Made by a program: the position numbers and the translations under genes. This document shows positions 1 to 64,000 of a DNA stretch of 64,000 bases, in pieces. This DNA comes from Slackia exigua ATCC 700122 (GTDB lineage: Bacteria; Actinomycetota; Coriobacteriia; Coriobacteriales; Eggerthellaceae), in assembly GCF_000162875.1 (NCBI RefSeq), contig NZ_GG700630.1, forward strand, positions 1,220,968 to 1,284,967, read 5' to 3'. Position 1 is the stretch's first letter. Every line of letters starts with the position of its first letter. The notes beneath the pieces were generated by a model that made no database searches, was not told the DNA's origin, and saw only the letters and a list, made by a program, of their open reading frames with translations.

Positions 1-1986
<1,986 letters not shown>

Positions 1987-2001
1987 CGAAGGAGTGCGAA
2001 C

Positions 2002-4458
2002 GTGTCTGATAACGACATCCTGAACGAAGCGGATTCGGGCGGAACCGGAGTCCGTCTGGCCGAGCTCGGCAGCGAGATGCGCACGTCGTTCCTCGAATAT
2101 TCGATGAGCGTCATCGTGTCCCGCGCGCTCCCCGACGTCCGCGACGGGCTGAAACCCGTGCATCGCCGCATTCTCTATGCGATGCACGATTCCGGCATTC
2201 TGCCTACGCGCCCGCATGCGAAGTCGGCCCGTACGGTCGGCGACGTCATCGGTAAGTACCATCCCCATGGCGATTCTGCGGTATATGACACCATGGTGCG
2301 ACTCGCTCAAGACTTTTCCATGCGCGTTCCTCTGGTCGACGGGCATGGAAACTTCGGATCGATCGACGGCGACAGCGCCGCGGCCATGCGCTACACCGAA
2401 GCTCGCCTGGCCAAACCGGCGATGGAGCTTCTACGCGACCTCGACAAGGAAACGGTCGATTGGCAACCGAACTACGACGAGAGTCTGCAAGAACCTGTCG
2501 TGCTTCCTGCCCGTTTTCCGAATCTCCTGGTCAATGGGTCGAACGGCATTGCAGTCGGTATGGCTACGAATATTCCGCCCCATAACCTCGGCGAGGCGAT
2601 CGATGCCACCTGCCTGATGCTCGACAATCCCGACGTGACGGTCGACGAGCTCATGCAGGTCATTCCTGGTCCTGATTTCCCGACGGGCGGCCTGATCATG
2701 GGACGCAAGGGCATCAAGGATGCGTATGAGACCGGTCGCGGCAGCTTGACGGTTCGTTCGCGCCATAAGATCATCGAGAGCAAGACAGGCAAGAAGAGCA
2801 TCGTCATCACCGAGATTCCGTATCAGGTCAACCGCACGAACCTGATGAAGAAGATCGGAGAGCTCGTACGCGACAAGAAGCTTCCCGAGATTTCGAACGT
2901 CCATGACGGCGCCGACCGCAACAGCCCGGTCGACATCATCATCGATTTGAAGTCGAATGCTATTCCCCAGGTCGTGCTTAACAAGCTCTATAAGCATACC
3001 CAGCTTCAGGTCGGGTTCGGCGTCATCAATCTCGCCTTGGTCGACGGGGTGCCCCGCACGCTTTCTCTCCGTGAGATGCTTCGGCATTACATCCTGCATC
3101 AGGAAGATGTCATCGTACGCAGGACGCGTTTCGATCTTCGTAAGGCCGAAGAGCGTGCCCATATCTTAGAAGGCCTGCTCATTGCCCTTGATAACATCGA
3201 TGAAGTTATCAAGATCATCCGCGGTTCCCAGACCGACCGCGAAGCATCCGAGCGTTTGCAGGAACGCTTCAACCTTTCCGAGGCGCAGACCGCGGCGATC
3301 CTCGAGATGCGTCTTCGCCGCCTGACCGGGCTGGAACGCCATAAGCTCGAAGACGAGCTGGCGGAACTCAAAGAGAAGATCGCGTATTACAAACGCATCC
3401 TTTCTGACGAAAGCCTCGTGCGCGAGGTGATCAAGGAAGAGTTGCTCGAGATCAAAGGGCGCTTCAATACGCCGCGCCGTACGACGCTCTGCGGCGAAGC
3501 CGAGGACATCGACGTCGAGGATCTGATCGCCGATGAAGAGGTTGCCGTGACGGTGACCAAGGCCGGCTACGTCAAGCGCATTCCTGTATCCGCCTATCGC
3601 CAGCAGAAGCGCGGCGGCAAGGGCATGCAGGGAGTGAATCTTAAAGAAAACGACTTCGTGGAGCATCTTTTCGTCGCATCGACTCATAGCTACATGTTGT
3701 TCTTCTCGACGGCCGGCAAGGTCTATCGCCTGAAGGTCTACGAAATTCCCGAGGCGAGCCGTCATGCACGCGGCACGGCCATCGTGAATCTGCTGCCGCT
3801 CGTCAAAGGCGAGTCCATCGCCGCGGTCATCGCGACGAAGGACTTCCCTGAAGACGAATACCTGATGTTCGGCACGGAACAGGGCATGGTGAAGAAGACA
3901 TCCATGAACCTGTACGACCGCACGCGCCGAGACGGGTTGATCGCCATCAACCTTAAGGAAGATGATCAGCTGATCGCTGTTCGCCGCGTGAAATCAGGTG
4001 AAGACGTCATCATGGTTTCGAGCGCCGGAAAGGCGATTAAATGGAACGAGGGAGAGGTCCGCTCCATGGGACGCGACACCATGGGCGTGCGCGGCATGAC
4101 GGTTCCGGCGAATACGAAGGTCCTCGGTCTTGAGATCGCCCGTCCCGACACCGATCTGCTTGTCATCACAGAGAACGGGTACGGCAAACGCACGCCCGTC
4201 TCCGAATACCCGTCCCACCATCGTGGCGGACAGGGCGTCTTCACTATCGTGATGACGGCCAAGAAGGGCAACCTTTCCGCGATGAAGGTCGTCGCCGAAA
4301 GCGACGAGCTCATGATCATTTCCGAGAGCGGCATCATCATCCGTACGAAGGCGGCCGATGTCAGCGAACTCGGACGTGCCACGCAAGGCGTGCGCGTCAT
4401 GAATGTCGCGAACAAGGACAAGGTGACTGCGGTAGCGATTTCCACCGAAGACGACTAG
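2002..4458 (+). CDS. gyrA: DNA gyrase subunit A
   Basis: Breakage-reunion subunit of gyrase, 818 aa, starting at GTG 2002 behind GAAGGAG. The catalytic tyrosine is Tyr131 in [11 protein letters not shown]. The quinolone-resistance-determining region reads [11 protein letters not shown], so the two positions where resistance usually arises (equivalent to E. coli Ser83 and Asp87) are the susceptible Ser92 and Asp96. The C-terminal beta-pinwheel carries the GyrA box as QQKRGGKG (consensus QRRGGKG), which supports true gyrase rather than topoisomerase IV. Transcription ends at the palindromic terminator just downstream. Confidence 0.97.
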
Positions 4459-4521
4459 GATTTCGGCGGCGAGCATTTCGACAGCGAACGAACCTAGGCG
4501 CACCGCATCGGATCGAACGAA

Positions 4522-4557
4522 AAACGACCCCTCAGAATCGATTCTGAGGGGTCGTTT
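4522..4557. terminator. Perfectly palindromic bidirectional terminator
   Basis: A 36-bp perfect palindrome runs from AAACGACCCCTCAGAATC through its exact complement and ends GGTCGTTT. The A-run on the left and T-run on the right let it end transcription in both directions. It lies between convergent gyrA (+) and the cyclo-ligase gene (-). Confidence 0.9.
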
Positions 4558-4602
4558 CACATATGATCGGCTAAAGAATTGATAAAACGAAAGCCAGGCC
4601 TT

Positions 4603-5253
4603 CTATGCCGTGTAGATGGATCTAAGGGGGATATCGGTAGATTCGCGGGGAATCCCGGGGAGATGCTGTTCCACAAATGCAACGCCGACGATCACGCAGG
4701 AGTCTTTCAAGCGGGGGAGGAAGCGGTCATAGTTGCCTCCTCCGTATCCGAGTCGGTTATGGGTTTCATCGTAGGCGACCATAGGGACGACGATCATATC
4801 GATCTCTTCGGGAGCCACGACCTTGAATGGCTGGACGCGCGAATCATCGAGCGCGAAGGAATTGATAGGAGACATGACGAAGGGCGCTTCCTCCGTGAGC
4901 CATGCGGCATGCGAAACGCTTCTCATGATCATTTCCGATCCCTGGCCTGTTTTCGTCATGCAGGGAAATGCGACGCGCACATGCGAAGCATAGGCATCCT
5001 TGATGAACGGGGTCAGGTCGACTTCTTTCGGAAACGCCGAATACACGGCGACGCAAAACGAAGCGGAAGACGTGAGATCGGGGCGATCGATGCTGCGGAC
5101 GTATGCTCGATGCGATTCTTCCAGAAGCGATGAGAGCTTCTTGGCGATAGCCTGTGATTTGACGATGCGCATCTCATCGGGAATTGCTGCGCGAGCCGCA
5201 ATGGCCTTGCTCCGCGCTTCCTGCTTCGAGTCCGCGCTATGCGCTGTGTTCAT
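4603..5253 (-). CDS. 5-formyltetrahydrofolate cyclo-ligase
   Basis: Converts 5-formyl-THF to 5,10-methenyl-THF using ATP, which recycles folate in the cytoplasm. The family signature RLGYGGGNYDRFLPRL is near the C-terminus, with the VPMVAYDE strand before it, and the N-terminus has the usual KQEARSKAIAAR helix. I chose ATG 5253 (protein MNTAHSADSK, 216 aa) because GGAAAGG lies 7 nt upstream and the length fits the family. The frame stays open to 5349, but the extra 32 residues look non-coding. Converges on gyrA across the palindromic terminator. Confidence 0.9.
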   Translation of the reverse strand: MNTAHSADSKQEARSKAIAARAAIPDEMRIVKSQAIAKKLSSLLEESHRAYVRSIDRPDLTSSASFCVAVYSAFPKEVDLTPFIKDAYASHVRVAFPCMTKTGQGSEMIMRSVSHAAWLTEEAPFVMSPINSFALDDSRVQPFKVVAPEEIDMIVVPMVAYDETHNRLGYGGGNYDRFLPRLKDSCVIVGVAFVEQHLPGIPRESTDIPLRSIYTA

Positions 5254-5370
5254 GCCGCGCCTTTCCATCGTTTGCTTCTGAAGGTCCATGGTATGTCGTT
5301 TTCCGCATCGAGGGTTTGTCGGAGCATAGTATTTCTCTTGCGTTAACACGACGAAGCTTCGGATATCTCC

Positions 5371-5462
5371 GTGCGTTCGGGGGTTTCGCTCCCTATTCGG
5401 GAGCCAGGCACGAACAACCGTCTATGGCTTCGCGACAATCCATCTCGCCTATCCCCCGGCAC
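5371..5462. ncRNA. Possible structured RNA between the cyclo-ligase gene and tRNA-Arg
   Basis: No convincing gene lies in 5254-5615. Two distant arms pair: GTGC plus CGGGGG (5371-5374, 5378-5383) with CCCCCG plus GCAC (5453-5462). They enclose a second hairpin, GCTCCC-TATTC-GGGAGC (5388-5404), flanked by a few more pairable bases. The result is a long, interrupted rod of about 90 nt. In many bacteria 6S RNA sits immediately upstream of the cyclo-ligase gene, which would fit a minus-strand transcript here. However, a run of five T follows the stem on the plus strand (5469-5473), so the strand is undecided and the family is unproven. Confidence 0.3.
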
Positions 5463-5567
5463 AGCGTCTTTTTCTATGAAATACCTGTTCAAATACTGTA
5501 AACAGGAGGATACCGATGATATATGAATGAGATATGGCGTCAGAGAATCCGCTCCTGTGATTTCTCG

Positions 5568-5596
5568 TTGACACGGTGTAGGGGTATTGCTAAGAT
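5568..5596 (+). promoter_or_regulatory. Promoter of tRNA-Arg(ACG)
   Basis: TTGACA (5568-5573), a 17-nt spacer and TAAGAT (5591-5596) form a near-consensus housekeeping promoter. The expected start point, about 5603, is a dozen bases upstream of the mature tRNA. Confidence 0.85.
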
Positions 5597-5615
5597 AACT
5601 CCGCTGCATCGATGT

Positions 5616-5692
5616 GCGCCGTTACCTCAGCTGGATAGAGGGTCTGACTACGAATCAGAACGTCGAGGGTTCGAATCCCCCACGGCGCACCA
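5616..5692 (+). tRNA. tRNA-Arg(ACG)
   Basis: A full cloverleaf can be drawn: acceptor GCGCCGT/ACGGCGC, anticodon stem TCTGA/TCAGA around loop CTACGAA (anticodon ACG), and T-loop GGTTCGAATCC. The discriminator is A5689 and CCA is encoded (5690-5692). Its A34 is the expected target of the TadA deaminase encoded at 20614. Confidence 0.96.
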
Positions 5693-5708
5693 TTTTCTTG
5701 CAGAACCG

Positions 5709-5731
5709 AAGGCGCAGCGGCGCCTTTTTTT
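5709..5731 (+). terminator. Rho-independent terminator of tRNA-Arg
   Basis: AAGGCGC-AGCG-GCGCCTT hairpin followed by an uninterrupted T-run, 17 nt after the CCA end. Confidence 0.85.
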
Positions 5732-5842
5732 ATGGATGCGTTCAAAGGATGACATTGAAGGTTCGAAAATCTAATTTTCACTCATGACCTTCACCTTCGC
5801 TTCATGCGTGGGCCTGGAAGGTCGTGCGCATGAAGGGGAGCC

Positions 5843-7198
5843 ATGTTCTATTTATCCGCCATGCTCGGCATGCCCGTATACGATTCGACGGGTGAAAAAC
5901 TAGGAATCGTATCCGATCTCGCCATTTCAACAGGCGAGGTGTTTCCTCGTATCACATCGCTTGCATTCAAAGGGCCTGGTCGAACGCCATTCATGATCAG
6001 TTGGCGCAAGTATGTCGAAGATTACGCCGACGACAAGGTGGTCTTGAATACCGAGGCGTTCAACATCCGGTTCAGCTATCTTCAGCCGCGAGAGATCCTT
6101 CTCGCTCGCGATCTGCTCGATAAGCAGATCGTCGATACGCAGGGCTTGAAAATTGTTCGCGTGAACGACCTGAAGATCTCGCCCAGCGGCTCTCAGCTGC
6201 GTTTGCTCGGCGCCGAGGTCGGCGTCCGCGGGATCTTGCGCGGCCTGCATCCTTTGCTGGAAAAGGCCGTCGTCGGTATCGGCGGGCTCTTCAATATAGA
6301 TATAAAAGAGCAGATCATTGCCTGGAATTACATGGACCTGCTCGATCGTGACCTCTCTAAAGTCCAACTGTCCGTCACGCATAAACGCCTCGAGGAGCTT
6401 CATCCTGCCGACGTCGCGGATATTCTCGAGCAGCTCGATCCCCGCCAACGCGCCGAAGTCTTCCGCCATCTGGATGCCGAGCGGTCGGCCGAGGTCATCG
6501 CCGAACTTGAGGACGAGTTCCAGGCGGAGGCCCTCGAGGATCTCGATGTAGCCGAAGTATCCGGCCTGCTTGGACATATGGATCCTGACGATGCGGCGGA
6601 TATTATCCGCGATCTTCCCTATGAAAAGGCCGAGCGCCTGCTCCGTCTTATGGGCGTCGACGATGCGGCGGAGATCCGCTCGCTTCTGGGGTACAAGGAC
6701 GATACCGCCGGCGGCATGATGACGACGCGGTTCGTCTCGATGTTCGAAGACGATACGGTAGGGGATACCATCGAGGTCCTGCGCGGATTGGACGAAGACT
6801 TCCCGACGGTTCATTACGTGTACGTCCTTGAAGAGGACAGCGAGAAGTTGACAGGCATTCTGTCTCTGCGCACGCTCGTCCTCGCCCAGCCCTCGACCGT
6901 CCTCAGCGATATCATGTTCACCGACGTCATCACGGTAGACCCGAACGAAGACGAAGACGAAGTGGCGGCTGACATTTCGAAGTACGATATGGTCGCGCTT
7001 CCTGTCGTCGATGAAAGCGGACATATGCTCGGCCTCGTCACCGTTGACGATGCCATCGAAGTCATCGAAGACAGCTCTGAAGACGAGAAGGCGATAGACA
7101 CCTTCGGCAAGGTGGTGCTTGCTGTCGCGGCAGGCGTCATCCTCCTGTTCTTGTACACGCTGCTCGTGCTGCACCTGGCGGGAGTCTCGTCATGGTAA
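5843..7198 (+). CDS. PRC-barrel/MgtE_N/CBS protein, probable partner of the downstream Mg2+ transporter
   Basis: A 451-aa protein built from MgtE parts but without the MgtE channel. Residues about 1-75 and 90-160 look like two PRC-barrel repeats (for example GMPVYDSTGEKLGIVSDL). About 190-290 is an acidic helical MgtE_N superhelix (LHPADVADILEQLDP; HMDPDDAADIIRDLP). About 290-425 is a CBS pair (DTAGGMMTTRF; LPVVDESGHMLGLVTVDDA). A single C-terminal membrane helix (about 428-448) ends the protein. In MgtE, the N and CBS domains sense cytosolic Mg2+ and gate the pore. Its stop overlaps the start of the NRAMP-type transporter gene by 7 nt, so the two are translationally coupled. I infer that this is a Mg2+-sensing regulatory subunit. 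Confidence 0.85.
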   Translation: MFYLSAMLGMPVYDSTGEKLGIVSDLAISTGEVFPRITSLAFKGPGRTPFMISWRKYVEDYADDKVVLNTEAFNIRFSYLQPREILLARDLLDKQIVDTQGLKIVRVNDLKISPSGSQLRLLGAEVGVRGILRGLHPLLEKAVVGIGGLFNIDIKEQIIAWNYMDLLDRDLSKVQLSVTHKRLEELHPADVADILEQLDPRQRAEVFRHLDAERSAEVIAELEDEFQAEALEDLDVAEVSGLLGHMDPDDAADIIRDLPYEKAERLLRLMGVDDAAEIRSLLGYKDDTAGGMMTTRFVSMFEDDTVGDTIEVLRGLDEDFPTVHYVYVLEEDSEKLTGILSLRTLVLAQPSTVLSDIMFTDVITVDPNEDEDEVAADISKYDMVALPVVDESGHMLGLVTVDDAIEVIEDSSEDEKAIDTFGKVVLAVAAGVILLFLYTLLVLHLAGVSSW

Positions 7199-8553
7199 AG
7201 AAGGACGCATCCTACGACGAAGTCGTTCAGGCTGCGACTTCAGGAGACGAGGATGCCCAACGGCTCATGACCGGCGTGTCGGAGGGCGACGAACGCAGCT
7301 CCGTCGCACGTTCCGCCTCTTCGACGAAGCCGTTCGTCCTGCTTCTGCTCAGCGCTATGGGGCCCGGCGTGGTTTCCGCCATGGCGGGCAACGATGCGGG
7401 CGGTATATCCACCTATTCGACCGCGGGCGCTGAATTCGGCTACGCGACGCTTTGGGTCATCCCCGTCATGTGCGTGCTGCTCTTGGTCGTGCAGATGACG
7501 GCGGCGCGTATGGGCGCCGTGACAGGCAAAGGATTCGCCGCTCTTATCAGAGAGCGTTTCGGCATTCGTTTGGCTGCCCTTGCGATGGCTGCGCTGCTTG
7601 TGGGCAACGTTGCGACGACTTTCAGCGAGTTCGCCGGCATCGCCTCGGGGGCCGAACTCTTCGGCATGCCTCGATGGGTGAGCGTCCCCTTTTCCGCCGG
7701 CATCGTTTGGATTCTCATCACGCGCGGAAGCTATAAGAGCGTGGAAAAGGTGTTCCTTGCGGTCTCCCTCGTCTTCATCACGTATATCATCGCTGCGTTC
7801 CTTGCGGGGCCGAATTGGGGAGACGTTGCCCAGGCGACCGTTACGCCTGCGATTCCTGCAGACATGCGTTTCATCTCCCTCGTCATTGCGATGATCGGCA
7901 CGACTATCGCGCCTTGGATGATGTTCTTCACTCAGAGCAACGTGGTCGATAAGGGGGTCACGGCTTCTCGGGACGATATGTTCGGGCAGAAGGTCGACGT
8001 CGCAACGGGCACGATCGTGGCCTGCATCGTCGCGTGGTTCATTATCGTGACGACAGGAGCGGTGCTTTTCCCCCAGGGAATAAGCGTCGATTCGGCAGAA
8101 GCCGCAGCAAGCGCCCTGGCTCCGTTCGCAGGCCACTACGCGAAGGTGCTCTTCGCCGCCGGTCTGACGGCGGCAAGCTTCCTTGCGGCCTGCGTACTGC
8201 CCCTGACAACATCGTATGTGCTGTGCGAAGCGTTCGGCTGGGAAGCGGGCGTCGACTTCACGTGGCGTGAAGCACCGGTGTTCAAAGGCATTCTTTCATT
8301 CGTCATATTCCTATCCGCCGGAATCGTGCTCATTCCTCATATGAACCTGATGGGCATCATGCTGACCGCGCAGTTCATCAACGGCGTCATACTCCCCGTC
8401 CTTTTGGTGTTCATGGCTCTCCTTGCCGCCGACAAGCGCCTTATGGGAACCCATGTAAGCGGCGTTGCGGGAAAGATCGCGGTGTGGGCGACGGTCGCGA
8501 TCGTCACGATTCTGACGGTGGCGCTTTTGATCATGCAGGTTCTCGGGTTATAG
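7192..8553 (+). CDS. NRAMP-related Mg2+ transporter (NRMT type)
   Basis: A 453-aa SLC11-fold transporter with about 11 membrane helices after a 45-residue cytoplasmic N-terminus. Classical Mn/Fe NRAMPs carry DPGN in helix 1 and MPH in helix 6. Here helix 1 reads NDAGG (Asp68, Ala69, Gly70, Gly71) and helix 6 reads TTIAPWMMFF, so the transition-metal-preferring methionine is missing. These changes match the NRMT clade, known to transport Mg2+ and represented by a protein from Eggerthella lenta. Helix 1 keeps its aspartate. The ATG overlaps the stop of the MgtE_N/CBS gene, which supports Mg2+ as substrate. Mn2+ transport cannot be excluded from sequence alone. Confidence 0.85.
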   Translation: MVKKDASYDEVVQAATSGDEDAQRLMTGVSEGDERSSVARSASSTKPFVLLLLSAMGPGVVSAMAGNDAGGISTYSTAGAEFGYATLWVIPVMCVLLLVVQMTAARMGAVTGKGFAALIRERFGIRLAALAMAALLVGNVATTFSEFAGIASGAELFGMPRWVSVPFSAGIVWILITRGSYKSVEKVFLAVSLVFITYIIAAFLAGPNWGDVAQATVTPAIPADMRFISLVIAMIGTTIAPWMMFFTQSNVVDKGVTASRDDMFGQKVDVATGTIVACIVAWFIIVTTGAVLFPQGISVDSAEAAASALAPFAGHYAKVLFAAGLTAASFLAACVLPLTTSYVLCEAFGWEAGVDFTWREAPVFKGILSFVIFLSAGIVLIPHMNLMGIMLTAQFINGVILPVLLVFMALLAADKRLMGTHVSGVAGKIAVWATVAIVTILTVALLIMQVLGL

Positions 8554-8656
8554 GGCTCGCGCCATGTTGCAGCGCCTTGAAAGGCCGGTGCTGGCCTCAT
8601 CGCGCAGATCGATCGTCGCATCGATGATCGCGCGGATAGGTATGTTTCGATGGACA

Positions 8657-8672
8657 TGTTTCACGTGAAACA
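8657..8672. other. parS centromere-like site
   Basis: TGTTTCACGTGAAACA is an exact 16-bp match to the bacterial chromosomal parS consensus bound by ParB. It lies in the 240-bp gap between the Mg2+ transporter and citrate synthase genes, about 8.6 kb from gyrB, where origin-proximal parS sites are expected. Confidence 0.93.
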
Positions 8673-8796
8673 GCTTCGGCAACTCAATCGCTATACCGGA
8701 GTTTTCGCTGCTCATAGAGTTCTGCATGCCTGAAACGCAAGGTACGGTACAATTTCATGCATGCCTTGAAGGGATTCATGCATGAAAGGGGATGCC

Positions 8797-10134
8797 ATGA
8801 TCGAGGAACTGCCTCTCTATTCGAATTTCGAAGAAACGCACCGCGTCGATCCGTCGTATTTCTCAAAATACGACGTGAAGCGCGGGTTGCGCAACGCGGA
8901 CGGCACAGGCGTCATCGCCGGCGTGACGAACATCTCGAACGTTCATGGCTATGTCGTATGCGATGGAGACAGGACTCCCGATAGGGGCCGTCTTTCGTTT
9001 CGCGGGTACGACATCCATGATCTTGTCGATCATGTGGTATCCGAAAGGCGCTTCGGCTTCGAGGAAGTCGCATACCTTCTTATGGGCGGAGAGCTTCCGA
9101 GCCAAGAAGAGCTGGATGTGTTCCAAAGGAAGATCGACGATGCGCGCGACCTGCCCGATGGATTCACGACAAGCTATATCCTGCATCCGCCGACACGCGA
9201 CGTGATGAACTGCCTCTCCCGCAGCGTTCTGCAGCTGTACGCCTTTGATGAGGACGCTGAGGATCGCTCGTACGCTCATGAGATCGACACGGCGATCATG
9301 CTGCTGTCCCGCCTGCCCCGCATCGCGGTTCTTGCCTATTGCGCGATGAGGGATAAATTCCTCGGCGAGTCTCTGTATATCCATCATTTCGTTCCGGGGG
9401 AACGCACGGCGGAAACCATCCTTTCCATGCTTCGCCCCGATCGTTCCTTTACCGAGGAAGAGGCGCGCGTTCTCGACATCATGCTGATGCTCCATGCCGA
9501 ACATGGAGGAGGCAACAACTCGACGTTCACGTGTCGCACGCTCACCAGCTCGGACACCGATCCGTACTCTGCATACTCGGGGGCTATCGGAAGCCTGAAG
9601 GGCGCGCGGCACGGCGGCGCGAACAATCGCGTGCTCGCCATGACCGACGACATCGAAGAACACGTGAAGGACATTACCGACGAGGGACAGGTTGCCGATT
9701 ACCTGCGTCGTATCCTACGCAAGGAGGCCTATAACCGTACCGGTCTTATCTACGGCATGGGGCATGCGGTCTATACGCTCTCCGATCCGCGCGCCGAGGT
9801 CTTGCATGAATACGCGAAAGATCTCGTCTCGGGCACCGAGTATGAACGCGAATTCCGCCTGCTTGAGCTCATCGAGCAGCTTACGCCCGATCTCATGCGC
9901 GAGAAGGGCACGACGAAGCAGGTATGCGCGAACGTCGATCTGTACAGCGGATGCGTGTACTCGGCTTTGGGAATCCCTCGCGACATGCTGACTCCTATCT
10001 TCGCGTGCGCCCGCATGGCAGGATGGAGCGCCCACAGGTTCGAAGAGATCGTATCCGGCAAGCGCATCATGCGGCCTGCGTATAAAAAAACCGGGCATGC
10101 ACGTCCGTATATTTCGATCGAAGACCGCGATTAG
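8797..10134 (+). CDS. Citrate synthase
   Basis: Condenses oxaloacetate and acetyl-CoA to citrate. Signature regions are HAEHGGGNNSTF with an active-site His, GSLKGARHGGAN, and GMGHAVYTLSDPRAEVL with the second catalytic His. The C-terminal VDLYSGCVYSALGIP supplies the catalytic Asp. I prefer ATG 8797 (445 aa, MIEELPLYSN) because AAAGGGG lies 5 nt upstream. ATG 8782 is the alternative and adds five residues. A TACAAT -10 box lies at 8748-8753. 2-Methylcitrate synthase activity is possible because the families overlap. An aminotransferase gene follows after 10 nt, so they are probably cotranscribed. Confidence 0.93.
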   Translation: MIEELPLYSNFEETHRVDPSYFSKYDVKRGLRNADGTGVIAGVTNISNVHGYVVCDGDRTPDRGRLSFRGYDIHDLVDHVVSERRFGFEEVAYLLMGGELPSQEELDVFQRKIDDARDLPDGFTTSYILHPPTRDVMNCLSRSVLQLYAFDEDAEDRSYAHEIDTAIMLLSRLPRIAVLAYCAMRDKFLGESLYIHHFVPGERTAETILSMLRPDRSFTEEEARVLDIMLMLHAEHGGGNNSTFTCRTLTSSDTDPYSAYSGAIGSLKGARHGGANNRVLAMTDDIEEHVKDITDEGQVADYLRRILRKEAYNRTGLIYGMGHAVYTLSDPRAEVLHEYAKDLVSGTEYEREFRLLELIEQLTPDLMREKGTTKQVCANVDLYSGCVYSALGIPRDMLTPIFACARMAGWSAHRFEEIVSGKRIMRPAYKKTGHARPYISIEDRD

Positions 10135-10144
10135 GAAACCCGGC

Positions 10145-11341
10145 ATGGCGCAGACGGTCTTTTCGAAACCTGCATCCGGGTACGATATGGCAAAGCCCTT
10201 GCCGTTGAACGGCGCGCTCGATCAGGTACGTCCTTCGGGGATCCGCAGATTCTCGCGTCTTGCCGCCGAGACGCCTGGATGCATCTCGCTTACGCTTGGG
10301 GAGCCGGGGGAGGATACCCCCGATATCATCGTGTCACGCGTGCAGGAAGATCTGGATGCGCGCATGACGCACTATCCTCCGAACAACGGCCATGCGTTCT
10401 TGCGCGAAGGCATCGCGCGCGATTGCGTCAGGCGAGGTCTGTCCTACGATGCGGACGATATCGTCGTCACATCCGGCGCAACCGAGGCTTTGTTCGTGAC
10501 GATGATGGGGCTTTTGAACCCGGGGGACGAGGTCGTCATTCCCACGCCCGCCTTCATCTTGTATGAATCCATCGCGCGCCTCTGCCGCGCGTGCCCTGTC
10601 CTGGTCGATACCGAGGCGGATTCCTTTCAGCTGGCTAGGGAAAAGCTTGAGGCTGCCGTGACCAGGCGGACCAAGGCGATCGTCTTGGCAAGCCCCAACA
10701 ACCCGACCGGAAGCATCTTGGACGAGGAAAGCCTGGATGCGGCGGCCTTCGTCGCCCGTGAACATGGTGTATACATCATCTGCGACGACGTGTACAGAAA
10801 ACTTGTATACGAAGCAGGGTACGAAGGCTTCGCCGTGCGTCATCCTGAGCTCAGGGATCGAGTCGTCGTTGTCGACAGCTTTTCGAAGCCGTATGCCATG
10901 ACAGGCTGGAGGCTCGGATGGCTTGCCGCTGCCGCGCCCATTGTCGCGAAGCTGTCGATGGTGCACCAGTTCGCCGTGTCGAGCGTGCCGTCCTTCATCC
11001 AGCACGCTGCGCTCGAAGCGCTTTCCTACGATACCGCGGCATTCATGGAGGCCTATCGCCGCCGCCGAGGCTTGGTCGTCGATGCGCTTCATGTGATGGG
11101 CCTCGATCTTGTCGAACCGCAAGGCGCATTCTATGCGTTTCCCCCCATTCGCCCCTTCGGCCTTACGTCCGAAGAGTTTTGCGAGAGGGCCATCGAAGAG
11201 GCCGGCGTCGCTCTCGTGCCTGGGTCTCTTTTCGGCGGGGAAGGCCACGTACGCCTCTCGTACGCATGCGACGATGAGACCTTGAACGAAGGCCTGATCA
11301 GACTGGCTTCGTTCATACGCGCGCTGAAGGCGCGTTCTTAA
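10145..11341 (+). CDS. Class I/II aminotransferase, candidate N-acetyl-diaminopimelate aminotransferase
   Basis: A PLP-dependent fold-type I aminotransferase of 398 aa. Visible landmarks are LGEPGEDTP near the N-terminus, ASPNNPTGS, CDDVYRKLVY with the pyridine-binding Asp, SFSKPYAMTGWRLGW with the Schiff-base Lys, and a C-terminal VRLSYACDD substrate Arg. The start at ATG 10145 follows TAGGAAA; the frame is open further upstream, but into citrate synthase. It lies tail-to-tail with an M20 deacetylase gene (4-nt overlap) next to lysA-dapA-dapB-dapH. I therefore infer the transamination step of the acetylase diaminopimelate pathway. A general aspartate aminotransferase role is the alternative. 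Confidence 0.75.
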   Translation: MAQTVFSKPASGYDMAKPLPLNGALDQVRPSGIRRFSRLAAETPGCISLTLGEPGEDTPDIIVSRVQEDLDARMTHYPPNNGHAFLREGIARDCVRRGLSYDADDIVVTSGATEALFVTMMGLLNPGDEVVIPTPAFILYESIARLCRACPVLVDTEADSFQLAREKLEAAVTRRTKAIVLASPNNPTGSILDEESLDAAAFVAREHGVYIICDDVYRKLVYEAGYEGFAVRHPELRDRVVVVDSFSKPYAMTGWRLGWLAAAAPIVAKLSMVHQFAVSSVPSFIQHAALEALSYDTAAFMEAYRRRRGLVVDALHVMGLDLVEPQGAFYAFPPIRPFGLTSEEFCERAIEEAGVALVPGSLFGGEGHVRLSYACDDETLNEGLIRLASFIRALKARS

Positions 11342-12438
11342 GGAATGCGAACGAGGCGTTCGTAGACGCTCAATCCCGCTTCAAGGACGCGTTCGTCGAA
11401 ATCGAAGGTGCTCGCATGCAGCGGGATGCCTGTTCCCGTGCCCAGCAGCAAGAAGACGCCGGGAAGGTGCTGCTGGTAATGAGAGAAATCCTCGGCGATG
11501 AGAAGCGGTTCGGGAATCGTTTCGAGCTCAGGTATGGATTCCTTCGCCCGCGCGAAGAGCGCGGCGTCGTTGATGACCGGCGGATATCCTTCCGAAACAT
11601 CGACGGTGCAGGTGCAACCCTCCGCATCGGCGACTTTTCGAGCGATGTCCTTGATGGCGGCTTGCAGCGTCTGACGCTTCTCAAGGGAAAACGTGCGCAG
11701 GCTTCCCTCGACGACGCTCGTGGCCGCGATGGCGTTTCGGACCGTGCCGCTCGTCATGTGGCCGAACTTCAAGAGGCAGGGCTCCGATCGCTCCTTATCC
11801 ATGCGGACGTTCATCTCATGCACGAACATCGCCCCCGCAACCAGCGCGTCGCGTCCTTCGGCCGCCTTGGCGATGTGGCTCGAGACCCCGTTCATGGTGA
11901 CGGTTATTTCATTGCAGGCCGCCAGCAGCGCGCCGCTTCGACTGGCGATGGTGCCCTTCGGCAAGTCGGGCCACAGATGGAATCCGAAGATCCTATCCAC
12001 GCGATATCGTTCGAACACGCCCGACTTGCAGACGACGTTCGCGCCGCCGGTGGTTTCCTCGGCCGGCTGGAACACGAGCAGCACATTGCGCGCGATGCCT
12101 TCGGGATCGTGGGCGATGCGATGGGCGAGCCCGAGAACCATCGCCATATGGCCGTCGTGGCCGCATGCGTGCATGCGTCCCTCGTGCGTCGAACGGAACG
12201 GCACTCCTGTCTCCTCGCGGACGGGCAAGGCGTCCATATCCGACCGAATCGCCGTGGTCGCATCGGAACCGAAGTCGAAGAATGCGCAGACGGTGCTTTT
12301 GCAAGGTGAGAAGATCTCCGCGTCCGATCCGAGCGATTCGAGCTCGGTGCGCACATAATCGATGGTCTGGGGCAGATCGAAGTCGAGTTCGGGGATGCGA
12401 TGAAGATCGCGTCGGATGCGTGTGAGCGTATCGATCAT
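11338..12438 (-). CDS. M20 amidohydrolase, probable N-acetyl-diaminopimelate deacetylase
   Basis: A 366-aa M20D metallohydrolase with MHACGHDGHMAM (Cys/His metal ligands), FQPAEET (catalytic Glu) and SSHIAKAAEGRDAL in the dimerisation domain. The family removes acyl groups from amino acids and includes the Bacillus N-acetyl-L,L-diaminopimelate deacetylase. This gene lies beside dapH, which encodes the acetyltransferase of the same branch, and reads away from the lysine riboswitch that starts 128 nt upstream. ATG 12438 follows GAGGAGCC. It converges with the aminotransferase gene, overlapping its last 4 nt. Hippurate- or IAA-amino-acid-hydrolase-like activity cannot be excluded. Confidence 0.78.
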   Translation of the reverse strand: MIDTLTRIRRDLHRIPELDFDLPQTIDYVRTELESLGSDAEIFSPCKSTVCAFFDFGSDATTAIRSDMDALPVREETGVPFRSTHEGRMHACGHDGHMAMVLGLAHRIAHDPEGIARNVLLVFQPAEETTGGANVVCKSGVFERYRVDRIFGFHLWPDLPKGTIASRSGALLAACNEITVTMNGVSSHIAKAAEGRDALVAGAMFVHEMNVRMDKERSEPCLLKFGHMTSGTVRNAIAATSVVEGSLRTFSLEKRQTLQAAIKDIARKVADAEGCTCTVDVSEGYPPVINDAALFARAKESIPELETIPEPLLIAEDFSHYQQHLPGVFLLLGTGTGIPLHASTFDFDERVLEAGLSVYERLVRIP

Positions 12439-12565
12439 AGGGGCTCCTCGCGTGAGCGGCTTGTTTCGTCGGATTATATCCGCGACCCTCCGAAAAACGG
12501 GTCTTTTATGCGTCGACGTAAATTCTCTATGCCAGACGCATCGGGCATGATACGTTGCTTCCTAC

Positions 12566-12721
12566 GATAGAGGCGCGAACAAGAGGGCGCTCGGTCGAGC
12601 CGGCGGGCCACGACACCGAGCAAGGGCGCGTTCGCCGAACCGGCGGGCCAGGCATGGCACGACGGTGGGACGTCGGGGGATACCGGACGGACTGTCTGCG
12701 CGAGATCGCAGGGGTGCTATC
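12566..12721 (+). promoter_or_regulatory. Lysine riboswitch (L box) upstream of lysA
   Basis: Conserved L-box elements appear in order. GATAGAGGCGCGAAC opens the element, followed by AAGAG, CGCCGAACCGG, GGACTGTCTG and the closing GGGGTGCTATCT. The P1 stem is GATAG (12566-12570) with CTATC (12717-12721). Downstream, GGCAGG-GCAT-CCTGCC abuts TAGGAGG and a second AAGGAGG at the lysA start, so control may be translational or by a competing hairpin. The element explains the 368-bp gap between the deacetylase and lysA genes. Lysine should repress the lysA-dapA-dapB-dapH operon. Confidence 0.92.
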
Positions 12722-12806
12722 TGCCCAAGAGGGAACGCCGTCGCGCATGGCCTCTTTCGATTTCCGGCAGGGCATCCTGCCTAGGAGGTTCACAAGGAGG
12801 ACGTGC

Positions 12807-14081
12807 ATGGAGAAGGTTCCGTTCATAAGCCGCGACGAGGCCGAGGCCATCGCCGCGTGCTATCCGACCCCGTTCCATCTCTACGACGAAGCGGGAATCA
12901 GACGAAATATCGAGTCGCTCGTCAGGGCGTTCTCGTGGAACCCTGGTTTTCGCGAGTATTTCGCCGTGAAAGCGACGCCGAATCCGTTCATCATCGAAAT
13001 CCTTCAGGAATACGGCTGCGGATGCGACTGCTCGTCCTACGCCGAACTTGTGCTCGCGGATGCCTGCGGTGCGCATGGCTCCGACATCATGTTCTCGTCG
13101 AACGAGACGCCGGAAGAGGATTTCAGGCTGGCGTCGCAGCTCGGCGCGACGATCAATCTGGACGACATCACGCATATCGACGTGCTCGAAAGCGTTATCG
13201 GCCGCATCCCTAAGACCATTTCGTGCCGATACAACCCCGGCGGCACGTTCGAAGTTGCGAACGGCATCATGGACAACCCGGGCGATGCGAAATACGGCAT
13301 GACGGATGACCAGTTCATAGAGGCTTTCCGTATATTGAAGGCGAAGGGGGCCAAGGAGTTCGGCATCCATGCCTTCCTTGCGAGCAATACCGTCACGAAC
13401 GAGTACTATCCGAAGCTGGCGGGCATTCTGTTCGACGTCGCCGTGCGCGTCGCGCGCGAGGCCGACGTGCATATCGGCTTCATCAACCTCTCCGGCGGCA
13501 TCGGCATTCCATATACCCCTGACCAGGAGCCGAACGATATCGAGGCGATCGGCGAGGGAGTGCGTCGGAAATTCGAAGATATCCTGGTGCCGGCAGGCAT
13601 GGGCGATGTCGCCCTCTTCACGGAACTCGGCCGTTTTGTGACGGGGCCGTATGGTTGCCTGATCACGCGGGCAATTCGGGAGAAGCACACATACAAGGAC
13701 TACATCGGCGTCGATGCCTGCGCGGCGAATCTCATGCGTCCCGCCATCTACGGCGCCTACCACCATATAACCGTTCTGGGGAAGGAGGCCGCCGAGCGCG
13801 ACCATACCTACGATATCGTAGGCGGGCTCTGCGAGAACAACGACAAATTCGCCGTCGATCGAGCTCTCCCCCGCATCGACAGAGGGGATCTTCTCGTCAT
13901 CCACGACGCCGGCGCCCATGGACATGCGATGGGGTACAACTACAACGGCCGCCTGCGATCCGCGGAGCTTCTCTTGAGGCCCGACGGCTCCGTCAAGCTC
14001 ATTCGCCGCGCCGAGACGACCCAGGACTATTTCGCGACCCTGGACTGCTTCGACGAGTTCAAGCGGCTCGCAGGGAAATAA
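12807..14081 (+). CDS. lysA: Diaminopimelate decarboxylase
   Basis: Last step of lysine synthesis: decarboxylates meso-diaminopimelate. A fold-type III PLP enzyme of 424 aa. Lys55 in YFAVKATPNP forms the Schiff base, INLSGGIGIPY matches the phosphate-binding Gly loop, and GGLCENNDKF holds the catalytic Cys (CENND rather than the commoner CESGD, a variant I have also seen annotated as LysA). ATG 12807 follows AAGGAGG by 6 nt. The frame is open back to 12555, but that stretch is the riboswitch. First gene of the operon. Confidence 0.93.
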   Translation: MEKVPFISRDEAEAIAACYPTPFHLYDEAGIRRNIESLVRAFSWNPGFREYFAVKATPNPFIIEILQEYGCGCDCSSYAELVLADACGAHGSDIMFSSNETPEEDFRLASQLGATINLDDITHIDVLESVIGRIPKTISCRYNPGGTFEVANGIMDNPGDAKYGMTDDQFIEAFRILKAKGAKEFGIHAFLASNTVTNEYYPKLAGILFDVAVRVAREADVHIGFINLSGGIGIPYTPDQEPNDIEAIGEGVRRKFEDILVPAGMGDVALFTELGRFVTGPYGCLITRAIREKHTYKDYIGVDACAANLMRPAIYGAYHHITVLGKEAAERDHTYDIVGGLCENNDKFAVDRALPRIDRGDLLVIHDAGAHGHAMGYNYNGRLRSAELLLRPDGSVKLIRRAETTQDYFATLDCFDEFKRLAGK

Positions 14082-14156
14082 GGCGTCCGCACGGGCGTTT
14101 TTGGGCCGAAACATGCGCGAGGCATCGGTTTTCGCGCGAGAGAAAGGGAGACCGCT

Positions 14157-15047
14157 ATGGACATTCGAGGGCTTGAAGGCTCTATCGTGGCGCTGGTCAC
14201 GCCGTTCGCGGAGGACGGCTCGATCGATTTCGATGCGCTCGGCCGTCTCGTCGATTTGCATCTCGGGGCAGGAACCGATGCGCTGCTCGTGCTGGGAACG
14301 ACGGGCGAATCGTCGACCATGACCCATGAAGAGGACGACGCCGTCTGCGAGTTCGTCGTCAGGCGCGTTGCCGGACGCATGCCCGTCATCGCGGGGAGCG
14401 GCTCGAATTCGACCGAGACGATGAAGGAGAAGAGCCTGCGTCTGCAGGAGTTGGGCGCCGATGGGCTGCTCCTCATCACTCCTTACTACAACAAGACGAA
14501 CGAGGAAGGGATGTATCGGCACTTCAAGACCGTGCTCGATGCGGTCGACATCCCGTGCATCCTCTACAACGTGCCGGGCCGTACGGGCTGCTCCATCCCC
14601 GAGCCTGTCGTCGAGCGCCTGGCGCGCCATCCAAACGCCGTCGCCATCAAAGAGGCTTCGGGATCCATCGCGTATGCGAGCAGGATCGCGCGGCATCTGT
14701 CCGATGACTTCGTCATGTATTCGGGCAACGACGATATGGTGGTTCCTCTGCTCGCGCTCGGTGCCAAAGGCGTCATATCGGTGTGGGCGAACGTCGCGCC
14801 TGCGACCGTCCATGGCATGGTGACGGATTGGATGGAGGGGCGCACGGATGCGGCGCTCGCAACCCAGCTTTCATCGCTTGACCTGATCGATGCTCTGTTC
14901 TGCGAGGTCAATCCGATACCTGTGAAGGCCGCCCTTGAAAAGATGGGGTACGGGCGGGCGATATACCGACAGCCGCTCGACTGCATATCGCAGACGGCGG
15001 ATGCCCGACTGACCACGGCTATGAAGGAGGCTGGTCTTGTTGGCTAA
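14157..15047 (+). CDS. dapA: 4-hydroxy-tetrahydrodipicolinate synthase
   Basis: Condenses pyruvate with aspartate semialdehyde, the entry to the lysine branch. A TIM-barrel class I aldolase of 296 aa with GTTGES (Thr48-Thr49), Tyr137 in LYNVPGRTG and Schiff-base Lys165 in VAIKEASGS. ATG 14157 follows AAAGGGAG. It sits 75 nt after lysA; a weak hairpin with a T-run there (about 14086-14110) may attenuate. The 3' end overlaps the dapB start. Confidence 0.96.
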   Translation: MDIRGLEGSIVALVTPFAEDGSIDFDALGRLVDLHLGAGTDALLVLGTTGESSTMTHEEDDAVCEFVVRRVAGRMPVIAGSGSNSTETMKEKSLRLQELGADGLLLITPYYNKTNEEGMYRHFKTVLDAVDIPCILYNVPGRTGCSIPEPVVERLARHPNAVAIKEASGSIAYASRIARHLSDDFVMYSGNDDMVVPLLALGAKGVISVWANVAPATVHGMVTDWMEGRTDAALATQLSSLDLIDALFCEVNPIPVKAALEKMGYGRAIYRQPLDCISQTADARLTTAMKEAGLVG

Positions 15048-15777
15048 GGTGCTTGTGGTGGGGGATGGACGCATGGGCTCCATCGTTTGCGACATCGTGC
15101 GCGATGCACCCGATCTCGAGCTGGCGGGCGTCGTAGGAAAGGATTCCGCGGGCCTGCTTTCCGATGGGTCGGTCGAGGCGGATGTCGTCGTCGACTTCTC
15201 GCATAAGGCTATGCTCGCGGACGTGGAAGCCTTCGTCGCGCAAACCCGAGCGGCGCTGGTGTCGGGCACGACGGGATACGATGACGGCGACATGGCGCGA
15301 CTTCAGGCGCTTTCCCATAAAGCGGCCGTCATTCACAGCGCCAATTATTCCATCGGCGTCGCCGCCCTGCGTCACCTCGCCTCGCATGCGGCGCGCCTGC
15401 TCGAAGGTTTCGATATCGAGATCGTGGAAACGCACCACAACAAGAAAGCCGACGCCCCAAGCGGCACGGCGAAGATGCTGCTCGCAGCCGTCGATCCCGA
15501 GGCCCGCGCCGATGTGGTGCACGGGCGCGAAGGCATGACGGGCGCGCGCAAGCCGACCGAGATAGGCATCCATGCCGTCCGCGGAGGAACCGTTGCAGGA
15601 ACGCACACCGTGCATTTCTTCGGGCAGGAAGAGGAGGTGTCGCTCACGCATCGCGCGTCGAGTCGCCGCATCTTCGCCGAAGGCGCCGTCGAGGCGGCGC
15701 GAAGGATCGCCGGGCGTCCCGCCGGCATGTACACGTTCGACGATTTGCTGTTCGCGGACAAGGAAGGAATTCGATGA
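15037..15777 (+). CDS. dapB: 4-hydroxy-tetrahydrodipicolinate reductase
   Basis: NAD(P)H-dependent second step of the diaminopimelate pathway, 246 aa. The N-terminal Rossmann motif is VVGDGRMGS and the active-site block is [15 protein letters not shown]. It has no ATG start: TTG 15037 lies 6 nt after AAGGAGG, and a second TTG at 15040 is equally in frame. It overlaps dapA by 11 nt and dapH by 4 nt (ATGA), so the three are translationally coupled. Confidence 0.95.
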
Positions 15778-16493
15778 ACGCCGAAGACATCATTGCCTAT
15801 ATCGCCGCATCCGAAAAGAAGACCCCGGTCAAGGTCTATCTCAAGATGAAGGATGGACGCACGTTCGAACCGTGCGCCTATGCCGGCCGTGCCGACGTGC
15901 GTGCATACGGAACGCCCGACGGCATGGTCGTCTTCGCCGACTGGTCGGATGCGAGCCGCATGCTTTCCGACCAAGCCTCGTCCATCGAACATTTCGACGT
16001 CGAATTCGATCGCCGCAATTCGGGCGTTCCTTTGCTCGACACCCGTAGCGTCAATGCGCGCATCGAACCCGGCGCCATCATTCGCGACCGTGTGGAGATC
16101 GGCGATAACGCCGTCATCATGATGGGTGCCATCATCAATATCGGATCGGTTGTCGGCGAAGGCACGATGATCGATATGGGCTGCGTCCTCGGGGGGCGCG
16201 CCATCGTCGGCAAACGCTGCCATATCGGCGCCGGCACCGTGCTTGCGGGCGTCGTGGAACCCGCAAGCGCCACGCCTGTCGTCATCGAAGACGACGTCAT
16301 GATCGGCGCGAACGCCGTCGTGCTCGAAGGTTGCCGCGTGGGTGCCGGGTCTGTCGTCGCCGCCGGCGCGGTCGTCGTATCGGACGTGGCTCCCGGATCC
16401 GTCGTCGCCGGCATTCCTGCGAAGGTCATCAAGATGAAGGACGGGAAGACCGAATCCAAGACCGCGCTGGTGGATGCGTTGAGGACGCTATAG
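15774..16493 (+). CDS. dapH: 2,3,4,5-tetrahydropyridine-2,6-dicarboxylate N-acetyltransferase
   Basis: Acetylates tetrahydrodipicolinate and so defines the acetylase variant of the DAP pathway. A 239-aa protein: an N-terminal alpha/beta domain ([20 protein letters not shown]) is followed by left-handed beta-helix hexapeptide repeats ([50 protein letters not shown]). This size and layout fit DapH rather than the longer succinylase DapD. Its ATG overlaps the dapB stop. Together with the nearby deacetylase and aminotransferase genes, the branch is complete except for the epimerase. Confidence 0.92.
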
Positions 16494-16570
16494 CGTCCAT
16501 CGATGACAGGCGCCTTTCTTCATGAAGGAATGCCCATTCGAGTCCTTGTGGTATCCTGCTGGGAGCTTTC

Positions 16571-16658
16571 GGAGGAATGGCCGAGCGGTTGAAGGCACTT
16601 GTCTTGAAAACAAGCAGGGCGAAAGCTCTCGTGGGTTCAAATCCTACTTCCTCCGCCA
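16571..16658 (+). tRNA. tRNA-Ser(TGA)
   Basis: Class II tRNA with acceptor GGAGGAA/TTCCTCC, anticodon stem CTTGT/ACAAG around a loop with TGA, a long variable arm (CAGGGCGAAAGCTCTCG), GGTTCAAATCC, and encoded CCA at 16656-16658. Confidence 0.96.
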
Positions 16659-16666
16659 GATGATTC

Positions 16667-16691
16667 GCCCCGCCTTCGTGCGGGGCTTTTT
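16667..16691 (+). terminator. Terminator of tRNA-Ser(TGA)
   Basis: Hairpin GCCCCGC-CTTCGT-GCGGGGC (16667-16686) followed by five T. Confidence 0.88.
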
Positions 16692-16763
16692 CCTAGAAGC
16701 GTGCAAGGAGCGCAAGGAACGCATGTGCGTCTGAGGGCCGTTCGCCCATGAAGAGCGCTTCCT

Positions 16764-18362
16764 TTAGCGAGGCGCGGGCATCGATTCGTAGAGATCGATG
16801 ATCTCGGCGCGGTTGTGCGTGTCGCATTTGCGATAGATGTTGCGCAGGTGCGATTTCACCGTCGCTTCCGAGATGTAGAGCGCGTTCTCGATATGTTTGA
16901 GGCCGTGTCCCGTGACCCAAAGCTCGAAAACGTCGCGTTCGCGGCGCGAAAGCCCGTACGCGTCGACGAATCGGGCGATAGGGTCGGGTCCGTATGCTGC
17001 TGCGGCTTCCTGAGGAATCGCGCGCGGTTGCGCAAAGGAGGTTTCCGCGGCCGTATTCTCGGGGCGGTTCGTGCGGTCTTGGTCGCCCGAAACGACTTCC
17101 GAGCACCGCATCTCCGCGCCTTTTCCTATCGTCGTGCCGTGCTCGGCGCGTCCGTCGCTCGTTTTCGTCGACGGATTGTCGGATCGCCTGCATTCAGGCG
17201 CGTCGTTCGATGCCTCGCCGTTCTCATCGACGTTGATGACGAACGTGCCGTCGCCGAATGCGAATCCGACGGCGATGATGATGAGCACGATGATGATGCC
17301 CGAAAACAAGGCTTGGTCGACCATCGCCGCCGCGACGTTGTGCCCGAGCACGTTTCCGAGGACCTCGGCGAGCCAGCCCACGGCGAAGACCGCATACGCT
17401 TGCACCGGAGTCGAGCGGGCGGCGATGCAGAGCACGGTCCATAGCACGACATCGGCCGTGATGTAGGTGAAATACAAGAGCGACACGCTGATGTGCAGAA
17501 CGCTGCCCAACACGAAGGCGAGCGCCGCGATGGCGACCATGAGCATCTTATAGAGCATCGAGGTGTCTATGGTCTTACGTACGATGCGGGCGCTTGCGAT
17601 GAAGAACGCCGATCCGAGAAGCGGAATGAGGAGATAGATGGGATTGAGTGCATGCACGAACGTGTCCGACTCTTCAGTGGCAACGCCTAGGGCTCCGACG
17701 ACGAAGAAGACGATGGCGATGCCGAGCAGCGTTCGCGACGGCACGGCTTCCCGTACCGCTTCCACGGGGCCGTGCGATCCGTGGAAATCTCGATAATCTT
17801 GCGCCGACCGCCCAGCCTCCATGACGAGCGTGCTCGGGGGCGGCAGGAGGATCCACGAAACGAGGGGTATGGCGGTGATCGCGGCGCTTGCTGCGCGCGG
17901 CGGCAACGCCAGGATTCCGATCGATGCGGCGGCAGCGATAAGCAAGGCTATGCCTGCGCAGGTCACAATCGCGCGCGGCATCATGCGGACGAACACGTCG
18001 AACCAGGACATGAGCACGAGGATAGTAAACGTTCCGGAAAGGACCGTTCCTACCATGCCGATGGCCGGGCTTTCGGCGAAGGCGGGATACGAGTAGAGGA
18101 ACGTGCCAACCGCGATCGCCGCAGCGCATGCGAGCGCGCGAAGGCTGCGGCCCGAGAACGGGGCCATGCGTCCATAGAGCGCGAGCGCGCAGAGGCAGGC
18201 GATCGCTCCTGACAGCATCGAATACGTGGTGACTGCCGTGGTCGACAGGATGCTGAACGCTCCAGAAAACAGAGAGACTGTAGCCCAGCAGCTGATGAGG
18301 CCGAAACCCGTGCCGTAGGCGATATGCGATGCCGATAGCTCGATCTTTTCCTGCGTAGACAT
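16764..18362 (-). CDS. LuxR-family regulator with polytopic membrane sensor domain
   Basis: A 532-aa membrane regulator. Residues about 1-390 contain some 12 hydrophobic helices in two blocks separated by a hydrophilic stretch (RSAQDYRDFHGSHGPVEAV). A disordered acidic/polar linker (about 390-460) follows. The C-terminus is a LuxR HTH (LSRRERDVFELWVTGHGLK...ATVKSHLRNIYRK). There is no receiver domain, so the membrane part probably senses the signal directly. This architecture is strongly expanded in Eggerthellaceae, usually next to respiratory reductases. Here the gene is divergent from a Tat-exported flavin reductase gene, which it probably controls. ATG 18362 follows GAGGGG. Confidence 0.88.
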   Translation of the reverse strand: MSTQEKIELSASHIAYGTGFGLISCWATVSLFSGAFSILSTTAVTTYSMLSGAIACLCALALYGRMAPFSGRSLRALACAAAIAVGTFLYSYPAFAESPAIGMVGTVLSGTFTILVLMSWFDVFVRMMPRAIVTCAGIALLIAAAASIGILALPPRAASAAITAIPLVSWILLPPPSTLVMEAGRSAQDYRDFHGSHGPVEAVREAVPSRTLLGIAIVFFVVGALGVATEESDTFVHALNPIYLLIPLLGSAFFIASARIVRKTIDTSMLYKMLMVAIAALAFVLGSVLHISVSLLYFTYITADVVLWTVLCIAARSTPVQAYAVFAVGWLAEVLGNVLGHNVAAAMVDQALFSGIIIVLIIIAVGFAFGDGTFVINVDENGEASNDAPECRRSDNPSTKTSDGRAEHGTTIGKGAEMRCSEVVSGDQDRTNRPENTAAETSFAQPRAIPQEAAAAYGPDPIARFVDAYGLSRRERDVFELWVTGHGLKHIENALYISEATVKSHLRNIYRKCDTHNRAEIIDLYESMPAPR

Positions 18363-18649
18363 TCATCACCCCTCGTCTCCCGACGCGCATTATCGCATAG
18401 GCGCGACGCGGCGTTCTTTACGCAGAGGCTCATGGAGCTAAAGGGATGAATTCTGCGTTTAGCCAGGTGGGCTGCTCTCATACCCGGCATTTTCAACCAT
18501 AGGGGATGGTGCGCGCGCCGGTCTTCTTCGGCATAATCCCTTCCTATCGGGCTTGCGGCGGCCTGGATTCGCGCCGCGGCCGAGGAGGGATGTTCGCCAG
18601 GGAACGATCGAACCGTCCGCGTATGGGCGGACGAAGGGAAGGACGCATC
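18363..18649. promoter_or_regulatory. Divergent control region with an inverted repeat
   Basis: 287 bp between the LuxR gene and the flavin reductase gene, with no credible gene. ACGCAGA (18420-18426) and TCTGCGT (18452-18458) form an inverted repeat centred 32 nt apart, which could bind a dimeric regulator. No clear promoter hexamers were found. Confidence 0.35.
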
Positions 18650-20434
18650 ATGTCTGCTTCTATGAGCCGTAGGAATTTCCTGTCCGGCGCCGCCATCGCA
18701 AGCGCCGCCATCGCCGGAGGCGCTGCGCTCGCCGGGTGCGCGCCGAAGTCCGACGGAGCCGCTGCCGAATCGAAGCCCGGCGCAGCCGCGGTGTCGACGG
18801 CTACCGTCGGATACGACGGCACCGGCGTGCTTCCTTGGCTCGGCGAGGCGCCGGTCATTTCCGACGCCGACATCGAGGAAGAGATCGACGCCGACGTGGT
18901 CGTCGTCGGCCTGGGCGGCGCCGGCGTCGTTGCGGCCCGCGCCGCCGTCGAGGCGGGCGCGAAGCTCGTGTGCCTCGAGGCCTCTCCCCGCATGAACAGC
19001 GTCGCATCCGACATGGCCATCCTCGGCGGCCAGACCATGGCGAAGTGGGGTCGCGGCGACGGATTCCTCAAGACTTTCGACGTGGTGGATATGCATATGA
19101 CCGAATGCAGCCATCACAGCAAATACGGCATCATCAAGCGCTGGGCCGACGAGGTCGGCGAGACCTTCGACTGGTTCATCAGCGCGAGCCAGAGCCTGTA
19201 TATCACCGACGAGACCTGGTCGGAGGTTCCTGAGGAAAGCCAGAAGAACTACCTGTATCCGTACTTCTATCCGATGCTCGAAGAATACGACTACACCAAG
19301 GAATCCATGCCCTGCTACCCGACCTCCATCGGGTTCAGCAGCCTTGAGAAGGTCATGTCCGACAACCTTCAGGTGGCCATCGACGGCGGCGCGGACGTGC
19401 GCTACAACACCAAGGGCGTCGAGCTCATCAAGGACGATGCCGGCGCCATCGCAGGCATCTACGCCCAGGCGGCCGACTCCGGCAAATACATCAAGATCAA
19501 TGCGAAAGGCGTCGTCATCGCGACGGGCGACTACCTGGCCAACGAAGAGATGATGAAGTTCTATGCGCCCCAGTGCGTCGAGAACGGCATCCAGATCCTC
19601 AGCCTGGATATGGATTCCAAGGGCAGCTACACGAACGTGGGCGACGGCCACAAGATGGGCGTCTGGGCCGGTGCCGCGATCGAGCAGTGGCATGCCCCGA
19701 TGATCCATCACATGGGAGGCGGCGCCGGAGCCGACGGCCGCGGCGTCATCGGCAACAACGGCTACCTCTGGCTCAACCTCCACGGCGAGCGCTTCATGAA
19801 CGAAGATATCGCCGGCCAGCAGCTCGAGAACCAGGTCGAACTGCAGCCGCAGCGCAGGGCCTACCAGTTCTTCGACGCGTCGTGGCCCGAGCAGCTCAAG
19901 TTCTTCCCTGCCGCGCACGGCGTCGCCTGCATCTACCGCGAAGACGCCCTGCCGGACTACACCGCGTCCGGCCTGCGCATCAACGTGCGCACCGATGCCG
20001 ATATCCAGAAGGCCGTCGACGAAGGGCGCTGCCTGAAGGCCGACACGCTCGACGAGCTGCTCTCGAAGATCGAGGGCATGGATACCGCCGCCGCCAAGGC
20101 CTCCATCGATCGCTACAACGAGCTGTGCAAGGCCGGCGAAGACACCGACTTCGGCAAGAGCGCGAAGCGCCTCTTCGCGCTTGAGAACGGCCCCTTCTAC
20201 GCGGCCGAATGCGGCTGCGCCCTGACGCTCGCCAACCTCGGCGGGCTGGAATCCGACGAGAACTGCCATGTGTATTCGACCGAGCGGGAGATCATTCCCG
20301 GCCTGTACGTCTGCGGCGCTCCCCAGGGCGGGCGCTTCAACGTCCAGTATCCGATTTCCCTCAAGGGCCTGAGCGAGTCGATGTGCATGTTCTACGGGCG
20401 CGTCGCCGGTACGAATGCCGCGAAGCGCGCGTAA
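18650..20434 (+). CDS. Tat-exported FAD-dependent reductase (fumarate/urocanate reductase family)
   Basis: A 594-aa flavoprotein. The N-terminus has the twin-arginine motif SRRNFLSGA, a hydrophobic stretch and a lipobox-like ALAGC, so it is exported folded and probably lipid-anchored outside the membrane. The FAD-binding Rossmann fold is VVVVGLGGAGVVAARAAVEAG. The C-terminal QGGRFNVQYPISLKGLSESM fits the FAD_binding_2 cap. There is no FMN-binding or cytochrome c domain, so electrons must come from a separate partner not encoded beside it. Relatives reduce fumarate, urocanate or other enoates; the substrate is not predictable here. The start at ATG 18650 follows GAAGGGAAGG. Probably regulated by the divergent LuxR protein. 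Confidence 0.85.
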   Translation: MSASMSRRNFLSGAAIASAAIAGGAALAGCAPKSDGAAAESKPGAAAVSTATVGYDGTGVLPWLGEAPVISDADIEEEIDADVVVVGLGGAGVVAARAAVEAGAKLVCLEASPRMNSVASDMAILGGQTMAKWGRGDGFLKTFDVVDMHMTECSHHSKYGIIKRWADEVGETFDWFISASQSLYITDETWSEVPEESQKNYLYPYFYPMLEEYDYTKESMPCYPTSIGFSSLEKVMSDNLQVAIDGGADVRYNTKGVELIKDDAGAIAGIYAQAADSGKYIKINAKGVVIATGDYLANEEMMKFYAPQCVENGIQILSLDMDSKGSYTNVGDGHKMGVWAGAAIEQWHAPMIHHMGGGAGADGRGVIGNNGYLWLNLHGERFMNEDIAGQQLENQVELQPQRRAYQFFDASWPEQLKFFPAAHGVACIYREDALPDYTASGLRINVRTDADIQKAVDEGRCLKADTLDELLSKIEGMDTAAAKASIDRYNELCKAGEDTDFGKSAKRLFALENGPFYAAECGCALTLANLGGLESDENCHVYSTEREIIPGLYVCGAPQGGRFNVQYPISLKGLSESMCMFYGRVAGTNAAKRA

Positions 20435-20540
20435 CGCCGCGATTGAACGATTCTTGGCACGAATCGCGCGACGGCACCCCCTTCTCTCAGGCCGCCGCAC
20501 GAAGGATGTCGTGCAGGCGAAGCTTCTTCGCCGCATATGA

Positions 20541-20575
20541 CGATGGGCCGAAGGCGCGCCGCCTTCGGCCCATCG
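20541..20575 (+). terminator. Probable terminator after the flavin reductase gene
   Basis: A 15-bp perfect stem (CGATGGGCCGAAGGC and its complement) with a 5-nt loop, followed only by a weak TGCGTTTTC tail. It separates the reductase gene from the tadA promoter. Confidence 0.55.
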
Positions 20576-20579
20576 TGCG

Positions 20580-20607
20580 TTTTCAGGCGTTTCTGTGCAC
20601 GTATAAT
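20580..20607 (+). promoter_or_regulatory. Promoter of tadA-ispE, possibly leaderless
   Basis: TTTTCA (20580-20585), a 16-nt spacer and a consensus TATAAT (20602-20607). The -10 box ends only 6 nt before ATG 20614, so transcription would begin at or next to the start codon. Confidence 0.6.
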
Positions 20608-20613
20608 GGCGGC

Positions 20614-21144
20614 ATGGATTCGAACGAGCTTCATAACGCGATTCCTCCCTCGGCAGACGAGCGCATCGAGAAGGACGAGTCGTTCATGCGCGAGGCCTAC
20701 GCCGAAGCGCGTCGCGCCTTCGAAGAGGGAGAAGTGCCCATCGGTGCCGTGGTGGTATGCGACGGCCGCGTTGTCGCACGTGCTCACAATCGCCGAGAAG
20801 CCGATCGTGATCCTTCGGGGCATGCGGAGTTTTCCGCCATGCGCGCCGCCGCACAAGCCCTTGGTCGCTGGCGACTTTCGGGCTGCACCGTGTATGTGAC
20901 GGTCGAGCCGTGCATCATGTGCGCAGGGCTCATGCATCAGGCGCGCATCGACCGATGCGTCTGGGGAGCGCCGGATCCCAAGGCCGGAGCGCTCGGATCC
21001 CTGTATGCCATCCATGCCGATGAACGGCTCAACCATCGATTCGAATCGACCGGAGGCGTATGGGCGACGCAATGCGGGAGCCTCATGCGGGACTTCTTCG
21101 CGTGCCGCCGCGATGCGTCCGACCAAGGAGATGCAGATGCCTAA
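20614..21144 (+). CDS. tadA: tRNA-specific adenosine deaminase
   Basis: Deaminates A34 to inosine in the anticodon of tRNA-Arg(ACG), which is present at 5616. The zinc site is His70-Ala-Glu72 (SGHAEFSAMR) with Cys100 and Cys103 (EPCIMCAG). From ATG 20614 it has 176 aa; this start has no ribosome binding site and sits just after a TATAAT box. ATG 20686 (MREAYAEA), with AAGGA upstream, would give a 152-aa protein close to the family core. Overlaps the downstream ispE. Confidence 0.9.
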   Translation: MDSNELHNAIPPSADERIEKDESFMREAYAEARRAFEEGEVPIGAVVVCDGRVVARAHNRREADRDPSGHAEFSAMRAAAQALGRWRLSGCTVYVTVEPCIMCAGLMHQARIDRCVWGAPDPKAGALGSLYAIHADERLNHRFESTGGVWATQCGSLMRDFFACRRDASDQGDADA

Positions 21145-22201
21145 GACCGTGCGCGTGTTCTCGCCCGCCAAAGTGAACCTTCATCTCGAGATAGGCCGAC
21201 GTCGACCCGATGGATACCACGACGCGTATTCGATCATGCACGCCCTGACGCTTCACGATATCGTGACGATGTCCCTTGGGGACGCGCCCGAAGCATCGGG
21301 CCTTGCGGTCGAGACATCCGCTACGTGCCTAGGCGGAGTCGAGGCGCTCGATGTCGCAACGGAAGACAATATCGCGACCAAAGCCGTGCGGGCCCTTGCG
21401 CGGGAGTTCGGCCGCGCGGCAGACGAGAAGCTGGTCATAGCCATAGAGAAGCGCATTCCCCACGCCGCCGGCCTTGGCGGCGGGTCGTCCAACGCAGCGG
21501 CCGCGCTCATGGGCGCATGCGCGCTCTGGGGGCTTCCGTCGGCCGATGCGCGCGTCGAGCGGGTGGCCGCTTCTCTGGGGGCCGACGTCCCGTTCTTCCT
21601 GCGCGGGGGCTGCGTCGCGCTTTCAGGCAGGGGCGATGCCTTCGATCATGAGCTTGTCCCTATGCGCCGCGGCCTTGTCGTCGTGCGCCCCGATGCAGGC
21701 GTTTCCACCGCGGAGGCGTATCGGGCATTCGACGAAGCCGCGGACGCCGGCGCAGCAAAGGAGGAAGCCGCATCGGCGTCCGGCCCGGGCATGCAGACGA
21801 AGGCAGCGATGGATGATGCCTCGTCCGGCACGAGGGATGGTTCGGATTTACGCCTGGGCGTCCAGGCGGCGTATGTGACGAACGCAGCCGATGTCGCGTT
21901 GTTCAACAACCTCGCGCAGGCATCCGAGCGGGTGCTTCCCGAGCTTTCCGAGATACGCGCATGGCTCGCCGCCCAGCCAGGCGTCGGCATCTCCGCGACG
22001 GGCGCGCCGGAAGTCCTGCTTTCCGGAAGCGGATCGGCCACCTTCGCCATGGTCGACGATATCGCATCGGCGCTGGCCATCGTGTCTGCGGCGAAGCTCA
22101 AGGGCTGGTGGGCGCGCAGCTGCGCCTGTTCGTCGGCCGGCGTGCGCGTGATGCCCGAGGAACGCTCTTCGAATCTCGGCGCCCAGAAGCGGGCGTGGTA
22201 A
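21137..22201 (+). CDS. ispE: 4-diphosphocytidyl-2-C-methyl-D-erythritol kinase
   Basis: GHMP kinase of the MEP isoprenoid pathway, 354 aa. Visible are SPAKVNLHLEIGRRRPDGYH at the N-terminus, the ATP loop IPHAAGLGGGSSNAAAAL, and LLSGSGSATFAM near the C-terminus. Between about residues 205 and 245 there is a low-complexity, Ala/Ser-rich insert (AKEEAASASGPGMQ) that most IspE lack. I start at ATG 21137, 6 nt after AAGGAG, overlapping tadA by 8 nt; ATG 21131 is the alternative. Confidence 0.93.
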   Translation: MPKTVRVFSPAKVNLHLEIGRRRPDGYHDAYSIMHALTLHDIVTMSLGDAPEASGLAVETSATCLGGVEALDVATEDNIATKAVRALAREFGRAADEKLVIAIEKRIPHAAGLGGGSSNAAAALMGACALWGLPSADARVERVAASLGADVPFFLRGGCVALSGRGDAFDHELVPMRRGLVVVRPDAGVSTAEAYRAFDEAADAGAAKEEAASASGPGMQTKAAMDDASSGTRDGSDLRLGVQAAYVTNAADVALFNNLAQASERVLPELSEIRAWLAAQPGVGISATGAPEVLLSGSGSATFAMVDDIASALAIVSAAKLKGWWARSCACSSAGVRVMPEERSSNLGAQKRAW

Positions 22202-22405
22202 GGGAGCGGCGCGATCTCGTCTCATGTCGAATTCGCGATGCAAATCTGTATGCGTTGCGAAAAATATACGTGCAGATGGATATTTCTCCTTTCATCACCA
22301 TGCATGCGTGCATAGAATTGCGCATTCTATAAAACGATGCCTCAGACGGGGCGCAGGTGAAAGCCGCCGCGTCGCGAGGTTGCGTTTCCGAATCGAGGAA
22401 TGCGC

Positions 22406-23599
22406 ATGGACAACGTGGAACTGGTTACCGAGCTCCGTCACGAGCTGCACGCCCATCCCGAACTCTCGAACCATGAGGTCTGGACGCGCCGGCGCCTGAT
22501 CGATTTCCTGCATGCCCATACGCGCAACCTGGAGATCATCGACGAGGGCAAAGGATATTTCTACGCGCGTTACATCTGCCACGGTTCGAGCGAGACCGTG
22601 GCCGTGCGTGCCGACTTCGATGCGCTGCCGATCGATGAAGGAATCCGGATGCCCTGGTCATCGCGCAACCCCGGCGTTTCGCACAAGTGCGGGCACGACG
22701 GGCATTCCGCGTCCCTTGTCGGGCTTGCGCTTGAGGTCGACCAGAAGGGCGCCGACAAGAACGTCGTTTTCATCTTCCAGGATGCCGAAGAGGTCGGCGA
22801 CGGCGCACGCGTGGCGTGCGAGGTCATCGAGCGCGAACGCGTCGATGAGGTGTACGCGTTCCACAACTGGTCTCGGATGGAGGCGGGGACCGTCAACGTG
22901 ATAGACGGCCCCACGATGCCGGCATCCCGCGGGCTCGCCATCGCGTTCCACGGCAAGACCTCGCATGCCGCCGAACCTGAGAACGGCATCAATCCGGCGT
23001 TCGCCATCGCGAAGGTCGTGGATGCGGTGCCGGGGCTGACGCGGCCCGAGGACCATAAGGGATACGTCATGTGCACGATCGTGCAGGTGGACGTCGGGTC
23101 GGCGAACTTCGGCGTGAACGCTGGCGAAGGTCGTCTGCTCATGACCCTGCGCGCCCAATACGAAGAAGAGATCGATGAGCTGCAAGCCGCGCTCGAATCC
23201 CTGGCGCGCGAGCATGCCGCCGAGGCGGGCATGACCGTCGAGTTCGAGCTGAGCGACGTCTTCCCGGCGACGATCAATGCGAAGCAGTGCGCCGATGCGG
23301 TGCGCGCCGCAGCGGAAGCCGCAGGCGTTGCGTGGCATACCCTGCCCGACCCGTCGCCCGTGCGTGCATCCGAAGACTTCGGCTACTATCAGCAGAAAGC
23401 TCCGGGATGCATGTTCTACATCGGCAACGGGTTCGACTATCCCGACGTGCATACGACCCCGTACGATTTCCCCGACGCGAACATCGCCGTGGCGATGAAG
23501 GTGTTCTCGCGGCTCGTCGGCGTGAAGCAGGAGGGGGAAGGCGCGTCCGCAGCGGCCATCGAGGAGATGGCGCCATCTGTGACTTCGATTCGCCGATAG
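22406..23599 (+). CDS. M20-family amidohydrolase/peptidase
   Basis: A 397-aa M20 metallohydrolase with metal-binding HKCGHDGHSAS, AVRADFDALP, and FQDAEEVGDG in place of the usual PAEE box. HGKTSHAAEPENGINP marks the lid domain and ASEDFGYYQQKAPG a C-terminal metal ligand. The family removes acyl groups from amino acids; the substrate is not clear. GAGGA lies 6 nt before ATG 22406, and ATG 22400 is less likely. No partner genes adjoin it; it is followed by a tRNA gene on the other strand. It is a distant relative of the deacetylase at 11338 rather than a close copy. Confidence 0.82.
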   Translation: MDNVELVTELRHELHAHPELSNHEVWTRRRLIDFLHAHTRNLEIIDEGKGYFYARYICHGSSETVAVRADFDALPIDEGIRMPWSSRNPGVSHKCGHDGHSASLVGLALEVDQKGADKNVVFIFQDAEEVGDGARVACEVIERERVDEVYAFHNWSRMEAGTVNVIDGPTMPASRGLAIAFHGKTSHAAEPENGINPAFAIAKVVDAVPGLTRPEDHKGYVMCTIVQVDVGSANFGVNAGEGRLLMTLRAQYEEEIDELQAALESLAREHAAEAGMTVEFELSDVFPATINAKQCADAVRAAAEAAGVAWHTLPDPSPVRASEDFGYYQQKAPGCMFYIGNGFDYPDVHTTPYDFPDANIAVAMKVFSRLVGVKQEGEGASAAAIEEMAPSVTSIRR

Positions 23600-23643
23600 A
23601 CGGAGTTCGGTCGAAAGAACCGGGCGTTCGTCGGGTTTTGAGC

Positions 23644-23679
23644 AAAAAAGGCCCGAACTGCAGGAATGCAGTTCGGGCC
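23644..23679 (-). terminator. Terminator of tRNA-Ser(GCT)
   Basis: On the minus strand, a 13-bp perfect stem with a 4-nt loop is followed by a run of six T (read as AAAAAA at 23644-23649 on the plus strand), 12 nt after the tRNA. Confidence 0.9.
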
Positions 23680-23690
23680 GTTGCGTGTTC

Positions 23691-23781
23691 TGGCGGAGAG
23701 ATGGGGATTCGAACCCCAGATGCCCTTTTGGGGCATACTCACTTAGCAGGCGAGCACCTTCGGCCTCTCGGTCATCTCTCC
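23691..23781 (-). tRNA. tRNA-Ser(GCT)
   Basis: Reading the minus strand: acceptor GGAGAGA/TCTCTCC, anticodon stem CTCGC/GTGAG with anticodon GCT, a long variable arm (TATGCCCCAAAAGGGGCAT), T-loop GGTTCGAATCC, and encoded CCA (23691-23693). Confidence 0.95.
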
Positions 23782-23927
23782 GTGAAAGATGCCTTCGAAT
23801 GATACCTTGACCGTTCGATATATGCAAGGAAGCGCCGTCTCTCGCGGGATCATCCGATACCGTTTTCAGGTCAGGATGCCTTTCCCCGAAGCATTGAAAA
23901 TGCGCCGTTCCTTCGTTTGGCAGCGGA

Positions 23928-23933
23928 TATAAT
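23928..23933 (+). promoter_or_regulatory. -10 box of the lysine-riboswitch operon
   Basis: Consensus TATAAT about 29 nt upstream of the riboswitch P1 stem. No good -35 hexamer is visible at the expected distance (CCGTTC at 23905-23910). Confidence 0.6.
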
Positions 23934-23961
23934 GTAAAGACTTGTTGTAAGTGACAGGCGT

Positions 23962-24118
23962 GATAGAGGCGCGGCCTTCATCAGTAGCTCCGCATGCATG
24001 TCCGGAAAGACGCGGGGCGAAAGGGACGGACCGCCGAAGGGCGCAGCGGTTTCCGACGCTGCGAGCCTGGGACGCAGGACAATATCCTGCGGACTGCCGC
24101 CGATGCGGATGAGCTATC
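23962..24118 (+). promoter_or_regulatory. Second lysine riboswitch (L box) upstream of nhaC
   Basis: The same conserved blocks as the lysA element appear: GATAGAGGCGCGG, CAGTAGC, GGGGCGAAAGGGAC, CCGCCGAAGGG, GGACTGCCGC and closing GAGCTATCAG. P1 pairs GATAG (23962-23966) with CTATC (24114-24118). The 83 nt to the nhaC start contain GGCC-rich segments that could form the expression platform, but I see no classic T-run terminator. L boxes upstream of NhaC-family genes are known and underlie their assignment as lysine transporters. Confidence 0.92.
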
Positions 24119-24201
24119 AGGGCCGGCGCGGATGGGTGCCATTCCTCCTCACGGGCCGTGATTCGTCATGGCCTGCACTGCCAGGGTAGAAGGAGAAGGA
24201 C

Positions 24202-25797
24202 ATGGAATTCGTCGGAACGTTCTGGGCGCTCGTCCCGCCTCTAGTGGCCATTGTTTTGGCCCTCATCACGAAAGAGACGTATACGTCTCTGTTCGTCGGC
24301 ATCGTGGTCGGCGCCGCCTTGCTTGCGGGGTTCGATCCCGTCAACACCCTTACCTACATCATCTCCGGCACCGTGACCACGGCCGGCGGGGAAGAGGCGA
24401 ACGTCGGCTTCGTCAACGCCATCGGAGATCCGGGGAATGCGGGAATCTTCCTGTTCCTGATCATGCTCGGCATCATGGTCGCGCTGATCAACAACGCCGG
24501 CGGCTCTGCCGCGTTCGGCTCGTGGGCCGCGAAGCACGTCAAGAGCCGCATCGGCACCCAGCTCGCCACCTTCGCGCTGGGCGTCTTGCTCTTCGTGGAC
24601 GACTACTTCAACTGCCTGACGGTCGGCGCGGTCATGCGTCCCGTGACCGACGGCGGGCGCGTCTCCCGCGCGAAGCTTTCATACATCATCGATGCGACCG
24701 CAGCTCCGATCTGCATGATCGCGCCGATTTCCTCGTGGGCCGCCGCTGTGTCCGCCACGGCTCACGACCTCGACAGCGGCATCACGGGCATCCAGCTGTT
24801 CATCCAGGCCATTCCCTACAACTTCTATTCGCTGCTCACCATCGTCTTCGTCATCGGCCTTTCGGTCATGGGCTTCGATTACGGTCCCATGGCGAAGAAA
24901 GAGCTCGAAGCGTATCGCACGGGCGACCTGGGCGGCCTGGGCAACGATGAGAGCATGGAGAACAAACGCTCGTCCCTCTGGGACATGATCGTTCCCGTCA
25001 TCGTTCTGATCGTCGGCTGCGTTATCGGCATGATGTACGTCGGCGGATTCTGGGATCCCGCCGCCGAAGGCTACGGCGATGTATCCGGCGCTTTCGCCAA
25101 CACCACGGCGTCGGTCGGATTGCCGCTCGGCACGCTCTGCGCGCTCGTGATCACGTTCGCATATCTGCTTGCCCGCCGCGTCATCACATTCAAGAAGGCG
25201 ACGGCCGCCATCTCCGACGGCTTCATCGCCATGGTTCCCGCGCTGCTCATTCTGACGTTCGCGCTTACGCTCAAGCTTGCGACCAACTCGCTGGGCGCAG
25301 ATGTCTACGTTGCCGGCCTGATGGAGGGTGCGGCGGCCGGGCTTGCGTCCATGCTGCCCGCGATCATCTTCCTCGTCGCCGTGGGTCTTGCCTTCGCAAC
25401 CGGCACGAGCTGGGGAACCTTCGGCATCCTCATCCCGATCGTGCTGCCGATCTTCCAGGGCGACCCGACGCTGCTGACCATCGGCATTTCCGCCTGCTTG
25501 GCGGGCGCGGTCTGCGGCGACCACTGCTCGCCCATCTCCGACACGACGGTCATGGCGTCTGCCGGCGCGAACGTCTATCACATCGACCATGTTTCCACGC
25601 AGCTTCCTTATGCGTTGACTGTCGCCGGCATCTCGTTCGCGATGTACGTGCTCGCCGGCTTCGTGCAGAACTGGATCATCGTGCTCCCGGTCGGCATCGC
25701 GCTTACGATCGGCACGCTGTTCGTGCTGCGCGCCACCGTCGGAAAGGAATCGGCCGCGGCGTATCGAGAGCCCATGCCGGAGCTCGCATCGGAGTAA
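24202..25797 (+). CDS. NhaC-family transporter, probable lysine transporter
   Basis: A 531-aa membrane protein with about 12 helices of the NhaC Na+/H+ antiporter superfamily. Family-type segments include LFVDDYFNCLTVGAVMRPV, GTSWGTFGILIPIVLP and AVCGDHCSPISDTTVM. Its control by an upstream lysine riboswitch argues for lysine (or lysine/Na+) transport rather than simple proton antiport; this is inference from regulation. ATG 24202 follows AGAAGGAGAAGG. It heads a tight same-strand run with purE (25 nt), iorA, iorB and paaK. Confidence 0.88.
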   Translation: MEFVGTFWALVPPLVAIVLALITKETYTSLFVGIVVGAALLAGFDPVNTLTYIISGTVTTAGGEEANVGFVNAIGDPGNAGIFLFLIMLGIMVALINNAGGSAAFGSWAAKHVKSRIGTQLATFALGVLLFVDDYFNCLTVGAVMRPVTDGGRVSRAKLSYIIDATAAPICMIAPISSWAAAVSATAHDLDSGITGIQLFIQAIPYNFYSLLTIVFVIGLSVMGFDYGPMAKKELEAYRTGDLGGLGNDESMENKRSSLWDMIVPVIVLIVGCVIGMMYVGGFWDPAAEGYGDVSGAFANTTASVGLPLGTLCALVITFAYLLARRVITFKKATAAISDGFIAMVPALLILTFALTLKLATNSLGADVYVAGLMEGAAAGLASMLPAIIFLVAVGLAFATGTSWGTFGILIPIVLPIFQGDPTLLTIGISACLAGAVCGDHCSPISDTTVMASAGANVYHIDHVSTQLPYALTVAGISFAMYVLAGFVQNWIIVLPVGIALTIGTLFVLRATVGKESAAAYREPMPELASE

Positions 25798-25822
25798 CCG
25801 ACCGTCTTGGAAAGGGGAACCC

Positions 25823-26290
25823 ATGGGAGAAAGCGCCATGCCGCTCGTCGGCATCGTCATGGGCAGCGTATCGGACATGCCGGCGATGGAGCCGTGCATG
25901 AAGCAGCTCGATGAATTCGGCATCGCCTACGAGGCTAAAGTCGCGTCGGCCCATCGCAAGCCTCTCGAAGTGCATGCATGGGCGGAATCCGCCGAGGCCC
26001 GCGGCCTGCGCGTCATTATCGCTGCGGCGGGCAAGGCAGCTCACCTGGGCGGCGTCGTTGCCGCGTACACGCCGCTGCCCGTCATCGCGGTTCCTATGAA
26101 GACGTCCGACCTGGGCGGGCTTGACTCGCTGCTGTCCATGGTGCAGATGCCCTCGGGCGTTCCGGTAGCCTGCGTCGCCATCAACGGCGCGAAGAACGCC
26201 GCCATCCTTGCCGTGCAGATGCTCGGCACGGGGGATGCGGAGGCCCGTCGGAAGATCAAGGATTTCAAGCAGGGCATGGCGGAGGCTTAA
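25823..26290 (+). CDS. purE: 5-(carboxyamino)imidazole ribonucleotide mutase / AIR carboxylase
   Basis: Catalyses the carboxylation-related step of purine synthesis. 155 aa with GSVSDMPAM, the active-site SAHRKPLEV, GKAAHLGGVVAAYT and SMVQMPSGVPVA. There is no purK nearby, so it may be a CO2-using class II enzyme or rely on a distant PurK; motif differences (AGKAAHLGG instead of GGAAHLPG) leave the class open. Its place between a lysine transporter gene and iorAB is unusual. ATG 25823 follows GAAAGGGG. Confidence 0.88.
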   Translation: MGESAMPLVGIVMGSVSDMPAMEPCMKQLDEFGIAYEAKVASAHRKPLEVHAWAESAEARGLRVIIAAAGKAAHLGGVVAAYTPLPVIAVPMKTSDLGGLDSLLSMVQMPSGVPVACVAINGAKNAAILAVQMLGTGDAEARRKIKDFKQGMAEA

Positions 26291-26294
26291 TCGC

Positions 26295-28268
26295 ATGCCC
26301 AAGAAGCTTCTCATGGGAAACGAGGCGTTCGCCCATGCGGCGTTGGCGGCGGGGGCATCCGTCATCGCCGGATATCCGGGCACGCCGTCGAGCGAGGTGA
26401 TCGAGACCGTCGCCGCGCGCGTCGCTTCCGGCGGCGCTCACGACGTTCATGTCGAATGGTCGACGAACGAGAAGGCTGCGCTCGAGATGTTGGCCGGTGC
26501 GTCGTATGCCGGCGCCCGCACGCTTTTCACTTGCAAGCAGGTGGGGCTGAACGTGGCGGCAGATCCCCTGATGAGTTTGAATTACGTCGGCGTCGAGGGT
26601 GGTTGCGTGCTCTATGTCGCCGACGATCCAGGTCCCATATCGTCGCAGACCGAACAGGACACGCGACGGTTCGCGTCCTTCGCGAAGGTTCCCGTGTTCG
26701 ATCCTGAGAACATCGAACAAGGCATGGATATGATGGCGGCGGCTTTCGAGCTGTCCGAGGCCTATCGCACGCCGGTCATCGTACGGCCCACCACGCGGGT
26801 CTGCCATTCGTCTACGTATGTCGATGTGCCCGATGAAACGCATGGCCGTCCGGCGCGGGGCTTCACCAAGGACGATAGCCGCTGGGTCATCTTCCCCGCG
26901 CGGTCGTATCGCGGCCACCTCGAGATCGTCGAGCGTCTCGCGCGTATTGCCGAGGATTTCTCGGATGCGCGCGGCCTCGGCCGCTTCAACCCTGTCGAAC
27001 ATCACGGAGAGAGCGCTCGCCTGGGCATCGTGTGCGGCGGCGTTTCGACTGCATACACGCGTGAAGCGCTTGCGATTCTGGCCGCAATGCATTCCGACGC
27101 CCTGCCCGCCTATCGGTTCATGCAGATCGGAACGCCGTATCCGTTCCCTGCCAACCTGGTCGACTCATTCGTGGACGGCCTTGACGAGATCATCGTCTTC
27201 GAAGAGCTCGACCACGTGATCGAAGACGAACTGTGCGCGCTCATGGGGCGTCGTGCGATGGACGGCCGCGCCGTCGCACGCGTGCGCGGCAAGCGCACGG
27301 GCGATACGCAGATGGCGGGCGAGAATCTCGTCGACAACGTGCTGTCCCAGCTTGAACGGATGCTCGGGCTCGCGCCGGATGCCGCAGACGATGCGGCCGC
27401 CGCAGCGGCCGCGGCAATGGCGGCGGCGTCCGATCGCGCCGGTGCCGAGACCGCGGAGAAGCGCGATCTTCCCGACATCGAGGTCCCGGTCCGTCCTCCG
27501 GTCCTGTGCGCAGGGTGCCCGCACCGCGGCGCCTTCTACGCGGCGAAGCGGGCGGCACGCCGCCGCAAGGTCGTCTTCTCGGGCGACATCGGCTGCTACA
27601 CCTTGGGAAACGCCAAGCCGCTGGACGCTATCGACACCTGCCTATGCATGGGCGCGGGTATCACGATGGCTCAAGGCCTGAAGGTTGCGGAGCCCGATGC
27701 GAAGCAGATCGCCTTCATCGGGGACTCGACCTTCTTCGCGTCGGGCATGACGGGCGTCGCGAACGCCGTGTACAACGCGCACGATATCGTGATCTGCGTG
27801 CTGGACAACCGTACGACTGCCATGACGGGCGATCAGCCCCACCCAGGTACCGGCGATACGCTCATGGGCACGAAATCCGATCCGCTCGATGTGGAGGCCG
27901 TGCTGTTCGCCCTCGGAGTCAGGATGATCGAGCATGCGAATCCGCACTGCCTGGATGAAAGCATCGACGCGGTGAAGCGCTCGCTCGATTTCGCCGGCCC
28001 TTCCGCGGTCATCTTCGAAGCGCCCTGCGTGAATCTGATTCGCCCGGCATCCGCCTGCATCGTCGATCAAGATGCGTGCACGAAGTGCCGACGCTGCATC
28101 ACCGCCATAGGGTGCCCCGCGATCGGCTTCATGGACGATCGCATCATGATCGACGAAACCATCTGCATGGGCTGCGGCCAGTGCGTGCAGGTCTGCCCAT
28201 ACGGCGCCATGACGGTGCCTGACGGCATGCCGGTCGAGGTTCGGACGGGCAAGGAGGCGCACGCATGA
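26295..28268 (+). CDS. iorA: Indolepyruvate:ferredoxin oxidoreductase, alpha subunit
   Basis: Oxidatively decarboxylates aryl pyruvates (indolepyruvate, phenylpyruvate) to aryl-acetyl-CoA with ferredoxin. 657 aa: an N-terminal pyruvate-oxidoreductase domain (GNEAFAHAALAAGASVIAGYPGTPSSE), an Ala-rich linker (about 365-385), and a TPP-binding domain with GDIGCYTLG and GDSTFFASG. Two [4Fe-4S] motifs follow near the C-terminus (CTKCRRCITAIGCP; CMGCGQCVQVCP). ATG 26295 is 4 nt after purE. The start overlaps no good alternative. iorB overlaps its end. Confidence 0.95.
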   Translation: MPKKLLMGNEAFAHAALAAGASVIAGYPGTPSSEVIETVAARVASGGAHDVHVEWSTNEKAALEMLAGASYAGARTLFTCKQVGLNVAADPLMSLNYVGVEGGCVLYVADDPGPISSQTEQDTRRFASFAKVPVFDPENIEQGMDMMAAAFELSEAYRTPVIVRPTTRVCHSSTYVDVPDETHGRPARGFTKDDSRWVIFPARSYRGHLEIVERLARIAEDFSDARGLGRFNPVEHHGESARLGIVCGGVSTAYTREALAILAAMHSDALPAYRFMQIGTPYPFPANLVDSFVDGLDEIIVFEELDHVIEDELCALMGRRAMDGRAVARVRGKRTGDTQMAGENLVDNVLSQLERMLGLAPDAADDAAAAAAAAMAAASDRAGAETAEKRDLPDIEVPVRPPVLCAGCPHRGAFYAAKRAARRRKVVFSGDIGCYTLGNAKPLDAIDTCLCMGAGITMAQGLKVAEPDAKQIAFIGDSTFFASGMTGVANAVYNAHDIVICVLDNRTTAMTGDQPHPGTGDTLMGTKSDPLDVEAVLFALGVRMIEHANPHCLDESIDAVKRSLDFAGPSAVIFEAPCVNLIRPASACIVDQDACTKCRRCITAIGCPAIGFMDDRIMIDETICMGCGQCVQVCPYGAMTVPDGMPVEVRTGKEAHA

Positions 28269-28858
28269 GGAATATCGTTCTCACGGGCGTCGGCGGCCAG
28301 GGCACGGTGCTCGCCGCGAAGGTGCTCGCCCAGGCGGCCGAGGCTCGTGGATGGCAGGTGCGCACCGCCGAGACGATCGGTATGTCGCAGCGCGGCGGCA
28401 GCGTGGTGAGCCACGTGCGCATGGGGAATGCGGGCGAGACGGTTTCATCTCCTCTGGTCGCGCGGGGCCAGGCCGATCTCGTCATCGCGTTCGAACCGGG
28501 CGAGGCCGCTCGATGCCTGCGGTTCCTCTCCTCCTCCGGAACGCTCGTGACCGCATCGCGTGCGATTCAGCCTGTCACGGCCGCGCTTGCCCAGAGCGGG
28601 TATTCGTCCGCATCCGCCCTCGCCTCCCTGCGCGAACGGTGTGATTCCCTTATTGTCGTGGACGAGGTGCCGCTGCTCGCCGATATCGGGAATCCGAAGG
28701 CGCTGAACGTCGTGCTGCTCGCGTCGGCCTGCGCCAAAGGTGTCTTGGGCCTGACGGCGGACGAGCTGAAAAGCGCGGTTGCCGCCTGCGTGAAACCCCG
28801 ATTCAGGGACATGAATCTCGCCGCCGTCGACCGTGTCGTCTCTCGCATCGGCGCTTGA
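28265..28858 (+). CDS. iorB: Indolepyruvate:ferredoxin oxidoreductase, beta subunit
   Basis: The gamma-type domain partner of IorA, 197 aa. It shows the family N-terminus LTGVGGQGTVLAAKVLAQAA and SQRGGSVVSHVRMG, with VVDEVPLLADIGNPKALNVVLLA near the middle. It has no cofactor-binding cysteines of its own. ATG overlaps the iorA stop (ATGA), implying coupled synthesis of the heterodimer. Confidence 0.95.
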   Translation: MRNIVLTGVGGQGTVLAAKVLAQAAEARGWQVRTAETIGMSQRGGSVVSHVRMGNAGETVSSPLVARGQADLVIAFEPGEAARCLRFLSSSGTLVTASRAIQPVTAALAQSGYSSASALASLRERCDSLIVVDEVPLLADIGNPKALNVVLLASACAKGVLGLTADELKSAVAACVKPRFRDMNLAAVDRVVSRIGA

Positions 28859-28887
28859 TGCGATGCGCCGTTCGAAAGGATCTTCCC

Positions 28888-30126
28888 ATGGACATGACTG
28901 CTGATCAGCTTGCGCAGATCAAAACGCTGCTTTCCACCATCAAGGAGCGCTCCCCCTTCTATGCGAAGAAGTTCGAGGGCATAGATCTCGACGACGTCCA
29001 GAGCCAGGAGGATTTCGAGCGGCTGCCATTTTCCGAGAAGGCCGATCTGCGCGACGCCTATCCGCTCGGCATCCAGGCGGTTCCCGATGCCGACGTCGTG
29101 CGCATCCACAGCTCATCGGGCACGACGGGCACGCCGGTCGTCATTCCCTACACGAGGCAGGATGTGGACGACTGGGCCGACATGTTCGCCCGCTGCTATC
29201 GGATCGCCGGCGTCACGAATGAAGACCGCGTGCAGATAACCCCAGGTTACGGCCTGTGGACAGCCGGCATCGGCTTTCAATTCGGTTGCGAGCGCCTGGG
29301 CGCCATGGCCATCCCGACCGGTCCAGGCAATACCGACAAGCAGCTGCAGATGATGCAAGACCTGAGATCCACGGTCATTACCGCGACCAGCTCGTATGCG
29401 CTGCTGCTCGCCGAAGAGATCAACAAGCGCGGCCTGCGCGACAAGATCCACCTGAAGCGCGGCATCATCGGATCCGAGCGTTGGGGCCAGAAGACCCGCG
29501 AACGCATCGAGCACGAGATGGGCATCACCATCTACGACATCTACGGGCTGACCGAGATCTACGGACCCGGCATCGGCATCAGCTGCGACGCGCATGCGGG
29601 CATGCACCTGTTCACCGACTACGTATACGCGGAGATCGTCGATCCCAAGACGGGCGTTCCCGTGCCCGACGGCGAGGTCGGGGAACTGGTGCTGACCACG
29701 ATGCGCAAGCAGGGCGCCCCGCTTATCCGTTATCGCACCCATGACCTGACGCGGTTCGTTCCCGGCGACTGCCCGTGCGGGCGTGCCGAATTCCCGCGCA
29801 TCGACACGCTCGTCGGACGCACCGACGACATGATCAAGGTGAAGGGCTGCAACATGTTCCCCGCCCAGATCGAGGAGTGCCTTCAGTTCGTCGACGGCGC
29901 GTCGTCCGAATACCAGGTGCTGATCGAAACCATATCCGGCCACGACATCCTGACGCTCATCTTCGAGACGGAGCTTGAAGGCGAAGCCAAGGAGCATTGC
30001 GAATCCGAACTGGCTGCCGTCTTCAAGGCGAAGATCGGATGCACGCCCGAGGCGAGGGGCGTCCCCTTGGGCGAGCTTCCGCGCTCGACCAAGAAGACGC
30101 GTCGGATCTTCGACAGCCGCTACTAA
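28888..30126 (+). CDS. Phenylacetate-CoA ligase family enzyme
   Basis: A 412-aa AMP-forming ligase of the PaaK family, joining aryl acetates to CoA or working in the ATP-forming direction from the IorAB product. It shows the adenylate loop SSSGTTGTPV, YDIYGLTEIYGPG, YRTHDLTRFVPGDCPCGR, and the C-terminal KVKGCNMFP with the DELPRSTKK-like lysine end. iorAB-paaK clusters are common in anaerobes that ferment aromatic amino acids. ATG 28888 follows GAAAGGA, 29 nt after iorB; it is the last gene of the L-box operon. Confidence 0.92.
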   Translation: MDMTADQLAQIKTLLSTIKERSPFYAKKFEGIDLDDVQSQEDFERLPFSEKADLRDAYPLGIQAVPDADVVRIHSSSGTTGTPVVIPYTRQDVDDWADMFARCYRIAGVTNEDRVQITPGYGLWTAGIGFQFGCERLGAMAIPTGPGNTDKQLQMMQDLRSTVITATSSYALLLAEEINKRGLRDKIHLKRGIIGSERWGQKTRERIEHEMGITIYDIYGLTEIYGPGIGISCDAHAGMHLFTDYVYAEIVDPKTGVPVPDGEVGELVLTTMRKQGAPLIRYRTHDLTRFVPGDCPCGRAEFPRIDTLVGRTDDMIKVKGCNMFPAQIEECLQFVDGASSEYQVLIETISGHDILTLIFETELEGEAKEHCESELAAVFKAKIGCTPEARGVPLGELPRSTKKTRRIFDSRY

Positions 30127-30272
30127 AAGGAATCCGCCGCGCGCGGGATACCCCGCTATTCGTCGCGCAGGCCCGTTTCGTCAACCGCTGCCGCAACGCG
30201 AGAGAAGCTGCCTTCGCCTCCGCGAGGTCCAGGGTACGTGCCGGCGCAAACGGCCTGTTGGCACACGAATAC

Positions 30273-31496
30273 CTAGCGGCGGTAGTCGAATCCGTCGAAG
30301 TAGCTGCGGAATTCCACCGTATGCGCGCTGTTCGGGCACATGAAGGCATGCGCCGCCAGGAAGTACTCGTCGGTCATGCCGGCCAGGTAGTCCACAGCGA
30401 TCTGTTCCGGGCGCTCATCGCGGTAGGGCTCCAGGTTGTCGTACCAGCTGCGTTGGCGTTCAAGCGGCAAGACCAGATGGCGCCACACCGGCGAGGACTC
30501 GTTGCGCGTCCGGACGTCGTGCACGACGACCTCGAACATCTCTTCGAACATCGGGCGTATTTCATCGCGGTAGACATCGCCCTGCTCGCCGGTCAGATAG
30601 ATGCGCTCGTAGTTCTCGGCCTTGGCCGTCTTCAGGCTGCGGAAGGCTTCGTCGCTCATTTCGATGCGATCCTTCATGTAGCTGTGTTCCACGATGTCGA
30701 CTGTGAGGTTATTGATGATCTCGGCATTCTGCACGCCGATCACGCCTCCGGAGAACATGTCGTCCGACTCGATGGAGCCGGTGTTGATCGCATCTTGGCG
30801 GTCTTTGCCTACATACGCGATCATGTCCGAGATGCGCACGACGCAGCCTTCGAGCGTGGAAGGGCGCAGCGTACCGATGCTTTCGGGGTCGGTGTAGCAG
30901 CGTTCCACCATGTCGTCGAAGGCGCCGAAGTCATGGATGGTTCCCTGACGGAAAACCTTCTGGCTGCTTTCGCCGTTATGGCAGATGACGCCGTCAAGCG
31001 TCTGCAGGCTGACGTTGCGGCTGTACAGCGCGTCGAGGATGCGCACGCTGTGCACGTTGTGGTTGAACGCGCGACCCATGCTCTGCATGGACAGGTCGTT
31101 CAAGATGGCTTCGCCTGCATGGCCGAAGGGCGTATGGCCCAGGTCATGCCCGAGCGCGATGGCTTCGATCAGATCTTCGTTCAGCCCCAGCACGCGCCCG
31201 ATCGAGCGTGCGGTACGCGCCACGAGCTGCACGTGCAGCCCGCGGCGCGAGATATCGTCGTTGCGCACGAAACTGAAGACCTGGGTTTTTCCTGCATAGC
31301 GGTTGTACGGCGCAAGGTTGATGATCTTGTCCACGTCGCGGACGAACGGCGGGCGATGCAGCCTCGGCGACGCATCGCGTTTCTGATCGCGCCTGATGGC
31401 GGCGTCATCTAGGCAGCGATGCGGATTCATGATCCTGTGCGCGCGGTCGTGTTCTATACGGTTCTGCATGTCAGGGGAGAAGTTGCGGTATGCCAT
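30273..31496 (-). CDS. dGTP triphosphohydrolase-like HD-domain protein
   Basis: A 407-aa member of the dGTPase family, expected to cleave dNTPs to nucleoside and triphosphate. The HD residues are in ALGHDLGHTPFGHAGEAIL, with SRRGLHVQLVARTARSIGR before and FNHNVHSVRIL after; a C-terminal dGTPase-associated domain follows. ATG 31496 (MAYRNF) has TTTGGAGG 5 nt upstream; an upstream ATG at 31508 lacks one. It is divergent from galE with a 16-bp palindrome (31558-31573, CCCCTTTCGAAAGGGG) between them. The 146-bp gap to paaK holds no feature I recognise. Confidence 0.88.
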   Translation of the reverse strand: MAYRNFSPDMQNRIEHDRAHRIMNPHRCLDDAAIRRDQKRDASPRLHRPPFVRDVDKIINLAPYNRYAGKTQVFSFVRNDDISRRGLHVQLVARTARSIGRVLGLNEDLIEAIALGHDLGHTPFGHAGEAILNDLSMQSMGRAFNHNVHSVRILDALYSRNVSLQTLDGVICHNGESSQKVFRQGTIHDFGAFDDMVERCYTDPESIGTLRPSTLEGCVVRISDMIAYVGKDRQDAINTGSIESDDMFSGGVIGVQNAEIINNLTVDIVEHSYMKDRIEMSDEAFRSLKTAKAENYERIYLTGEQGDVYRDEIRPMFEEMFEVVVHDVRTRNESSPVWRHLVLPLERQRSWYDNLEPYRDERPEQIAVDYLAGMTDEYFLAAHAFMCPNSAHTVEFRSYFDGFDYRR

Positions 31497-31664
31497 GGCG
31501 GCCTCCAAAGGTGCTCGGCGTGCGTGTCGTGTGTCATATAGGATTGTAACGGTTCAACCCCTTTCGAAAGGGGCGTTATGCGATGTCGCGTGCATGAGAG
31601 CGGGTTTGTCGGTCGCGCGGGATATACTGAATCGAACGTAGCCGATAGGGAAGGCGGAGGCATC

Positions 31665-32720
31665 ATGCAGACCATCCTCGTGACTGGAGGCGCCGGATTC
31701 ATCGGCAGCCATACCTGCGTCGAGCTTTTGGATGCGGGCTTCGAAGTCGTCGTGGTGGACGATCTCTCGAATTCGAGCGAAGTCGCGATCGACCGCATCA
31801 GGGATATCGTCGTCGCCGATGAGCGTACGGGCACGGCGCCGGCCGGCGCATCGGCGCGCCTCCATTTCATCCGTGCGACGCTGCTCGACGCGCAGGCCAT
31901 GCGCAGCGTCTTCGAGCGCTTCCCGATCGACGCGGTCATTCATTTCGCCGGCTTCAAGGCCGTGGGCGAAAGCGTGTCCAAGCCGCTCGAGTATTACGGC
32001 AACAACCTGGGCGGCACGATGGAGCTGCTCCGTGCGATGAACGAGGCGGGCTGCCGGTCCATCGTGTTCTCCAGCTCCGCAACCGTGTACGGCGGCAATC
32101 CCGTGCCGTACGAAGAGACCATGCCGAAAGGGTCTCCCAGCAGCCCGTACGGCTGGACGAAGTGGATGATCGAGCAAATGATCGCCGATCTTTGCGCCTC
32201 CGACGGCCGCTGGAGCGCCGTGCTGCTGCGCTATTTCAATCCCGTCGGCGCTCATCCGTCCGGGCTCATCGGCGAAGACCCCAAAGGCATCCCGAACAAC
32301 CTCATGCCCTACATCACGCAGGTGGCGATCGGCAAGCGCGACGTGCTTCACGTCTTCGGCGACGATTACCCAACGCCCGACGGCACCTGCCAGCGCGATT
32401 ACATCCACGTGGTCGACCTCGCGCAGGGCCATGTCGAAGCCTTGCGGTGGATGGAGGGGCGCCATGGCATCGAGGCGTTCAACCTGGGCAGCGGCGAAGG
32501 CACCTCGGTGCTCGAGCTCGTCCACGCGTTCTCACGCGCCTGCGGCCACGATATTCCCTATATAGTGGACGGTCGCCGCGACGGGGACCTTCCGGCGTTC
32601 TGGGCCGATCCGGCCAAGGCGAAGCGCGAGATGGGTTGGCAAACCAAGCTCGGCATCGACCGCATGTGCGAGGATTCCTGGCGTTGGCAGTCGATGAACC
32701 CCGATGGCTTCGAAGGCTAG
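31665..32720 (+). CDS. galE: UDP-glucose 4-epimerase
   Basis: Interconverts UDP-glucose and UDP-galactose; an extended short-chain dehydrogenase of 351 aa. The NAD loop is TGGAGFIGSH, the catalytic Ser is in SSSATVYG, and the YxxxK pair is YGWTK. LRYFNPVGAHPSG and NLGSGEGTSVLEL complete the fold. ATG 31665 follows GGCGGAGG. A TATACT -10 box lies at 31623-31628. Stands alone between the HD protein gene and tRNA-Arg. Confidence 0.95.
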   Translation: MQTILVTGGAGFIGSHTCVELLDAGFEVVVVDDLSNSSEVAIDRIRDIVVADERTGTAPAGASARLHFIRATLLDAQAMRSVFERFPIDAVIHFAGFKAVGESVSKPLEYYGNNLGGTMELLRAMNEAGCRSIVFSSSATVYGGNPVPYEETMPKGSPSSPYGWTKWMIEQMIADLCASDGRWSAVLLRYFNPVGAHPSGLIGEDPKGIPNNLMPYITQVAIGKRDVLHVFGDDYPTPDGTCQRDYIHVVDLAQGHVEALRWMEGRHGIEAFNLGSGEGTSVLELVHAFSRACGHDIPYIVDGRRDGDLPAFWADPAKAKREMGWQTKLGIDRMCEDSWRWQSMNPDGFEG

Positions 32721-32890
32721 AACTTCTCATCGCGGCGGCCGCATCGAAGATGCCGATGACTTCCCGATCGTGCCTATTCCCGGCATCGATCTGCATATGG
32801 GCGACATTATAACGTCCGCGCCAAATGGCAATGAGAGATTTTATAGGGTCGATCTGTACGTCGCAGCATAGATAGATAACCTTGCCTACG

Positions 32891-32921
32891 AAAAACGGGC
32901 CGCCTTCTGCAAGACGGCCCG
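32891..32921 (-). terminator. Terminator of tRNA-Arg(CCT)
   Basis: On the minus strand, stem CGGGCCG/CGGCCCG extended by CTT/AAG inside, followed by five T. It lies 13 nt past the tRNA 3' end. Confidence 0.88.
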
Positions 32922-32934
32922 CGATGGTGCGAGG

Positions 32935-33010
32935 TGGTGCCCCAGGGCGGATTCGAACCGCCGACACCCGCTTTAGGAGAGCGGTGCTCTATCCCCTGAG
33001 CTACTGAGGC
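32935..33010 (-). tRNA. tRNA-Arg(CCT)
   Basis: Reading the minus strand: acceptor GCCTCAG/CTGGGGC, D-stem GCTC/GAGC, anticodon stem CCGCT/AGCGG with anticodon CCT, T-loop GGTTCGAATCC, and encoded CCA. Confidence 0.95.
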
Positions 33011-33166
33011 GCGCAAGCCATTCTATCAAAGCTTTTCCTGTTCGGCGTACGCGGCATGTGGATTCGACGATTCGATCATGCCCGCCTGCCCAGGGTGGTA
33101 CCCTTGCATTTCGCATCAACGACACGTGCGTCCGAACGTCATTTCAACCCGTGCATGAGGGGTGCC

Positions 33167-33721
33167 ATGATCGATCAGCAGAAAATCGAAGCCGCCACGC
33201 GGCTCCTTCTTGAGGGAATCGGGGAAGACCCCGACCGCGAGGGCTTGCTTGAAACGCCGGAGCGCGTCGCGCGCATGTATGCGGAGGTGTGCGGAGGGCT
33301 CGACCAGAGCGCCGAGAAGCACCTGAGCACAACGTTCACGGTCGATAGCGACGAAGTCGTGCTGGAGCGCGACATCCCGTTCCATTCGCTGTGCGAGCAT
33401 CACCTGCTTCCCTTCTTCGGTCGTGCGCATATCGCCTACCTTCCGAACGGCAAGGTCGTCGGGCTCTCGAAACTTGCACGTACCGTGGAAGTGTACGCCC
33501 GTCGTCCTCAGCTGCAGGAGCGTCTGACCGCGCAGGTCGCCGACGCCATCATGGAGCATACGGGCGCCCGCGGCGCGATCGTCATGATCGAAGCCGAGCA
33601 TATGTGCATGTCCATGCGCGGCGTCTCAAAACCGGGCACCAAAACCGTCACGGTCGCCAAGCGAGGGGAATACACCACCGATTCCTCCCTGGTGACCGAG
33701 TTCTTCGCCATGGTGCGCTAG
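33167..33721 (+). CDS. folE: GTP cyclohydrolase I
   Basis: Opens GTP to 7,8-dihydroneopterin triphosphate, the first step of folate synthesis. 184 aa with [22 protein letters not shown] (zinc Cys and substrate His), [23 protein letters not shown], and [12 protein letters not shown] (second zinc Cys). ATG 33167 follows GAGGGG closely (4 nt). First gene of a short same-strand cluster with an HD protein gene (17-nt gap) and folB. Confidence 0.95.
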
Positions 33722-33738
33722 GACGCAGGACGATTCTC

Positions 33739-34251
33739 ATGTCGCGCGTGCAGACGCTTTTCGCGGAAATGCCCGTCATTGCCGAGATTCGTGCGCATGC
33801 GATCTACCGTTTCCAGATGGAGCGGCTGGCCGCATGCGAGGAACGGCGCGTCTTCTGCACGCATGGTCCCGATCATTTGGCATCCGTCGCGCGCATTGCC
33901 TATATTCACGTGCTCGAACAGGGGATTTCCTATCGCAAGGACGTCGTGTATGCGGCAGCGTTTCTGCATGATATCGGCAAGGCGGACCAGTACGAGCACG
34001 GCACTCCGCATGAAGAGGCAGGCGCCCGCTACGCGCGGGAGATTCTGAAAGGCATCGATGCCTTCACCGCCGACGAGAAGGATGCCATCGTGACGGCCGT
34101 GCGGGAGCATCGACGCTTTTCCGAGGATTCTTCCGAGTTGGGGCGCATCCTCTATGCTGCCGACAAGGCATCGAGGCTCTGCTTCGATTGCGCCGCGCGC
34201 GCGGAATGCTCCTGGTCGGATACCGAGAAGAATCTCGAGGTCAAAATTTAG
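33739..34251 (+). CDS. HD-domain phosphohydrolase in the folate cluster
   Basis: A 170-aa HD-superfamily protein. The metal site is FLHDIGKADQYEH, preceded by an upstream His in CTHGPDHLASVARIA, with a later REHRRF and AADKASRL. A Cys-containing tail (CFDCAARAECSW) follows. The biochemical activity is unknown. Because it sits between folE and folB, it may remove phosphate from dihydroneopterin triphosphate, a step for which no other enzyme is encoded here. A nucleotide or signalling phosphohydrolase is the alternative. The start at ATG 33739 follows GCAGGA. Confidence 0.75.
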   Translation: MSRVQTLFAEMPVIAEIRAHAIYRFQMERLAACEERRVFCTHGPDHLASVARIAYIHVLEQGISYRKDVVYAAAFLHDIGKADQYEHGTPHEEAGARYAREILKGIDAFTADEKDAIVTAVREHRRFSEDSSELGRILYAADKASRLCFDCAARAECSWSDTEKNLEVKI

Positions 34252-34285
34252 AGGCTGTCGCAATGCGCTGAATAGAGGAGGTCTT

Positions 34286-34651
34286 ATGGACGCCATCGTC
34301 ATATCCGATTTGGAAGTGTTCGCGTATCACGGGGTGTTTCCCGAAGAGAACGCCCTTGGCCAGAAGCTTCTGGTCTCGCTGCGCCTTGAGGTTGATCTGA
34401 GGCCGGCAGGGGAACGTGACGACCTATCTGCCAGCGTTGACTACGGCGCCGTGTGCCGCCTCGCTGATGGCTTCCTCCGCGCCCATGTTTTCAAGCTGAT
34501 CGAGGCGGCGGCCGAGGGCCTGGCATCTGAAATCCTTGCGCAATTCCCGACGGTTGAAGCCGTTGAGGTGCAGATCAAAAAGCCATGGGCTCCTATCGGG
34601 CTTCCGCTCGCGTATGCCGGCGTCGAGATCCGCCGGGAGAGGCGACGCTAG
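34286..34651 (+). CDS. folB: Dihydroneopterin aldolase
   Basis: Splits dihydroneopterin to 6-hydroxymethyl-dihydropterin and glycolaldehyde. 121 aa; ISDLEVFAYHGVFPEENALG with the substrate Glu, SVDYGAVCRLADGF, and the catalytic Lys in VQIKKPWAPI. ATG 34286 follows AGAGGAGG. Its last 4 nt overlap the convergent EamA gene. folP and folK are not in this window. Confidence 0.93.
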   Translation: MDAIVISDLEVFAYHGVFPEENALGQKLLVSLRLEVDLRPAGERDDLSASVDYGAVCRLADGFLRAHVFKLIEAAAEGLASEILAQFPTVEAVEVQIKKPWAPIGLPLAYAGVEIRRERRR

Positions 34652-35592
34652 TCTTCGTCGTCGGCAAGGGCTCCGGTGAATTTCTCCGGCGGATCGGGGT
34701 ATTTCTTCGGGCGCGGCAGGGTTTCGGAGATGACGAGGCCGGTGAAGATGAGCGCGAATCCAACGAAGAGCTGCAAGGTCATGTCTTCGCCGTAGAGCAG
34801 CACGCTGAATATCACGCCGAACACGCTTTCGAGCGACAGGATAAGCGAGGCCTGCGTGGGCGGAACCCGTGTCTGCCCGAGATTCTGGAACACCATCGCG
34901 AGCGCGGACGCGAAGATGACGAGGTAGCCCATCTGGACGAGGAAGCTGGTTGACGCGAATGCCGCCATGCCGGGAAGAGGTTCTGCGAAGGTGCTGATGA
35001 GCATGCCGAAGACGGAGCTCGAGAGCAGCTGGAAGAACGTCAGGGTCAACATGTCGTGGCCCTTGGCGAATTTCGCGACGAACACCATGTGCAATGCGAT
35101 GAAGCAGGCGGAGAAGAGCGTCAGACCGTCGCCCCAGCGCAAGGCGAAAGACAGGTCGTGTCCGAGAGAGATGAAGCCGACGCCGCCGATGCAGAGCAGC
35201 GCGGCGACGATGTTGAAGATAGTCGGACGCTTGCGATCGATGGCCCAGTACAGAAATGGGACGATGACGCAATACGTGCCCGTTAGGAATGCGTTGCGTC
35301 CGGGGGTCGTGTCGGTCAGGCCGACGTTCTGCACCCAGAAGGCGAAGAACGCGACGATGCCCAGCACGCATCCGTATAGGATGTGCTCGCGGTTGAAATG
35401 GCGACGGATGGTCTTCCGGCAGACGAATCCGACTATCATCGCGGTCAGCAGGAAGCGGATGCTCGTGAGCCATCCCGGCGTCATGTCGTCCAAGGCTCCT
35501 TTGACGACGACGAAGGAGAAGCCCCAGAACAGCGTCGCGAGGACGAGGAGCGTCTTATAGAACCAGATGGATGCAGGCGCCACGATCTTCAT
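34648..35592 (-). CDS. EamA/DMT-family transporter
   Basis: A 314-aa membrane protein with 10 helices in two EamA repeats (LLVLATLFWGFSFVVVKGAL; SLESVFGVIFSVLLYGEDM), a short charged C-terminus, and no known substrate; such proteins usually export metabolites or amino acids. ATG 35592 has no ribosome binding site but lies 7 nt after a TACAAT -10 box on the minus strand, so the message may be leaderless. The frame is open to 35742, but that part looks non-coding. Paralogous to the EamA gene at 42868, on the other side of the PucR cluster. Confidence 0.85.
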   Translation of the reverse strand: MKIVAPASIWFYKTLLVLATLFWGFSFVVVKGALDDMTPGWLTSIRFLLTAMIVGFVCRKTIRRHFNREHILYGCVLGIVAFFAFWVQNVGLTDTTPGRNAFLTGTYCVIVPFLYWAIDRKRPTIFNIVAALLCIGGVGFISLGHDLSFALRWGDGLTLFSACFIALHMVFVAKFAKGHDMLTLTFFQLLSSSVFGMLISTFAEPLPGMAAFASTSFLVQMGYLVIFASALAMVFQNLGQTRVPPTQASLILSLESVFGVIFSVLLYGEDMTLQLFVGFALIFTGLVISETLPRPKKYPDPPEKFTGALADDED

Positions 35593-35760
35593 GCGCGCGA
35601 TTGTAGCAACCTTGAGCCGCTGTACGCGAATCGAATGCGCACGTCGCATCTTCCGTCTCGATAAACACATGCTCCCGGCAGAGGATATACTCTTCGACGG
35701 AAGGGATGCTTGAGCAGCGATTGCAAGCATCCAGCGAATCAAACCAGGAAAGAGGATCCG

Positions 35761-37335
35761 ATGGATGCGACGATCGCCGAAATCCTCTCGCTATCGGAGC
35801 TCAAGGAATGCCGCCTGCTGAATCCTGGCGTGTCTCTTTCCCAGCCTGTGAAGTCAGTGACTATCATGGACAATCCTGAGATCTTCAACTGGATGTCCGA
35901 TTATGAGATCCTCTTTTCCAACGGCGCGTCGCTGACCTCCTTGAATTCCATGGAATGGAAGGCCTTCTTCGAAGGGCTGTCAAAGAAACGGTCTGCAGGG
36001 TTGTTCATCAAGCTGCAGTACTACGTGGATTCGATTCCGGAAGATGCCGTTGAGCACGCCAAGCGCCTTGATTTGCCTATCGTGGTAGTGCCGAACTGCT
36101 ATTCATGGGTCAGGCTGAGCACTCCCATTCAGCAATACATCATTAAAGAGCAGTTCTACCTGGTTAACGAGGCCTTGAAGCTCGGTGACGCCCTTAATGA
36201 CGCGATGGTTCGCGGGGGAGAACTCGCACAGGTATGCGATGTGGCGTGTCGCCACCTCGGCTGCGGTGTCGCTGTATTCGCGAGCGATGGATGGTACGTG
36301 CTCGGAGGGTCGTCCCCTATGGATTGGGATTCGGTGTCGGGCCTTCTCAAGGGGCAGGCGCGCGGATTCTCAAGTCTTCCCGGCGCCTTTGTTCTTCGCG
36401 ACATCGAAGGTTCTTGCAAAGTCGTTCGCGTCGATAAAAGGACGAGCAGGTATTACGCCGTCTACTGGAGCCTTGGGTCGCCGGAGCTTTCCGTGAGCGA
36501 TTTCGATATCGACCAGGTGAATTCCGCCCTTATGCTCTGCCTCATCAAGGAACGGGCGCTTAGGCAGATCGAAGAGCATTACTATTACGAGTTTCTCAGC
36601 GAGCTGATCGACGGCGCGCTTGAAACCACGGGGGAAATCAAGGCACGGGCAAGCCGTCTGCGTCGGAACGTTCATGATGCATACCAGCTTATCGTCTCGT
36701 CATCCGATTCCGCCGTGCGGGTGGATTACGACGGGTTCGCACGGACCTTGAAGGCCCACGACGACGCCCTCGTCAAAGACGTGATGTACTGCGTGAAGGA
36801 TGATAAGGCGGTTTTCTTCTGTCCGGTTGTGAGCAAAGAAGATCGCGAGCGCGTGCGTTCTGTCTGCGAGGAGGTCAGGCGCTATATAGGCGATGGCGAC
36901 GTTCGATTCGCCGTGAGCAGGGTGCACTCCGTGGCACGCATCGCATCTGCCTGCGAAGAGGCTTTGTCCTGCCTAGACTTCATGAGCCTCGTCAATGACC
37001 AATGCCTGTTCTACGATGATTTGGGGCTGCTGCGCGTTCTGGCGAAGAATGCCCGGTCCATGGAGACGGAATTCATCTCCGATTTCTTCGAAGACGTGCT
37101 CGGCAAGGTGGCTCTGCATGACAAGGAGAGCAAGGTTCAGCTCCAGGCCACCCTCCATCAGTTCTTTCTCAACGACGAGTCGATACCCGATACGGCACGT
37201 GCGCTCGGTATTCACGAGAACACATTGAGGATTCGTCTGAAGTCGATCGAGTCGCTCAGCGGCAGGTCTTTCAAGTCATCGTTCGGGCGCGTGGAGCTGT
37301 TCATCGCCTCAGTGCTTGCTCGGTATATTCCATAG
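35761..37335 (+). CDS. PucR-family transcriptional regulator
   Basis: A 524-aa regulator. Residues about 5-125 match the PucR N-terminal domain (ILSLSELKECRLLNPG; MSDYEILFSNGASLT). A middle GAF/GGDEF-like part follows. The C-terminus is the PucR helix-turn-helix (LHQFFLNDESIPDTARALGIHENTLRIRLKSIESLSG). The family activates purine, polyamine and amino-acid catabolism genes in response to the substrate. It is transcribed in the same direction as the symporter, carbamoyltransferase, permease and hydrolase genes and is probably their regulator. ATG 35761 follows AAAGAGG. A TATACT box lies at 35686-35691. Confidence 0.88.
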   Translation: MDATIAEILSLSELKECRLLNPGVSLSQPVKSVTIMDNPEIFNWMSDYEILFSNGASLTSLNSMEWKAFFEGLSKKRSAGLFIKLQYYVDSIPEDAVEHAKRLDLPIVVVPNCYSWVRLSTPIQQYIIKEQFYLVNEALKLGDALNDAMVRGGELAQVCDVACRHLGCGVAVFASDGWYVLGGSSPMDWDSVSGLLKGQARGFSSLPGAFVLRDIEGSCKVVRVDKRTSRYYAVYWSLGSPELSVSDFDIDQVNSALMLCLIKERALRQIEEHYYYEFLSELIDGALETTGEIKARASRLRRNVHDAYQLIVSSSDSAVRVDYDGFARTLKAHDDALVKDVMYCVKDDKAVFFCPVVSKEDRERVRSVCEEVRRYIGDGDVRFAVSRVHSVARIASACEEALSCLDFMSLVNDQCLFYDDLGLLRVLAKNARSMETEFISDFFEDVLGKVALHDKESKVQLQATLHQFFLNDESIPDTARALGIHENTLRIRLKSIESLSGRSFKSSFGRVELFIASVLARYIP

Positions 37336-37422
37336 CGCTTTGTCTCCGAATCACCCCGACGAATGTGGATATGTACAGAATCACGCTCCACGGTTAGAGG
37401 TTTTTACAGGCGCAGGAGCTTG

Positions 37423-37438
37423 TTTTCCGATGGGAAAA
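37423..37438. promoter_or_regulatory. Inverted repeat upstream of the SSS symporter gene
   Basis: TTTTCC-GATG-GGAAAA, a perfect 6-bp inverted repeat in the 182-bp gap after the PucR gene. It is a plausible operator, but no second copy was found in the window. Confidence 0.4.
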
Positions 37439-37517
37439 TAACGGTAGGCTTCAGCGCGCCGTTCAGAACATCGAGATGATTCGACATGTCATGACCGAAT
37501 GATCGGAGGTCACTCCT

Positions 37518-38954
37518 ATGACCGGGTTAGACATCGGAATCGTGATCGGCTATTTTCTCGTGATAATCGCGGTGGGGGTGTATTCCTCGCGAAAGGCCCA
37601 GGCGTCGAGCGATTATCTTGTCGCGGGGCACCGGCTCGGATATGGCATCACATTCGCCTGCCTAAGCGCGGTCTTGCTTGGCGGGGCTTCGACTATCGGG
37701 AGCACGGCGCTGGGCTATCGGTACGGCATTTCCGGTATCTGGCTCGTGTCCATGCTGGGACTCGGATTGATGCTGGTCGGCATTCTGCTCGTGAAGCGTA
37801 TTCGAGAACTCGAGGTGCTCACCGTGGCGGAGCTGCTGACGAAACGGTTCGGCGCGAAGGCCGGCGTAGTCACGGCTTTGGTATCGGCGCTGTACACCAT
37901 GATGGTGTGTGCGACGCAGGTTATCGCCATGGGGACCATCCTGCAGGGGTTTGCCGGATGGGATTCCGCGATATCGATGCTCGTTGTGGGCGTCGTTGTC
38001 GTCGCCTATACGATACTTGGCGGCATGTGGGCGATCACGCTCACCGATTTCATTCAATTCATCTTAATCGTTGCTGGCGTGACGCTTGTGATGATGCCGG
38101 CATGCGTGCATGCCGCCGGCGGCCTTTCGGCGATAGGGGCAACATTGCCTTCGTCATACTTCGACATCACAAGCATAGGGTTCCCGACCATCGTGCAATA
38201 CTTCTTCCTCTACTGCCTTGGCGCCCTTGTCGGTCAAGACCTATGGCAAAGATACCTAACCGCGCGATCGGTGAAGGTGGCGAGGCGAAGCGGAATCGCA
38301 TCCGGAGCATTCATCCTGTTCTACGCGATCGCGTGCACGTTGGTGGGCATGGCTGCAGCCGTTTATATGCCTGGAATCGATGATGCGCAGCTCGTTTTCG
38401 CGAAGATGGCGGACGAAGTTCTTCCGACAGGTGCGCTCGGCCTGGTTCTCACCGCGGTTCTTGCTGTGCTTATGTCCACGGCGTCAGGAACATTGCTGGC
38501 ATCTTCTTCGCTGCTCACCAATGATGTGATAAAGCCGGCTTTGGCATACCTGAGGACGAAGTCGAAGGCTGTCGCGAAGGAGTATTTGGAAGAAGATCGA
38601 ATGCTTCTGAAAGCCAGCAGAAGAATGACGGCATGCGTTGGGGCGGTCGCGATAGTCGTCGCGGTATGGCTGAACAACGTGATCGCTGCATTGGATGCTT
38701 CATATGCGATTCTTTCCGGAGCACTGTTCTTTCCCATCATCTTAGGGATGTTCTGGAAAAAGGCGACGGCGAAGGCGGCACTCGCCTCCATCGTCGTTTC
38801 GTCCGTCGTCATCCTGCTCGGTCTGGGCCTTATGGGGACGACCGCGGTGGAGCCTATCATGATCGGCCTTGCCGTGAGCGGTGCAATCATGGTCTCGGTA
38901 TCGTTGCTCGGTTCTCGAATCAAGGATGCCGACATTAATAAAGACGATCTATAG
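37518..38954 (+). CDS. Sodium:solute symporter (SSS family)
   Basis: A 478-aa membrane protein with about 13 helices. SSS hallmarks are the N-terminal SSDYLVAGHRLGYGITF, the helix-5 region YTILGGMWAITLTDFIQF, LCLGALVGQDLWQRY-like TM6, and VLMSTASGTLLASSSLLTND. It uses the Na+ gradient to import small organic solutes; proline, pantothenate, nucleobase and quaternary-amine transporters belong here. The substrate is probably the compound broken down by the neighbouring carbamoyltransferase and hydrolase. Ribosome binding site GGAGG, 9 nt before ATG. Confidence 0.87.
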   Translation: MTGLDIGIVIGYFLVIIAVGVYSSRKAQASSDYLVAGHRLGYGITFACLSAVLLGGASTIGSTALGYRYGISGIWLVSMLGLGLMLVGILLVKRIRELEVLTVAELLTKRFGAKAGVVTALVSALYTMMVCATQVIAMGTILQGFAGWDSAISMLVVGVVVVAYTILGGMWAITLTDFIQFILIVAGVTLVMMPACVHAAGGLSAIGATLPSSYFDITSIGFPTIVQYFFLYCLGALVGQDLWQRYLTARSVKVARRSGIASGAFILFYAIACTLVGMAAAVYMPGIDDAQLVFAKMADEVLPTGALGLVLTAVLAVLMSTASGTLLASSSLLTNDVIKPALAYLRTKSKAVAKEYLEEDRMLLKASRRMTACVGAVAIVVAVWLNNVIAALDASYAILSGALFFPIILGMFWKKATAKAALASIVVSSVVILLGLGLMGTTAVEPIMIGLAVSGAIMVSVSLLGSRIKDADINKDDL

Positions 38955-39076
38955 AACTGAACAGCAATCAGCATCATATATAGAGATTCGAACAGCTATG
39001 TTTCGGTGCATCAGTCGGTACCCTTTGAACAGGGGTTGTATGGGACATCCCCCGGAAAGACGTAGGAGGTTTCATC

Positions 39077-40021
39077 ATGAAGCACTACTTGGCTGGGAAA
39101 GATTACCTCGGACTGCTCTATTACACCTCCGAGCAAATGAACGAGCTGATCGAGATCGCTCAGGATCTGAAGCGCAAATGGGTCATGGGTGAACCTCATG
39201 CGTACCTGCGCGACAAGGCGTATGCGATGGTCTTCGAGAAGAAATCAACCCGCACGCGCAACTCGTTTCATGCGGCCGCGACGGCGCTCGGTGCGCAGTC
39301 TTTCTACCTTCGTCCCGACGAGCTGCAGACAAGCCGTGGCGAATCGATCGCCGACACGGGGCGCATTCTCGACCGCTATTTCGACGGGCTGTACATTCGT
39401 ACATTCGGCCAAGAAATCGTTGAGGAATTCGCCCAGAACATGAAGCATCCGGTCATAAACGCCCTGACTGCATTGGAGCATCCCTGCCAGGCTTTGTGCG
39501 ACCTCCTTACCATCAAGGAAAAAAAGGGTGACTTCAAGGGCGTGAAAATCTGCTACGCGGGCGATGTGTACAACGTGTGCAACTCCTTGCTGCTGGGTGC
39601 CACCATGTTTGGCATGGATATGAGCATCGCGGCGCCCAAAGGCTACGACGTTCCTCCTGTCATTTGGGAGCGCGCTTTGAAGCAGGCGGAAGTGTCCGGC
39701 TCCAAAATCGAGGTTACCCAGAACTTCGACCAAGCGCTTCGCGGAGCAGACGTCGTGTACGGCAATACATGGCACAGCATGGGCGAGAACGAGGAAGAGA
39801 AGGACAAGCGCATCAAAGACTGGATGCCATATCAGATCAATTCCTCCGCGATGACCAAGGCGGATAAGAACGCCGTCTTCATGCACTGCCTGCCGGGTTA
39901 TATCGGCGAGGACATGACCGAAGATGTGAAAGAAGGCCCCCAGTCGGTGATTTTCGATCAAGGGGAAAACCGCATGCATGCGGTGAAAGCCATTTTGGTC
40001 GCCACCACGATTCGTTCGTAA
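39077..40021 (+). CDS. Ornithine carbamoyltransferase (catabolic)
   Basis: 314 aa. The carbamoyl-phosphate loop is EKKSTRTRNSF (Ser57-Arg61), the second site HPCQALCDL, the ornithine SMG loop NTWHSMGENEEEKDKRI, and the catalytic Cys in MHCLPGY. The SMG loop supports ornithine over putrescine or aspartate. As the neighbouring gene encodes a guanidino-group hydrolase, I infer the catabolic direction: citrulline plus phosphate to ornithine and carbamoyl phosphate. No carbamate kinase gene is in the window. ATG 39077 follows TAGGAGG. Confidence 0.88.
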   Translation: MKHYLAGKDYLGLLYYTSEQMNELIEIAQDLKRKWVMGEPHAYLRDKAYAMVFEKKSTRTRNSFHAAATALGAQSFYLRPDELQTSRGESIADTGRILDRYFDGLYIRTFGQEIVEEFAQNMKHPVINALTALEHPCQALCDLLTIKEKKGDFKGVKICYAGDVYNVCNSLLLGATMFGMDMSIAAPKGYDVPPVIWERALKQAEVSGSKIEVTQNFDQALRGADVVYGNTWHSMGENEEEKDKRIKDWMPYQINSSAMTKADKNAVFMHCLPGYIGEDMTEDVKEGPQSVIFDQGENRMHAVKAILVATTIRS

Positions 40022-40091
40022 CGGCAGTCTGATGAACGGCCTCAGGTCGACTGAGGGTTATCCGAAAGGAAGGAGAGGAGGCGAGAACGCA

Positions 40092-41672
40092 ATGAAGGGC
40101 AATAAGACCGCTGATGGCATGCAAACTGAGGTCAAGCTTGCGAAGTCCATTACGACGATAGGGTTTTTCGGCTTGGGACTTTCGGCGGTATTCGGGACGT
40201 CATGGTTGCTCACGACGAATTCATGGCTTGCGCGCGCCGGCGGTCCCGAATGCGCAGTCATCGCGTTCATCCTGTGTTTCCTAGTCGAGCTTCCCATGAT
40301 CTTGGCCTACTACGAAGCGGTTCCCATGATGCCTCTTGCGGGCGGCGAGATGTCATATGCATATCTGTGCTTCGGAGGATTTTGGGGCATGATCGTCGGA
40401 TGGTTTGGCGTGCTTGTCAACATCATACTGTGCGCTTGGGAGGCACTTGCTTTATCGAGGCTGATAGGCAATCTGTGGCCAGGAGTAACGACGCAGGGCG
40501 TGATGTACAACGTCCTCGGATCCAATATAACGCTTCCTGCCGTCGTGCTCGGTTTGCTGCTCATCTGCGGCATCGGGGTGATAGCGCACAAAGGAGCGAA
40601 GATTTCGGCGAACTTCGGCACGACGATCACGATCATCGTCAGCTCTATCGCCGCTGTTATGGTCATCGTTTCGTTTGCCAACTGGAATCCCGCTGGTATT
40701 TCCGCTCGATTGGCGGAGCGCATGGCGGATCCGGCAGTGGCTTCCGCCGGCAAAGACGTGTTCTCGGGCTCTATCGGATTGCTCGCCATGCTTCCGTTTT
40801 CCGTCGCAGGATGGGAAAGCGTTGCGAAAGGCGCGCAAGAGGCGTCCGCTTCGGTAAGCCATAAGAAAATCGGTTTGATGCTCGTGCTTGCGGTTGCGGT
40901 CGCGACGATTCTGTACATCCTGACCGTGCTGGCTCCGACGCTTATCGTGCCCTGGACCGATCTGATCGAGCAAGATTCTACGGGCGCGTTCTTGCACACA
41001 GCCCCATTCGCCTGGGCGATGGGATCCATCGGTTTCCCTGTGCTGGGAGCGCTTTTGATCGTGGCAGCTTGCCTCGGTGTCGTGGGCGTATACAATGCTG
41101 TGTTCTTCGCAGCGATTCGACAGCTGTATGCCATGGGTGAGATAGGCTTGGTGCCGAAGGTGTTCGGAAGGCTTCATCCTCAATACAAGACGCCGACATC
41201 GTGCATACTGCTTGTCTCCGTGATTTCTGCAGCGATCTTATTCTTAGGTCAGTCGATGTTCGTTCCCTTGATCGATGTCGCTGCCGTTTCCTACATCGTG
41301 CTTTGGGGCTCTACGCTCGCCTCCGTTCTGAGGGCTCGCAGCAAGTATCCCGACCTAAGGCGTCCGGCGCGCTATCCCGGTGGAAAGCCGCTTATGTATA
41401 TGGGCCTTGCCATTGCGGGAGTTCTCTTCCTGCTGATCCTTATTCCCTTCCCGGGTAATCCGGCGGCATTGCCAGATCCCGTCGTCGAGTATCCGCTCTT
41501 GTTGATCTTGCTGTGCATCGGTGTCGTTCTCTATGCGGTAAGGGATAAATCGACACCGCCGGGAACGAACACCAAGAGGCTGTTTGCGGAAATAAAGGAG
41601 CAGCAGGATATAGCCGATAGAGTCCAGGCCGAGGCAGCTAGCTTCGAGCCGACTGGCAATGCAGGCCCGTGA
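40092..41672 (+). CDS. APC-family amino acid permease/antiporter
   Basis: A 526-aa transporter with 12 or more helices of the APC superfamily. FFGLGLSAVFGTSWLL holds the broken helix 1 and PFSVAGWESVAKGAQEA the broken helix 6. The glutamate/GABA or arginine-ornithine antiporter branches are likely. In arginine-deiminase-type pathways an arginine/ornithine exchanger completes the cycle, and this is my inference for it. A long hydrophilic C-terminal tail (about 490-526) ends the protein. ATG 40092 follows GGAGG; 70 nt after the carbamoyltransferase gene. Confidence 0.85.
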   Translation: MKGNKTADGMQTEVKLAKSITTIGFFGLGLSAVFGTSWLLTTNSWLARAGGPECAVIAFILCFLVELPMILAYYEAVPMMPLAGGEMSYAYLCFGGFWGMIVGWFGVLVNIILCAWEALALSRLIGNLWPGVTTQGVMYNVLGSNITLPAVVLGLLLICGIGVIAHKGAKISANFGTTITIIVSSIAAVMVIVSFANWNPAGISARLAERMADPAVASAGKDVFSGSIGLLAMLPFSVAGWESVAKGAQEASASVSHKKIGLMLVLAVAVATILYILTVLAPTLIVPWTDLIEQDSTGAFLHTAPFAWAMGSIGFPVLGALLIVAACLGVVGVYNAVFFAAIRQLYAMGEIGLVPKVFGRLHPQYKTPTSCILLVSVISAAILFLGQSMFVPLIDVAAVSYIVLWGSTLASVLRARSKYPDLRRPARYPGGKPLMYMGLAIAGVLFLLILIPFPGNPAALPDPVVEYPLLLILLCIGVVLYAVRDKSTPPGTNTKRLFAEIKEQQDIADRVQAEAASFEPTGNAGP

Positions 41673-41743
41673 TTGCCTTAAGGATCCATTGGTTTCCAAG
41701 GTAGTTGGAAAGAATGCCGTCTACGTATAGAGGAGGATTCGAA

Positions 41744-42598
41744 ATGTCCAAGAAGCATTACAACGACAGCGCGGTCAGCCCGATGAAACGCGTCATCCTA
41801 TGTCCGCCGACATATTTCAACTTCGAACCCATCAACGTCATCACGGAAGATTGGATGGAAAAGGGCGAAACGGCCGATCTCGAGGCATTCAAGCGCGAAC
41901 ATGCCGAGCTGATCCAGGCGTACAAGGAAAACGGCGTGGATGTGGTGCTGATGGACCCGACGCCTGGCTTGCCGTACGAAGTGTATGCGCGTGACTTCGG
42001 CGCCTCGGTGGCCGAAGGCGTCATCATGGGCCGTTTCCGTGAGCCCTGCCGTCAGGGTGAATCCGAAAAGTACGAGGCGAAGCTCAAGGAACTTGGGGTT
42101 CCTATCGTCGCCCGTTGCACGGCGGGCGCATTCGAAGGCGGGGATTTCTGGTTCCTAGACCCCTACACCATCGTTCATGGCGTTATCGCCCGCACCGATT
42201 GGGATGGCTTTGAGAACGTGAAGCGCCAGATGGAGGAAAAGGGCTACACCATGTACGGCGTTCCGGCGACGCGCGATAACCTGCATCTCGACATGTGCTT
42301 CAATATCGTTGCCGATAGGGTTGCGGTCGTGTGCAAGGATGCCCTTCCCGCCAACTTCCTCGCCATGCTTGAAAAGCGAGGCTTCACGTTGATCGATGTT
42401 CCTCAGGAAGGCGTGTATCGCCATCACTGCAACCTGCAGAATATCGGCAACGAACGCGTTATTTCCTTCGAAAACAACAAGAAGGTCAATGATGCAATGG
42501 AGGCGCTGGGCATTACCGTCATCAAGCCGCATCTCGAGCAGATCCTCAAGGGCGGCGGCGGTCCCCACTGCATGACGTTCCCGCTTGAGCGTGAATAA
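41744..42598 (+). CDS. Guanidino-group-modifying Cys hydrolase (arginine deiminase/dimethylargininase family)
   Basis: 284 aa, penta-fold amidinotransferase superfamily. The expected catalytic set is present: Arg83-Asp84 (YARDFG), Glu131-Gly-Gly-Asp134, His181-Leu-Asp183 and Cys276 (GGGGPHCMTFP). The C-terminal sequence resembles arginine deiminase and dimethylargininase (DDAH) more than agmatine deiminase, and the length is that of DDAH, much shorter than full arginine deiminases (about 400 aa). The product would be citrulline, which feeds the carbamoyltransferase encoded upstream. The substrate is unknown: arginine, a methylated arginine or another guanidino amino acid. ATG 41744 follows AGAGGAGG. 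Last gene of the cluster, closed by a strong terminator. Confidence 0.82.
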   Translation: MSKKHYNDSAVSPMKRVILCPPTYFNFEPINVITEDWMEKGETADLEAFKREHAELIQAYKENGVDVVLMDPTPGLPYEVYARDFGASVAEGVIMGRFREPCRQGESEKYEAKLKELGVPIVARCTAGAFEGGDFWFLDPYTIVHGVIARTDWDGFENVKRQMEEKGYTMYGVPATRDNLHLDMCFNIVADRVAVVCKDALPANFLAMLEKRGFTLIDVPQEGVYRHHCNLQNIGNERVISFENNKKVNDAMEALGITVIKPHLEQILKGGGGPHCMTFPLERE

Positions 42599-42629
42599 CG
42601 GCACGAGGGTCTCTGCGTGGTTACAATGA

Positions 42630-42670
42630 GGAGGGGCGTCGCTCTGATCGGGGCGACGCCCCTCCTTTTT
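42630..42670 (+). terminator. Terminator of the PucR/guanidino cluster
   Basis: Stem GGAGGGGCGTCGC / GCGACGCCCCTCC (13 bp) with a 10-nt loop, followed by five T. Confidence 0.92.
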
Positions 42671-42867
42671 CTTCTCGGCCTTCCCTTATCTACCTATGCT
42701 TGTCGGGCGTTTGTCTGGCCATGCTTGTCAGGCGGTACGCATCCAATTTCTCGGGTTTTTCTTGCGCGTCGATGCCGGCTGGACGATATGCATCAAGCTT
42801 CTCCGCTTTTCGAAGCGCGAGCTGCGGGATGGGCGGCGCGTGCGCTCTTCCGCCCGCACATCCCGCG

Positions 42868-43806
42868 CTACCGCAACGCCCTTTCGTTTTCCAGATGCAT
42901 GACCACGTGGCGTTTGCGGCGGATCATCGGGATGGTCTCGTTGAGGACGATGGCAAGCGTCACGAGCACGAAACCGGCAAGGATATTGCGGGTCAGGGCC
43001 TCGCCTAGAAGCAGGATGGCGAAGCCGACGCCGAAGACGCTTTCGGTTGCGAGAATCAGCGATGCCGGACCTGCGGCCACATGGGCAAGCCCTACGTTCT
43101 CGAGCGTGAGCGCCAGCACCGAGGCGAATACGATGATATAGGCGATATTGCGTGCGACCTCGGGGTCGGCCAGCACGGTGAAATCAGGCAGAGGCTCGAA
43201 GCACACGCCTACGGCCAGACAGGCGATTCCTCCCACCAGGAATTGCACGGCTGTCATGACGACGGCATCGCGCCCGTCGCCGAGCTTCGCCATGAAGGCT
43301 ACTTGAACGGCGAAGAGCAAGGCAGACAGAAGCGTGATGGCCTCGCCGAGCCCGATGGTGAATCCTTCTGTCCCATCGAGCGATACGAAGGCGATGCCGA
43401 CGATGCCCATGCCGGCGGCGATGAGGTTGAACAGGGTCGGGCGTGTGCGCGAGATGGCCCAGGCGAGAAACGGCACCACAACGCACTGCATGGCGGTGAT
43501 GACCGTGCTCTTAGAAGCAGTGGTGTACAGGAGCCCCGATGTGTTCGCGCCGTAGGCGAGCCCGAGCAGCGCTCCGAGGAAGATGCTCGCGATAAGCGTC
43601 TCGGTCGTGAGGTTGCGCGCGATGCGGCGCGCGAAGATGGCCGACAGGATGATCCCTGCAAACAGGAATCTTATGCCGACCAGCCAGAATGGCGGAAGCG
43701 CATCCACGGTGTCCTTCAGGACGACGGTTCCAAGCCCCCAGACCGCCGCCGCTACGAGCAGCAAGAGCTTGTAGCCCCAGGAAGGAATATGGAAACGCTT
43801 GCTCAT
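42868..43806 (-). CDS. EamA/DMT-family transporter (paralogue)
   Basis: 312 aa, 10 helices in two EamA repeats (LLLLVAAAVWGLGTVVLKD; ILATESVFGVGFAILLLGE) and a basic C-terminus. It shares segment order and local motifs (FEPLPD; PASLILATESVFGV) with the protein encoded at 34648, so the two are paralogues. Substrate unknown. ATG 43806 (MSKRFHIP) fits the family; the frame extends to TTG 43830, also plausible. It lies downstream of pknB on the same strand; the 60-bp gap shows no terminator. Confidence 0.83.
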   Translation of the reverse strand: MSKRFHIPSWGYKLLLLVAAAVWGLGTVVLKDTVDALPPFWLVGIRFLFAGIILSAIFARRIARNLTTETLIASIFLGALLGLAYGANTSGLLYTTASKSTVITAMQCVVVPFLAWAISRTRPTLFNLIAAGMGIVGIAFVSLDGTEGFTIGLGEAITLLSALLFAVQVAFMAKLGDGRDAVVMTAVQFLVGGIACLAVGVCFEPLPDFTVLADPEVARNIAYIIVFASVLALTLENVGLAHVAAGPASLILATESVFGVGFAILLLGEALTRNILAGFVLVTLAIVLNETIPMIRRKRHVVMHLENERALR

Positions 43807-43866
43807 GGTGTGCTGACCCGACCCTTTCAATACCGCTGTGACTCGAAGGGCCTTGGCGCGTGTTCC

Positions 43867-45888
43867 TTACGCTGCCTGCCCCGTTCCGTTCGATCCCGTT
43901 CCGCCGCCGCCGCTCGAATCGGAACCGTTCCCGCCGTTGCCGTGGCTGCCGTGGCTGTTGTCGCCGTTTCCGTTCTGCGAAGGTTGCGGCCCCTTCGATA
44001 TGGTCAGTTCGATGTAGGTATCTTGGGAATCGGTCGAGCCTGAATCGCTCATGCCCATGACCGTGCCGGATGCGTACTCGCTGCTATAAGCCTCGGTCGT
44101 TCCGACGTTGGTGAAGCCTTTCTCGCGCAATCTCCCGATAGCCTCCGATTTGGACAACCCCATGACATTGGGAATGTCGTAGGATTCGGCTCCGAGGGAG
44201 ATGTAGATGGTGACCGTCGAGCCCTTTTCGAGCTTGCCCGACGAAGGATCTTGGCGCATGACCGTTCCAGCTGCGTATTTCGTGCTGTGATCGCCGTCGA
44301 GCGCGCTGACCGTGAATCCGGCGTCCTCAAGCCTTGATGTGGCGTTATCGCGTGAATACCCCGTCACGTCGGGAACGGTGACGGTTTCGGGGCCCGAAGA
44401 GATCTTATACGTGACCGTGGTGCCTTTTTCGGCCTTGGTGCCTGCGTCGGGGCTCTGGGAGCTCACGGTGTCCTTGTCGGCATCGGAGCTTTCATTGCCG
44501 CCGAACGATGCGACGAATCCGGCGTCGGTGATGGCTTTCTCGGCTTCCTTAGCCGTCATGCCGTCGAGCTTGGGAACCTTGCCTTCTTCAGCCCCTTTGG
44601 AAAGGACGATGTTGACCTTGGTACCCTCTTTGACCTTCGAATCGGCTTTCGGATCCTGCTTCATGACGTGGCCGGACACCACGTCGGAGCTGTAGTCTTC
44701 AGAAACGTCGCCCAATTTGAGGCCGGCCTTCTCGAGCGCGGCCTTCGCTTCGTCCTGCGAGCTGTTCGTCAGGTCGGGCACGACGGCATTGCCCCCGAAG
44801 AGGGAAGAGACCGCGATGCCGGCGATGATGAGCACGGCGATGACCGCCACCGCGGCCGCCACGATAGGACCGCGCTTCTTTTTGGCGGTTTCGTTCGCGC
44901 GATATGCCGTGGCGCCGTGTGGGGAGCCGTTTTCGGAATCGATCGCAGGGATGACGGCCGTGCCTCCGGGCATGCCGGCGACATCGGTCGCGCTCATAGG
45001 CGGAACCGATCCCATGACGTTGGTCGCGGCGCTCGCTGCGCTCGGGGCGGCGGCGCCTGCGAGCATGACGGGGCGTCCGAGCAGGAACTCGTCGAGCGCG
45101 GCCTTCATGTCGTGCGCCGTGGTGAAGCGACGGTACGGGCTTTTCGCCATGGCCTTGAGGATGATGGCTTCGAGGTCGGGGTTGATGCCGGGGTTTTCCT
45201 GCGAAGGCGGAGCAGGTTCGTCGTTGACCTGCTTCATCGCCACGCTGACGGCATCGGGGCCGTCGAAAGGCAGCACGCCCGTGGCAGCTTCGTAGAGCAC
45301 GCAGCCGAGGGAATAGATGTCGCTCGTGCCCGAGAGGTCTTTGCCCTGTGCCTGCTCGGGGGAGATGTAGTGTGCCGTGCCGAGGACGCTGGAGGTCTGG
45401 TCCTTCACGCTGTTCTTCGCACGTGCGATGCCGAAGTCCATGACCTTCACATTGCCGTCGGGTTGGATCATGATGTTCTGGGGCTTGATGTCGCGATGCA
45501 CGATGTCCTGGCCATGCGCGACGGATAGGGCCTGGCAGACCTGGCTGCCGATTTCGGCCACCTTGCGCTGATGGATGGCGCCGCGCTCCTGTATGGCGCT
45601 TTTCAGATCGATGCCGCGCACGTATTCCATGACGATGAAGTACGTGCCGTTGTCCTGTCCCCAGTCATAGACGTTGACGATATAGGGGCTCTGAAGGTTG
45701 GCGGCCGACGCGGCTTCCTGGCGGAAGCGCGCGGTGAAGTCGGGGTCGGAAGCATACTGAGGCAGCATGACCTTGACGGCGACGGTGCGACCCAGGGTTT
45801 CATCCTGCGCCTTGTAGACTTCCGCCATGCCTCCGATGCCGATGCGCTCTGTGATGCGGTAGCGGCCGTTGAGAACCCTATCTATCAC
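43867..45888 (-). CDS. pknB: Serine/threonine protein kinase with PASTA repeats
   Basis: A 673-aa membrane kinase. The kinase domain (1-270) has Lys39, HRDIKPQN (His131-Asp133) and MDFGIARAK. A Pro/Ala/polar linker and one helix (KKKRGPIVAAAVAVIAV) lead to four extracellular PASTA repeats, each ending in an ...IYISLG-like strand. A Gly/Ser/Asn-rich tail closes the protein. PASTA domains bind muropeptides and lipid II, coupling cell-wall state to phosphorylation of division and wall proteins. Start GTG 45888 follows AGGAG. 158 nt downstream of the RodA-PBP fusion gene, and last of the fhaA-fhaB-pstP-rodA/pbpA-pknB set. Confidence 0.95.
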   Translation of the reverse strand: MIDRVLNGRYRITERIGIGGMAEVYKAQDETLGRTVAVKVMLPQYASDPDFTARFRQEAASAANLQSPYIVNVYDWGQDNGTYFIVMEYVRGIDLKSAIQERGAIHQRKVAEIGSQVCQALSVAHGQDIVHRDIKPQNIMIQPDGNVKVMDFGIARAKNSVKDQTSSVLGTAHYISPEQAQGKDLSGTSDIYSLGCVLYEAATGVLPFDGPDAVSVAMKQVNDEPAPPSQENPGINPDLEAIILKAMAKSPYRRFTTAHDMKAALDEFLLGRPVMLAGAAAPSAASAATNVMGSVPPMSATDVAGMPGGTAVIPAIDSENGSPHGATAYRANETAKKKRGPIVAAAVAVIAVLIIAGIAVSSLFGGNAVVPDLTNSSQDEAKAALEKAGLKLGDVSEDYSSDVVSGHVMKQDPKADSKVKEGTKVNIVLSKGAEEGKVPKLDGMTAKEAEKAITDAGFVASFGGNESSDADKDTVSSQSPDAGTKAEKGTTVTYKISSGPETVTVPDVTGYSRDNATSRLEDAGFTVSALDGDHSTKYAAGTVMRQDPSSGKLEKGSTVTIYISLGAESYDIPNVMGLSKSEAIGRLREKGFTNVGTTEAYSSEYASGTVMGMSDSGSTDSQDTYIELTISKGPQPSQNGNGDNSHGSHGNGGNGSDSSGGGGTGSNGTGQAA

Positions 45889-46046
45889 GTTTTCTCCTAT
45901 GCTCCGTCTCGCGAATCCAACGGCGCCCCCGAAGGTCCGCCGACATATACTGGCCTTGCCCGAATATACACCGATTCATCAGGCGAATATTCGTCAAACT
46001 CCTATTATGGCGCACACCGTGCGTTCTCGCGCGATGCGTACGAAAA

Positions 46047-48851
46047 TCACAACGTCCCGTTCACTTCGAGCGCCTTGCGCATGATGGCGCCCGCGCGGAC
46101 GCTCGCCAGGCCCGAATCGTCGTCGGTCGAATGGTTGACGCCCTCCTCCACGAGAACCGCCACCACGACCGATGGGTCGTCGGCCGGGGCGAAGCCCACG
46201 AACCAGCTGTTCGCATAGTCCTTGCCGGTCTCCGCCGTGCCCGTCTTGCCGGCGACGCGCACGCCCCGGATGGATGCGCCGTAGCCGGTGCCTTCATCGA
46301 CGACGCCTTCGAGCACGTCGGTGACCTCGTCGGCGGTCTGCTTGCTCATGACGGTTGACATCGCCGAAGGGGTCGCCGTGTAGCTGCGCTCGCCCTTGGC
46401 GTTGTACACGCCGTCGACCAAGTACGGCTTCTGAAGCACGCCGTCGTTGGCGACGGCCGAGCCTACAAGCGCCATCTGCAGCACCGTCGCCTGGGGCCCC
46501 GCCGGGCTTCCGGGATGCTCGCCGACGGGCTGTCCGGCCGACGCCCAGGCGGTTTCCCACTCGGTCATGACCGAGGGATTGGGCATGAGGCTCGTCGTGA
46601 CGGGCAGCTCGAATCCGCCGAAGCTCTTGTTGAAGCCGAACGCCTCCGAGGTCTTCACGAGTTTGTCTGCCCCGAGCTGGACGCCGAGCTTGGCGAAGGC
46701 GGTGTTGGAAGACACCTCGGTCGCGCGCTTGAGGGAGACCGAGCCGTATTCGGCCCCGTCGTCGTTAGTGACCTTCGCGTTGCCGATATCGACCGACGCC
46801 GGCGCATCAACCTGGGTCTCGGGAGTTGCGACATTGTTTTCGAGCAGCCCCGAGAGCGTCACGATCTTAAAGGTCGAACCCGGGGCGTACAGCGCGCTCG
46901 TCGCACGGTTGATCAGCGTGCCGGTATCGTCGTCGGCGCTCGTGTCCAGAAGGTCTTCGACGTCGTTGGCGTCGTAGTTCGGCGAAGAGGCCATGGCCAG
47001 GATCGCGCCGGTCTTCGGATCCATGACCACGACGGCGCCCTTGTAGCCGGCGAGCTGCTTTTCGGCAGTTTCCTGGATATTGGAATTCAACGTGAGCGTG
47101 ACGTCGTTGCCCGGCGTCTCGATGCCCGCGGCGCTTTCGATCACGTCTTGCCAGGACGCGAAGTTCGCCTGGCCCTTGAGCGAGTCGTTCATGGACGCTT
47201 CGATGCCCGAGAGGCCGTAGCGCTGCGAATAGTAGCCGACCACATGGCTCGCGAGCGAGCCTTCGGGGTAGACGCGCTCGTACGTGCCGTCGCCCTGCGC
47301 CTCGCTTTCGGCGAGAACCACCCCGTCGTAAGTCGATATGGATCCGCGTTCGGTGGATGCTTCCTTATAAAGGGTGTGGTTGTTGCCCGGGTAGCTCTGG
47401 TAGTCGTCCGCCTTCACGACCATGATGTAGGTGAGGTTGGCCACGAGCACGGCGAAGAGCACGGCGAAGGCGATCATCGTAGCGGTCAGGCGTTTTCCGA
47501 GCGCAACGCGTCCGAGCACGCCGGATTCCGCGGCGGCGTGGCTGCCGACGGGCGCCATGCGCGACGTGCCGTCGGCTATTTCGGACGAAAGGCCGGTACC
47601 CTCGTCGCCCGCGCGCAGCAGCAGGCCGATGGCGATGAAGCTGGCGAGCAGGGACGATCCGCCCTGGCTGATGAAGGGCAGCGTGATGCCGGTCAGGGGG
47701 ATGAGGCGCGTGATGCCGCCGACGATGACGAAGGCCTGCAGCACGATGATGATCGTGGAGCCCACGGCCACGAAAGAGCTGACGTCGCTCTTGGCACGCG
47801 CAGCAGTTGCAAATCCCCTGATGGCGAGCGCAAGATACAGCAGCAGCACACCGGCGCCGCCCAGAAGCCCCGCCTCTTCGGCGATAGCGGCGAAGATGAA
47901 GTCTGATTCGACGACCGGGATGTTCTTTGCCAGGCCGTTGCCGATTCCTACGCCGAACAGCCCGCCGTCGGCGAGCGAATAGATCGTCTGGCAGAGCTGA
48001 TAGCCCGTGCCGGATGGGTCGGCGAAGGGATTGAGCCAGGTGGCGACGCGGATCTGCACGTGAGAGAAGAGCATGTACAGGATCGCGGCGCCGATGGCTG
48101 CGGCGCCGAAACCGATGACCAGGTAGATCTTCTTGCCGGATGCCACATAGAGCATCGTGATGAACAGGACGAACAGGACGAGCGCCGAGCCGAGGTCCTT
48201 TTCAAGGGCGACGACGGCGAACGAGATCGCCCACATCGCGAGCAGAGGAAGCAGCGTTTCGGCGTCGGGCAGGCGGAAGCGGCCGACGCGCACGGTGAAC
48301 ACCGATATGAGCTCTCGGTTCTCCGCTAGATAGCCGGCGAGGAAGAGCACGATGGCGATCTTGGCAAGCTCGCCGGGCTGGAGGCTGAAGGGGCCGATGG
48401 TCAGCCAGATGCGGCTGCCCAGCACCTCGGTTCCGACGACGGGCAGCATCGGAGAAAGCAGAAGCACGATGCCGATGCCGATGAAGACGTACTTATGCTG
48501 CACGATGCGGTCGAGATTGCGCGCGACCACGAGCACGACGATCATGCAGATGATGCCGGCAAACAGCCAGATGACCTGACGTCCTGCCAGATCGGGAGCC
48601 AGTCGGGTGACGAACGCGATGCCGATGCCGGAAAGCGCGAACACGACGGGCAGGATGGCCGGATCGGCATTCGGCGCGAAGAAGCGCACGGCCGCGTGGG
48701 CCACGACGAAGGCGCCGAACAGGCCGATAGGCACGGCGAGGGTCTGGGTGTTGAGAGCTGTGCCGTCGTGCATGAGCACCATGGCGAAGAGCAGCAGCAC
48801 GAGAGGCGCTGCCAGCAGGAGGAGCAGGAGTTCGGTGTTGCGACGCGACAT
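46047..48851 (-). CDS. RodA/FtsW-PbpA fusion: peptidoglycan polymerase joined to class B transpeptidase
   Basis: A single 934-aa frame joining two cell-wall enzymes that are normally separate proteins. Residues about 1-420 are a SEDS glycosyltransferase with 10 helices (RIWLTIGPFSLQPGELAK; LPFISQGGSSLL). Residues about 445-934 are a class B penicillin-binding protein: one membrane helix, a PBP dimer-type domain (STERGSISTYDGVVLA), then the transpeptidase with Ser659-Thr-Phe-Lys662, SSNTAF and AGKTGTAE. The fusion fixes the polymerase-transpeptidase pair at 1:1. It lies where rodA and pbpA sit in the Mycobacterium operon. ATG overlaps the pstP stop by 1 nt. Confidence 0.93.
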   Translation of the reverse strand: MSRRNTELLLLLLAAPLVLLLFAMVLMHDGTALNTQTLAVPIGLFGAFVVAHAAVRFFAPNADPAILPVVFALSGIGIAFVTRLAPDLAGRQVIWLFAGIICMIVVLVVARNLDRIVQHKYVFIGIGIVLLLSPMLPVVGTEVLGSRIWLTIGPFSLQPGELAKIAIVLFLAGYLAENRELISVFTVRVGRFRLPDAETLLPLLAMWAISFAVVALEKDLGSALVLFVLFITMLYVASGKKIYLVIGFGAAAIGAAILYMLFSHVQIRVATWLNPFADPSGTGYQLCQTIYSLADGGLFGVGIGNGLAKNIPVVESDFIFAAIAEEAGLLGGAGVLLLYLALAIRGFATAARAKSDVSSFVAVGSTIIIVLQAFVIVGGITRLIPLTGITLPFISQGGSSLLASFIAIGLLLRAGDEGTGLSSEIADGTSRMAPVGSHAAAESGVLGRVALGKRLTATMIAFAVLFAVLVANLTYIMVVKADDYQSYPGNNHTLYKEASTERGSISTYDGVVLAESEAQGDGTYERVYPEGSLASHVVGYYSQRYGLSGIEASMNDSLKGQANFASWQDVIESAAGIETPGNDVTLTLNSNIQETAEKQLAGYKGAVVVMDPKTGAILAMASSPNYDANDVEDLLDTSADDDTGTLINRATSALYAPGSTFKIVTLSGLLENNVATPETQVDAPASVDIGNAKVTNDDGAEYGSVSLKRATEVSSNTAFAKLGVQLGADKLVKTSEAFGFNKSFGGFELPVTTSLMPNPSVMTEWETAWASAGQPVGEHPGSPAGPQATVLQMALVGSAVANDGVLQKPYLVDGVYNAKGERSYTATPSAMSTVMSKQTADEVTDVLEGVVDEGTGYGASIRGVRVAGKTGTAETGKDYANSWFVGFAPADDPSVVVAVLVEEGVNHSTDDDSGLASVRAGAIMRKALEVNGTL

Positions 48852-50008
48852 CAGGCGCCTCCCTTCGAAGATGGGCCGCTCGACGAGCGGGCAGCCGCGC
48901 TCTTGGAGGAAGATGGGTTCGTATCCTGGGACTGCCAGGTTGCGACCAGGTCTTCGGCCGCTTCGACGGAATCCACGCGGATGCCTTCGTCGGTCAGGCG
49001 CGACAGCGTGTTGGGCGGCAAGTCGAGCGATGCGACGTCGACGCCGGTCGAGTGATCGTATGACCAGGTCTTTATGCCGAGGACTTCTCCGGGAAGGCCT
49101 CGGCAGATGACGACCTGGCCTTCGTTGACGGTCAGAAACGCGATATGGTTCAGATAGGCATGCCCCGCGAAGGCGGCCCCGATGAAGATGGCTGCGAGCG
49201 CGAGAGCCCCGAGAATAGCCGCGAAGCGCGATTTCAGGGCGATCTTCTTGCGCTTCGCTTCGGCGTTGCCGGGGATATCCACGACGATGGTGGTCGCATT
49301 GTCGTGCCCGCCCACATCGAGCGCCTGGTCGACCAGGGTGTCCGCACAGTCTTGGGCATCATGGATGCGGCGCATCGTCTTGGCGATGTCGTCGTCGCGC
49401 ACCATGCTGGTCAGGCCGTCCGAGCAGAGCAGCAGACGGTCACCCGCCTTCACGTTGATCTCGTAGATGTCGGGCAGCGTATGCGGGTCCGAGCCGAGAG
49501 CGCGCGTGATGACGCTGCGGTTCGGGTGGACGCGCGCCTCCTCTTCGGAGATCTGTCCGCTTTCCACCAGGTCGGCGACCAGGGAATGATCGCGCGTCAG
49601 GCGCTGGAGCACGCCATCGTGCAGCAGATAGGCGCGAGAATCCCCGACCTGTGCGACAAGCAGCCGTTCTCGGTCGACGATCGCGCAGGTGAGGGTCGTG
49701 CCCATGCCTTTGCGCCCGCGGCCCTGCCGCGCGGCGACGATGATATTGCGGTTCGCTTGGACGACGACCCGCGCGAGCTCTTGCGCGTCGGCGTTGTCAG
49801 GAGTGTCTTCGATAAGGGTCTGGGCGGCGATTTCGCTTGCGACTTCGCCTGCCGCATGGCCGCCCATGCCGTCCGCCACGGCGAACAGGGGAGGACGCAC
49901 GACCAGGCTGTCTTCGTTATGCTCGCGCACCAGGCCCACGTCGGTCCGCGAACCGTACGTGGGGAGCGGCGTGCGCTCGTGCCGGCCCCGTGTGCTTCGC
50001 GAGGCCAC
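48851..50008 (-). CDS. pstP: PP2C-family protein phosphatase
   Basis: Mn2+-dependent Ser/Thr phosphatase that reverses PknB. 385 aa: PP2C domain (about 15-245) with VREHNEDS, ADGMGGHAAGE, VGDSRAYL, CSDGLTSM and GGHDNATT; one membrane helix (about 262-282, ILGALALAAIFIGAAFAG); and an extracellular tail ending in a Ser/Gly-rich stretch. Linked by 1-nt overlaps to fhaB upstream and the RodA-PBP gene downstream. Confidence 0.95.
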   Translation of the reverse strand: MASRSTRGRHERTPLPTYGSRTDVGLVREHNEDSLVVRPPLFAVADGMGGHAAGEVASEIAAQTLIEDTPDNADAQELARVVVQANRNIIVAARQGRGRKGMGTTLTCAIVDRERLLVAQVGDSRAYLLHDGVLQRLTRDHSLVADLVESGQISEEEARVHPNRSVITRALGSDPHTLPDIYEINVKAGDRLLLCSDGLTSMVRDDDIAKTMRRIHDAQDCADTLVDQALDVGGHDNATTIVVDIPGNAEAKRKKIALKSRFAAILGALALAAIFIGAAFAGHAYLNHIAFLTVNEGQVVICRGLPGEVLGIKTWSYDHSTGVDVASLDLPPNTLSRLTDEGIRVDSVEAAEDLVATWQSQDTNPSSSKSAAARSSSGPSSKGGA

Positions 50009-50421
50009 TATTCGAACCTCGCACGGATGACGACGTCGCCGATGTTGATGACATCGTTGTTGCGGAGCGCGGTGGGCGCCGAGATGCGCTGCCCGTTGAC
50101 GGCGGTGCCGTTGGTGGAGCCGAGGTCTTCGACGAAGAGGTTCTGGCCCATGAGCACGAAGCGCGCATGCCGGGCGGAGACGTAGCTTGCGCCGATGACG
50201 ATATCGGCGCCGGGCGAGCGGCCGACGATGATGGGGCCGTGGACGGACATCTTGACGCCGCGCAGCTCCTTCGGGCCCTTCTCGACGGACACACCCCAGC
50301 TGCGTTCCTTCTTACGCTGGCCTTTGACCAGGCCGATTCCCGTGCGCATGATGGCGAACAGGAATAGATAGAGCAGCGCGACGAAGAGCAGGCGGCCGGC
50401 GAGCAGGATGATGTCGATCAC
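50008..50421 (-). CDS. fhaB: FHA-domain protein FhaB-like
   Basis: A 137-aa protein. One N-terminal membrane helix (AGRLLFVALLYLFLFAI) is followed by an FHA domain (VGRSPGADIVIGASYVSARHA, EDLGSTNGTAVNG) that binds phosphothreonine. FhaB homologues link PknB to wall synthesis and division. GTG 50421 follows TAGGAG by 7 nt. 10 nt after fhaA. Confidence 0.93.
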   Translation of the reverse strand: MIDIILLAGRLLFVALLYLFLFAIMRTGIGLVKGQRKKERSWGVSVEKGPKELRGVKMSVHGPIIVGRSPGADIVIGASYVSARHARFVLMGQNLFVEDLGSTNGTAVNGQRISAPTALRNNDVINIGDVVIRARFE

Positions 50422-50431
50422 GGCCGGGCTC

Positions 50432-51808
50432 CTAACGAAGCGTGAAGACGAAGTCGGTCACGCCGAGCGTGATGCGGTCGCCTTCCTGCAGTCCTCTACG
50501 GGTGACGAACTGGCCGTTGACGTAGGTGCCGTTGGTCGATCCGAGGTCGGTGATGACCCAGACGCCCTGCGGCTCGAAGCGGATCTCGGCGTGATGACGC
50601 GACGTGTTGAGGTCGTTCACGACGATGTCGTTCGAGGTCTCGCGGCCGATGAGGATGCGGTTGGTGGCAAGGTCGTACGTGCGCATGGACACGGTGTTGA
50701 CCAGACGTGCATGGGCGGAACCCTGGGAAGGCGCGTATGCGGAGGCCTGGGCGCCGCCCGTGAATGCGGTGGTGGCGTGTTCAGGCACGCGGCCGGCGGG
50801 CGTATAGGGTGCGGGCGCGGCCGGGCGCGGCGCGGCAGGTGCGGGAGCAGGGGCAGGGGCGCCTGCGGGATAGATTTCGGGCAGGCCGAAGACCTGGCCA
50901 TGCGCCTGATAGGACGCCTGGTCGGGCTCGCCTTCCGCACGAGCTGCCGCAGCGGCGGGCGCGTCGGCGGCGACGCGGGGCTTCTTGTCGAAGACGAGCG
51001 GCACGGAATCCGCCTTATGGCTGGAATAGAGCGGGTTGGAGACGGGCGAGGGCACGTCGAAGGCGTCTTGGCCATCATTCGCCTGCGCATCGCGAGATGC
51101 TGCCGCGGCGTCCTTGTCGTCATAGTCGGCGAAGTTCTTGCTGTCGAAGGTGTATTCGCCGTAATCGAGCGAATAGTCGATCTCTTCCTTGGGAACGCGC
51201 GGCAGCGGCGGCTTTTCCCGGGTCTCGGGGGCGTAGGCGTCGTACTGCGGGTATGCGGCGTTCTGGTCGGCGCGATACGGCGTCTCATAGGCGCCGGAGC
51301 GGGCGTAGGGGTCGGCGGGCGCGGCCGGCATCGGCTGCGCGGGATGCGGGAGGTCGCCTGCGGCCTGGTGCGGCGCCGGGGCGGGCGCCTGCGCGGATGC
51401 GGGCGACATGCTGTAGCGCTGCATTTCCTCGGCGCGAAGCTGCTTGACGATAGAGGCGCTCACGACTTCGGCGACGATGTCGAATTTGCCGCGGCGCAGG
51501 GTGTCGTCTACGATGAAACGCACGAGCGGCTGGCCGTCCATGGTCAGGCCGTCGGCCGCCGCAGTGGCGGAAAGGCGCGTCTCGCATTCGCCTGCGAGCG
51601 TCGGATAGAAGCCGAAGAGGCGCTGGTCGTCGTCGCCGTTCACGAGAACCGTGTACAGGGTGGGGGCGTATTCCCGTCCGGCGCTGAGGATTTTCTCCCT
51701 GCGCATCTGCTTTTCAGCCTTTTTAACGATCTGCACGGGGGAAAGCGGGGTATCGAAGACTTTGCCGCCCGATCCTTCCGGGTTGCCGGACCTGGAGAAC
51801 AATCCCAT
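50432..51808 (-). CDS. fhaA: FHA-domain protein FhaA-like
   Basis: 458 aa. The N-terminal domain (about 15-130) has the DUF3662 character of FhaA (TPLSPVQIVKKAEKQMRREK). A long Ala/Pro/Tyr-rich linker follows (about 135-345), and the FHA domain ends the protein (IGRETSNDIVVNDLNTSRHHAE, TDLGSTNGTYVNG). FhaA homologues recruit phosphorylated wall-synthesis regulators such as MviN. First gene of the operon; divergent from a second kinase gene 86 bp away, where the shared promoters must lie. Confidence 0.93.
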   Translation of the reverse strand: MGLFSRSGNPEGSGGKVFDTPLSPVQIVKKAEKQMRREKILSAGREYAPTLYTVLVNGDDDQRLFGFYPTLAGECETRLSATAAADGLTMDGQPLVRFIVDDTLRRGKFDIVAEVVSASIVKQLRAEEMQRYSMSPASAQAPAPAPHQAAGDLPHPAQPMPAAPADPYARSGAYETPYRADQNAAYPQYDAYAPETREKPPLPRVPKEEIDYSLDYGEYTFDSKNFADYDDKDAAAASRDAQANDGQDAFDVPSPVSNPLYSSHKADSVPLVFDKKPRVAADAPAAAAARAEGEPDQASYQAHGQVFGLPEIYPAGAPAPAPAPAAPRPAAPAPYTPAGRVPEHATTAFTGGAQASAYAPSQGSAHARLVNTVSMRTYDLATNRILIGRETSNDIVVNDLNTSRHHAEIRFEPQGVWVITDLGSTNGTYVNGQFVTRRGLQEGDRITLGVTDFVFTLR

Positions 51809-51835
51809 GGGTGGTTACCTCAAGCCTTTCTGCGG

Positions 51836-51864
51836 TTTTGGTTCGTGAGCTCAAAGCATATAAT
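51836..51864 (+). promoter_or_regulatory. Candidate promoter of the second kinase gene
   Basis: TATAAT at 51859-51864, 17 nt after a weak TTTTGG (51836-51841), in the 86-bp gap between divergent fhaA and the kinase gene. Confidence 0.45.
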
Positions 51865-51894
51865 AACGACTCATTCTAGTCGAAAGGGCGGCAG

Positions 51895-53643
51895 GTGCAA
51901 AATCTCATCTTGAACAGATACCGCCCCATCTCGACCGCAGGTAAAGGCGGATATGCGACGGTTCAGGTGGCGTGGGACACGCGCATCCAGAGACGCGTCG
52001 CGATCAAGTGCCTGCCCCTCGCGAGCGTGGACCCCGATTCGGTCGGGTACGAGGCGCCCGGGCTTTCCGAGGCACGCACCGCGGCCATGCTCATCGACCC
52101 CGCCATCGTGGGCGTGCTCGACTTCGAAATCGAAGGCGAGATGGCCTATCTCATCATGGAATACGTGGACGGCATCACGCTGACGCAGCTCATGCGCCAG
52201 GAAGGCATGCTTTCTATCGATGCGGCGGCCTGCGTGTTCGACGCCGTGTCCCACGCATTGGAGGCGGCGCACGACAATCTGGTGCTTCATCTGGATATCA
52301 AGCCCGACAACGTGCTCATAAACCGGCAGGGTCAGGTGAAGGTGACCGATTTCGGCCTGGCCGAGCTTTCGCACGAGGCGGGCTTCGGCCGCGCCGCCGG
52401 CGGTACCATCGGCTACATGCCGATCGAACAGATGCGGCTCGAGTCTCCCGATAAACGAACGGACGAATGGGCTCTTGCGGCCCTTACCTACCAGATGCTC
52501 ACAGGCGACAACCCGTTTTACGCCGACACGCTCTCCGAAGCCGAGCGCGCGATCGAAGAAGCGGAGATCGTCATCCCGTCCCAGGTGCGCGGCGATGTGT
52601 CGCCTGAGCTCGACGACGTGCTGTTCCATGCCCTGACGATCGAGCGCGAAGGCCGCTTCGATACGGTGAAGGAATTTTCCGGCCAGCTCATGCCGTATTT
52701 AGGCGACGTTCGCCGCGGCAAGCGCGAGCTTGCGCGGATCGTAGGCGATGCGACCGACGATGCCGCCGACATGCCGGACGAGGCATCCGAGGACGATGGC
52801 TTGGACATGACCGACCTCGATGGGCTGGGCGGCCGCGCCGCGCAGGTCGCACCCCGTCTGTTCTCGCTTGCGGCCTGCCTGTTCCTCGTTGTCGTTTCAT
52901 TGGGGAATATGCCTCGGATCGCAGGGGGCACGGGATCTGCGGCCCTTGCGTATTGGGCCGTCGTCGGGGTGGCCGCCGCGGCGGCGCTGCTCCTTCCTGC
53001 TGCAGGATCGCTCGTCGCGCTGGCGGCGTTTTCCGCAGCGCTCTTCATGACCGGCGCCTACGGCTTGGGTTCTGCGGTCGCCGCCGTCGGCGCCGTCTGG
53101 TGGCTTTTCATCGGGCGTCGTGGGCGCGCGCCTTCGCTCTGCCTGCTGGCGGCGCCGCTCGCCGGCGGGTTCGGTGTGGCAGCGTTTGCGCCGATGGCCT
53201 GCGGATGCGAGCTTGACGTAAAAGAAGCGGCGGCGACCGCTGCCGCATCGGCCGTTCTGTGCTTCTGTCTCGCCTGCGCCGGATCCTTCAGCCTTGCGGG
53301 ATGGGATGCGCTGAACCATCTGTCGTTCGGCCAGGCCATGGATACGCATGCGGTCGCCTTGCTGTCGGATCCCGCCATATGGCTTGCCGCGGCGTCGTGG
53401 GTCGCCGCGGCGGCCGTGCTTTCGTTTTCGCGCCAGCGGGGATCGTTCCTTCTGTTCGCGCTCGGCATCGCGGCCGCAACGGCCATCCTGTCCGCCGCAG
53501 CGATCGGGGGATTGGTTCTCGGGGGCGGGTTCGTGTCCCATGCGCTCGCGTTCGGCGTTTCGGCACCTGCGTTGGCAGCCGGCGCCCTCGCCTTCGCCGT
53601 CGCGCTCGCGCGTCGCCATCAGGCGCGTTCGGATGGGTGGTAG
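51895..53643 (+). CDS. Serine/threonine kinase with polytopic membrane domain and HLD in place of HRD
   Basis: 582 aa. The kinase domain covers about 1-270: glycine loop AGKGGYATVQVA, Lys38, LHLDIKPDN (His132-Leu133-Asp134) and TDFGLAE (Asp152). The usual Arg of HRD is Leu, so activation-loop control probably differs from PknB. A short acidic stretch (DDAADMPDEASEDDGLDMTD, about 282-301) is followed by some 9-10 hydrophobic helices (about 318-570) with no sensor domain I recognise. It is divergent from the fhaA operon and may act in the same network. GTG 51895 follows AAAGGG. Confidence 0.85.
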   Translation: MQNLILNRYRPISTAGKGGYATVQVAWDTRIQRRVAIKCLPLASVDPDSVGYEAPGLSEARTAAMLIDPAIVGVLDFEIEGEMAYLIMEYVDGITLTQLMRQEGMLSIDAAACVFDAVSHALEAAHDNLVLHLDIKPDNVLINRQGQVKVTDFGLAELSHEAGFGRAAGGTIGYMPIEQMRLESPDKRTDEWALAALTYQMLTGDNPFYADTLSEAERAIEEAEIVIPSQVRGDVSPELDDVLFHALTIEREGRFDTVKEFSGQLMPYLGDVRRGKRELARIVGDATDDAADMPDEASEDDGLDMTDLDGLGGRAAQVAPRLFSLAACLFLVVVSLGNMPRIAGGTGSAALAYWAVVGVAAAAALLLPAAGSLVALAAFSAALFMTGAYGLGSAVAAVGAVWWLFIGRRGRAPSLCLLAAPLAGGFGVAAFAPMACGCELDVKEAAATAAASAVLCFCLACAGSFSLAGWDALNHLSFGQAMDTHAVALLSDPAIWLAAASWVAAAAVLSFSRQRGSFLLFALGIAAATAILSAAAIGGLVLGGGFVSHALAFGVSAPALAAGALAFAVALARRHQARSDGW

Positions 53644-53772
53644 ATGTGCTGTGACGTGCGTGTTTGTGGAACCCTGCAATCTGACGGGTGATTCTTCGGC
53701 GTCCCGATGCTATAAAGAACGGGTTTCATTCCCCGTCATGCGCGGTTTCTCGCGCTGGAAGAGAACCGCCGC

Positions 53773-54789
53773 ATGCTTGGCATCTTGATCGTCAATACCG
53801 GCACCGCCGCCGCGCCGACCGAAGAGGCCGTTCGTGCGCACCTGCGCGAATTCCTCCAAGACCGTCATCTGATCAACGTGCCGCCTCTGATCTGGCGCCC
53901 GATCCTCGAGCTCTTCATACTGCCGAAGCGTCCGCGTCGAACCCTGGATCGTTACATCGATTTCTGGACCCCCGAAGGCAGCCCGTTCATGCTGGAGTCC
54001 CAGGCGCAGCGCGACGAGATCGCCCGCCGCCTTGCGCATCTGATAGACGAGCCTCACGAGGTCAGGCTCGCGATGCGCTACGGCCAACCGAGCATCCGCG
54101 GCGCGATCGAAGCATTCCTGGACGCGTGCGTCGATCGCATCATCGTTCTGCCGATGTATCCGCAGAAGACCATTCCCTGCGCGGGAAGCGTGTTGGACGA
54201 ATTCGACGCCCAGTTCGCCGCTCTGACGAAGGCGCGCAGCCTGTCCGCCGATGCGGCGCCCGAGGTCCTGCGAATCGACGAATATTGGCGCGAACCGGGA
54301 TATCTTGATGCGCTTGCCGGCTCCATCAGGCGATGCTGGGCGTACCGTCCGGGATCGAAGCTCGTCATGTCGTATCACTCCATTCCCGTCTCATATGTGA
54401 CGAAGGGCGGGGATACGTATCCCGACGCGGCGGCGGAGACGCTGAGGCGCACGGCGGAAATCCTGGGCGTTCCTGAAGAAGACCAGGTCATCGCATTCCA
54501 GTCGCGCTTCGATAGCCGCAGGTGGGTGGGGCCGATGCTCGTGCCTACCGTCCGTCGCCTCGCGGCCGAAGGCGTGCGCGACATCGCCGTCGCCTCGCCC
54601 ATCTTCTCCGTCGACTGCCTGGAGACTTATCACGATATCCGGTTCGAGGCGAAGGCCGCGTACCTGGATGCGGCCGCGACCGCGGGGATCTCCGACCCGT
54701 CATTCACCTACGTGCCCGCCCTCGGCGCCGACGCTGCGTTCATGGACGCGATCGCGCGCCTTATCGCTCGTCGCGCGGTCTGTTCATAG
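53773..54789 (+). CDS. hemH: Ferrochelatase (protoporphyrin/coproporphyrin type)
   Basis: Inserts iron into a porphyrin. 338 aa with the LGILIVNTGTAAAPT N-terminus, LPMYPQ, YHSIPVSYVTKGGDTY (the metal-site His sits in the place of AHGIP) and SPIFSVDCLETYHDI (Glu of the active site). Actinobacteria usually use the coproporphyrin route, but sequence alone does not decide. No other haem gene is close. A TATAAA box lies about 53711. The 3' end overlaps the convergent MFS gene by 6 nt. Confidence 0.92.
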   Translation: MLGILIVNTGTAAAPTEEAVRAHLREFLQDRHLINVPPLIWRPILELFILPKRPRRTLDRYIDFWTPEGSPFMLESQAQRDEIARRLAHLIDEPHEVRLAMRYGQPSIRGAIEAFLDACVDRIIVLPMYPQKTIPCAGSVLDEFDAQFAALTKARSLSADAAPEVLRIDEYWREPGYLDALAGSIRRCWAYRPGSKLVMSYHSIPVSYVTKGGDTYPDAAAETLRRTAEILGVPEEDQVIAFQSRFDSRRWVGPMLVPTVRRLAAEGVRDIAVASPIFSVDCLETYHDIRFEAKAAYLDAAATAGISDPSFTYVPALGADAAFMDAIARLIARRAVCS

Positions 54790-56184
54790 CGAGGCCTTCG
54801 AGGCCTGGGACGGTGCGTCCAATGCGCGGATGTCCTTGAAGAGGTATCCGGAGAGCCCGATGACGAGGAAGAGGATTCCCGAAGCGACGAAGAACGTCGG
54901 GATGCCGATCCATTCGGCGATGACGCCGCCGACTGCGATCCCTGCCGGCATGGCAAGGCCGATGAGCGCATAGAAGAACCCCATGGCGCGCCCCGTCTTC
55001 TCTTCGGGAACGCGCTGCTGGATGAGCGTCATGAGCGGTCCGTTGAACCACGCCATGAAGACGGACGCGAGTCCCATGAGACCTGCGTAGATCCAGAACG
55101 CGGTGGAAGGAAGCAGCCCTGCGGCGATGATGGGCACGGCGATGAGGACGGCCGAGGCGCAGAGCAGCAGCGCGAGCCGTCTGCCGCCTCCCCAGGCCAT
55201 GATGACGATCGATCCTACGAGCATGCACGTTCCCGAAATCGCCTCGGCGACAGAGACCATCGTTCCGTCCGCGCCGAAGTGCTGCGTGGCCATGAGCGGA
55301 TAGATCGCGCCGAGCGCCGCGAAGGCCATAAGCCCTACGGTCAGCCCTCCTAGAAGCATGACGAGTCCTTTATGGACACGCAGCGCATCCCAGCCGACGC
55401 GCATCTGCTCGGCGACGGTGGATTCCTCCTCGACCTTCACGGTGGGGATTTTGACAAGGCCGAGCGCCGCGCAGGCGACGAGGGCGCCGATGAATTCGAT
55501 GATGAGCGTGGGCGCCAGTCCGAAGGCCGTATAGAGCGCGATGCCCACGGCGGGCGCGCAGATGCTCGAGATGCTTTCAAGCAGCTGGTCGAGGGTGTTG
55601 ATGCGCAGAAGGTGCCGCTCCGGGACGAGCATGGGCATGGCCGCCGTCATCGCCGGGGCGTGAAATGCGGAGAAGACGCTGCGAATGGTGGCGAACAGGC
55701 AGATGAGCGCGAATGAGCGAGTGCCTGCGACGACAAGCAGGGCGAGCACGAGCGAGGATGCGCCTGCTCCCAGATCGGCGACTATCATGACCGCTTTGCG
55801 GTTGAATCGATCTGCGATGACTCCGCCCAGCGGGGAGAGAAGCCCCAAGGGCAGCATGCTGAACATCATGAGCAGCGACAGCATGAGGGCGCTCTGCTCG
55901 GTTTGGGTGACGTGCCAGATGATGGCCCAGCCGGATGCGCCGCTCGTTATGATGGAAACGGCCTGTCCTGACCAGATGATCGAGACGATGCGAAGCCAGC
56001 GGGGTGAAAGCGGCCTGCCCGAGGCGCTCATGCGCTCCTGGCTCGTGCGGGCATGCACCGACGCATCCCCGCCGCCTTCGAAGCGCACGATCGTGTCCGA
56101 CCGGTTCGTGTCGGCATGCATCGATGCTTCTTCCGGCATCGTCGGCATCTTCGCATCGATATCCTGAGGCGTTCCGTCTGTCAT
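54784..56184 (-). CDS. MFS exporter
   Basis: 466 aa, 12 helices after a hydrophilic N-terminus of about 60 residues. The MFS loop 2-3 signature is present as GGVIADRFNRKAVM, and GAIYPLMATQHFGADGTMVS is typical of MefA/Tet-like drug:H+ antiporters. The substrate is unknown; export of drugs, macrolides or haem precursors are all possible, and the convergent ferrochelatase does not settle it. ATG 56184 has AGGAG 8 nt upstream; ATG 56190 has it at 2 nt. Divergent from the TPP riboswitch. Confidence 0.85.
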   Translation of the reverse strand: MTDGTPQDIDAKMPTMPEEASMHADTNRSDTIVRFEGGGDASVHARTSQERMSASGRPLSPRWLRIVSIIWSGQAVSIITSGASGWAIIWHVTQTEQSALMLSLLMMFSMLPLGLLSPLGGVIADRFNRKAVMIVADLGAGASSLVLALLVVAGTRSFALICLFATIRSVFSAFHAPAMTAAMPMLVPERHLLRINTLDQLLESISSICAPAVGIALYTAFGLAPTLIIEFIGALVACAALGLVKIPTVKVEEESTVAEQMRVGWDALRVHKGLVMLLGGLTVGLMAFAALGAIYPLMATQHFGADGTMVSVAEAISGTCMLVGSIVIMAWGGGRRLALLLCASAVLIAVPIIAAGLLPSTAFWIYAGLMGLASVFMAWFNGPLMTLIQQRVPEEKTGRAMGFFYALIGLAMPAGIAVGGVIAEWIGIPTFFVASGILFLVIGLSGYLFKDIRALDAPSQASKASL

Positions 56185-56330
56185 GCGCATAGCTCCTGCC
56201 GAGGCGTCGAAAGCCGTTTGAACGCACGGGTGCTTTCAGAGTGCGATCGGGCAAGGATTATAGGCCGCGTCTTTCGCGGACTCCGACGGATGCGGCCGAT
56301 TGTGCTAGATTATCGGAACTCTCGAAAGAC

Positions 56331-56427
56331 GGGAGGCGGGGAGCTCGCGCCATGCGGGCTGAGAGGAAGCGTAACGTCGCTTCGACCCGAAGAACCTGAT
56401 GTGGGTAATGCCAACGAAGGGAGCCGA
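56331..56427 (+). promoter_or_regulatory. TPP riboswitch (THI box)
   Basis: Classic elements in order: GGGGAGCTCGCGCCATG, CGGGCTGAGAGG, a variable hairpin (AAGCGTAACGTCGCTT), CGACCCGAAGAACCTGATGT, GGGTAATGCCAACGAAGGGA. The last conserved part contains the ribosome binding site of the next gene (GAAGGGAG, 7 nt before ATG 56429), so TPP binding should hide it and stop translation. Confidence 0.96.
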
Positions 56428-56428
56428 T

Positions 56429-57625
56429 ATGGCCGATCGCCATGCATCTTTTTCAACCCCCACGCTCGGCCTTATATGGTTCGGCGCAGCGGTATCCTTG
56501 GCGGAAATCCTCACCGGAACGTATTTCGCGCCGCTTGGAATCGAGCAGGGACTTGCGGCGATTCTTCTAGGGCATCTCATCGGCGGTGCGATGTTCTATC
56601 TGGTCTCGCTCGTAAGCGCACGCACCGGCGTCGGGGCGATGGATGCGACCAAACGCACGTTCGGATCGCGCGGGTCGGTGCTGTTTTCGGCGGCGAACTT
56701 CCTTCAACTGGTCGGGTGGACGGCCATCATGATCCAGTCGGGCGCTGTGGCGGCGACGCAGATCGTCCCGGCGCTGGGCACTGCGGGATGGTGCGTCGTG
56801 ATCGCAGCGCTTATCGTGGCGTGGATCGCGTTCGGCGTGCGTTGGATGGGGAGGCTGCAATCGATCGCGGCGGCGCTTCTGTTCGTGCTTACGCTGATCG
56901 TGAGTTACGTCGTGTTCGGGAGCCTCGACGGATCCCCGGCTTCCTTCGCCGCCGACGGAACCATGACGTTCGGTGCCGGGGTCGAGCTGGCGGTCGCCAT
57001 GCCCCTTTCATGGCTTCCCGTTGCGGGCGACTATACGCGTTTCGCGGAGAAGCCCGGCACGGGCAGCGGTGCGGCCACGGTCGCCTATCTGCTCGGCAGC
57101 TGCTGGATGTATATGATCGGCCTAGGAATGGCCCTGATCGCAGGCACGAGCGATATCGCAGGAATTCTGAGCGCGGCGGGCTTCGGCATCGTCGGCATCA
57201 TGATCGTCGTCTTCTCCACGGTGACGACGACGTTTCTGGATGCGCAGTCGGCAGGCGAGTCCGCGTCTGCCATAACATCGCGTTTGGATGCGCGCATCGT
57301 AGGCGTTGCGGCCGCTGTCGTGGGTGCGGTTTTGGCGGCGTTCGCTCCCGTGGGGGATTTCGAGGCGTTTCTCTACCTGATCGGGTCCGTGTTCGCGCCG
57401 ATGGCCGCGCTCGTCGTCGCCGATTTCTTCATTCTGGAGCGCGATATGTCGGATGATCCGTTCGACGTTGTGGCCCTCGCATTGTGGATCGGCGGCTTCG
57501 CACTCTATCGCTGGTCGCTTACCTGGAGCCTTCCGGTCGGCAATACCTTGCCGGTCATGGTCATCGTCGCGGGCGTCGCCGTCGTCGTGCGGCTTGCCCA
57601 GCGGCGCATGGCGCGTAAGGCGTAA
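56429..57625 (+). CDS. cytX: CytX-type transporter (thiamine precursor uptake)
   Basis: A 398-aa NCS1-family permease with about 12 helices, predicted to import hydroxymethylpyrimidine. TPP control and the family together support this; the evidence for HMP is comparative, not direct. The N-terminus is short (MADRHASFSTPTLGLIWFGA) and AMPLSWLPVAGDYTRFAE matches the NCS1 core. The frame is open back to 56399, but those bases lie inside the riboswitch, and ATG 56429 has the proper ribosome binding site. Transcribed alone. Confidence 0.9.
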   Translation: MADRHASFSTPTLGLIWFGAAVSLAEILTGTYFAPLGIEQGLAAILLGHLIGGAMFYLVSLVSARTGVGAMDATKRTFGSRGSVLFSAANFLQLVGWTAIMIQSGAVAATQIVPALGTAGWCVVIAALIVAWIAFGVRWMGRLQSIAAALLFVLTLIVSYVVFGSLDGSPASFAADGTMTFGAGVELAVAMPLSWLPVAGDYTRFAEKPGTGSGAATVAYLLGSCWMYMIGLGMALIAGTSDIAGILSAAGFGIVGIMIVVFSTVTTTFLDAQSAGESASAITSRLDARIVGVAAAVVGAVLAAFAPVGDFEAFLYLIGSVFAPMAALVVADFFILERDMSDDPFDVVALALWIGGFALYRWSLTWSLPVGNTLPVMVIVAGVAVVVRLAQRRMARKA

Positions 57626-57701
57626 GTTTTAGGGCCGTTGAGACCGGATAAAGGAAATTCGTCCAGCCACGCCCTCGTTGTTCCCAAAACGGAACGTGCG
57701 C

Positions 57702-57754
57702 TAGACAGAATACGTCCGACCTGCTAATTTTCCGATATGTTAGTCATATCTAAC
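57702..57754 (+). promoter_or_regulatory. Promoter and palindromic operator of the ABC exporter
   Basis: TAGACA (57702-57707), a 17-nt spacer and TAATTT (57725-57730) form a promoter. GTTAGTCATATCTAAC (57739-57754) follows, covering about +2 to +17, where a repressor would block transcription. The core TTAG-N6-CTAA recurs upstream of the Fec-type importer (61309). Confidence 0.65.
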
Positions 57755-57774
57755 TTTTATCGGAGAGGAAGAGC

Positions 57775-59517
57775 ATGCCCCATTACGACATCCTCAGGCT
57801 CGGTCGTGCCGGATGGTTGCCCATGGTCGCGTCCTTCTTCATCGGTTTGGCCTTATCTGGCATCCTGCTTTTCCAGGCTTGGCTCATATCGCGCATCTTC
57901 GCCACGCTGTATGCATGGGATTTCTCTCACATAACGCTGCTTTTAGGATTATTCGCCGTAGTTCTTCTGGTGCGTCCGATCGTTATGCTCGTTCAGGAGC
58001 TGCTTGTCAGTCGGGTCGGCAGAAGCATCAAGCTCGATGTCCGGGTGCGGCTTCTCGAGCATCTGAACAAGATGGGTCCGTTCGGCCTGTCTTCGAAGCG
58101 CACCGGCGAGGTCGAGGCGCTCGTGACCGATGGCGTTGAATTGCTGGAAGATTACTACGGACGATACATTCCGCAGCTCGGCGTCACCATCGTAACCGTG
58201 ACCGTGGCCATCGTCTTGCTATTCCGACTGGATCCTTTGGTGGCGTTCGTGGGCGGATGCGCGGCTTTGCTTGCCCCGATTCTTCCCAATCTATGGAACA
58301 AGGTGCTGGATCGTCGCGGCTACCAGCATTGGGAACAGTATTCTCAAATGAATGCCGAGGTGGTTGATGCGATGCAGGGCATGACGACCTTGCAGCTCTT
58401 CAACAACGTGGAGCAGCAGCGGAGCAAGATCATCCACGCTGCCCGGACCCTCCTGTCCGCCACGTTGTCGCAGATGCGGATTTCGCTTCTGGGGTCCGCG
58501 ATTTCATCTTGGATGGTGAACGGCGGACCTGTGATCGTGCTGGCGCTGGGCATCGTCCAGGTCTGGCATGGGCATGTAGACATCGCGCAGCTGTTCTGGT
58601 GCCTATTCCTGAGCTACGAGCTCTTCCGTCCTTTTCAGGATCTTAGCTCCAATTGGCATGCCGGCTTCCATGGCTATGCAACTGCGCAGCAAGCGCTTGG
58701 GTTGCTGAAGGCCCGAACGCCTCATGACGACGACTTGCCGAGCCAGGCGCCTCCGACCGTGTTCGATATTCATTTCGATCAGGTCTCGTATTGCTATCCG
58801 TCGACGAAGTCTCGCGCAACCGATGATATCTCCTTGACCATCGGGTCCGGCGAGACGGTTGCGCTTGTGGGGCAGTCCGGATGCGGTAAATCAACCCTGC
58901 TCGGTCTTTTGCTCAGGTTCGGCGATCCGTCCAGCGGGAAGATCAGCATCGGCGGCATTGATCTCCGCGCGCTTTCTCGCGAGGACCTGTCTTCGCTCAT
59001 TACGCTCGTTCCTCAAGAGCCGGTCATCTTCGACGGCAGCATTGCCGACAATCTGCGAGCCTGCGCACCAGAAGCCTCCGACCAGCAGCTGCGCGAACTC
59101 TGCCTCTCGCTTGGACTCGATGATATCGCCGATATCGACGAGCTGCTGGATATTCGCGTGCAAGAACGCGGCAGCGGCGTTTCCGGCGGCCAGCGCCAGC
59201 GTCTGGCCATCGCCCGCGCGCTGCTTCGCAATACCCCGATTCTGCTGCTGGACGAAGCCACGTCGGCTCTTGACTCTGGAGCAGAGCAGCTCGTCTTGTC
59301 CACCATCGAGAACCATCGCAAGAAACTATCCAGCGAAGGCAGAACCTTGACCGTCATCGTGTCCGCCCACCGTCTGGAAACCGTTCGTCAGGTCGATAGG
59401 ATCGTCGTCCTATCGAAAGGCAGCCTCGTTGAAATCGGCGACCACGAAAGCCTGCTGCTCCGAAACGGTACCTATGCGGCCCTCGTCGCTACCGCCCAGG
59501 AGCTGATTCGATCATGA
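57775..59517 (+). CDS. ABC transporter, half 1 (membrane domain plus ATPase)
   Basis: 580 aa. A type IV exporter membrane domain (residues about 10-310, six helices, with coupling segments MGPFGLSSKRTGEVEALVTD) precedes an ATPase domain. The Walker A is GQSGCGKST, the signature is GSGVSGGQRQR, the Walker B LLLDEATSALD, and the H-loop VSAHRLETV. It pairs with the next gene (overlap 4 nt, ATGA) as a heterodimer. Its layout resembles IrtAB/YbtPQ-type siderophore transporters and CydDC. The shared operator with an iron-siderophore-type importer supports a metal role; this is inference. ATG 57775 follows GGAGAGGAAGAG. Confidence 0.85.
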   Translation: MPHYDILRLGRAGWLPMVASFFIGLALSGILLFQAWLISRIFATLYAWDFSHITLLLGLFAVVLLVRPIVMLVQELLVSRVGRSIKLDVRVRLLEHLNKMGPFGLSSKRTGEVEALVTDGVELLEDYYGRYIPQLGVTIVTVTVAIVLLFRLDPLVAFVGGCAALLAPILPNLWNKVLDRRGYQHWEQYSQMNAEVVDAMQGMTTLQLFNNVEQQRSKIIHAARTLLSATLSQMRISLLGSAISSWMVNGGPVIVLALGIVQVWHGHVDIAQLFWCLFLSYELFRPFQDLSSNWHAGFHGYATAQQALGLLKARTPHDDDLPSQAPPTVFDIHFDQVSYCYPSTKSRATDDISLTIGSGETVALVGQSGCGKSTLLGLLLRFGDPSSGKISIGGIDLRALSREDLSSLITLVPQEPVIFDGSIADNLRACAPEASDQQLRELCLSLGLDDIADIDELLDIRVQERGSGVSGGQRQRLAIARALLRNTPILLLDEATSALDSGAEQLVLSTIENHRKKLSSEGRTLTVIVSAHRLETVRQVDRIVVLSKGSLVEIGDHESLLLRNGTYAALVATAQELIRS

Positions 59518-61262
59518 AGCAGAATGCATTTCGTGAAGCCTTCGATCCGCTTGCGCGGCTTTTGCCGAGACTGACGCAGTATAAGAAATACGTCGCGCTC
59601 ATCTTCGCGATGCTTCTGCTGCATCGCATCTGCGTGACGGTTCTTAATGTGCTGGGAGCGGCGCTCGTCTCCCATATCATGCTCGTCAATCACATAGACG
59701 GCATCGCCTGGTGGGCGCTGGCCGGCCTGGCGGTTCTCGTTCTATCGGTGGGAGTGACCTGGTGGCTGGATATGTGGTTCGCGCACGTTTACAGCTATAA
59801 GATCATCGCGGATCTGCGTATCGAGATCTTCGATGCCATCAATCGCGTAAGCCCTTCTGGGCTGCAGCACAGGACGACCGGGGACGTCACTGCCGCGGCC
59901 ATGTCCGATGTCGAGATTACCGAGTGGTTCTACGCCCATACCGTCATCGATTTCCTAGCCACGGTTGCGGCGAATGCGATCTTCACGATCGTCATGATCG
60001 TTCTGGTCGGTCCATCCGGGATGATCCTTTTCATAACCGCTACGGCGGTTCTGCTTGTGCCGATACTCACTTTGCCCTTGCAAACCCGACAGGGTGAACG
60101 CATTCGACAGAGTCTTGCCAGGCAGAAAAGCCGCTCTCTGGAAATGATCCAAGGGTCGCGAGAGATCATCAGCCTCGGGCTGATCGATCGGCAGCTGGAC
60201 GTGATTCGAGAATCAACCCTGGAGGTCCAACGATGCAAGCGCTGGTATATCGTGCGCTCGGGCATCGAGATCGCGGTTTCGCAGCTCATGATTTCAACTG
60301 CAACCATCGGTACGTTGGCCTGGCTGCTTGCGCTGAATCAGGCCGGCAGCGTGGAGCTTGCCTATATACCGTCCGCAATGATGCTGCTCAGTGCATCCTG
60401 CAAAGCATGCCTGAGCCTTTCAGGCATGCTCCGTAAGCTCGGAGAGGTTTCAGGCGCGACGCGCAGGTTCTTCGAATTGGTCGACATGCCTCGGCAGATT
60501 CCCGACAACGGCGAATCGGCAGACTTCCCTGACGAAGCGTTGGGCATCGAATACCAGGATCTGACTTTCGGATATACCGATGATGCCAAGATTCTGGATG
60601 ATTTCAGCCTTTCGATCGCGGCAGGTTCGTCGGTGGCGCTCGTCGGACGGACCGGGGTTGGCAAGTCCACGATGGCGGCGCTGACCGTGAGGCTCTATCA
60701 GCCCCAATCCGGCAGCATCTGCATCGGAGGCAGGCCGATCGATTCCATTCCGCTCAGCCAACTGCGCACGCTTGTGACGCTTGTCCCGCAGCATCCGTAT
60801 ATATTCCGCAGCACGGTACGGGACAATCTGCGCATGGCCAAGCCGAGCGCTTCCGACGGCGAGCTTTGGCAGGCTCTCGAGATCGCTCAGCTGGATGAAA
60901 CGATCCGTGCGCTACCGGACCAGCTGGATACGTTGATCGGCGAACGTGGCGCGACGCTTTCGGGCGGACAGCGTCAGCGTCTCAGTCTAGCCCAGGCGTT
61001 TTTGAAGAATTCTCCGATCGTGATCTTTGACGAGGCGGTGTCGAATCTCGACCCGAATCTAGAGCAGAAACTCGTCGCAGCAGGTCGTTTCATGTATGAG
61101 GGTCGAACTACGATCACCATCGCGCATCGCCTCTCGACCATACGTTCGGCAGATTCGGTGGCATTCGTCGAGGACGGCAAGCTCTCGGCTTTCGGCACCC
61201 ATGAACAGCTCTTACGGGATTGCCCACGATACCGTGCCTTCATGGAGCCCGTAACGGGATGA
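59514..61262 (+). CDS. ABC transporter, half 2 (membrane domain plus ATPase)
   Basis: 582 aa; partner of the preceding gene product. Six-helix membrane domain (about 20-320) and ATPase with Walker A GRTGVGKST, signature LSGGQRQRLS, Walker B IVIFDEAVSNLD and switch His IAHRLSTI. Both ATPase sites keep the catalytic Glu, so no degenerate site is visible. ATG overlaps the upstream stop, implying a 1:1 complex. The 147 bp after it carry the second operator palindrome. Confidence 0.85.
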   Translation: MKQNAFREAFDPLARLLPRLTQYKKYVALIFAMLLLHRICVTVLNVLGAALVSHIMLVNHIDGIAWWALAGLAVLVLSVGVTWWLDMWFAHVYSYKIIADLRIEIFDAINRVSPSGLQHRTTGDVTAAAMSDVEITEWFYAHTVIDFLATVAANAIFTIVMIVLVGPSGMILFITATAVLLVPILTLPLQTRQGERIRQSLARQKSRSLEMIQGSREIISLGLIDRQLDVIRESTLEVQRCKRWYIVRSGIEIAVSQLMISTATIGTLAWLLALNQAGSVELAYIPSAMMLLSASCKACLSLSGMLRKLGEVSGATRRFFELVDMPRQIPDNGESADFPDEALGIEYQDLTFGYTDDAKILDDFSLSIAAGSSVALVGRTGVGKSTMAALTVRLYQPQSGSICIGGRPIDSIPLSQLRTLVTLVPQHPYIFRSTVRDNLRMAKPSASDGELWQALEIAQLDETIRALPDQLDTLIGERGATLSGGQRQRLSLAQAFLKNSPIVIFDEAVSNLDPNLEQKLVAAGRFMYEGRTTITIAHRLSTIRSADSVAFVEDGKLSAFGTHEQLLRDCPRYRAFMEPVTG

Positions 61263-61298
61263 CGTAGGGCTGCTCCATGCCGTCAACGCTCTTTTTCG

Positions 61299-61332
61299 CC
61301 TAAAAAAATTAGACATGTCTAACTTTTTTAGG
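61299..61332. promoter_or_regulatory. Operator palindrome upstream of the Fec-type ABC importer
   Basis: A 34-nt near-perfect palindrome (one mismatch) centred on TTAGACATGTCTAA (61309-61322). The core differs at two positions from the element at 57740 and is followed by the same CTTTT run. Because it is long and T-rich, it could also end exporter transcription. Likely promoter elements overlap it (TTAGAC at 61309 with TCTATT at 61333). Confidence 0.65.
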
Positions 61333-61409
61333 TCTATTGGAATAAAATAATCGAATCCGACCGTTCAGATACCTAGTTTGAAGGATGTGCGAATAAGGAT
61401 GATCTGCGG

Positions 61410-62468
61410 ATGAACCGACGTGCGGTCTTAGTGGTCATTGTGGGATCTCTGCTGTTGATCGCCTCTATATTCGCGGCCTTCGGAATCGGGCTCGCGGATA
61501 TTTCGCCACGTGTTGTCCTGGAGGTTTTCTGGTGCAAGATTTCCGGAAGCCAGGGTTCGTTCAGCCCACGTGACGAAGTGATCGTTTGGGATGTCCGCGG
61601 CGCGCGCATAGTGCTCGCCGCAATCGTCGGAGCAGGTCTTTCTATTTGCGGTGCCATCATGCAAAGCCTGGTGCGCAATGTGCTGGCAGACCCGTATCTG
61701 CTGGGCACTGCATCGGGTGCGTCTGCTGGTGCAGCCCTCATCTTGGTGTTCGGAATCGGCAGCGCGTTCGGATTGGCCGGTGCGGCATTCATCGGTGCCG
61801 TCATCGCCACAGTCGCGGCGTTCGCGATCGCCTCGACGGGCGGCACCCTGACATCCAGTCGCGTGATTCTCGCGGGCATTACGATCGGTTTTGCCATGAC
61901 GGCGCTCACGAACCTGATGGTTTTCGCATCCGGCGACGAAGGCGCTGCACGCTCGGTGATGTTCTGGATGCTTGGATCTCTGGCGCTTGCGAACTGGGAC
62001 CAGATGCTGCTTCCGGTTCTTGCGCTGCTGGCAACGATGATCGTCGGAATGGGAATAGGATCGGGCCTGGATGCCATATCGGTCTCTGATGAAACCGCGC
62101 AGGTCAGCGGCTTTCATCCGCAACATCTGCGGATGGCGAGCATGCTTTTGATATCGGCATGCGTCGCCGTTCTGGTGTCGGTGGCCGGTCAGATCGGTTT
62201 TGTGGGCCTGGTGATTCCGCATGCGGCACGCCGTTTAGTGGGCGCTACCAATAGATCCGTGATTCCCGTATCGGCGCTGCTCGGCGCGACGCTGATGGTC
62301 TGGGCGGATGTTATCGGACGAATCGCTTTCCAACCGAGGGAGATTCCCATCGGCATCATTACCGCACTGGTCGGGACCCCCGTCCTCATCGCATTGGTGC
62401 GCCGGCAGTATAGCCGAAGCGGCGGGTTGGAAACGAAAAGGAAGTCAGGGAAACAGGGAAGGGATTGA
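61410..62468 (+). CDS. FecCD-family ABC permease
   Basis: 352 aa, about 10 helices, a permease of iron-siderophore, haem or cobalamin import. Family segments are IVWDVRGARIVLAAIVGAGLS, AIMQSLVRNVLADPYLLGTASG, LRMASMLLISACVAVLVS and IGFVGLVIPHAARRL with the coupling helix for the ATPase. A basic tail ends the protein. The start at ATG 61410 follows AAGGATG. Followed by the binding protein (9 nt) and ATPase genes. Confidence 0.93.
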   Translation: MNRRAVLVVIVGSLLLIASIFAAFGIGLADISPRVVLEVFWCKISGSQGSFSPRDEVIVWDVRGARIVLAAIVGAGLSICGAIMQSLVRNVLADPYLLGTASGASAGAALILVFGIGSAFGLAGAAFIGAVIATVAAFAIASTGGTLTSSRVILAGITIGFAMTALTNLMVFASGDEGAARSVMFWMLGSLALANWDQMLLPVLALLATMIVGMGIGSGLDAISVSDETAQVSGFHPQHLRMASMLLISACVAVLVSVAGQIGFVGLVIPHAARRLVGATNRSVIPVSALLGATLMVWADVIGRIAFQPREIPIGIITALVGTPVLIALVRRQYSRSGGLETKRKSGKQGRD

Positions 62469-62477
62469 GAAAGGAAG

Positions 62478-63488
62478 ATGATGAAAACAAGGATGATGAA
62501 GCAAGTGGGAGCAGCGTTGGCCGTCAGCGCCGTGCTGGTCGGTTGCCTTATGGGTTGTTCGAATTCCGCCGACAACTCGACCGAAGCGTCGTCGGCGTCG
62601 ATGGATGCTGCGTATCCGGTGACGTATACCTACGGTGGTCGCGAAGTCACGTTCGACGAGGCTCCGAAGAAGATTCTCACTTCCGGGCCTACTTCGGCCA
62701 TCTATGCGGCCGAGCTTGCAGAAAAGGGACAGTTCGCGTATCGCTCGGGCGAGTTCAAAGATCCGAATCCGGAAGCCGATGCCATGGGAACCGAAATCAT
62801 TTCGGACAGCGAGCTGAGCACCGAGAGCATCATTTCCCAAGATGTCGATCTCGTCATTACGGATACGTTCACCGGATTCGATCCTGAAAAGGTGGAAGCT
62901 GCCGGAATCAAAGTGATCATGCCGAACTCAGGCGTCGCGCACGCGAAGGCCGACGGCGCTGGATCCCTGGTGGTTCCGGAAGGGACTCCGTTCGAGCTTA
63001 TCAGCAGTGATTTGCGTGAACTTGGCAAGGTGCTTGGACAGCCCGAGCGCGGCGAGCAGAAGGCCGAAGAGTTCGAACAGCAGATGGTAGAGCTCGACAA
63101 GTCGAAGCCCGGTAAGGGAAAGACCGCAGTGATGCTGTTCTACTTCTCTCCGGAATATCCCGTGATGTCGGTCAGCAATGCAAGCATCGAGGGCCAGATG
63201 ATGGAGCATTTGGGACTGGAGAACATCTTCGCCAATGAAGAAGCTCCGTATCTCGAAGAGGTGAATTGGGAAGCCGTGCTTGAAAAAGATCCGGATGTGA
63301 TCATCGTCAAATATGGCCGCACCGGCTCTACCTTCGAAGAGGATAAGGCTCGACTGCTCACCGAGCCGGGCGCCGATACCATGAAGGCGGTCAAGGACGG
63401 CAAGATCATCGGCATCTCCAACCATAACACCTGGCCTACGCCGAAAATGATGGATGCGATGCAGACCATTTCCGATGCTCTGAAATAG
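62478..63488 (+). CDS. Iron-siderophore/haem-type ABC binding lipoprotein
   Basis: 336 aa. Signal peptide with lipobox (VLVGCLMGC; Cys at about residue 27), then a Ser/Thr/Asn-rich spacer. The periplasmic-binding fold II domain (about 50-335) has KKILTSGPTSAIYAAELAEKG and QDVDLVITDTFTGFDPEKVEAAGIKV. It captures the ligand outside the membrane for the FecCD permease. The ligand is not determined. ATG 62478 follows AAAGGAAG; ATG 62481 is equivalent. Confidence 0.9.
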   Translation: MMKTRMMKQVGAALAVSAVLVGCLMGCSNSADNSTEASSASMDAAYPVTYTYGGREVTFDEAPKKILTSGPTSAIYAAELAEKGQFAYRSGEFKDPNPEADAMGTEIISDSELSTESIISQDVDLVITDTFTGFDPEKVEAAGIKVIMPNSGVAHAKADGAGSLVVPEGTPFELISSDLRELGKVLGQPERGEQKAEEFEQQMVELDKSKPGKGKTAVMLFYFSPEYPVMSVSNASIEGQMMEHLGLENIFANEEAPYLEEVNWEAVLEKDPDVIIVKYGRTGSTFEEDKARLLTEPGADTMKAVKDGKIIGISNHNTWPTPKMMDAMQTISDALK

Positions 63489-63494
63489 GAATTC

Positions 63495-64000
63495 ATGGCG
63501 CTTTTCGACTGCAAAGACGTAACGTTCCGCTATGCGGGAACCCGAGAGGCAAATCCCACGCTGAGTGGGGTTTGCCTCTCTATCCCGCACGGTTGCGTCT
63601 TCGGGATAATCGGGCCGAACGGATCGGGCAAATCCACGTTCTTGAAATGCCTGTACCGTTCCATGAACCCGACATCCGGTGATATCGTGTTCATGGACGA
63701 TGCGCTGAGCAGCTACTCCACGAAGCGGCTGGCAAAACGGATGGCCGTCGTGGTGCAGACGGAATCTGCATCGATCCCGCTGACGATTCGCGAGTATGTG
63801 CGCCTTGGGCGCGCGGTGTATCGCAACGTGTTCGAAGGCTTCACCGCAAAGGATGAGTCTATTGTGGATGAGGCTCTTGCTGAGCTGGGGATAGAAGAAA
63901 TACAGAACCGTCCGATCACAGGGATAAGCGGCGGCGAATACCAGCGCACTATGTTAGCACGAGCCCTAGCTCAGCAAACCGATGTCCTTCTTCTAGACGA
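63495..64000 (+). CDS. ABC transporter ATP-binding protein, 3' end cut by the window
   Basis: Starts at ATG 63495, 6 nt after the binding protein gene, and runs off the window without a stop. The visible 168 codons have Walker A IGPNGSGKSTFL, Q-loop VVVQTES, signature ISGGEYQR and the beginning of Walker B (VLLLDE). It energises the Fec-type importer. A long inverted repeat lies in the coding sequence at 63533-63589. Confidence 0.93.
   Translation, partial: MALFDCKDVTFRYAGTREANPTLSGVCLSIPHGCVFGIIGPNGSGKSTFLKCLYRSMNPTSGDIVFMDDALSSYSTKRLAKRMAVVVQTESASIPLTIREYVRLGRAVYRNVFEGFTAKDESIVDEALAELGIEEIQNRPITGISGGEYQRTMLARALAQQTDVLLLD

Follow-up and report, generated by a model that had tools for sequence, protein, structure and literature searches.

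A pore-less MgtE relative encoded beside an NRMT in Slackia exigua: a putative Mg2+-sensing subunit and a candidate leader riboswitch

Two overlapping genes in the 64,000-nucleotide stretch of the Slackia exigua ATCC 700122 genome analysed here (the window) probably specify a Mg2+ import unit. Gene B (7192..8553, + strand, 453 aa) encodes an NRMT, an SLC11-type Mg2+ transporter homologue, and gene A (5843..7198, + strand, 451 aa) encodes a relative of the MgtE channel that we consider, with moderate confidence, to be the Mg2+-sensing regulatory subunit of B. We propose that B is the importer and that A is a membrane-anchored regulator derived from MgtE. At high cytosolic Mg2+ the N and CBS domains of A would close around Mg2+, as they do in MgtE, and B would be held inactive; as Mg2+ falls A would open and B would import. 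The ancestor of A was probably a PRC-MgtE beside an NRMT that had already lost its selectivity aspartate, the pore then being reduced to one helix in the Eggerthellaceae, and a structured leader that conceals the ribosome-binding site of A would probably add a further level of expression control. Contact between A and B, the inhibition and the role of Mg2+ as the signal for both protein and leader are inferred; the linkage, domain make-up, retention of site acids, pore decay, fusion to MgtA and conservation and predicted structure of the leader are features read from the sequences.

Gene B is, by sequence comparison, a close homologue of the structurally solved Eggerthella lenta NRMT (EleNRMT; PDB 7qia) and is predicted to transport Mg2+. 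It matches the Nramp profile (E 2e-82) and scores 632 bits against EleNRMT, with the next Nramp structure at 94 bits. The NDAGG/TTIAPW variant of the NRAMP site, which a first-pass annotation of this DNA had recognized, is present at residues 67 and 237 respectively and is shared with EleNRMT at both motifs; NDAGG occurs in 78/78 Eggerthellaceae NRMTs. For gene A, Pfam returned two PRC stretches (E 5e-13), MgtE_N at residues 186-287 (E 7e-29) and two CBS stretches (E 3e-18) and gave no match to the MgtE pore domain (PF01769), while hydropathy indicated a single helix, near residue 433, after the CBS region. The same annotation's description of a protein with PRC-barrels, MgtE_N, a CBS pair and one helix in place of the MgtE pore is thus borne out. 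MgtE structures rank top in a fold comparison (Z 13.8). An AlphaFold model, from which no geometry was taken as its confidence is low (pLDDT 64, pTM 0.30), has one continuous helix at 401-445. Compared with the Thermus thermophilus MgtE channel (2yvx / 2zy9), gene A has the N and CBS domains and most of the Mg2+-site acids, but lacks the five-helix pore and the aspartate D432 and carries two extra PRC barrels. The idea that these barrels are the most conserved and hence the docking part of A was dropped, as conservation is not higher there and neighbours consisting of PRC alone were its sole support. The two genes are the sole Nramp and sole MgtE_N genes of the 2.1-Mb genome, in which one CorA and no MgtA above cut-off were found. 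They overlap by 7 nt (ATGGTAA, 7192-7198), and this overlap had been taken to couple them. The overlap is there, but the start of gene B relative to gene A varies strongly among relatives and the 7 nt are not kept, which rules out conserved translational coupling by this means.

The arrangement of the two genes is not due to chance, since gene A lies directly upstream of the NRMT gene at 79/79 testable Eggerthellaceae loci (those with upstream sequence; L112, at a contig end, was left out). A survey of MgtE_N/CBS genes beside NRMTs, as had been suggested for the actinobacteria, was extended to a sample of 396 Actinomycetota genomes, which yielded 81 NRMT matches of at least 300 bits, a threshold picked after the list was seen. 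A full PRC-MgtE_N-CBS gene adjoins 59 of these and a PRC-only gene of ~200 aa adjoins 19, with a full PRC-MgtE elsewhere in the genome, so that 78/81 have one or the other; two of the remaining three have neighbours with PRC and a partial MgtE_N, and the third is truncated by the end of its contig. No such neighbour accompanies the weaker-scoring homologues that have DDDPAG in place of NDAGG (L212-L214) or the second copies (L251-L253). The stand-alone PRC-barrel neighbours (L147, L153, L155, L210, L234-L248) are usually downstream of the NRMT gene.

No fusion of gene A to an NRMT was found; the sensor module does occur fused to MgtA. In two separately assembled actinobacterial genomes (2/31 genomes of their class), a single ORF of 1317 aa encodes PRC-MgtE_N-CBS followed by a complete Mg2+ P-type ATPase MgtA (L139:593-4543 and L140:281-4231, both on the - strand). 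The ATPase parts match TIGR01524 at 1077 and 1099 bits against a cut-off of 611, the two proteins are 87% identical, and on the tree they branch with the five-helix partners described below. A limited literature search found no published report of such a fusion. These data bear on another explanation, namely that A and B are merely co-expressed Mg2+-homeostasis proteins and that A senses Mg2+ but acts elsewhere, making no contact with B. It would account for the 19 genomes in which the full PRC-MgtE is encoded apart from the NRMT and only a PRC-barrel gene beside it, and for a Tsukamurella plasmid on which a relative of gene A adjoins a DUF1003 gene instead of an NRMT. We nevertheless regard it as rather unlikely, given a linkage that is near-fixed over the phylum, that occurs in both gene orders and that has a covalent counterpart in another Mg2+ importer.

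The association of NRMTs with MgtE fragments is real, and its core was already known. The first-pass annotation knew of no described partner for NRMTs, but Shin et al. (2014; PLoS Genet, PMC4072509) had reported that most NrmT genes adjoin a gene for a homologue of the MgtE N-terminal cytoplasmic domain, as at the Slackia locus, and had speculated on a role in feedback regulation, the same idea as ours, or as a chaperone. They also described M-box riboswitches controlling the NrmT/MgtE-fragment genes in some species (PMC4072509). The present analysis adds the PRC barrels, the near-universal linkage, an evolutionary route with pseudo-pore intermediates and pore decay across relatives, the MgtA fusion and an uncatalogued, non-M-box leader. 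Published experiments count against a regulatory subunit: the C. acetobutylicum transporters were functional without a partner (PMC4072509), and the purification and study of EleNRMT involved the transporter by itself (Ramanadane et al. 2022; eLife, PMC8806188). Neither a partner nor an operon turned up in a term search of the text of the latter paper. Mg2+ rescue was no better when the A. capsulatum partner was co-expressed, with an NrmT that resembled a Mn2+ transporter (PMC4072509); this result and the partner-free function of the C. acetobutylicum transporters fit an inhibitor and are no demonstration of one. Full-text literature searches found no later experimental test of an MgtE-fragment partner. 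Another explanation is that A, instead of being a feedback sensor, helps the NRMT to assemble, stabilises it or acts as its metal chaperone. A chaperone role was among the suggestions of Shin et al. (PMC4072509), and in 19 genomes a PRC-only neighbour evidently suffices, but NRMTs function without A in heterologous hosts (PMC4072509) and A retains Mg2+-site acids, which together make this role improbable.

The state of those acids is consistent with A as a Mg2+ sensor. With the Mg2+ sites of T. thermophilus MgtE as tabulated in PMC5882242 for reference, every Eggerthellaceae A protein has an acidic residue at the positions of E59, D91, D247 and D250, as do 99%, 87% and 81% of them at those of D95, D226 and D259 respectively. 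The plug-helix acid E258 counts against this, being kept in only 28% of the Eggerthellaceae A proteins and lost in helix-less partners. Retention is higher for site acids than for other acids in the Eggerthellaceae (0.87 vs 0.52, p 0.014) and in five-helix partners (p 0.007), and not significantly so in helix-less partners (p 0.10), all of these p-values being indicative only, as the sequences are related. With most of the site acids kept and the arrangement preserved across the phylum, the earlier proposal of an MgtE-type sensor linked to an NRMT stands. It is very improbable that A is an activator sensing low Mg2+, or that ATP bound by the CBS pair is its main signal, because, although nucleotide binding is frequent in CBS pairs and MgtE binds ATP (PMC5529423), Mg2+ on these domains shuts the MgtE channel and the corresponding acids are mostly kept in A.

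How the one-helix form arose can be followed in its relatives. The first-pass annotation had supposed that MgtE sensor domains were moved onto an unrelated transporter. In the other sampled Coriobacteriia orders and families, and in several lineages beyond, the neighbour of the NRMT is a protein of ~600 aa with 4 or 5 predicted helices; the C-terminal region of some of these proteins matches PF01769, and the L145 partner aligns over its full length with T. thermophilus MgtE. The selectivity aspartate of MgtE, D432 within the P(D/A)x4Px6D motif (PMC9276622), is lost in 33/33 five-helix partners and kept in 6/6 canonical MgtE proteins of the sample, and the GGN-type TM2 motif is likewise missing from the partners; the alignment is poor in the most diverged TM regions, so that individual residues can be assigned there with less certainty than in L145 and L152. 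With the pore columns left out of the tree, the Eggerthellaceae one-helix clade is nested among the five-helix partners (support 100/99), and the NRMT tree agrees with the partner tree within the Coriobacteriia. This nesting indicates that the pore was lost in place and that the sensor domains were not moved; judged from these sequences, gene A appears to derive from a five-helix PRC-MgtE that already lay beside an NRMT and whose selectivity aspartate was gone. The helix-less partner clade appears from its sequences to have lost the pore separately, its placement having weak support (83/27). A 1030-aa ORF in L149 proved to be an unrelated MFS reading frame.

Upstream, the pair is bounded by a tRNA-Arg (ACG) gene (5616..5692, + strand; ARAGORN, Rfam). 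A terminator-like hairpin after it (5708..5727, + strand), which comes from a consensus scan only and is no commoner than in shuffles, suggests that gene A and gene B have their own transcript. Between this hairpin and gene A lie a leader element (5737..5793, + strand), a diverged Slackia copy with the family-wide 15-mer TTGAAGGTTCGAAAA exact at 5755-5769, and a predicted stem (5795-5809 paired with 5826-5840, + strand; fold z -2.82) that would bury the gene A ribosome-binding site AAGGGGAG at about 5833-5840. The 15-mer is found 85-313 nt before gene A at 76/78 Eggerthellaceae loci with at most one mismatch, compared with at least four in shuffled controls, and in the non-Slackia leaders of the family it runs on into a hairpin core that is conserved. 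Leaders fold better than their shuffles (mean z -3.7; 34/38 below -2), and the ribosome-binding site of gene A is, family-wide, predicted to be unpaired at 0.17 vs 0.42 with shuffled leaders. In the core, 23 cells have double changes vs 11.2 in shuffles and pairing is far better than in slid versions, as analysed on ungapped non-Slackia cores, where 20-40% of rows leave the outer half unpaired.

A covariance model (R1) detected the leader once per genome in 37 Eggerthellaceae genomes; in 29/29 cases checked the copy lay 54-271 nt ahead of gene A, and no copy was found in the searched Eggerthellaceae that lack the gene pair. Two further weak matches (E 0.002-0.007), both from outside the family, are probably due to chance. 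The window copy has TTGAAGGTTCGAAAA intact and folds well (z -2.8 to -4.1), but its R1 score is no higher than 21.2 bits (E 0.0074), and it is therefore considered diverged. With MAFFT alignments of the leaders RNAalifold produced no consensus structure, since the CCTCACAG block is missing from the Slackia copies and the alignments misplace the 3' stems. Rfam has no match for the leader, and regulation by an M-box (ykoK; RF00380) was rejected, as that family had no match in the genome or upstream of gene A. The likeness to the M-box is at most that of a structured leader ahead of Mg2+ transport genes; the sequences are unrelated, and the Slackia leader is predicted to bury a ribosome-binding site. 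M. tuberculosis, for its part, has an M-box that acts on translation (PMC12810186). In the window, TGAAGGTT (5756-5763) is predicted to pair with GACCTTCA (5786-5793), which could alternatively pair with GAAGGTC (5817-5823), and we infer from this a possible switch. The pair is preceded by an uncatalogued, putatively structured leader, a riboswitch candidate with a core that is conserved across the Eggerthellaceae and diverged in Slackia.

NRMTs have been studied as stand-alone transporters, and a dedicated regulatory subunit, if there is one, would explain how Mg2+ overload is avoided. The question of the role of the MgtE fragment, put in 2014, can now be tested with EleNRMT, which has a solved structure and close relatives that carry gene A. 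The pseudo-pore series would trace how a channel became the regulator of a different transporter; the MgtA fusion offers an independent system for the same sensor, and the leader a concrete riboswitch candidate. A broader and more tentative possibility, which we put forward as a speculation, is that the cytosolic half of MgtE has served as a portable Mg2+ sensor of at least two unrelated importers (the NRMT in trans and MgtA by fusion) after the channel decayed to a pseudo-channel subunit, and that an undescribed Mg2+-responsive riboswitch governs the Eggerthellaceae operon.

The sensor genes and their partners also occur on plasmids. An NRMT/sensor pair is present on an Alicyclobacillus plasmid, and the Citrobacter freundii conjugative plasmid pPSV (L220:2512-5224) has the reversed order, with an Nramp-type transporter gene ahead of a gene A relative of the CBS/MgtE_N kind; the two lie between genes for a heavy-metal P-type ATPase and for a Tn3 transposase. 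On the Tsukamurella plasmid (L221:3980-5793) the DUF1003 gene immediately follows the relative of gene A, and the DUF1003 protein is possibly another partner of sensors of this type. Finally, the NRMT-like proteins of L150 and L187-L192 are longer (~530-550 aa), with 13 predicted helices vs about 10 usually and GDNDAGG / APWQ motifs, and their partners are helix-less.
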